Below, in pieces: positions 1 to 23,402 of a stretch of 23,402 nucleotides of DNA. Numbering within the stretch: the first letter of the stretch is position 1; every line of letters starts with the position of its first letter. The notes below the pieces were generated by a model. That model was not told the origin of the DNA, ran no database searches, and saw nothing but the letters and a program-made list of their open reading frames with translations. A program made the position numbers and the translations under genes. This DNA comes from a virus. The DNA lies in the IMG/VR virus record IMGVR_UViG_3300046387_000098, positions 1 through 23,402 of that record; one strand, 5' to 3'.

Positions 1-191
1 GTCTGGCCGCGAAAGACTTTGTCGAACGTATGGCTCCCAACGGATCTAAAATAACCCTTCGATCCAAGAAGGACGGCAAGGGAAAATTCGGTCGCATACT
101 CGGTGAGATCATCATAGACACACCCGATGGTCAACAAAATCTGAATACCTTACTCACTTTCGAAGGACATGCGGTCAGGTATGAATATTAA
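1..191 (+). CDS. Staphylococcal nuclease-like (SNase/thermonuclease) protein, C-terminal part
   Basis: Partial gene entering from the left edge and read from base 3; about 62 C-terminal residues are visible. Two stretches fit the C-terminal half of the SNase (OB-fold) domain: KFGRILGEIIID, and LNTLLTFEGHAVRYEY at the very end, which matches the family's 'lN..Ll.eGhAvrY' strand and helix. SNase proteins are calcium-dependent phosphodiesterases acting on DNA or RNA; the catalytic Arg/Asp/Glu residues lie mostly upstream, so activity cannot be judged here. The stop overlaps the start of the next gene by 11 bases. The family assignment comes from remembered motifs, not a search. Confidence 0.7.
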   Translation, partial: LAAKDFVERMAPNGSKITLRSKKDGKGKFGRILGEIIIDTPDGQQNLNTLLTFEGHAVRYEY

Positions 192-534
192 AACAATCGG
201 CGTGGTAGTCTTATTGGGGATATTGGTTTCATGTGATCCAATTTCTTCCTCACTAAATAAGACACATGACACCACAGGAGAATATGTCGACATTAGAGTA
301 CAGACATTCTCATCAGAACGTCAACTAAACAAGTTTTTAAAACGAAAAGACGGTGAGGAAGTAGAAGGTCTCGCTCAGTGGGCGCATCCTAAAGATGACC
401 TAAACAAGGTCAAAAGGTGCGATATATACGTTGTAGAACCAAAAGGTTCTAAAGATTATAGTCAAATGGAAACATGGGGACACGAATTGATGCATTGCGT
501 CTATGGATCGTATCACCCAGAAGGTCAAAGATGA
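181..534 (+). CDS. Small lipoprotein with HExxH zinc-protease-like motif
   Basis: 117 residues from ATG 181. An upstream ATG at 169 would add four residues before the signal peptide, so 181 is preferred. Residues 1-18 form a lipoprotein signal: a short positive start, a hydrophobic core and a lipobox ending ILVSC with the modifiable Cys at 18. The rest should therefore lie outside the inner membrane. Near the C terminus is HELMH (His101, Glu102, His105) with another His at 112, like a zincin zinc site although the domain is very short. It begins inside the SNase gene and ends by an ATGA overlap with the sialyltransferase-like gene. Substrate unknown. It could also be a non-catalytic zinc-binding lipoprotein. 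Confidence 0.7.
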   Translation: MNIKTIGVVVLLGILVSCDPISSSLNKTHDTTGEYVDIRVQTFSSERQLNKFLKRKDGEEVEGLAQWAHPKDDLNKVKRCDIYVVEPKGSKDYSQMETWGHELMHCVYGSYHPEGQR

Positions 535-1181
535 GTAGAAGAGTAAACATTTTAGGTAACGGGCCAGGGGCGGCGTTATTCTCAAATAAAACGCCAGGCG
601 AGATATTGGTGTGTAATATGCCACCAGTCGATCTAAAACCTGAACAGGTCTTCGCATCATGTATGGTCGACTTCAAGATGATGAACGCCCTACAAGACGG
701 TAAGTGTAATCTAGACAAATATGACTGGATTCTTGGCACCCGTCCACGTCTTTGGGTAGAGAAAAATACGACATTCTATCTAAAATATTCCCAGAACATC
801 AAGGGGTTTCACACATACGTTCCCACGTATGCGCAACTCCCTGGCCACTCCGTAGAAGAGGCAGCAACAAACTACTCATGTGGTCACATGGCAACAGATT
901 ACGCATGTCGTAAGATGAAGGCCACAGAAATCCATATGTATGGTTTTGATGCGATGTTTGATCTGGACTTGTCGAGTTACAGTGACAACTTCTTGACCAG
1001 TGACAGGGGTCTATCCAATCGACACCGAATGGCAGGGAACTGGCGACCAATCTGGTCTAAATTTTTCAGAGAGTTTGAGAAGGTCGAGTTCTATTTGTAT
1101 CACACGCACACAGATATCAAACTCGCGGCGGGACCGAATGTTACGTGTAAAGTGTTAAAGGCAGATAGTGAAGAAAGTTAA
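531..1181 (+). CDS. Sialyltransferase-like (GT42-type) nucleotide-sugar binding protein
   Basis: 216 residues from ATG 531, chosen because it forms an ATGA overlap with the preceding stop; an in-frame upstream ATG at 474 would lie deep inside the lipoprotein gene. The N terminus VNILGNGPGAAL resembles the nucleotide-binding loop of GT42 sialyltransferases (Cst-II type: hydrophobic strand then GNGPS). Around residues 122-150, SCGHMATDYACRKMKATEIHMYGFDAMFD has the spacing of the family's 'TSGvyMcavAialGykeIyl.GiDfy' region (the two pieces are compared here by eye). That implies a Rossmann-like fold binding a CMP- or other nucleotide-sugar. It could modify host surface glycans or phage components. 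The acceptor is unknown and the specific activity is inference. Confidence 0.55.
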   Translation: MSRRVNILGNGPGAALFSNKTPGEILVCNMPPVDLKPEQVFASCMVDFKMMNALQDGKCNLDKYDWILGTRPRLWVEKNTTFYLKYSQNIKGFHTYVPTYAQLPGHSVEEAATNYSCGHMATDYACRKMKATEIHMYGFDAMFDLDLSSYSDNFLTSDRGLSNRHRMAGNWRPIWSKFFREFEKVEFYLYHTHTDIKLAAGPNVTCKVLKADSEES

Positions 1182-1296
1182 ATACATCTTAGATTTTATC
1201 AAGTATACAGGGGTAGACATCAAACACTGTTGGGAAGATTATCCCAACGTTCTGATCTGGTGTGGTGTCGCTGGACTCATACTATACTTCATATAA
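1168..1296 (+). CDS. Small single-span membrane protein (42 aa)
   Basis: A GTG-started frame overlapping the end of the previous gene by 14 bases, with an AAAGG Shine-Dalgarno-like sequence about 7 bases upstream. The product starts MKKVKYILDFIKYTG and ends VLIWCGVAGLILYFI, a single hydrophobic span at the C terminus, so an inner-membrane location is likely. The function is not recognised. It is the last gene before the terminator at 1300-1325, and the tight coupling to the upstream gene supports it as a real gene despite its length. Confidence 0.55.
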   Translation: MKKVKYILDFIKYTGVDIKHCWEDYPNVLIWCGVAGLILYFI

Positions 1297-1299
1297 AAG

Positions 1300-1325
1300 A
1301 AAGGGGGACACATGGTCCCCCTTTT
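1300..1325. terminator. Bidirectional hairpin terminator between converging genes
   Basis: A perfect 10-bp inverted repeat: AAAGGGGGAC at 1300-1309, a 5-base loop, and GTCCCCCTTT at 1315-1324 followed by T. On the other strand the hairpin is followed by a T-rich run. It sits between the rightward cluster ending at 1296 and the leftward gene ending at 1349, so it can stop transcription from both sides. Confidence 0.85.
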
Positions 1326-1348
1326 GGTTCTTACTTGTCGGGTAAGTT

Positions 1349-2206
1349 TTAGAAGATTTTGACCATACTTTTCATGATCATCTCTTCCTCTGGGCGGCCG
1401 CCCTGAGATTGAACATCACCATCCCAAATAGATCTTACCGCAAATGCTTCCTCTACACCTACTGAAGAATCTTGTTCTTCACCGTTTATCCAACGGTTAG
1501 GGGTAGGAGCACCATACCAAATATCAATGATGTCGAAGTCCTCTGTACAATGAGGTGCGAACATCTCACGTACTTGATCTTCTTCAAATCCTGTTTCAGG
1601 ATGCGCCATAGGCACACCTAAGAATACTACTGCGTCGAACTTCTCTGAAGTCGAACCGTTCATTTCCCATGAACTCATGCCATGTTGATACTGAGACGAA
1701 CAAGGCATCGTATTTTTATGCACTCCCATCGCTGGGTATACTGCATTGTGAATTGCACCTTGATGTGCAGGTGATGGTGGTGCCATGACAGTCATGCTTG
1801 CGTCATACTTTCCCCACTTCCACCATGCTGGAATGAATTGTGCGACAATGTTTAAGTCTGGGAATGTCTGCATACCAGTTCTTTCAGGCGGCATCACATC
1901 AATCATACGACCAGCGTATTGATCTAGCATCCAGTGTGACTGAGACGCTTGGTGATGACCTACAAAAAGAATGTTTGAGTAACCGCGATTTGCGATCATG
2001 TTGCAGAACATTGGTGCACGGTTTAGGCCTTCTTCTACTACGTTGACATCTTTATCTGCCCAACGTACATAAGTGCCTTCTGACTGTGTCCATGACTTAA
2101 TTGTGCCATTGACTAGACGAGAGATGCTTTCTTTCTCTACGCCGCGAACAGTCTGTTCTAACCCAGGCTTACGAACAATGGTTTCTAGTTTTGTGTTAAA
2201 AAACAT
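1349..2206 (-). CDS. Unrecognised phage protein, 285 aa
   Basis: Leftward gene with start codon at 2206-2204, three bases after the stop of the gene upstream; an AAGGGAA sequence formed by the end of that gene serves as Shine-Dalgarno. No domain is recognised with confidence. Visible features are a hydrophobic strand followed by glycine and histidines (NILFVGHHQASQSHW), a Trp-rich stretch (IPAWWKWGKYD), a second strand-like segment (FDAVVFLGVPMAHPETGF) and a fairly acidic C-terminal third. There is no signal peptide or membrane span. Two hydrophobic strands each leading into Gly suggest an alpha/beta fold, but this is only inference. It is probably a late gene because the upstream gene is preceded by TATAAATA elements. 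Confidence 0.85.
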   Translation of the reverse strand: MFFNTKLETIVRKPGLEQTVRGVEKESISRLVNGTIKSWTQSEGTYVRWADKDVNVVEEGLNRAPMFCNMIANRGYSNILFVGHHQASQSHWMLDQYAGRMIDVMPPERTGMQTFPDLNIVAQFIPAWWKWGKYDASMTVMAPPSPAHQGAIHNAVYPAMGVHKNTMPCSSQYQHGMSSWEMNGSTSEKFDAVVFLGVPMAHPETGFEEDQVREMFAPHCTEDFDIIDIWYGAPTPNRWINGEEQDSSVGVEEAFAVRSIWDGDVQSQGGRPEEEMIMKSMVKIF

Positions 2207-2209
2207 TGG

Positions 2210-2464
2210 TTAGTTTCCCTTGTAAATGTTTTGAATGTGTGTTTCAAATTTTTCGATCTTATCAACACGATCCGGCCATAGGATGTATTCCTTCTCAGGA
2301 CTCATCTTCAAGTTTGCTAGCAAGGGCAGTATCGCGTCATATAAAAGATCTAAGCGCGCTTGGTATTCATCGACTGAAGACTCGACAGACTCTAATCTCT
2401 GCGCAGATTCGAGTTCTGATTCGTCGACTAGGGTGAAACCAAAGTCAAAAAGTTCATTATCCAT
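2210..2464 (-). CDS. Small acidic conserved phage protein, 84 aa
   Basis: Leftward gene starting at 2464-2462. The N terminus MDNELFDFGFTLVDESELE is the kind of conserved motif seen in small T4-like marine phage proteins of unknown role. The remainder is acidic and helical, probably a coiled coil (ESAQRLESVESSVDEYQARL), and ends in a basic/aromatic patch. No Shine-Dalgarno sequence precedes the ATG. A late promoter element (2478-2471) lies so close that its expected transcription start falls on the start codon, so the mRNA may be leaderless. It is followed at 3 bases' distance by the 285-aa gene. Confidence 0.75.
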   Translation of the reverse strand: MDNELFDFGFTLVDESELESAQRLESVESSVDEYQARLDLLYDAILPLLANLKMSPEKEYILWPDRVDKIEKFETHIQNIYKGN

Positions 2465-2470
2465 ACGGTA

Positions 2471-2478
2471 TATTTATA
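2471..2478 (-). promoter_or_regulatory. T4-type late promoter TATAAATA (leftward)
   Basis: Exact TATAAATA on the minus strand, the element recognised by the phage gp55 sigma-like factor. Expected initiation about 6 bases downstream is at roughly 2465, next to the ATG at 2464, so it would give a nearly leaderless message for the 84-aa and 285-aa genes. Confidence 0.65.
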
Positions 2479-2489
2479 CAAAAAAAGTG

Positions 2490-2518
2490 TTGACAGTACG
2501 TGTTTTTGGTGGTAAAAT
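2490..2518 (+). promoter_or_regulatory. Sigma70-type promoter, TTGACA-17-TAAAAT
   Basis: Consensus -35 TTGACA at 2490-2495, a 17-base spacer, and -10 TAAAAT at 2513-2518. It points right toward the gene starting at 2554. It lies back to back with the leftward late promoter at 2478-2471, making this intergenic stretch a divergent control region. Confidence 0.8.
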
Positions 2519-2553
2519 ATCTCTATCCAATGGGGAGAGTAAATACAACAATT

Positions 2554-3120
2554 ATGAACATATTTATACTGAACGAATGTCCCGTCATCTCTGCACAAGA
2601 GCAATGTGACAAACATGTAGTTAAGATGATCGTCGAGTCTGCACAGATGTTATCAACAGCCCATCGTATGCTCGACGGTCAATCCTATCGCAAACCTTCC
2701 AAGTCTGGTAAGACCATGATCAAGTATTATGATCATCCTACCCTAGACGATCAACTCTACAAAGCAGTCCACCACGGACACCCCTGTACCATCTGGACAA
2801 TGGAATCTATCTGCAACTACATTTGGCACTACAAACACTTCATTGCTCTCTGTGACGAATATATGTATCGTTATGGTAAACGTCACTTGACAGATACCCT
2901 TCTGCGTAGTATACTTATGACTCCGCCGGCGCGTATACCACACGTCGAGCGGACACCGTTCAAACTTGCCATGGGTTCTAACCCTGAGTGTATGATGTCC
3001 GACCCTGTAGAGTCGTATCGTGCATTCTATCAGACCAAGCAAGATCGGTTTAGTATGACATGGACTAGTCGTCCCGTCCCAACATGGTTTGAGGTAAAGA
3101 ATGAAAGAGCAAGTGCTTAA
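2554..3120 (+). CDS. Conserved phage protein of the MNIF...QCDKHVVKM family
   Basis: 188 residues from ATG 2554. In-frame ATGs at 2500 and 2530 are rejected: the first precedes the -10 box of its own promoter, and the second would leave about five bases of leader. The N terminus is MNIFILNECPVISAQEQCDK followed by HVVKMIVESAQMLSTAHR. I recognise this as a recurrent conserved pattern in phage proteins of unknown function; conserved Cys, Asp, Lys and His near residue 20 could form an active site. The rest is rich in His, Tyr and Trp and mostly helical. The leader contains GGGGAG about 17 bases before the ATG, which is far for ribosome binding. First gene after the 2490 promoter. Confidence 0.75.
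   Translation: MNIFILNECPVISAQEQCDKHVVKMIVESAQMLSTAHRMLDGQSYRKPSKSGKTMIKYYDHPTLDDQLYKAVHHGHPCTIWTMESICNYIWHYKHFIALCDEYMYRYGKRHLTDTLLRSILMTPPARIPHVERTPFKLAMGSNPECMMSDPVESYRAFYQTKQDRFSMTWTSRPVPTWFEVKNERASA
2561..2568 (-). promoter_or_regulatory. Possible second leftward late promoter TATAAATA
   Basis: Exact TATAAATA on the minus strand inside the 5' coding end of the 2554 gene. It could produce a longer leader, about 90 bases, for the leftward gene at 2464. It might also arise by chance from the codons for Asn-Ile-Phe-Ile. Confidence 0.35.
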
Positions 3121-3409
3121 TATAATCAAAGAAGAAATCACTGAGAAGGTAATTCAGATATCAAGACTTCCCGTTGATAACACCATACCTAACACCAAGT
3201 TGCATTTCCTAACAGCAGAGTTGGGTGCAATGCAACAGATACTGCATCGAATGGAAAACGATCCTCTGGTGGGAGATGTTAGTCGACTTGAGGTCATTGA
3301 TAATGACGGTAGAAGTTATACCAACTATTTAAATGAAGGACAGTCCATCTTCTTGTCTTTACAGGATGATAATCGCACCCTTAAAATTTTTGTGGAGAGT
3401 AACAAGTGA
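3101..3409 (+). CDS. Hypothetical phage protein, 102 aa
   Basis: Starts at ATG 3101 within the last 20 bases of the previous gene, with a GAGGTA Shine-Dalgarno a few bases upstream. The sequence is a helical N-terminal half (KEQVLNIIKEEITEKVIQIS, then LHFLTAELGAMQQILHRMEN) followed by a beta-rich C-terminal half (SIFLSLQDDNRTLKIFV). No family is recognised. Its tight coupling to both neighbours places it in the 2490 operon. Confidence 0.75.
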   Translation: MKEQVLNIIKEEITEKVIQISRLPVDNTIPNTKLHFLTAELGAMQQILHRMENDPLVGDVSRLEVIDNDGRSYTNYLNEGQSIFLSLQDDNRTLKIFVESNK

Positions 3410-3702
3410 TTCACGGTTCAATGAGACACACTACCACTGGTAGAAAGAAGACGTATAATGCTTGGTCTACGAAGAAGAAACCCGCCCCTAAGTTCGTTCC
3501 TATGCAAGTGAAGAATGAACCCTACCGAAGGGAAACCCCCGTGTATAAGTCTGTAGATGTCAATGTAGACTGTACCCAAAAGAAAGAACCTCAGAAGTAC
3601 ACTGGCACTCTGGTTAAGGGTATCGGTACAATGCATAAGTCGAATGCCATTCCGGTCATTGATGAACAGCAAATGAAAGACCTTGCGTCTATGAGGAGAT
3701 AA
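3406..3702 (+). CDS. Small basic conserved phage protein, GTG start
   Basis: 98 residues from GTG 3406, which overlaps the previous stop and has GGAG 8 bases upstream; an ATG at 3421 (MRHTTTGRKKTYNAW) is the alternative. It is strongly basic at the N terminus (Arg/Lys with Trp and Tyr). The C-terminal segment KYTGTLVKGIGTMHKSNAIP has the look of a conserved phage family of unknown role ('M.HT..RRK.Y..W' then 'YtGd.v.GIatMHKSNavPV'). No catalytic motif is seen. It may bind nucleic acid given its charge, but that is inference. Confidence 0.7.
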   Translation: MIHGSMRHTTTGRKKTYNAWSTKKKPAPKFVPMQVKNEPYRRETPVYKSVDVNVDCTQKKEPQKYTGTLVKGIGTMHKSNAIPVIDEQQMKDLASMRR

Positions 3703-3708
3703 TCAAAA

Positions 3709-4110
3709 TTGATTACTTTAGAATTTTACGGTCGAATTAAGAATCGGAAAAGATACGAAGAGTTTGCAATTAATGTCATCAATGACTTATTGCCTCGATC
3801 TTTCAAAAGAGACATTAGTGTGTTTGTTCACTTCACCAAGAACATAGATGAGATGGGTCTCTGTCACGTCGAGGAGAAGGATGTGATTGGAGTACAGATC
3901 AATACCAACCAAAGTGCGGCCGAGATCGCTCAGACTCTCGCCCACGAACTGGTCCACGTCAAACAGTTCATTCGCAAGGAATTGAACGCCGATATGGATC
4001 GATGGAAAAGAGACCGCATCCCTGAAGATGTGATGATTCCCTACCGTAATCAACCTTGGGAGATTGAGGCCTTCGAAAAGGAAGTTTGGTTAACAAAGGC
4101 GTATTGGTAA
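3709..4110 (+). CDS. HExxH zinc-metallopeptidase-like protein (gluzincin type), TTG start
   Basis: 133 residues from TTG 3709. This non-standard start is chosen because a strong AGGAGAT Shine-Dalgarno sits 9 bases before it, inside the end of the previous gene. The central motif is AHELVHVKQ with His79, Glu80, His83; downstream is QPWEIEAF, where Glu118 or Glu120 could be the third zinc ligand as in gluzincins. The region before the motif is helix then strand, as in small SprT/ImmA-like zincins. The same AHExxHxxQ ... QPWEIEA pattern occurs in the gene at 8350, so the two look like diverged paralogues. Substrate unknown. Confidence 0.7.
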   Translation: MITLEFYGRIKNRKRYEEFAINVINDLLPRSFKRDISVFVHFTKNIDEMGLCHVEEKDVIGVQINTNQSAAEIAQTLAHELVHVKQFIRKELNADMDRWKRDRIPEDVMIPYRNQPWEIEAFEKEVWLTKAYW

Positions 4111-4139
4111 AATTACCATAAAAAAGTTTTCAAAAAGTG

Positions 4140-4169
4140 TTGACACATGTTTCCAAATCGTGTTATACT
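4140..4169 (+). promoter_or_regulatory. Sigma70-type promoter, TTGACA-18-TATACT
   Basis: TTGACA at 4140-4145 and TATACT at 4164-4169 (18-base spacer; TTATAC with 17 is the other reading). It is followed by a GTTGAGATGAGAGAGAG leader like those of the promoters at 5250, 6822 and 7151. It heads the unit of genes at 4204, 4345 and 4644. Confidence 0.8.
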
Positions 4170-4203
4170 TACCCTGTAAGTTGAGATGAGAGAGAGAAAC
4201 CAA

Positions 4204-4335
4204 ATGATCAAACTGAAACCCGCAACTACCCAGAGATATGTTGAAGTGATCTTCGGCCAAGCAATCCTTTGGATGTTTGTCTATACTGCGATGCAACTCG
4301 CCGCCGGTCACCCAGTTGAACCCTACGTCTACTAA
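4204..4335 (+). CDS. Small membrane protein, 43 aa
   Basis: ATG 4204, directly after the purine-rich leader GAGAGAGAAACCAA, which can serve as ribosome-binding site. The product begins MIKLKPATTQRYVEVI and contains one hydrophobic segment (IFGQAILWMFVYTAMQLAAG) before a short polar tail. A single-span inner-membrane protein is likely. Its function is not recognised. It is the first gene of its transcription unit, 9 bases before the next start. Confidence 0.6.
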   Translation: MIKLKPATTQRYVEVIFGQAILWMFVYTAMQLAAGHPVEPYVY

Positions 4336-4344
4336 GGATTTATT

Positions 4345-4644
4345 ATGTTGAAATTTGAAAACACTGCGAACGTCGGAGACATGATCCGTGCATATGACTT
4401 CCAACCTATGCCCGATCGTCCTGATTCTTACCTCATAGGTGAGGTTCTTGAGAAAGGTGAGATTTGGGCGAAACCCCACCACACCTTTCCCCGTAAAGTC
4501 CATATGTGTAACGGATACACTGTTTTTGTTAAGGATTCTGAGACAGGTTCTGTGAATCACGATATGGAACGTGTGGGTCGTATCATGTACGTCCCTTTTG
4601 AAATGTCATTGACTGATTTTGATAACCGTGTGGAGGTGATCTAA
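4345..4644 (+). CDS. Conserved hypothetical phage protein, 99 aa
   Basis: ATG 4345 with AAGGA upstream. The opening MLKFENTANVGDMIRAYDFQ and the later segments SYLIGEVLEKG, GYTVFVKDSETG and RVGRIMYVPFEM form a beta-rich barrel-like pattern that I recall as a recurrent small phage protein of unknown function. There are no cysteine clusters or membrane spans. Its last base is the first base of the next ATG (TAATG), which implies translational coupling. Confidence 0.75.
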   Translation: MLKFENTANVGDMIRAYDFQPMPDRPDSYLIGEVLEKGEIWAKPHHTFPRKVHMCNGYTVFVKDSETGSVNHDMERVGRIMYVPFEMSLTDFDNRVEVI

Positions 4645-5105
4645 TGACTGCTACTTTTGATCGAATCTGGGAAGAGTTGGTTCCTCGTGAAGGTAACGCC
4701 GCTACTGTCGCTGGTGAAATGATCCGTGCTGCAGGTCGCCTTCGTTACGACTTCTACAACAACGGTATGGGTAACAATACGTCTGGTGCCCTAAAGTTCC
4801 TACGCGAGAAGAGTGCGATCGACAGAGAATTGTTCGAGTACGTCTTGCCCTACACTACGGGTCGTCTGTATCAAGGCAAATATGAGAATGATCTGTTCCA
4901 TATCGCGATCGACCGTATCGTTGAGATGACCACCAAGATGGTCACTTTCAATCCTCAGTTGATGACGATGGAGAACACCGAAGACATGTTCGACTATTCG
5001 GATGAAGATCTCGATGAGACATGTCCAGAGTGTTCGGGATACGGATACGATGACTACGGGGATGAGGACTGTTACATGTGTGACGGCACCGGATTCGCCA
5101 GTTAA
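4644..5105 (+). CDS. Phage protein with C-terminal CxxC zinc-ribbon
   Basis: 153 residues. The N-terminal domain (IWEELVPREGNAATVAGEMI and RLRYDFYNNGMGNNTSGALK) resembles a domain found in many phage and bacterial hypothetical proteins. The C-terminal end carries two CxxC pairs, CPECSGYG (Cys127, Cys130) and CYMCDGTG (Cys143, Cys146), in the DnaJ-like CxxCxGxG style, so one zinc ion is probably bound. An acidic linker (DYSDEDLDE) separates the parts. It may bind protein or RNA; no enzymatic signature is seen. It is coupled to the previous gene and followed by a structured intergenic region. Confidence 0.75.
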   Translation: MTATFDRIWEELVPREGNAATVAGEMIRAAGRLRYDFYNNGMGNNTSGALKFLREKSAIDRELFEYVLPYTTGRLYQGKYENDLFHIAIDRIVEMTTKMVTFNPQLMTMENTEDMFDYSDEDLDETCPECSGYGYDDYGDEDCYMCDGTGFAS

Positions 5106-5110
5106 TAGTT

Positions 5111-5192
5111 TAGAGGGGAGTCGGTCTTTCGAAGAATGCGACTGACAGCAGTGTGGACCACTCCCTATTTTTTTCGTTCTATATACGAAAAA
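5111..5192 (+). ncRNA. Structured intergenic element: compound terminator or small RNA
   Basis: A stem pairing GGGGAG (5115-5120) with CTCCCT (5161-5166) encloses a second stem, TCGGTC (5121-5126) with GACTGA (5140-5145, one G-U). A 3' arm (5146-5160) can form an alternative hairpin with the closing strand. A run of T follows at once (5168-5174). The T-run is itself one side of a perfect 8-bp inverted repeat, TTTTTCGT (5170-5177) with ACGAAAAA (5185-5192). The simplest reading is a terminator for the 4140 unit. The branched fold is more elaborate than the other two terminators here, so a small RNA is possible. Confidence 0.5.
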
Positions 5193-5249
5193 GTTATAAG
5201 GTTATTCCAAAATATTCTAAAAATAATCCATTTATTTTCGCTCTTGTTG

Positions 5250-5278
5250 TTGACTCCTGTTTCAAAAACATGTATAAT
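5250..5278 (+). promoter_or_regulatory. Sigma70-type promoter, TTGACT-17-TATAAT
   Basis: TTGACT at 5250-5255, a 17-base spacer, and perfect TATAAT at 5273-5278. The downstream leader (TCTACATTAAATTGATAAAG then AGAGAG) resembles those of the 6822 and 7151 promoters. It heads the genes from 5312 to 6818. Confidence 0.85.
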
Positions 5279-5311
5279 GTCTACATTAAATTGATAAAGA
5301 GAGAGTAGATT

Positions 5312-5566
5312 ATGACTAATGAGAACTGGACAGACAACACAGAAACCAACGAAGACGCTACCTTCCTAACACAGGAAGAGTACGATGTCGCCATGAAAGT
5401 TATCCCAGTAGACATCAAAGACGTTAAGAATTTCCGTGCCGGTTTCGAACTGGTCGAGTATGAGGCAGATACCGATCCTTTAGACGGTTTTTGTTTGATG
5501 GGTTTCGATGAGATCGGAATGTTTTGTAAGAATCCTCGTTATGCATTTATTGGAGGTGCCGCATGA
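5312..5566 (+). CDS. Hypothetical acidic phage protein, 84 aa
   Basis: First gene after the 5250 promoter, with a GAGAGAGTAG ribosome-binding stretch. The N-terminal 20 residues are polar and acidic. The rest (EEYDVAMKVIPVDIKDVKNF and AGFELVEYEADTDPLDGF) has no family I recognise. No signal, membrane span or metal site. It ends by an ATGA overlap with the next gene. Confidence 0.7.
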   Translation: MTNENWTDNTETNEDATFLTQEEYDVAMKVIPVDIKDVKNFRAGFELVEYEADTDPLDGFCLMGFDEIGMFCKNPRYAFIGGAA

Positions 5567-5784
5567 TAGATTATATTTCTTGTACCGAAGACGGTTCAAC
5601 GATTCGTCTCTATGACTCCGACGAATTTCGTCCAGTGTGTGAGTCCAATGATATCGCTGAACTTGCGAACACATACCTCAAGTATGGTATTGCGCCTACA
5701 GTGATGGGTTCGTCTGACTGGTTTGAGGCACCGTTCTCAACCGCTCGCGATCACATCATGAAAAAAGTCTATGAAATAATCTAG
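5563..5784 (+). CDS. Hypothetical phage protein, 73 aa
   Basis: ATG 5563 overlaps the preceding stop (ATGA). The product starts MIDYISCTEDGSTIRLYDSD and continues with a helix (SNDIAELANTYLKYGI). It is acidic and not recognised. Its end provides the AGGAGA Shine-Dalgarno for the 5795 gene, so the three small genes look translationally linked. Confidence 0.65.
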   Translation: MIDYISCTEDGSTIRLYDSDEFRPVCESNDIAELANTYLKYGIAPTVMGSSDWFEAPFSTARDHIMKKVYEII

Positions 5785-5794
5785 GAGAAATTGC

Positions 5795-5947
5795 ATGATG
5801 GATGTTTGGTGTGTCGAGTGGTATGATGAAAACGATGAACGTCACATAGAATGGAATGTTCGAGATCCCGAACTTCTTCGACAGAACTTGCTTGACCTTG
5901 GTATGGATCCTACCCGAATCGATATCTACATGAAGGATGTGTCCTAA
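5795..5947 (+). CDS. Hypothetical phage protein, 50 aa
   Basis: ATG 5795 with AGGAGA six bases upstream; a second ATG follows immediately at 5798. The product is MMDVWCVEWYDENDERHIEW and onward, acidic and Trp-rich, ending IDIYMKDVS. The stop and the next start overlap as TAATG. Its small size and clean coupling on both sides support it. The function is unknown. Confidence 0.65.
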   Translation: MMDVWCVEWYDENDERHIEWNVRDPELLRQNLLDLGMDPTRIDIYMKDVS

Positions 5948-6216
5948 TGCCTAAGATCGTCAAACTGAATTACGACCGGAAGGTCCGTTACATATTCGAC
6001 AAGGACACCGAAGAGTGTTCTCGCCTCTCTAACGAGGTCATGGACCACTATGGTCAATATTTAGAAACCCCACACGGTTGGTGGATGGAAGATATTAAAA
6101 CTTTTCATAAGACCGTCCGAGAGTGTGGATTATCAGTCAGGGAGTTCCTCACAAAGACATGGAAACCACCAAAGAAAAAGGCTCCCGTGAAGAAACGGGT
6201 GAGGAAAAAGAAATGA
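5947..6216 (+). CDS. Hypothetical phage protein with lysine-rich tail, 89 aa
   Basis: Begins at the TAATG junction with the 50-aa gene. The body is mixed charge (KVRYIFDKDTEECSRLSNEV). The last 17 residues are almost wholly basic (KPPKKKAPVKKRVRKKK), suggesting contact with nucleic acid, although that is inference. A helix rich in aromatic residues (HGWWMEDIKTFHKTVRE) precedes the tail. It ends in an ATGA overlap with the SprT-like gene and supplies that gene's GAGG ribosome-binding site. Confidence 0.7.
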   Translation: MPKIVKLNYDRKVRYIFDKDTEECSRLSNEVMDHYGQYLETPHGWWMEDIKTFHKTVRECGLSVREFLTKTWKPPKKKAPVKKRVRKKK

Positions 6217-6818
6217 GGGCAGCATATCGAAGGGCGATAGACGCGGGCCTCACTACCTCTCAGGCCCACAAGTATTCCGACTACTACCGTCGCAAGACGG
6301 TCCTACCAAAACGCGACAGCGAGAAGACCAAGACCTACAACGCAGAGTGGAAACTCGAAAACGAACACCCCGACTTGATCGGTCCACTCAAGGACTTCAA
6401 GGACGTGGAGAAGTTTGTAAAACAAGTGACTTCGTCCAAGACGTGGGAGAAGGTGTCTCGTTACCACGGCAAGGTGCGCGTCGTCCAATCGCGCAATATG
6501 GGAGGTCGTGCCGCCTACATGGGTAAGTCGCATGGGTCGTGGATTGAGATCTCGCCTGCGTTCGACTTCAACAAGTACATTGTCCTACACGAACTTGCAC
6601 ACAGTGCGGGACACAACCACCACCACGTGACCTTCCGTGAGTGTCTTTTGAAGTTGGTGTCTAGGTTCCTTGGTCGTGAGACCGCCGCGATCCTGAAGGC
6701 GAACTTCAAGGAACAGGGTCTGAGAGTGACCCCGTCGAAAGCGAAGGATCCGGAGTCGTGGTTGAGGGCTGTAAAAAATGTGCCGTGTGACTTATTACCG
6801 AAAAATAGTCACAGCTAA
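6213..6818 (+). CDS. SprT-like / TIGR04338-like HExxH metallohydrolase
   Basis: 201 residues from ATG 6213, chosen for the ATGA overlap and GAGG upstream; an in-frame ATG at 6123 would overlap the previous gene by 94 bases. The zinc motif is LHELAHSAGHNHHHVTFREC: His126, Glu127, His130 and a cluster of histidines at 134 and 136-138. The 'HExxH ... H..(T/E)F' layout is that of SprT-like and TIGR04338-type putative metallohydrolases. A basic N terminus (AYRRAIDAGLTTSQAHKYSD) may be a small helical domain. The gene looks richer in G+C than its neighbours, suggesting separate acquisition. Substrate unknown. Confidence 0.7.
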   Translation: MRAAYRRAIDAGLTTSQAHKYSDYYRRKTVLPKRDSEKTKTYNAEWKLENEHPDLIGPLKDFKDVEKFVKQVTSSKTWEKVSRYHGKVRVVQSRNMGGRAAYMGKSHGSWIEISPAFDFNKYIVLHELAHSAGHNHHHVTFRECLLKLVSRFLGRETAAILKANFKEQGLRVTPSKAKDPESWLRAVKNVPCDLLPKNSHS

Positions 6819-6821
6819 CTG

Positions 6822-6849
6822 TTGACTTTCTTTCTAAAACAGGTATAAT
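6822..6849 (+). promoter_or_regulatory. Sigma70-type promoter, TTGACT-16-TATAAT
   Basis: TTGACT at 6822-6827, a 16-base spacer, and TATAAT at 6844-6849. The 23 bases 6842-6864 are identical to 7171-7193 at the next promoter. It heads the single gene at 6874. Confidence 0.85.
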
Positions 6850-6873
6850 GGCTACATAAATTGAGGAGTGAGT

Positions 6874-7095
6874 ATGTTATCTAATTTTGAAAAGTTTAAA
6901 ACTGTACTGTTCGGTCTAACCTTTGGTGTTGGTATCGCTGTGTGGATAAATGCGATCCACAACGTTATCGATATGCCAGACGTGTTAGTCAGTAATAGTA
7001 CGGGCGAATGTGTTGATGTTTTCAACTACAGAGAGAAAGACCAATACACTTGTCAGAACTTACCTGATCGTTATAACCATATTTGGGTAATGTGA
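6874..7095 (+). CDS. Small membrane-anchored protein with paired cysteines, 73 aa
   Basis: Start ATG 6874 with GAGGAG at 6863-6868, five bases upstream; a GTG at 6868 lies inside that Shine-Dalgarno and is rejected. An N-terminal hydrophobic segment (VLFGLTFGVGIAVWINAI) is an uncleaved anchor or signal. It is followed by a short domain with Cys at GECVDVFNY and YTCQNLPDRYNHIWV that could form a disulfide outside the membrane. This resembles a recurrent small family in T4-like marine phages ('...s.geCv.V......sC.nLP.ryn..wV') of unknown role. It is alone in its transcription unit. Confidence 0.7.
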   Translation: MLSNFEKFKTVLFGLTFGVGIAVWINAIHNVIDMPDVLVSNSTGECVDVFNYREKDQYTCQNLPDRYNHIWVM

Positions 7096-7150
7096 TATGT
7101 CTTTATTCCAAAATAATCTAATAAAAAGTGAAAAAAAGTGCCATAGGCCC

Positions 7151-7178
7151 TTGACAATATCTGCTAATTTGGTATAAT
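7151..7178 (+). promoter_or_regulatory. Sigma70-type promoter, TTGACA-16-TATAAT
   Basis: TTGACA at 7151-7156, a 16-base spacer, and TATAAT at 7173-7178, followed by the shared CTACATAAATTGA leader and GAGAGAGA. It heads the seven-gene cluster at 7211-9084. Confidence 0.9.
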
Positions 7179-7210
7179 GGCTACATAAATTGATGAGAGA
7201 GAGATTAGTT

Positions 7211-7759
7211 ATGTTGAATTTGATTGAGAAGTATGAAGCACGTGGTCTTGAGTTAGACATTGATGAAGCAAAGATCACTGCGGTTTGTAAGCGTCCTACT
7301 AAACGTGCCCGTCTGGGTTACAAGACTGAGTTCGCTTACCGTTACGGCACTGTCGCTCGTATGATTGAACACGTTGAGCAGTTCCTTGTTGATCTTGAAC
7401 GCGCTGACCAATACAAACAAGAACGTAAGATCGCTCGTGCCGCTGCCAAGGTTGCCGCTCTTGAGACTGTCAAAGAGGGTGACGTCTTCGTCGCGTCTTG
7501 GGGTTGGGAGCAAACCAACATCGATGCTTACCAAGTTGTCGCTCGAAAAGGTGCGACTGTCACTCTGCGTGAAATTGGTCTTGAGAGTATTGAAGGTTCT
7601 GAAGGTTTTATGAGTGATCGTGTTCGAGTTGTCAAAGACGCCTTCATCGGTAATGAGTTCACGAAGCGAATCACTGGTAAACACATCAATATCGACGATG
7701 TGCGAATGGCAAGTCCTGTTGAAGAAGGTCAAGAATTCTACCGCAGTTGGTACGCGTAA
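7211..7759 (+). CDS. Conserved phage protein, 182 aa
   Basis: ATG 7211, preceded by GAGAGAGATTAG; an upstream in-frame TTG at 7190 lies in the conserved leader and is not favoured. The N-terminal half is helical and basic (KRPTKRARLGYKTEFAYRYG, KQERKIARAAAKVAALE). The C-terminal half has the pattern VKEGDVFVASWGWEQTNIDA, YQVVARKGATVTLREIG and MSDRVRVVKDAFIG, which I recall as a small beta-rich domain widespread in phage and plasmid hypothetical proteins ('GD.ly.SWGydQTNvdfYqV'). The function is unknown. First gene of its operon, coupled by TAATG to the next. Confidence 0.75.
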   Translation: MLNLIEKYEARGLELDIDEAKITAVCKRPTKRARLGYKTEFAYRYGTVARMIEHVEQFLVDLERADQYKQERKIARAAAKVAALETVKEGDVFVASWGWEQTNIDAYQVVARKGATVTLREIGLESIEGSEGFMSDRVRVVKDAFIGNEFTKRITGKHINIDDVRMASPVEEGQEFYRSWYA

Positions 7760-7920
7760 TGGACTTTCGTCACTGGTGTACTCAAAAATGGTTCGATCAC
7801 TGCGATGAGGTCGAATCTTTCGAAGGGTCTCGACCCAATTATGATTCAAAACGTTATTTTAACATGTACAAGTGGTGGTTAAAGAGAGAATACCGTCACG
7901 AAATGAAAGGAGAGAAGTAA
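7759..7920 (+). CDS. Small Trp-rich conserved phage protein, 53 aa
   Basis: Starts at a TAATG overlap with the previous stop. The product is MDFRHWCTQKWFDHCDEVES followed by YDSKRYFNMYKWWLKREYRH, rich in Trp, Tyr, His and charged residues. It looks like a compact helical protein; similar small proteins occur in marine phages. Its end, AAAGGAGAGAAG, is the ribosome-binding site for the next gene. Function not known. Confidence 0.65.
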   Translation: MDFRHWCTQKWFDHCDEVESFEGSRPNYDSKRYFNMYKWWLKREYRHEMKGEK

Positions 7921-8144
7921 TGGAATTTGTAGCTAAACCCCAACTAACTAATCGTCGACACACTGAGACCTTCAACACTCTGAAGGAAGCAGTCGACTAT
8001 CTTAATGAGTTCAACAACCTTGGTGATGAGGAAGGTGGTTTACCCCGTCTCAAGGCAGAGGACTTCGCCCTTGTCGGTAAGTTATCAACCCCTACTGGGT
8101 TCTACTACCGTGAGAACCGATTGATGGAGATGGGAACTAAGTGA
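7920..8144 (+). CDS. Hypothetical phage protein, 74 aa
   Basis: ATG 7920 overlaps the preceding stop (TAATG) with GGAGAG upstream; an in-frame GTG at 7872 is ignored. The product has a helix (ETFNTLKEAVDYLNEFNNLG) and a C-terminal segment FALVGKLSTPTGFYYRENRL. No family is recognised. Coupled to the next gene by TGATG. Confidence 0.65.
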   Translation: MEFVAKPQLTNRRHTETFNTLKEAVDYLNEFNNLGDEEGGLPRLKAEDFALVGKLSTPTGFYYRENRLMEMGTK

Positions 8145-8350
8145 TGGAATGGTATGAAATGGGAGATGCTGGTGAGCATCTCCGAGACGTGATTGATGCT
8201 TTTATCGATGGGTTTACCAACGAGAGAGAATTCTCTGCGGAACTGGATGCGATGGGACTGTCCTATGAAGAGCAGAACGAGATTATTCGAAGTGAAATTC
8301 GTGTCTTGGAAACGCAAATCGCAGAGTCTGCACAAGGTACGATCCACTAA
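8144..8350 (+). CDS. Hypothetical acidic helical protein, 68 aa
   Basis: ATG 8144 (TGATG overlap); GTG 8141 is an alternative start one codon earlier. The product is acidic and helical (MEWYEMGDAGEHLRDVIDAF, SYEEQNEIIRSEIRVLETQI). Not recognised; an acidic small phage protein of this type could be an inhibitor, but nothing in the sequence shows that. Confidence 0.6.
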   Translation: MEWYEMGDAGEHLRDVIDAFIDGFTNEREFSAELDAMGLSYEEQNEIIRSEIRVLETQIAESAQGTIH

Positions 8351-8841
8351 TGAACGTCGCAGAAAATGTCATCATTGAAAACTCGCCCAGTTTTGCACTG
8401 TCGGACTACACGTTCCGCGTTGCAGAGGCGTTAGGAATTAATCGCCTTGGTGGATACATCAAGGTCGATTTCAAAGAAGAAGACATCACCCATTTCTCAG
8501 CTGAGGTGGATGGAACCGAAGACCGAGTCGACCTCACTGTCCGATTGGATAACGAGATTACCGAAGATCAGGTCAAAGTGCATATTGCACATGAGATGAT
8601 TCATGCTGTACAGATTCTCACAGGCAGACTTATACATATAGGTCTCACATGGTGTGAGGAGTCGCATGGTATCGTCTACAAACATATTTTTGACGACAAG
8701 GAATATATCAACGTCAAGTACGCTGATCAACCTTGGGAAATAGAGGCATACTCTTATGAAGAAGAAGTCTATAACGCGGTCGAATCCGGTAGCGAAACAC
8801 TCGCCGAAATTCAATCGGCCATCCACCCACGTCGACCGTAA
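8350..8841 (+). CDS. HExxH zinc-metallopeptidase-like protein, paralogue of the 3709 gene
   Basis: 163 residues from ATG 8350 (TAATG overlap). Motif AHEMIHAVQ has His81, Glu82, His85; the later QPWEIEAYSYEEEV offers Glu130 or Glu132 as a third zinc ligand. The same two motifs in the same order occur in the 3709-4110 protein, but here the gap between them is longer by an insert around residues 90-120. Before the motif is a beta-rich stretch (RVDLTVRLDNEITEDQ). It is probably a cytoplasmic zincin; the target is unknown. The last 86 bases are shared, in another frame, with the small gene at 8756. Confidence 0.7.
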   Translation: MNVAENVIIENSPSFALSDYTFRVAEALGINRLGGYIKVDFKEEDITHFSAEVDGTEDRVDLTVRLDNEITEDQVKVHIAHEMIHAVQILTGRLIHIGLTWCEESHGIVYKHIFDDKEYINVKYADQPWEIEAYSYEEEVYNAVESGSETLAEIQSAIHPRRP

Positions 8842-8905
8842 GAAAGAGGTGAAGAAGCGAGGTTACACCCAAGACCTTCTCTACCCTAACAACGAGCACT
8901 CGTAA
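8756..8905 (+). CDS. Small basic protein overlapping the metallopeptidase gene in the +1 frame, 49 aa
   Basis: ATG 8756 with GAGG at 8743-8746, nine bases upstream, opens a frame through the last 86 bases of the 8350 gene and on to 8905. The product begins MKKKSITRSNPVAKHSPKFN, continues with RPSTHVDRKKEVKKRGYTQD and ends LLYPNNEHS. The pattern 'RNPvAK....hrps...D.KKe.KrG' is typical of a small basic protein conserved in many tailed phages. Its stop overlaps the next ATG (TAATG). Without it, 8842-8904 would be an unexplained gap in a series of coupled genes. Function unknown; probably nucleic-acid binding. Confidence 0.65.
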   Translation: MKKKSITRSNPVAKHSPKFNRPSTHVDRKKEVKKRGYTQDLLYPNNEHS

Positions 8906-9084
8906 TGACCGAAGATCAATACATTCAGGAAGCACTCGACCACGCAATTTCCCAGACTTTTATGGGGACTGTTGATTGGGCGAAGGTAATCGACTTTCTG
9001 CGTGAGAAGTATCCACACATGGATACAGAGTACCTTTTCATGATTGCGAACCGTGCTCGGTTTCAGTACAATAAAATTTCTTGA
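8905..9084 (+). CDS. Hypothetical phage protein, 59 aa
   Basis: ATG 8905 at a TAATG junction. The product MTEDQYIQEALDHAISQTFM, VDWAKVIDFLREKYPHMD and onward looks like a small helical bundle. The stop codon (9082-9084) lies inside the -35 box of the next promoter. Not recognised. Confidence 0.65.
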   Translation: MTEDQYIQEALDHAISQTFMGTVDWAKVIDFLREKYPHMDTEYLFMIANRARFQYNKIS

Positions 9085-9109
9085 CACACACCACTTAATG
9101 AGGTATAAT
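9081..9109 (+). promoter_or_regulatory. Sigma70-type promoter, TTGACA-17-TATAAT, overlapping a start codon
   Basis: TTGACA at 9081-9086, a 17-base spacer, and TATAAT at 9104-9109. The -10 box abuts an ATG at 9110, and the GAGG ribosome site for that ATG lies in the spacer, so a transcript from this promoter would lack both. It may supply the shorter start at 9140 and the downstream genes to gp33. Confidence 0.8.
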
Positions 9110-9337
9110 ATGCAGGTTTCTAAAGAAGAACGATACGCGATGATTCGTCGAGCAGCTCTCAAGATTCAGAAGCGTAGTAAGGTTTCCCGTGCGAACACCC
9201 AGTTGGCACGAGAAGTAATTGCTCTTGATGAGCAGGATTGTAAGTCCAAGATTTCTTGGGCTGACACTGATCGGTATGTAGCTACACACTACTCCGATGT
9301 TTATGAAGCAAATGTCCAACCAGAGGAATGGAGCTAA
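9110..9337 (+). CDS. Hypothetical basic protein with two possible starts, 75 aa
   Basis: ATG 9110 has GAGG six bases upstream and is usable only on messages that begin upstream of 9104. The promoter at 9081 should start transcripts near 9116, after which the first in-frame ATG is 9140, giving a 65-residue product. The N terminus is basic and helical (KEERYAMIRRAALKIQKRSK), followed by an acidic C terminus (DVYEANVQPEEWS). Not recognised. TAATG junction with the next gene. Confidence 0.6.
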   Translation: MQVSKEERYAMIRRAALKIQKRSKVSRANTQLAREVIALDEQDCKSKISWADTDRYVATHYSDVYEANVQPEEWS

Positions 9338-9636
9338 TGGCAGTAACACAACCCGAAAATCTGATCGATCTTGGTCAGTTTCCACAGAACGATGTGGAGT
9401 TAATAACGCGTGAGTATATGCGATGTGCATATATCGACCTCTTAACAGAGTTCGGTAAGACTTTCGCAGAACGTGATGAGTCAGACACTGAACGTGCAAA
9501 CGTTTTGAAAACTCTTGAAGCGTTCGAACACACAATTGCAGTTCTCGATCAAAGTGAGGATTTCTTGGAGTTCGTTCACCAAGGAGCAGAAGGTGAAGAA
9601 GAATCCACCGAAGATGACGAATTTGACCGATTCTAA
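9337..9636 (+). CDS. Hypothetical acidic phage protein, 99 aa
   Basis: ATG 9337 (TAATG overlap) with GAGGAATGGAG upstream. The product is acidic with a long amphipathic helix (ERANVLKTLEAFEHTIAVLD) and a very acidic tail (AEGEEESTEDDEFDRF). The tail resembles the acidic ends of DNA-mimic or single-strand-binding proteins but is not diagnostic. Its stop overlaps a perfect AAGGAGG Shine-Dalgarno for the next gene. Confidence 0.65.
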   Translation: MAVTQPENLIDLGQFPQNDVELITREYMRCAYIDLLTEFGKTFAERDESDTERANVLKTLEAFEHTIAVLDQSEDFLEFVHQGAEGEEESTEDDEFDRF

Positions 9637-9646
9637 GGAGGCGATT

Positions 9647-9904
9647 ATGTCATATGATAACATCGTAGAGCAACTGCGATCGGATGTTCTTGAGGTGACA
9701 TTCACGAAGGTAAACGGTGAGACACGAGTAATGCCGTGCACTCTATTGTCTTCGTTTATGCCATCTAATACACCAACCGAAGCGACCGATATTGATCAAC
9801 ACTCTGTCAATAAGACAGTGATCCGTGCGTTCGCAATCGATAAACAAGCGTGGCGGTCGTTTCGTGTAGACAACGTCACTAATATTGAGGTACTGAATGG
9901 TTGA
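9647..9904 (+). CDS. WYL_2 (DUF2693)-like small protein
   Basis: 85 residues from ATG 9647 with AAGGAGG at 9635-9641. The sequence EVTFTKVNGETRVMPCTLL, then VIRAFAIDKQAWRSFRVDNV, fits the WYL_2/DUF2693 family of short phage proteins ('v.fTKvnG..R.M.cTL ... V.Dv....WRsFrvd.v'). These have an SH3-like beta fold related to the ligand-sensing WYL domain of transcription regulators, so a regulatory or nucleic-acid-related role is plausible. It sits directly before gp33 and overlaps it by 8 bases. The family call is from motif memory. Confidence 0.7.
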   Translation: MSYDNIVEQLRSDVLEVTFTKVNGETRVMPCTLLSSFMPSNTPTEATDIDQHSVNKTVIRAFAIDKQAWRSFRVDNVTNIEVLNG

Positions 9905-10142
9905 AGGTAACGAGAATCCAGAGGAAAACTTCCTAACAAAGAAGTCATTTTCTCAGATGATCGAGACCTTCGTCTACCAGAACCGTATGTCCTATATGGA
10001 CAGCATTGTTCACCTATGCGAGAAAAATGGTTTGGAACTGGAGGATATCAAAAAATATCTGACACCGACCGTCGTCGAACATCTGGAGAATGAGGCACGT
10101 CAACTGAACTTTCTACCTAAACAGAATTCACTAGACGTATAA
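9897..10142 (+). CDS. 33: Late transcription co-activator gp33
   Basis: 81 residues from ATG 9897, with GAGG seven bases upstream. The sequence FSQMIETFVYQNRMSYMDSI, VHLCEKNGLELEDIKKYLTP and VVEHLENEARQLNFLPKQNS is the conserved core of gp33 from aquatic T4-like phages. In T4, gp33 binds the RNA polymerase beta flap and links the gp55-bound polymerase to the gp45 sliding clamp, activating TATAAATA promoters. Neighbouring gp32 matches T4, where gene 33 also lies near gene 32. Its last codons are part of the late promoter at 10138, so gp33 would be read through the start of a promoter it helps to activate. Confidence 0.8.
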   Translation: MVEGNENPEENFLTKKSFSQMIETFVYQNRMSYMDSIVHLCEKNGLELEDIKKYLTPTVVEHLENEARQLNFLPKQNSLDV

Positions 10143-10145
10143 ATA
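10138..10145 (+). promoter_or_regulatory. Late promoter TATAAATA ahead of gp32
   Basis: Exact TATAAATA; the TAA at 10140-10142 is the stop codon of gp33. Expected initiation is about 10151, giving a leader of about 57 bases before gp32. Confidence 0.8.
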
Positions 10146-10150
10146 CACAT

Positions 10151-10207
10151 GCCCTAGAGGCAATCTCATATTTTAGTTTATATTTAAGTTTATACAAGGT
10201 ACATATT
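10151..10207 (+). promoter_or_regulatory. AU-rich gp32 leader, candidate autogenous operator
   Basis: Begins at the expected late start with a small hairpin, GCC (10151-10153) pairing GGC (10159-10161). About 30 bases almost free of G and C follow, containing the direct repeat AGTTTATA at 10175-10182 and 10187-10194. The Shine-Dalgarno AAGGT is at 10196-10200. T4 gp32 represses its own translation by binding a similar unstructured A/U-rich leader next to a 5' structure; applying this here is inference. Confidence 0.5.
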
Positions 10208-11155
10208 ATGTCTTTTGCAAATCTCAAGTCCAAATCTATGGACATCTCTAAGTTGGTCAACGCTGCGACAGAAGCGGCGGGTCAGACCACCAACACTAAC
10301 AAATATCAAGACGACCGAAAGTGGAAACCGACTGTTGATGAACAGGGTAACGGTTACGCTGTAGTTCGTTTCCTTCCCCCTACTGAAGGTCAAGACCTTC
10401 CTTGGGTCCGTTACTGGGATCACGCGTTCAAAGGTCCAACCGGACAATGGTACATTGAACGATCGCTCACAAGTCTTGGTCAAAATGACCCAGTCGGTGA
10501 GTTGAACTCACGTCTATGGAACTCAGGTATCGAAGAGGACAAGGAAACTGCACGTCGTCAGAAGCGTCGTCTACACTACGTCACAAACATCCAAGTGATC
10601 AACGATCCATCGAACCCAGCGAACAACGGTAAGGTGTTCATCTACGAGTTCGGTAAGAAGATCTTTGACAAGATCATGGATATGATGCAACCAGAATTCC
10701 CAGGCGAGTCTCCAGTGAATGTATTTGACTTCTGGAGTGGTGCAGACTTCGAACTGAAGATCCGCAACGTTGCCGGATATCGTAATTACGATAAGTCCGA
10801 CTTCAAATCTCCTGCCCCACTTGCTGGTGCAGATGAGACACAACTCGAAGCGATCTACAATACGTTGTACGACCTCAACGAGTTCATCGTCCCTAACTAC
10901 CCTAACGCACACGATGCAAACTGGTTCAAGTCATACGATGACCTAAAGAATAAGTTAGAGACGGTATTGGGTATTGCTACAGGAGCGGGTGCGACAGTTC
11001 GCAACGAGGCTGTTGCGACTGCGGAAGAGGCACCGCCTTGGAATACGAAGGATGAACCAACTATCGTTGCAGCTGCCCCTGCGGTCGCACCTGCGGTTGC
11101 TGAAGAGACAGACGATACGTTATCCTACTTTGCACAAATGGCTGCGGAGGAATAA
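10208..11155 (+). CDS. 32: Single-stranded DNA-binding protein gp32
   Basis: 315 residues. gp32 coats single-stranded DNA in replication, recombination and repair. The match is clear in KWKPTVDEQGNGYAVVRFLP, in WVRYWDHAFKGPTGQWYIER, in HYVTNIQVINDPSNPANNGK, and in VFIYEFGKKIFDKIMDMMQ. The N-terminal Lys/Ser-rich stretch corresponds to the cooperativity (B) domain and the acidic C terminus (EETDDTLSYFAQMAAEE) to the partner-binding A domain, after an Ala/Pro/Val linker. The Cys ligands of the T4 zinc site are missing; the equivalent segment (RSLTSLGQNDPVGELNSRLW) has none. The length is close to T4 gp32 (301 residues). Expressed from the late promoter at 10138 and probably from upstream early transcripts. 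Confidence 0.92.
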   Translation: MSFANLKSKSMDISKLVNAATEAAGQTTNTNKYQDDRKWKPTVDEQGNGYAVVRFLPPTEGQDLPWVRYWDHAFKGPTGQWYIERSLTSLGQNDPVGELNSRLWNSGIEEDKETARRQKRRLHYVTNIQVINDPSNPANNGKVFIYEFGKKIFDKIMDMMQPEFPGESPVNVFDFWSGADFELKIRNVAGYRNYDKSDFKSPAPLAGADETQLEAIYNTLYDLNEFIVPNYPNAHDANWFKSYDDLKNKLETVLGIATGAGATVRNEAVATAEEAPPWNTKDEPTIVAAAPAVAPAVAEETDDTLSYFAQMAAEE

Positions 11156-11158
11156 TCA

Positions 11159-11422
11159 ATGGACCCTATGTATTCAGTAATAACAATCGTTGCGTGTTTA
11201 GTCGCATTCGGTTTAATATGGAGGTCAATATCAACCTCTCCAGATAAGACCACAACTGGTGCTCCAGAACCAAGCCCATATGACCAAGAGTCGTTGCAGG
11301 GGTTAACAAAAAATCAGTTGATTGAGGTTGGGAAAAGTTTAGGTCTTGAACCTAGAGTGTCTTGGACTAAGGCAAAGATCATTCAAGTGATCATAATTGC
11401 AGTAAACGAAGGGACTAACTAA
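11159..11422 (+). CDS. Small membrane-anchored protein with SAP/HeH-like C-terminal domain
   Basis: 87 residues, ATG 11159 with GGAGG eight bases upstream at the end of gp32. The N-terminal hydrophobic span YSVITIVACLVAFGLIWRSI is followed by a polar linker rich in Ser, Thr and Pro. A helix-turn-helix segment (LTKNQLIEVGKSLGLEPRVS then WTKAKIIQVIIIA) is like the Rho-N/SAP/HeH motif that binds nucleic acid. A membrane-tethered DNA- or RNA-binding protein is the natural reading, but this is inference. The terminator at 11443 follows. Confidence 0.6.
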   Translation: MDPMYSVITIVACLVAFGLIWRSISTSPDKTTTGAPEPSPYDQESLQGLTKNQLIEVGKSLGLEPRVSWTKAKIIQVIIIAVNEGTN

Positions 11423-11442
11423 TCGACACTGCCAGTGGATAT

Positions 11443-11465
11443 GGGGACTTCGGTCCCCTTTTTTT
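11443..11465 (+). terminator. UUCG-loop intrinsic terminator
   Basis: GGGGAC (11443-11448), loop TTCG, GTCCCC (11453-11458), then seven T. Textbook intrinsic terminator for the gp32 unit; its T-run overlaps the stop codon of the converging leftward gene. Confidence 0.92.
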
Positions 11466-13182
11466 ATGAGGTACCTGCCGTGAACGGATCTACCGGAGTT
11501 AAGCCACCAGTGACCATTGCATTTGCACCACCTATATTGTTAGTGGTTGATTGGGGAGCGATAACATTAGTACTACCACCACCCGCACTAGACTGCGCTG
11601 ACTGATATGCGGTTTGACCAGCAGATATTGCATTTCCTGTCGTCTTTCCTACTCCACGTGCACCTTTACTCGGGGAACCCCCAGACGCCGGCAGGCTCGG
11701 AGAACTTCCGGATGCCTTTATCGTGCCACCAGTATCAGCCACGAGTTTTGTCATTTCAGACGATGGCGTTGGTGCATCTCCCATGATAGCTCCTGCGAGC
11801 GCTTCTGCGATTTCCTCACCAAACATTGATCCAAATATACCACCACCAATACCACCGATTGCAGTACCTAGGCCTGGTATTGGTATTAATGCGGTACCCA
11901 TGGCACTTCCCGCAATCGCTCCTAAAGTGGCCCCACCAAGACCACCAAAGACTTTAGCCATCTCTTTAGTCTTCTGTGCACGAGTTAAGTCTTCGTTTAC
12001 TGCGATCATTCCAAGAGTTCCGACTCCCAGTAATTGACCTAGAATGGGAATTCTTTTACCAAGTTTTGCCATACCCCCAAGGATCTTTGCGCCTTTTGGT
12101 CCGATGAATTGTGCGAGTTTTCCTGCCTTCGCAACAGCTTTATTATCACTGCCGGCCATTTGAGATACTCTTTTCTGCGCGGCATCTACTATTTTACTCT
12201 TAGAAGTTGATGTAGAAGCGCCGACTCCCTTTAATGCTTTGTCTGCCGCGTCTGCTTTTATTCGTTTACCACCTTCCATCAAGTTGCCGGCTTTGTCAAT
12301 CTTAAACCCCTTTGCCTTTAGTGCTTCTTTTTGGGCTCCGGTCAACGACTTCGTCGTGCGAGCGTTTCTCTGCATTCTTTCATTACCATCAAGAACTGGC
12401 GGTGTTCTTCCCGTAACAAAATTCTTTGCATTGGACAATCCAGTCCCAACGCTCTTAACGGCATTGCCGAGGACGGAACCCGCACCCCTTACGCCCTTAT
12501 CGAGACTACCCATCATTTTTCTATAGGTGCCGGTCAAGATTGCAGTTGATGTGGCCAGGGCGGGTACCGATTCTTTGAATGATTCGAAATCACCTTCTTG
12601 AATTGCAATAATTCCGTCCAGAGTTTTGCCAAGGATTTCGTTACCCTTCGTATACATGTCTGTGAGTTTCGGAACCTCAATACCGGCTTTATCTACGAGA
12701 CCCTTTACCCCTGTAATAAAATTATTGACGGCCTCTCCCGCCTTTTGTGCATTCTCACCACTAAGAAAAGCACCGACGCCTGCGATACCCAAACCAGCAC
12801 CAATAGCATAACGTCCTAGACCTAAACCAATAGAACCACCACCCGCACCAGCGATTCTATTTTTGGTGTTGTCCATTAGACCACCAAGTCGGCTCTTGCT
12901 CTTAGGGTCCTTGTCCTTTCCGGTTAACTTGGATTCGTTTTCTGCATTCAATGCGTCAGCGGCTGCCTCAACACGCGCCTTTCTCGCTTCTTCTTCGCTT
13001 TTACGTTTTTGTTTTTCGGACTCTTCAAATCTCTCTTGATTGGCTTTTTCAGACGCCGCAAGTTGTTCCGCTAACGACGCGCTCTGGTCAGCCATCCTGT
13101 TAAGGATATCTTCAGTCTTTTTTTCATCATTCTGTTCTTTTAGAGCAGTAATGACATCATCTAACGTCGTTTGTTCGGCCAT
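11464..13182 (-). CDS. Probable tail tape-measure / baseplate hub protein (gp29 counterpart), 572 aa
   Basis: Leftward, start at 13182-13180 with AAGGA seven bases upstream inside the end of gp51. The N-terminal 100 residues are a charged coiled coil (DILNRMADQSASLAEQLAAS, KQKRKSEEEARKARVEAAAD). Then come glycine-rich hydrophobic segments, one near residues 110-145 (GSIGLGLGRYAIGAGLGIAG) and one near 410-465 (GGLGGATLGAIAGSAMGTAL), and a Ser/Thr/Gly-rich tail. Long helices plus membrane-like segments, placement right after the tail-assembly-chaperone pair, and a length close to T4 gp29 (590 residues) favour the tape measure, which sets tail length and enters the host membrane. No direct gp29 sequence motif is recognised; another hub or internal virion protein is possible. 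Confidence 0.55.
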   Translation of the reverse strand: MAEQTTLDDVITALKEQNDEKKTEDILNRMADQSASLAEQLAASEKANQERFEESEKQKRKSEEEARKARVEAAADALNAENESKLTGKDKDPKSKSRLGGLMDNTKNRIAGAGGGSIGLGLGRYAIGAGLGIAGVGAFLSGENAQKAGEAVNNFITGVKGLVDKAGIEVPKLTDMYTKGNEILGKTLDGIIAIQEGDFESFKESVPALATSTAILTGTYRKMMGSLDKGVRGAGSVLGNAVKSVGTGLSNAKNFVTGRTPPVLDGNERMQRNARTTKSLTGAQKEALKAKGFKIDKAGNLMEGGKRIKADAADKALKGVGASTSTSKSKIVDAAQKRVSQMAGSDNKAVAKAGKLAQFIGPKGAKILGGMAKLGKRIPILGQLLGVGTLGMIAVNEDLTRAQKTKEMAKVFGGLGGATLGAIAGSAMGTALIPIPGLGTAIGGIGGGIFGSMFGEEIAEALAGAIMGDAPTPSSEMTKLVADTGGTIKASGSSPSLPASGGSPSKGARGVGKTTGNAISAGQTAYQSAQSSAGGGSTNVIAPQSTTNNIGGANAMVTGGLTPVDPFTAGTS

Positions 13183-13185
13183 TTT

Positions 13186-13341
13186 TTATCCTTGTTGTTT
13201 CGCACGTTCCGTTTTTTCCTCAATGTCGTCTATCAACATTTGGAGGTAAATCTCCCTCTCCCAAGGTATCATATGTTCAACTTCGTCCAGTGAGTAATTG
13301 AAGTTGTTGAGCAGTTGAAAGTTGACTTGATAGTAGTTCAT
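13186..13341 (-). CDS. 51: Baseplate hub assembly protein gp51, probable -1 frameshift extension of gp26
   Basis: 51 residues if started at ATG 13341-13339: MNYYQVNFQLLNNFNYSLDE, then HMIPWEREIYLQMLIDDIEE. The 'ysL.E.e.MmPWErdiY..mL...iEEe' core is that of gp51 in T4-like phages, required for hub assembly. This ATG has no Shine-Dalgarno and lies in a possible hairpin (ACTTGAT 13346-13340 paired with ATCAAGT 13331-13325 on the minus strand). The frame is open further upstream to 13374, running out of the slippery run at the end of gp26 in the -1 frame, so a gp26-gp51 fusion is likely. Its stop (13188-13186) lies just before the tape-measure start. Confidence 0.75.
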   Translation of the reverse strand: MNYYQVNFQLLNNFNYSLDEVEHMIPWEREIYLQMLIDDIEEKTERAKQQG

Positions 13342-13364
13342 CAAGTTATCGTGAGAGAGGTTTA

Positions 13365-13377
13365 CTAAAAAAAATCA
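13365..13377 (-). promoter_or_regulatory. Candidate -1 ribosomal frameshift site
   Basis: Slippery heptamer T-TTT-TTT (minus strand 13374 to 13368) in the gp26 frame, directly followed by TAG. The -1 frame reads on without a stop into gp51. A TGA in the -1 frame at 13377-13375 ends just before the run, so the window of overlap is exactly the slip site. Stop-adjacent slippery sites of this form are known recoding sites. Confidence 0.6.
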
Positions 13378-14072
13378 TCAATACCTTTCAATTCACGAAC
13401 ATTATCGTGACCACAAGACTTGCACTTAAACTCCAAGTCCTGTTTGATTGCGGGGGCTGAATTTACAAAGTCCGCAAGCTTTTCAAACTGTTCGGTTGTC
13501 ATTGAGTCTATAAACTCTAACACCGATTCTCTCGATTCGTCTGAGAGGTCTACCTTTTCTTCTTCGGTCAGAACCGATCCCATACATGCCATTATCAATT
13601 CCAACAACCCTTCTGTTTGTGTTTCGCTGTCTAGAAGCTTTGTGTTGTTCATAAACTCTTCATACGTCGGGTATTTCATCAACAACGAAACATCGTCGGT
13701 TATCTGTAGCACTCCGTCTTTGATTTCACCGTCTATTTGTATCGAGTCCAAGTCTACCTGTACCTCATTTTCAGAGTCACATTCTTCGCACTGTATGATG
13801 AGGTCCGCTTGCTCTCCGACTGACTTGGATCTAATCTTGGTGAAAAGGTAATCCACATCAAAGGTAGTGAGTCTCCCCGATATTGGTTCTTCAACACATG
13901 AGTGTATGGTTCTAATGATCGCTCGAACTATGTCGGATCTTTCTTGTGTTTCATATGCAATCATTAATGCTTTCTGCTCCTTTACTAAGAAAGGACGAAA
14001 GGTTGTCTTTTGTCCAGACGAAGGAACTGTCACCACATAACTAGGTGACACATTCAGTTTTGGTAATGCCAT
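13365..14072 (-). CDS. 26: Baseplate hub assembly chaperone gp26
   Basis: 235 residues, start 14072-14070 with AGGA upstream. The opening MALPKLNVSPSYVVTVPSSG and FRPFLVKEQKALMIAYE are characteristic of the gp26 family (T4 baseplate hub, 208 residues in T4). Two CxxC pairs, CEEC at 95-98 and CKSC at 217-220, may bind zinc. The last codons, GAT-GAT-TTT-TTT-TAG, contain a run of eight T. That run forms a T-TTT-TTT slippery heptamer (13374-13368) one codon before the stop. A -1 slip continues into LVNLSHDNL and then gp51. In T4, gp26 and gp51 act in central hub assembly. Confidence 0.85.
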   Translation of the reverse strand: MALPKLNVSPSYVVTVPSSGQKTTFRPFLVKEQKALMIAYETQERSDIVRAIIRTIHSCVEEPISGRLTTFDVDYLFTKIRSKSVGEQADLIIQCEECDSENEVQVDLDSIQIDGEIKDGVLQITDDVSLLMKYPTYEEFMNNTKLLDSETQTEGLLELIMACMGSVLTEEEKVDLSDESRESVLEFIDSMTTEQFEKLADFVNSAPAIKQDLEFKCKSCGHDNVRELKGIDDFF

Positions 14073-14088
14073 AATGTATCCTAATAAT

Positions 14089-14733
14089 TTAAATAATTCC
14101 GCCTAGATTGATACCTATCTTGGAATCAATCAGGTCTGCAAGTTTACTTCTCGCGTCTTTCTTCACCACCCATTTGGTGTATGCAAAGTTCACTTGAAGT
14201 TCTACGATCCCCCCTTGACTGGTCAGACTGATCGCGTTTTGCGTTATGGGAAACGCATCTTCTAAGGTCACGCTGTATATAGAGCTGCCCAATAGATCAA
14301 AGTTGATGTCTAGTATACCCAGATCAAACCCGAAACGAGCCTGTGGTTTTGACAGTTGATGAATTGTGATGTCTTTCGCAAAACCACCGCTACCGTCCTT
14401 TCCTTTTTTCCATTGTATGTTCCCGTTTTCTTCGTTGACCATCTGGGACATCCACTCATCAAAGTACTTCCTTGGACCATAGTCATTGGTCATGTAGAAC
14501 GTCATGTTAAGGTCAGACATCGCGAAACCGTTTACAACCTTCTCAGTGTGTACCCCAATGGACCTATCTAAGGTCAATATCTGTTTACCAGGCATGTCCA
14601 CATCCTTACATAGGATGTTCATAGTGTCTCCTCTCATACCCGCAAATGGGGGCAACTCTACCGCGAAGTGATGAGAGAATGCCAAACCATTCTTGAGACT
14701 CACCTTTGATTTTAGTTCTTCTATACCTGCCAT
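14089..14733 (-). CDS. gp19/gp54-fold tail tube or tube-initiator protein
   Basis: 214 residues, start 14733. The start MAGIEELKSKVSLKNGLAFS followed by HHFAVELPPF, the segment ILCKDVDMPGKQI, and the helix-strand stretch DLNMTFYMTNDYGPRKYFDE fit the T4 tail-tube fold (gp19, 163 residues; gp54, 320 residues). The gene lies with hub genes and not beside a sheath gene, so the baseplate tube initiator gp54 is more likely than the major tube gp19. It is between the two reference lengths. In T4, gp54 with gp48 caps the baseplate and nucleates tube polymerisation. The fold call is firmer than the gp54 call. Confidence 0.65.
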   Translation of the reverse strand: MAGIEELKSKVSLKNGLAFSHHFAVELPPFAGMRGDTMNILCKDVDMPGKQILTLDRSIGVHTEKVVNGFAMSDLNMTFYMTNDYGPRKYFDEWMSQMVNEENGNIQWKKGKDGSGGFAKDITIHQLSKPQARFGFDLGILDINFDLLGSSIYSVTLEDAFPITQNAISLTSQGGIVELQVNFAYTKWVVKKDARSKLADLIDSKIGINLGGII

Positions 14734-14736
14734 ACG

Positions 14737-15336
14737 TTAGTCGCCTATCATACTTTTCGAGTCGGAGTACACCTTTTGGTTACTCGCGTATCGGAAATCT
14801 GCTGTCGGTAGAAATGTCGCGATCTCCCACTCAGGGGCGGGAACCATCGCGAATCTACCGTCAACGTGTTTGTTCAAATAGTGTTTAAAACACGGTCTGA
14901 AGTGCTTAAGTTTTGCGGTTCTGGTCAAGAGTTGATACGACATCTTGAAGCGGGTCGACTTGTCAAACTTGGTATTATTAGTGATGTCCATCAACGCGTC
15001 CAACATCTTTGCACGTAGTATTGGAGGTAGGTAGTGTAGGTTTAATCCATAGAACCCATCTTTTGCAGGGCCTACCACAACTACTAATGGAAACGCATCG
15101 TAATACGGCAGTTTCTTTCGGTCGTTCTTAAACTTAGGATCGTAGAAGAACATATACATGTTGCCCACGACCTCTTGCCCAGTCTTCTTGAGTGGATCCT
15201 CATCCATCAACTCTTCACGTTTAACACTGCGAATGTTTTTGATTTTGTTTTGAAACCATCTGCGGGATTCCTTGGTACGGGGTGTAATACCCGCACGGAA
15301 CGCCTGCAACTCTAAGTTCTGGAATATTTTAGACAT
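14737..15336 (-). CDS. Conserved T4-like assembly protein (possibly DNA end protector gp2)
   Basis: 199 residues, start 15336, with AAGGG four bases upstream and a late promoter about 30 bases upstream. Conserved-looking motifs are RTKESRRWFQNKI, NMYMFFYDPKF, LPYYDAFPLVVVV, FYGLNLHYLPPILRAKMLDA and FKMSYQLLTRTAKLKHFRPC. I recognise this as a family shared by T4-like marine phages, encoded near gp4. In T4 the genes 2 and 4 are adjacent, which suggests the DNA end protector gp2, but I cannot confirm that identity. It is basic and probably in or on the virion. Confidence 0.6.
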   Translation of the reverse strand: MSKIFQNLELQAFRAGITPRTKESRRWFQNKIKNIRSVKREELMDEDPLKKTGQEVVGNMYMFFYDPKFKNDRKKLPYYDAFPLVVVVGPAKDGFYGLNLHYLPPILRAKMLDALMDITNNTKFDKSTRFKMSYQLLTRTAKLKHFRPCFKHYLNKHVDGRFAMVPAPEWEIATFLPTADFRYASNQKVYSDSKSMIGD

Positions 15337-15364
15337 AAGACCCTTGTCCTAAAACCTTTCTCTC

Positions 15365-15372
15365 TATTTATA
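15365..15372 (-). promoter_or_regulatory. Leftward late promoter TATAAATA within gp4 stop
   Basis: Exact TATAAATA on the minus strand; the embedded TAA (15370-15368) is the stop codon of gp4. Expected start near 15359, 22 bases before the ATG of the next gene. Confidence 0.8.
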
Positions 15373-15886
15373 CACGTTTTTTGCGTTTCTTGAACGCAGG
15401 CATCTTTTTGAGTGGTTTCTTGGACTTGACGCGTTGCGCAGCCTTGGGCATGATACCCTTTGTGGTGAGTTCTTTCTCTGTCCATATCTCAAACTGATAT
15501 CCACGGTCCTTTGCATACTCGACCGCAGCCTTCCACTTGGATTGGTTCTTGATGTAGGTGAGACCCTCAGTCATGAGTGTCTGTCGAGACTTGCCCTGTT
15601 TTTTCTCTGGTCTCTTGGTCTCTTTGGCAGGTTTGACCTCAACCAACACCACACGACCCGACTTGTACTTGATCACAAAGTCCACGTAGTATCGGTGGGG
15701 TTTCTTGTCGGTCTCGCAGATATAGGGTATGACCAACTCCTCAGAAACCCACTGGACCACGTCTGAGTTCTTGTCGCACCACATCATCACATACTTCTCC
15801 CACCCTGAACGGTAGACGATTTCGTTCACGTCGCCTGCATACTTTTGTGGTTTGGTGGGTTTATACTTCCCTTTATACGTTTTCAT
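15368..15886 (-). CDS. 4: Head completion protein gp4 (PD-(D/E)xK nuclease-like)
   Basis: 172 residues. The match to T4 gp4 (150 residues) is strong: YKGKYKPTKPQKYAGDVNEI, VYRSGWEKYVMMWCDKN, WVSEELVIPYICETDKKPHR, YYVDFVIKYKSGRVVLVEVK, and NQSKWKAAVEYAKDRGYQFE. Within these, Glu30, Asp69, Glu83 and Lys85 form the PD-(D/E)xK-type catalytic pattern, as in TnsA-like endonucleases. gp4 acts after DNA packaging so that the tail can join the head. The C terminus is an added Lys/Arg-rich tail. The start overlaps the methyltransferase stop by 14 bases. Confidence 0.88.
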   Translation of the reverse strand: MKTYKGKYKPTKPQKYAGDVNEIVYRSGWEKYVMMWCDKNSDVVQWVSEELVIPYICETDKKPHRYYVDFVIKYKSGRVVLVEVKPAKETKRPEKKQGKSRQTLMTEGLTYIKNQSKWKAAVEYAKDRGYQFEIWTEKELTTKGIMPKAAQRVKSKKPLKKMPAFKKRKKRV

Positions 15887-16457
15887 AACGTCTCAGTAGG
15901 ACCATACAGTTGAGGCGGTCAGTGGAAGGGTAGTAGAACTCTCGCACCTTGCGGTATGGGAAGTCGTCTCGATCCAGTTGGTTGTCGATGACCGCCTTGG
16001 GGTATAGGTCTCCCATACATCGGACGTAGTCGTCCACCAACATCCACTCGACACCCGACTCAGCGCATAGGTCCATGTCCTGAACCATTCCCTTGGGTGT
16101 ATGGTCCCCATCAATGAAAATCATATCATAACCAGATACGTCGTCAGGTATCAACTGGTGTGAGTCGCATAGGGTGAACTGGAATCGATCCTTAAACTGA
16201 TCCTTGATCTTCCCAGCATTGACCTCTGTGTGTGGGTAGTGTCCAATATCTGTGGAGTGCACTCTTACACGACGATTGACGGATAGGAACGTGTACGCAC
16301 TGTGACCAAAGTTGAACCCAATCTCGAAGACGGTATTTGCCTGCGTCATAGATAATATACTCGCAAACGCCAGACACGTCTTATTATCAGGCAGAACGTG
16401 ACCCTCAATGGTGTCCCATCCCTCAGTCAGGAATTTAGTGTCGTCTACTAGGTTCAT
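15873..16457 (-). CDS. SAM-dependent methyltransferase-like protein
   Basis: 194 residues, start 16457 with no clear Shine-Dalgarno. It has a class I Rossmann pattern: the nucleotide loop NTVFEIGFNFGHSAYTFL near residue 42, an acidic second strand (VRVHSTDIG), and IFIDGDHTPKGMVQDMDLCA near residue 114, like the Methyltransf_24 family. No DNA-methyltransferase (N/D)PPY motif is present, so a small-molecule, sugar or protein target is more likely than DNA bases. First gene of the leftward late operon, overlapping gp4 by 14 bases. Confidence 0.7.
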   Translation of the reverse strand: MNLVDDTKFLTEGWDTIEGHVLPDNKTCLAFASILSMTQANTVFEIGFNFGHSAYTFLSVNRRVRVHSTDIGHYPHTEVNAGKIKDQFKDRFQFTLCDSHQLIPDDVSGYDMIFIDGDHTPKGMVQDMDLCAESGVEWMLVDDYVRCMGDLYPKAVIDNQLDRDDFPYRKVREFYYPSTDRLNCMVLLRRYENV

Positions 16458-16467
16458 CGATTTCGTG

Positions 16468-16475
16468 TATAAATA
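16468..16475 (+). promoter_or_regulatory. Rightward late promoter TATAAATA for the baseplate operon
   Basis: Exact TATAAATA; expected start near 16481, ahead of the gp48-like ATG at 16507. Confidence 0.85.
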
Positions 16476-16484
16476 GTGTAACGA

Positions 16485-16492
16485 TATTTATA
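16485..16492 (-). promoter_or_regulatory. Leftward late promoter TATAAATA for the gp4 operon
   Basis: Exact TATAAATA on the minus strand; expected start near 16479, ahead of the methyltransferase start at 16457. It lies in the initially transcribed region of the rightward promoter at 16468. Confidence 0.85.
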
Positions 16493-16506
16493 GACGCGAG
16501 ATTATC

Positions 16507-17655
16507 ATGTCAGACGATCCAAATGTAGTAGTAAGCAGTCGCCTCGTAAAGAAGGGTGAAAGTGAAGGTACTGGTACTCAAAATCCTTTAGGTGATGTGA
16601 CAGTATCAACGGATGATGCTGTTGTAAAAGAAATGTCTGAAGCCGAGATCGCAAAGGCTAAGGAAGACGCTCTTAAAGTACCATCACCACCGGGCCCTCT
16701 AAAGTATCCCTATCATAGGGAGGGTCGATATCCGGCATGTATAAAATTTAGTATAAAAGAGGTTCATGGTGCCGCAATCGAAGGTGTTCCCGATATATTG
16801 ACGGGTCTGAAAGAAAAGTTCGATCTATTCGTTTCCGCCGCGGGAGGTGATGCAGAAAAGATTGCCGCTGCAGAAAAGGCAGCAGAGGCTGGTCAAGCAA
16901 AAAGAGATGCAAATGGTGATGGTGACGCACCAGTGTCCTCATATGAAAGAACTGACGTTACTTCAGGGATCAAGATATACCTACCCCAAGGGTTTTCTAC
17001 AGGGGACGCATTACAGTATTCCAATGCTGACCTTGGTATGACAGGTGCGGCAGCACTTAATGCATTTAATAACGGCGGTGGATTCGGTGAAGCGATCGGT
17101 GAGATGTTCAAAACCGGATTCGGTTCTTTAACTGACGCATCGGGTAATGGTAAAGACCTCGCACAGCTTACGATTGCACGTAACGCTAAAGGTATTTTAG
17201 GAAAACTAATGCCTGACGAATTGCAATTACCTCTCCAATTATCCTCGGCAGTAACTGTCAACCCTAATACTCGCGCTATGTTTAAGGGTGTAGGTTTACG
17301 CACATTCCAGTTTCAGTTCAAATTTCTACCCGTCTCCGAACGTGAGGCACAAGAGGTGGAGGAGATCATCAAACGTTTTCGACTACACGCATACCCAGAA
17401 TCTATTCAGGCAGGGGCTATATCAGCAGGTTACAAATACCCACACATGTTTGACATAACTCTGACTGCAAACGGTCAACCGATCGGAACCAAAATCAAAA
17501 CATGTGTGTTGGAGTCTATTACTACCAGCTACAATGCGAGTTCTATGGCTTGGCATAAGGGTCCAGAAAAGTCTTATGCATCTGAGTATGACTTAACACT
17601 CTCTTTCCGTGAAGAAGTCGCATTGAACGCACAAGACATAAGGGACGGATTCTAA
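16507..17655 (+). CDS. 48: Baseplate tail-tube cap gp48-like protein
   Basis: 382 residues (T4 gp48 has 364). The C-terminal half carries the tube-fold pattern shared by gp48 and gp54: FKGVGLRTFQFQFKFLPVSE, EEIIKRFRLHAYPESIQAG, YPHMFDITLTANGQP and YASEYDLTLSFREEVALNAQ. The N-terminal half is low in recognisable sequence, with an Ala/Glu/Lys stretch (AEKIAAAEKAAEAGQAKRDA) and a Gly/Asn-rich segment. In T4, gp48 sits on the hub and starts the tail tube. First gene of the late operon and coupled to gp53 by TAATG. Confidence 0.7.
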   Translation: MSDDPNVVVSSRLVKKGESEGTGTQNPLGDVTVSTDDAVVKEMSEAEIAKAKEDALKVPSPPGPLKYPYHREGRYPACIKFSIKEVHGAAIEGVPDILTGLKEKFDLFVSAAGGDAEKIAAAEKAAEAGQAKRDANGDGDAPVSSYERTDVTSGIKIYLPQGFSTGDALQYSNADLGMTGAAALNAFNNGGGFGEAIGEMFKTGFGSLTDASGNGKDLAQLTIARNAKGILGKLMPDELQLPLQLSSAVTVNPNTRAMFKGVGLRTFQFQFKFLPVSEREAQEVEEIIKRFRLHAYPESIQAGAISAGYKYPHMFDITLTANGQPIGTKIKTCVLESITTSYNASSMAWHKGPEKSYASEYDLTLSFREEVALNAQDIRDGF

Positions 17656-18374
17656 TGTATTTTAAAAACTTTCCGGTAGAGTTGTATGAGTTCGATGCTG
17701 GATCTGCGGTAACACAGGACCTAACACGATATGTAGAAGTAGTTGATCAGGTACGTCAGAACGCATCGTTCTATCAGGACTACTATATCCAACATGGTGA
17801 ACGCGCAGACCACGTGGCATACAAACTATACAATAACCCTCAATTGCACTGGACTCTGTATCTACTCAATCCGCAGATACGTGAGTCTGGATGGCCATTA
17901 ACGGACCTAGAGGTCCTCTCTAAAGTCAAGAAAGACTACCCACACATCGTACTCAACACGACCTCAGATATCACCGACAAATTTAAAGTCGGTCAGATCG
18001 TCACTGGTCAACGCTCAGGTGCGGGTGGTGTAGTTGTCGATAAGAACGTGGATCTGGGTCAACTCGTTATAGAAACAAACGATACCTTTAAGAACGATGG
18101 TGTTCCAGAGTCTATTATATCCGTGGTGGGTGAACAGATCGAGACGATCGAGGCACAGTCTGCTGTCCCTCAACATCTATCTACGCGTCATTATCTACAA
18201 GACGGTGAGGTTATTACCAATTGGATCGATCTTAAACCAACCCCATCTGAGACTATAGTGACACAGTATGATTTTTATGTCAAGTCCAATAACCAATTGA
18301 AACAGATCTCTGTCATTCGCGCTGATAGTATTCGTCAGGTAGTGGGTGCAGTGATTGACGCGTTGAAAGCATGA
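17655..18374 (+). CDS. 53: Baseplate wedge protein gp53
   Basis: 239 residues (T4 gp53 has 196). The N-terminal MYFKNFPVELYEFD, DLTRYVEVVDQVRQNASFYQ, DYYIQHGERADHVAYKLYNN and PQLHWTLYLLNP are the diagnostic gp53 segments, including the LysM-like 'GerpD.vA.klY.np.LHWtl' block. gp53 joins neighbouring wedges in the baseplate. A beta-rich C-terminal insert around residues 95-150 (TDKFKVGQIVTGQRSGAGGV) accounts for the extra length. The start overlaps the gp48-like stop, and the end overlaps the hub gene by ATGA. Confidence 0.88.
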   Translation: MYFKNFPVELYEFDAGSAVTQDLTRYVEVVDQVRQNASFYQDYYIQHGERADHVAYKLYNNPQLHWTLYLLNPQIRESGWPLTDLEVLSKVKKDYPHIVLNTTSDITDKFKVGQIVTGQRSGAGGVVVDKNVDLGQLVIETNDTFKNDGVPESIISVVGEQIETIEAQSAVPQHLSTRHYLQDGEVITNWIDLKPTPSETIVTQYDFYVKSNNQLKQISVIRADSIRQVVGAVIDALKA

Positions 18375-19729
18375 GCACTAAAAACCAAGAATTAGAAACG
18401 ATCTTCAAGTTTGACGTATTGGAGATCACTGCGAGTTGGGATCCAGAGGTCAAGATAGACATGAAGACTATCGTCTCTGATCTGGACATCTTTGAACATC
18501 TGGACAAACCGTGGATGACGGGTTTGATTGCCTTCGAGGATACGTCTGACATCTTGTCTGGTATCGGGTTAGGAACAAACGACCGTGTTGAAGTGAAGAT
18601 CAGTCGTACCGAAGACCCTATCGGAGTTTTCTGCCATAAGTTTTTTCGTATTGATAAGATTGTGGAGAAAATCAATCAGGGTCTCAATGAGAACACTCAG
18701 GTTGTTTTGCTTCACTTAATCGAAGAAGTCTGGTATGAGTCCAATGCGATTAATGTAAACAAGTCTTACGAGGGTAAACCAGGCCAGATCATTAAATCAA
18801 TATCCGAGTCATTCCTCACTGATCGTACTGTGATTGATTATAACACAACCGTACAAGATATGAAAGTCATCGTTCCGAATATGACTCCGTTAGAGGCTAT
18901 CTCTTGGATCAAGAATCGTGCAACCACAGAAAAGGGTTATCCACTCTTTGTCTATTCTGCGATGCCAGTTTCATCGGCTACCGATTTTTTCTGGTGTATG
19001 GATCTTGAATTCATGTTAAATCTGGAACCGTGGACCGAAGACGCCCCATTCAATAATTTCGCATCTTCTCAAACATCCAGAGGACGATCACAACGTCGTA
19101 CTATCAAGGCATACGAACATAAGTCATCCGAAGATCTCAATCCTCTTATTAAACAAGGTCTCATCGGTGCACGTCACCAGTTCATTGATGTCACTGACAT
19201 GCACGTGGAGAAGGTAGACTATAATCATGAGACAGATATCAATGAGTTGTTAACTGAACGTGGTATGAAAGGCCGCGGAGTGCTTCCCTCTCATTTCTCT
19301 GTCCATGATAAGAAACTCACTGAAATGGCAACCAAAGATAAAACCCTTGGTAATCGTGTTATCACTACAATCGGAGGTACCGAAGCATATAAAGGTACCC
19401 ACACTATCGATGAACGTGATAAGAAATCATCCTATAAACACAAACCATTGTCTGCCGCATTCAAGACTCTCCTGTCTTACGATACTCTAGTTGCAGTCGT
19501 AGACGGATATGATTTCACCATACCTAATCATCTCAATACTATTGGACGCGTCATGTCTTTTCTCTTCATGTCTACTCAATCAAATCCAGAGACTCTAAGA
19601 GAACAGTTTGATAAACAGAAGACAGGTAACTACCTCATCTACGCTGCAAAACATTCATTCAAATCTGAAGGATATGATGTAACGCTTACTGCTGTTAAAC
19701 TCACACATGGTGAATACAATGATTCCTAA
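18371..19729 (+). CDS. 27: gp27-like baseplate hub protein
   Basis: 452 residues (T4 gp27 has 391). The order of elements fits the gp27 / gpD / VgrG-N hub fold: an early beta barrel (KFDVLEITASWDPEVKIDMK, LDKPWMTGLIAFEDTSDI, VEVKISRTEDPIGVFCHKFF), a second barrel region (VVLLHLIEEVWYESNAIN), and a WIKNRATTEKGYPLFVYSA segment like the 'fi..rA....gyp.fvf' part of hub domains. The adjacent downstream OB-fold gp5 supports the identity, since gp27 and gp5 together form the hub-spike complex. Sequence similarity to T4 gp27 is low by eye. Confidence 0.7.
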   Translation: MSTKNQELETIFKFDVLEITASWDPEVKIDMKTIVSDLDIFEHLDKPWMTGLIAFEDTSDILSGIGLGTNDRVEVKISRTEDPIGVFCHKFFRIDKIVEKINQGLNENTQVVLLHLIEEVWYESNAINVNKSYEGKPGQIIKSISESFLTDRTVIDYNTTVQDMKVIVPNMTPLEAISWIKNRATTEKGYPLFVYSAMPVSSATDFFWCMDLEFMLNLEPWTEDAPFNNFASSQTSRGRSQRRTIKAYEHKSSEDLNPLIKQGLIGARHQFIDVTDMHVEKVDYNHETDINELLTERGMKGRGVLPSHFSVHDKKLTEMATKDKTLGNRVITTIGGTEAYKGTHTIDERDKKSSYKHKPLSAAFKTLLSYDTLVAVVDGYDFTIPNHLNTIGRVMSFLFMSTQSNPETLREQFDKQKTGNYLIYAAKHSFKSEGYDVTLTAVKLTHGEYNDS

Positions 19730-20399
19730 ACAATTCCTTGAATACTATGGAGATCAGACACGATGGTTCCTAGGTGAGGTTGTTAATGTAAAGGATGATC
19801 CTCTCCAGCTAGGACGTGTTCGCGTAAAGATTTTTGGAGTCTATGACGAAATAGAAGAACCAGACCTACCGTGGGCACAGATCGTAGTTCCTATCACACA
19901 AGGTGTACATGAAGGTAAAGGACAGTATCTTGGTATGTTAGTGGGAACTCACGTATTCGGTATCTTTCTGGATGGTAAGGATTCACAACTCCCTCTCGTT
20001 CTAGGGACGATTCCAAAGAAAGACGATAATAATCAACGTGCTACAGAGAACTATCCCCATAATAAGATCTATCAAACCGAACAGGGACACTTCAAAGAGT
20101 ATGATGACACACCTGAGAACACACGCATTAGAGAACAACATGCTTCTGGCACATACACCGAAATGGAACACAACGGAGGTATGCGAACAGAGGTCCAGAA
20201 AGACCAGTATATACGCGTTAAGGGTGATGCAGAGATCGAAGTAGGTTCCAAAGATGGAGGGAACCGCGCAAACGTTACTATAAGAGGTGACTGCAATATT
20301 ACAGTGACAGGAGACGCGAAGATCTCAGCGAAGAACGTTTCAGTAACAGGCACAGACACCGTGACGGTACGCGGCGGTAATGGAGTTCGTCTGGGATGA
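19719..20399 (+). CDS. 5: Spike protein gp5 without lysozyme domain
   Basis: 226 residues from ATG 19719; ATG 19707 is four codons upstream, both lying in the end of the hub gene. The N-terminal OB-fold is clear: RWFLGEVVNVKDDPLQLGRV then RVKIFGVYDEI, and VVPITQGVHEGKGQYLGMLV. The C-terminal half is a needle-like beta-helix: short repeats with alternating hydrophobic residues such as NVTIRGDCNITVTGDAKISA then KNVSVTGTDTVTVRGG. The T4 protein has 575 residues with a lysozyme domain between these parts; here it is absent. gp5 forms the cell-puncturing trimer under gp27. Confidence 0.82.
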   Translation: MIPKQFLEYYGDQTRWFLGEVVNVKDDPLQLGRVRVKIFGVYDEIEEPDLPWAQIVVPITQGVHEGKGQYLGMLVGTHVFGIFLDGKDSQLPLVLGTIPKKDDNNQRATENYPHNKIYQTEQGHFKEYDDTPENTRIREQHASGTYTEMEHNGGMRTEVQKDQYIRVKGDAEIEVGSKDGGNRANVTIRGDCNITVTGDAKISAKNVSVTGTDTVTVRGGNGVRLG

Positions 20400-22021
20400 C
20401 ATCCATTACGATACCTCTGCCGTGTCCTGAAGGGGGACTACCGACTAAGGCAGATCTCACTAACATGTTCAATCAGATCACAGCGATTCCCAGCGACATC
20501 GAAGCGAAACTGGTTGAATTCAAACAGCAGGTCGCTAAGGACGCTGAGGACACACTAGACCGTATCCGTAACTTGGAAGAAGAGATTGCGGTGAAGTCCG
20601 GTGAGGAACGTGCTAGACTGGAAGCAGACCTAGAAGCACTGAAGAATGGAGAGGACCCATTAGGTATTGTATCAGAGTTTGAAGATAAGATCAAGGAAAT
20701 TGAAGATACTATTGATAATGTCGCGACACTCTTTGAACCGTATTGGGAGAAGGGTAGGACAGTCCGTCAGTTAGAGAAGGAAGCAGAGGACGCATTCACA
20801 GAACTTGTGCAGGAGTTTCATATCTTTATTCCTGTCAAGATGATGGAGATGATCAGTAAGATTATTCCTGTAGAGTTTGCGGTTCCTATTATGGGATTGT
20901 CTATTGATGTATTGCGACTGATCAGTGAGCCATCTTATCAGGAAGAACTCAAGGCACAGATCTCTGGGTGGACAGAAGAGTATACCACAAAACTAGAGAC
21001 ATTGCAAGAAGATTTTGAATCAGGGAAACTCGAACAGGATGCGTATGACTCTGCATTAGGTATGTTAGAGGATGAGAAAGCGAAAGTGCTTGATGCCTTC
21101 TATATGCTTGTTCCCGAACAGTATAGACTACACGATGGAGAGTTCGGTGTCAAGTGTGAAGAGTGGAAGGCAAAACTCACATGGTCTTATATTAAAAACG
21201 AGATCATGGAATGGTGCACGATGTCACTGTTCAAACTGTTCGATAAACTGATCGGTAAGTTCAAAGAGATATGGGACGCATTAGGTCTGCCCAACTTACC
21301 TATTCCATTGTCTTTTGATATGGCAGAATGGGTTCGCGCAGTCATAGACATGGTCGTAGAAAAGTATACAGAAGAACAGAACCGCATACTCGGCGACCTA
21401 GAGAAACTACAGAACCTTGACGTAGAACAGGAACTCGCAGACTTAGAACAGGATGTTGAGGATAATATAACACAGTTAGAGTCAGATGTCAAGAACTTTG
21501 ATGCACAAACTGAGTTAGAGAACGAATTAAACCAGATAGGTCTTGACATGATCGATGAGATCCTAGAGACCAGTATACCATTACCCGCACCTTTTGACAT
21601 CACTCTCGTAGAAGTATTCGGTGGTGAGATAGAAGGAAAGGTCACGTGTCTGGAAGAACGTATTAATCAGATCGTCACTGCGGCACGTGACTGGAAAATA
21701 ATCTCCATGAAGGAACTGTTCAATATCTGGTTACGTAAGATCAAGAAGTTTCTGTCTGCGATCGGTCTGGGAAAGCTGTTATCGTTCTTAGACTTTACGC
21801 TGTGTGATGTCATGGAGCTGATCGGACTACCGCTGGAGATAGAGATACCCTTACCAGACCTGTCCGTTATAGGAGTGGAGCCCCCCCTACTTATAGCAGT
21901 TGAACGGGTCCCCCACAGAGCAGGGGGTTTAGCTCTCCCCAGCCTCGATGACATTCAAGCCCCCGATACAGAAAACATGACCGAAGAAGAATTCCAAGAA
22001 TTTATCGACGGTCTGGTATAA
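20396..22021 (+). CDS. Unrecognised helical baseplate-operon protein, 541 aa
   Basis: Starts at an ATGA overlap with gp5. The N-terminal ITIPLPCPEGGLPTKADLTN is followed by a long coiled coil (residues about 30-110: DTLDRIRNLEEEIAVKSGEE). Then come helical segments with short hydrophobic patches (FHIFIPVKMMEMISKIIPVE), another coiled coil near 335-380, a Pro-rich hydrophobic C-terminal region (IGLPLEIEIPLPDLSVIG), and an acidic end. Three 'I/LPLP' motifs recur (PLPC, IPLPAPF, IPLPDL). No family is recognised. Its place between spike and gp25 suggests a virion part such as a spike-associated or ejected protein. Its stop is inside the next late promoter. Confidence 0.85.
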   Translation: MTSITIPLPCPEGGLPTKADLTNMFNQITAIPSDIEAKLVEFKQQVAKDAEDTLDRIRNLEEEIAVKSGEERARLEADLEALKNGEDPLGIVSEFEDKIKEIEDTIDNVATLFEPYWEKGRTVRQLEKEAEDAFTELVQEFHIFIPVKMMEMISKIIPVEFAVPIMGLSIDVLRLISEPSYQEELKAQISGWTEEYTTKLETLQEDFESGKLEQDAYDSALGMLEDEKAKVLDAFYMLVPEQYRLHDGEFGVKCEEWKAKLTWSYIKNEIMEWCTMSLFKLFDKLIGKFKEIWDALGLPNLPIPLSFDMAEWVRAVIDMVVEKYTEEQNRILGDLEKLQNLDVEQELADLEQDVEDNITQLESDVKNFDAQTELENELNQIGLDMIDEILETSIPLPAPFDITLVEVFGGEIEGKVTCLEERINQIVTAARDWKIISMKELFNIWLRKIKKFLSAIGLGKLLSFLDFTLCDVMELIGLPLEIEIPLPDLSVIGVEPPLLIAVERVPHRAGGLALPSLDDIQAPDTENMTEEEFQEFIDGLV

Positions 22022-22024
22022 ATA
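22017..22024 (+). promoter_or_regulatory. Late promoter TATAAATA for gp25-gp6
   Basis: Exact TATAAATA; TAA at 22019-22021 is the stop of the 541-aa gene. Expected start near 22030, 23 bases before gp25. Confidence 0.85.
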
Positions 22025-22052
22025 GAACAAAACACATTTCAGAGATTCTACT

Positions 22053-22496
22053 ATGGCGACCACAGTATTCTCATTAGAAGACAAGGACATCACCAAACGT
22101 CCCATTACAAGTTCAAGTCCAGCGGAGAACTCCGACTTAGACCTGTCCTTTAGTATCTCTCCAAAAGGAAACCTCTATAAGAAAACTTCGGTTGCGTCTG
22201 TTAAACAGTCTATACGTAAACTGTTGTTAACTAATCGCGGTGACATTCCGTTTCAACCATTGTTAGGCGCGGACCTGAATCGTCTTCTCTTTGAACTATC
22301 TACGGATCTGGATGAAGACGACATAGAGACAATTGTTGCTGAGACGATACGCAGATACGAACCACGCGTGGGTATGACGAAAGTCAAAGCGAATTTGGAT
22401 AGTGATAATAATGCGTTAAGGATATACATTGTGTTTCAGATAATTGAGAATTTAAAAGTAGAGACGATGGAAGTGTCCATCTCAAGGATACGATAA
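22053..22496 (+). CDS. 25: Baseplate wedge protein gp25
   Basis: 147 residues (T4 gp25 has 132). The GPW/gp25 fold is clear from SVKQSIRKLLLTNRGDIPFQ, PLLGADLNRLLFEL, TIVAETIRRYEPRVGMTKVK and the final NLKVETMEVSISRIR. gp25 is the sheath initiator attached to the wedge; in contractile systems it starts sheath polymerisation. It follows the late promoter at 22017, and its stop overlaps the gp6 start as TAATG. Confidence 0.92.
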   Translation: MATTVFSLEDKDITKRPITSSSPAENSDLDLSFSISPKGNLYKKTSVASVKQSIRKLLLTNRGDIPFQPLLGADLNRLLFELSTDLDEDDIETIVAETIRRYEPRVGMTKVKANLDSDNNALRIYIVFQIIENLKVETMEVSISRIR

Positions 22497-23402
22497 TGGC
22501 AGTGAAAACTACAGACCTAGACTTCTTAGAAATCAGACAGAGTCTAAAACAACACTTTAAGAAGTATGACGAATACAAGGACTACAACTTTGAAGGTTCT
22601 GGTCTGTCGAGTATTATGGATGTGCTTGCGTATAATACTCATGTGAATGGTCTTATCGCGAACATGGCGATCAATGAGTCGTTCCTTAGTTCGTCACAAT
22701 TACGTTCCAGTGCGGTCAGTCATGCAGAGACTTTGGGTTACACACCGAAGAGTAATACAGCATCGACCGCATACCTAGATCTCAGACTCACCACGGATAC
22801 GAGTTCTGTTTCTCCAAAAAGCGTAGCGGGTGCCCCCAAAAAAATCAGCAAAGGACATGCAGTCTTCGCAGAAGTGGGTGATACCGCATACCGATTCGTA
22901 ACAACAGATGATACATCGGTAGTCGGTAATGTATCCTCAGACGGGACAATCACCTACGACTGGACGGGCGTCGAAGTCAAGGAAGGAACTTATCGCGAAA
23001 AAACCTTTTTAGTGTCATCCGAAAAAGATGCGGTATACGTCATACCAGACACCAACGTAGATGTGTCTACAATGATCGTCACGGTCTCTGAGAACCCTAC
23101 CACTATGGAGACAGTATCATATTCTAACATTCTGTCAGTCCCTTCTATTACTCCAGATTCGCGTGTCTATATGATTAAAGAAATCTCGAACGGATACTAC
23201 GAGATGTTCTTCTCTGACGGTAATGTATTAGGAGAAGGGCCTGGGGTCGGTTCGGTTATTCGAGTTTCTTATTTACAGACATTGGGCGAAAAACCAAATG
23301 GTGCGATTAACTTCAATGCGGATCGTCTGGACGGATTGCGTATCGAAGTAACTAATACTACAGAAGCGGGTGGAGGCTCTGATAAGGAATCCCTTAGTTC
23401 TA
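22496..23402 (+). CDS. 6: Baseplate wedge protein gp6, N-terminal part
   Basis: 302 codons visible, open to the right edge (T4 gp6 has 660 residues). The start MAVKTTDLDFLEIRQSLKQH then FKKYDEYKDYNFEGSGLSSI, and MDVLAYNTHVNGLIANMAIN with ESFLSSSQLRSSAVSHAETL and GYTPKS, is the conserved N-terminal core of gp6/gpJ-family wedge proteins. gp6 dimers form the continuous ring that links wedges around the hub. Coupled to gp25 by TAATG. Confidence 0.93.
   Translation, partial: MAVKTTDLDFLEIRQSLKQHFKKYDEYKDYNFEGSGLSSIMDVLAYNTHVNGLIANMAINESFLSSSQLRSSAVSHAETLGYTPKSNTASTAYLDLRLTTDTSSVSPKSVAGAPKKISKGHAVFAEVGDTAYRFVTTDDTSVVGNVSSDGTITYDWTGVEVKEGTYREKTFLVSSEKDAVYVIPDTNVDVSTMIVTVSENPTTMETVSYSNILSVPSITPDSRVYMIKEISNGYYEMFFSDGNVLGEGPGVGSVIRVSYLQTLGEKPNGAINFNADRLDGLRIEVTNTTEAGGGSDKESLSS

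Follow-up and report, generated by a model that had tools for sequence, protein, structure and literature searches.

Genes 26 and 51 of a marine virus of the T4 type in all likelihood form one tail-assembly-chaperone gene that would be decoded in two ways, with ribosomes slipping back by one base at the 3' end of gene 26 to give a predicted long form. The virus is represented by a 23,402-base IMG/VR fragment of a T4-like phage, referred to below as the window. According to the model, translation would mostly terminate at the gp26 stop codon, the product being the short form (TAC-N, comparable to lambda gpG), and a minority of ribosomes would slip back one base on U UUU UUU through tandem slippage of two Phe tRNAs; in relatives, depending on the heptamer variant, the slipping pair would be either two Phe tRNAs or one Phe and one Leu tRNA. 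Reading on in the gp51 frame would extend the product to 295 residues, the long form (TAC-NC, comparable to gpGT). The slip rate is probably raised by an internal Shine-Dalgarno-like sequence, located about 9 nt before the heptamer, that would draw the ribosome backwards. As for function, the short form would be expected to cover the tape-measure protein, with the few long-form copies bringing in tube subunits through their gp51 part. Direct support comes from the reading frames, the conservation of the heptamer, the absence of start codons and the homology of T4 gp51 across the junction; from these we infer the slip itself, its rate, the role of the Shine-Dalgarno sequence and the functions of the proteins.

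Organization of the locus

The features of the locus are as follows.

14089 to 14733, minus strand: adjacent upstream gene, for a gp19-like tail tube protein; PHROG_45, E 7e-30
13365 to 14072, minus strand: gp26, predicted short form (TAC-N, counterpart of lambda G), 235 aa, ending in GIDDFF-stop
13384 to 13388, minus strand: AAAGG, a weak internal Shine-Dalgarno-like sequence (-3.9 kcal/mol) that precedes the heptamer by 9 nt
13368 to 13374, minus strand: slippery heptamer T TTT TTT (U UUU UUU in the mRNA), in phase, read directly
13365 to 13367, minus strand: 0-frame stop codon TAG, directly after the heptamer
13186 to 13374, minus strand: -1 frame, open from the slip site to the end of gp51; predicted long-form extension (counterpart of lambda T)
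13325 to 13346, minus strand: 7-bp hairpin, ACTTGAT-8 nt-ATCAAGT, arms at 13346 to 13340 and 13331 to 13325
11464 to 13182, minus strand: tape-measure-like protein, 572 aa, next gene downstream; weak PHROG matches

Direct reading of the gp26 open reading frame gave GAT TTT TTT TAG at its 3' end, where the heptamer and one extra T make up a run of eight. The initial annotation had placed a T-TTT-TTT heptamer next to the gp26 stop at minus-strand positions 13374 to 13368, which is correct to the base. It had also described the -1 frame as open from the slip site through nine codons into gp51, and translation confirmed this: the frame opens at the slip site with FF, continues through LVNLSHDNL (nine codons) and MNYYQ, with the ATG at 13341 to 13339, and ends at a TAA at 13188 to 13186. 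The earliest start codons in this frame are a TTG at 13344 and the ATG at 13341. Neither candidate start has a Shine-Dalgarno sequence, as had been remarked for the ATG; the best anti-Shine-Dalgarno pairing is +0.3 kcal/mol (locus L001, with an identical junction).

Profile searches connected the two frames. Window gp26 matched Pfam PF12322 (E 7e-55) and positions 5 to 232 of the 282 positions of PHROG_150 (E 3e-57), and the -1 product matched PHROG_634 (E 4e-22) as well as positions 232 to 281 of PHROG_150. Because these two parts of PHROG_150 adjoin, a single existing family profile covers both halves. The gene order is tail tube, gp26, gp51 and tape-measure-like gene, in agreement with the parallel to lambda G/GT that had been drawn. 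The assignment of the downstream gene as tape-measure-like also held, through weak matches to PHROG_23574 (E 1e-6) and PHROG_794 (E 1e-4). Phages HTVC008M and Cr30 have an annotated tape measure shortly downstream of gp51, with one small gene between.

Conservation of the frame and the slip site

Relatives were gathered from IMG/VR and from GenBank phages, with gp26 and gp51 located by profiles, and junction representatives under 80% nucleotide identity defined 89 clusters. Comparison of the junctions had been set beforehand as a test that could refute the frameshift, and the frameshift withstood it. At all 256 loci with a downstream gp51, gp51 was in the -1 frame and this frame was open across the end of gp26. 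An in-phase T TTT TTN heptamer was found at 183/184 distinct junctions, with TTC (123), TTT (49), TTA (10) and TTG (1) as the variants of the second slip codon. The suggestion that gp26 and gp51 are fused by a probable -1 frameshift is thus strongly supported. Elsewhere in gp26 of the relatives such an in-phase heptamer was rare (16 of 20,207 codons), versus 89 of 89 cluster representatives at the slip site. The gp26 stop codon lay 0, 1, 2 or 8 codons past the heptamer (42, 130, 3 and 8 junctions, respectively). A heptamer that stays fixed as the stop drifts by 0 to 8 codons indicates that selection holds the slip site, not the stop.

Codon usage at the site was also constrained. The codon before the slip codons (GAT, AGT, AAT, TCT, GCT, CAT or ACT) ended in T in 89/89 clusters, with Asp, Ser, Asn, Ala, His or Thr as the encoded residue, and the first Phe codon was TTT, again in 89/89. 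Given background codon use, and with clusters treated as independent, log10 P was about -17 for the T of the preceding codon and about -13 for the TTT; these values ignore relatedness and so overstate the strength of the constraint, the direction of which is not in doubt. Over the 36 nt after the slip codons, diversity at codon positions 1, 2 and 3 of the -1 frame was 0.45, 0.32 and 0.62, mirroring the pattern of upstream gp26 in its own frame (0.51, 0.36 and 0.65). It is thus very likely that ribosomes read this stretch in the -1 frame.

These data also bear on whether gp51 is instead a separate small protein, made by reinitiation after the gp26 stop or from a start of its own. Many database entries annotate a short stand-alone gp51, and in 17/89 clusters an ATG lies no more than 15 nt beyond the slip site. 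In 66/89 clusters, however, there is no ATG, GTG or TTG within 15 nt, and in 49/89 there is none within 36 nt. When homologues were searched for a good gp51 ribosome site, only 1/89 clusters had, among its first 36 nt, a start codon whose Shine-Dalgarno pairing reached -4 kcal/mol. The ATG of the window is replaced by a Thr, Ile, Ala or Val codon in near relatives, and the conserved -1 coding pattern is already present from the slip site on, before any start. Separate synthesis would moreover leave the heptamer unexplained, and T4 gp51 carries a gp26-like part in front. We therefore regard a separately made gp51 as very unlikely to be the general arrangement, even though stop/start overlaps (TAATG or TGATG) occur in KVP40, D484, Cr30 and Cygsa01. 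In the first three of these phages, the heptamer and the overlap are both present. Pseudomonas phage Cygsa01 (L089, positions 3480 to 3500) is the only relative with a -1 gp51 that has no heptamer; it has a TAATG overlap, consistent with a possible switch to coupled reinitiation. Reinitiation is thus possible in this minority of phages.

Two further explanations concern the T run itself. RNA polymerase could slip on the run and add a base to the transcript, and the window has eight T, a length that suffices for polymerase slippage in some systems. At 134/183 distinct junctions, on the other hand, the run is only six T, and it always begins at codon position 3, preserving an X XXY YYZ phasing for which a polymerase has no need. 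The internal Shine-Dalgarno sequence described below likewise points to the ribosome. Transcriptional slippage is thus most unlikely as the main route. Alternatively, a sequencing or assembly error in the homopolymer might have broken a single gp26-51 open reading frame; homopolymers are error-prone in sequencing, and T4 gp51 shows that a single open reading frame works. The -1 arrangement is nonetheless present in all 256 records, including the isolates P-SSM2, KVP40 and HTVC008M, which refute an error, and the short six-T run at most junctions also speaks against one. The probability of this explanation is negligible.

Sequences flanking the heptamer

The frameshift model gains a candidate stimulatory element from the sequence upstream of the heptamer. 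Relatives have a purine-rich stretch, often GGAGGG, 8 to 9 nt upstream of the heptamer. Pairing with the anti-Shine-Dalgarno sequence of 16S rRNA averaged -6.2 kcal/mol over the 89 clusters, compared with -4.9 kcal/mol in synonymous shuffles (z -10.8). The signal persisted in 23 clusters under 65% identity (z -4.7), among which offsets -19 to -12 stood out, with z values of up to -4.8. It is also visible in codon choice: Glu before the conserved Gly is encoded by GAG and GAA in a ratio of 35:10, compared with 394:936 elsewhere (P 8e-11). An internal Shine-Dalgarno sequence at about this distance stimulates -1 slips in E. coli dnaX. By analogy, the internal Shine-Dalgarno sequence of gp26 probably raises the slip rate; the signal stands out across the family but is weak in the window, and the ribosomes of the host may differ.

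The hairpin at the gp51 ATG in the window, also described in the initial annotation, does exist as an inverted repeat, but it is not a conserved part of the site. It begins 21 nt 3' of the heptamer, whereas frameshift stimulators usually lie 5 to 9 nt away, and all 7 of 7 pairs can form in only 12/183 distinct junctions. We therefore rejected it as a conserved stimulator. In the near clade, pairing at the hairpin slightly exceeded that in shuffles (82.0 versus 78.0%), and RNAalifold applied to the same alignment returned a different, weak structure (-1.77 kcal/mol). The hairpin is thus probably a local feature common to near relatives only. A search for conserved RNA structure 3' of the heptamer in the relatives found none. 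In the 89 representatives, the 60 nt after the heptamer folded on average slightly better than synonymous shuffles (mean z -1.25), but they shared no structure; this excess could stem from relatedness or nucleotide order.

The two-gene arrangement of T4

T4 encodes gp26 (208 aa) and gp51 (249 aa) by separate genes on opposite strands. T4 gp51, encoded by one open reading frame, aligned with residues 25 to 283 of the predicted window fusion, across the junction (E 9e-18), and T4 gp26 aligned with residues 26 to 235 (E 1e-8). On PHROG_150, T4-type gp51 covered positions 13 to 280 and T4-type gp26 positions 14 to 235. Since its alignment spans the junction, T4 gp51 is a natural single-frame equivalent of the fusion, which adds to the parallel with lambda.

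The T4-type genes also separate the heptamer from the protein motif that it encodes. At the matching place T4 gene 26 reads GAG TTC TTT, without the heptamer, in contrast to T TTT TTT in the window. Among T4-type gp26 genes of phages with separate genes, an end resembling G-L-K-E-F-F is mostly kept and the heptamer is found in 0/12. The heptamer is therefore not simply a by-product of the Phe-Phe motif.

An unrooted tree of 39 sequences resolved frameshift-type proteins, T4-type gp26 and T4-type gp51 as three separate, well-supported groups, with the Straboviridae phages KVP40 and AS-yj inside the frameshift group. A fixed cassette, comprising the internal Shine-Dalgarno sequence, a spacing of 8 to 9 nt, U UUU UUN and a stop within 8 codons, would span cyanophages, pelagiphages, vibriophages and rhizobial phages. 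We suggest tentatively, and short of holding it probable, that it is ancestral in the T4 superfamily and still present nearly everywhere, only the T4 lineage having gone over to two genes. As a part of this same tentative reading, which draws on the distribution of the cassette and on a tree without a root, T4, the textbook exception, might represent the derived state. The superfamily in any case offers a natural comparison between chaperone pairs made by frameshifting and pairs that are separately encoded.

Protein models and chaperone function

An AF2 model of gp26, built from an alignment of the window and IMG/VR loci only, had a mean pLDDT of 87.8. When compared with the PDB using Foldseek, its best-probability match was HK97 gp13 (2OB9; probability 0.82, TMt 0.51, but E 0.83). 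The model therefore weakly resembles the HK97 tail assembly chaperone. Another match was the TAC-like structure 3FGX (probability 0.35), which has been named a tail assembly chaperone (PMC9603447). Against viral models, gp26 proteins were matched widely, and a sequence search of the PDB gave no match. An AF2 model of T4-type gp51 built from 4 sequences was poor (pLDDT 59) and was set aside. T4 gp26 and gp51 are listed among the chaperones of hub assembly, and gp51 does not occur in the particle (PMC3004832). The gene order, the gp26 model and the T4 roles together fit the lambda G/GT scheme.

Relation to known frameshift systems

The closest functional parallel is the tail assembly chaperone frameshift of lambda G/GT (Levin, 1993; Xu, Hendrix and Duda, 2004; 2013; reviewed in PMC5009743). 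As there, the proposed -1 slip lies near the end of the short-form gene and adds a C-terminal extension in the predicted long form, with the tape measure next and the tail tube gene upstream. The gp26/gp51 system differs in its T TTT TTN heptamer and family-wide internal Shine-Dalgarno sequence, and its likeness to lambda does not come from sequence comparison. A further parallel is the -1 frameshift of E. coli dnaX, a cellular gene with an A AAA AAG heptamer and a strong downstream hairpin. dnaX shares with gp26/gp51 an upstream internal Shine-Dalgarno sequence and a slippery heptamer, whereas gp26/gp51 is without a conserved hairpin.

A 2016 review described the G/GT-type frameshift as widely conserved, with T4 as the exception (PMC5009743). 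The initial annotation knew of no such frameshift in T4-like phages, but its novelty does not stand: passages in two later papers credit Vladimirov, Gautam and Davidson (2022, Virology 566:9-15) with identifying the tail assembly chaperones of T4-like phages (PMC10274946, PMC12846349), so that, on the strength of these passages, the idea is not new. Judged by these citing papers, the chaperones identified there belong to the same family as gp26/gp51 and have short and long forms. One of the papers states, in the relevant passage, that some T4-like phages have two separate chaperone genes instead of frameshifting (PMC10274946), in contrast to the frameshift arrangement of the window lineage; according to a passage of the other, -1 slips in T4-like TAC-N genes are known to be signalled by poly-T sequences (PMC12846349). 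The TAC frameshift of the Vandenendeviridae and Andersonviridae (phage Adele; PMC12846349) likewise takes place at a poly-T motif close to where TAC-N ends, ahead of the tape measure gene, but the motif is GTTTTT and these are other phage families. As far as we have checked, what is added here is apparently the breadth, the drift of the stop codon, the codon-level test and the internal Shine-Dalgarno sequence, of which the last and the breadth may be unreported.

Annotation of gp51 in other phages

In Aeromonas phage AS-yj (L267, about positions 1880 to 2069), which we take to be Aeh1-like, an unannotated -1 gp51 follows gp26 at a T TTT TTC site. This probably explains why gp51 was reported to be missing from Aeh1 in a survey in which cyanophage gp51 had only about 20% of the usual length (Sullivan et al., 2010; PMC3037559). 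Frameshifting explains this short gp51 of marine T4-like phages, at about 20% of the T4 length. In S-PRM1, S-CAM1 and ACG-2014d gp51 is unannotated, yet it was found by tblastn. The frameshift reading suggests that the gp26 and gp51 annotations in hundreds of ocean phages represent one gene with ribosomal slippage.

Other genes in the window

Beside the head and tail completion genes, the window encodes a methyltransferase-domain protein at 15873 to 16457 (minus strand; PF13578, E 3.5e-10). Four different small proteins with an HExxH zinc-metallopeptidase-like motif are encoded within 9 kb on the plus strand, at 169 to 534, 3709 to 4110, 6123 to 6818 and 8350 to 8841, the motifs being GHELMHC, AHELVHV, LHELAHS and AHEMIHA, an unusual density for one phage segment; two of the four gave sub-threshold matches only, to Pfam SprT-like, M78 or DUF6782. 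The protein encoded at 2500 to 3120 (plus strand) matched pyrimidine dimer DNA glycosylase (T4 DenV-like, PF03013) close to the threshold (E 3e-4).
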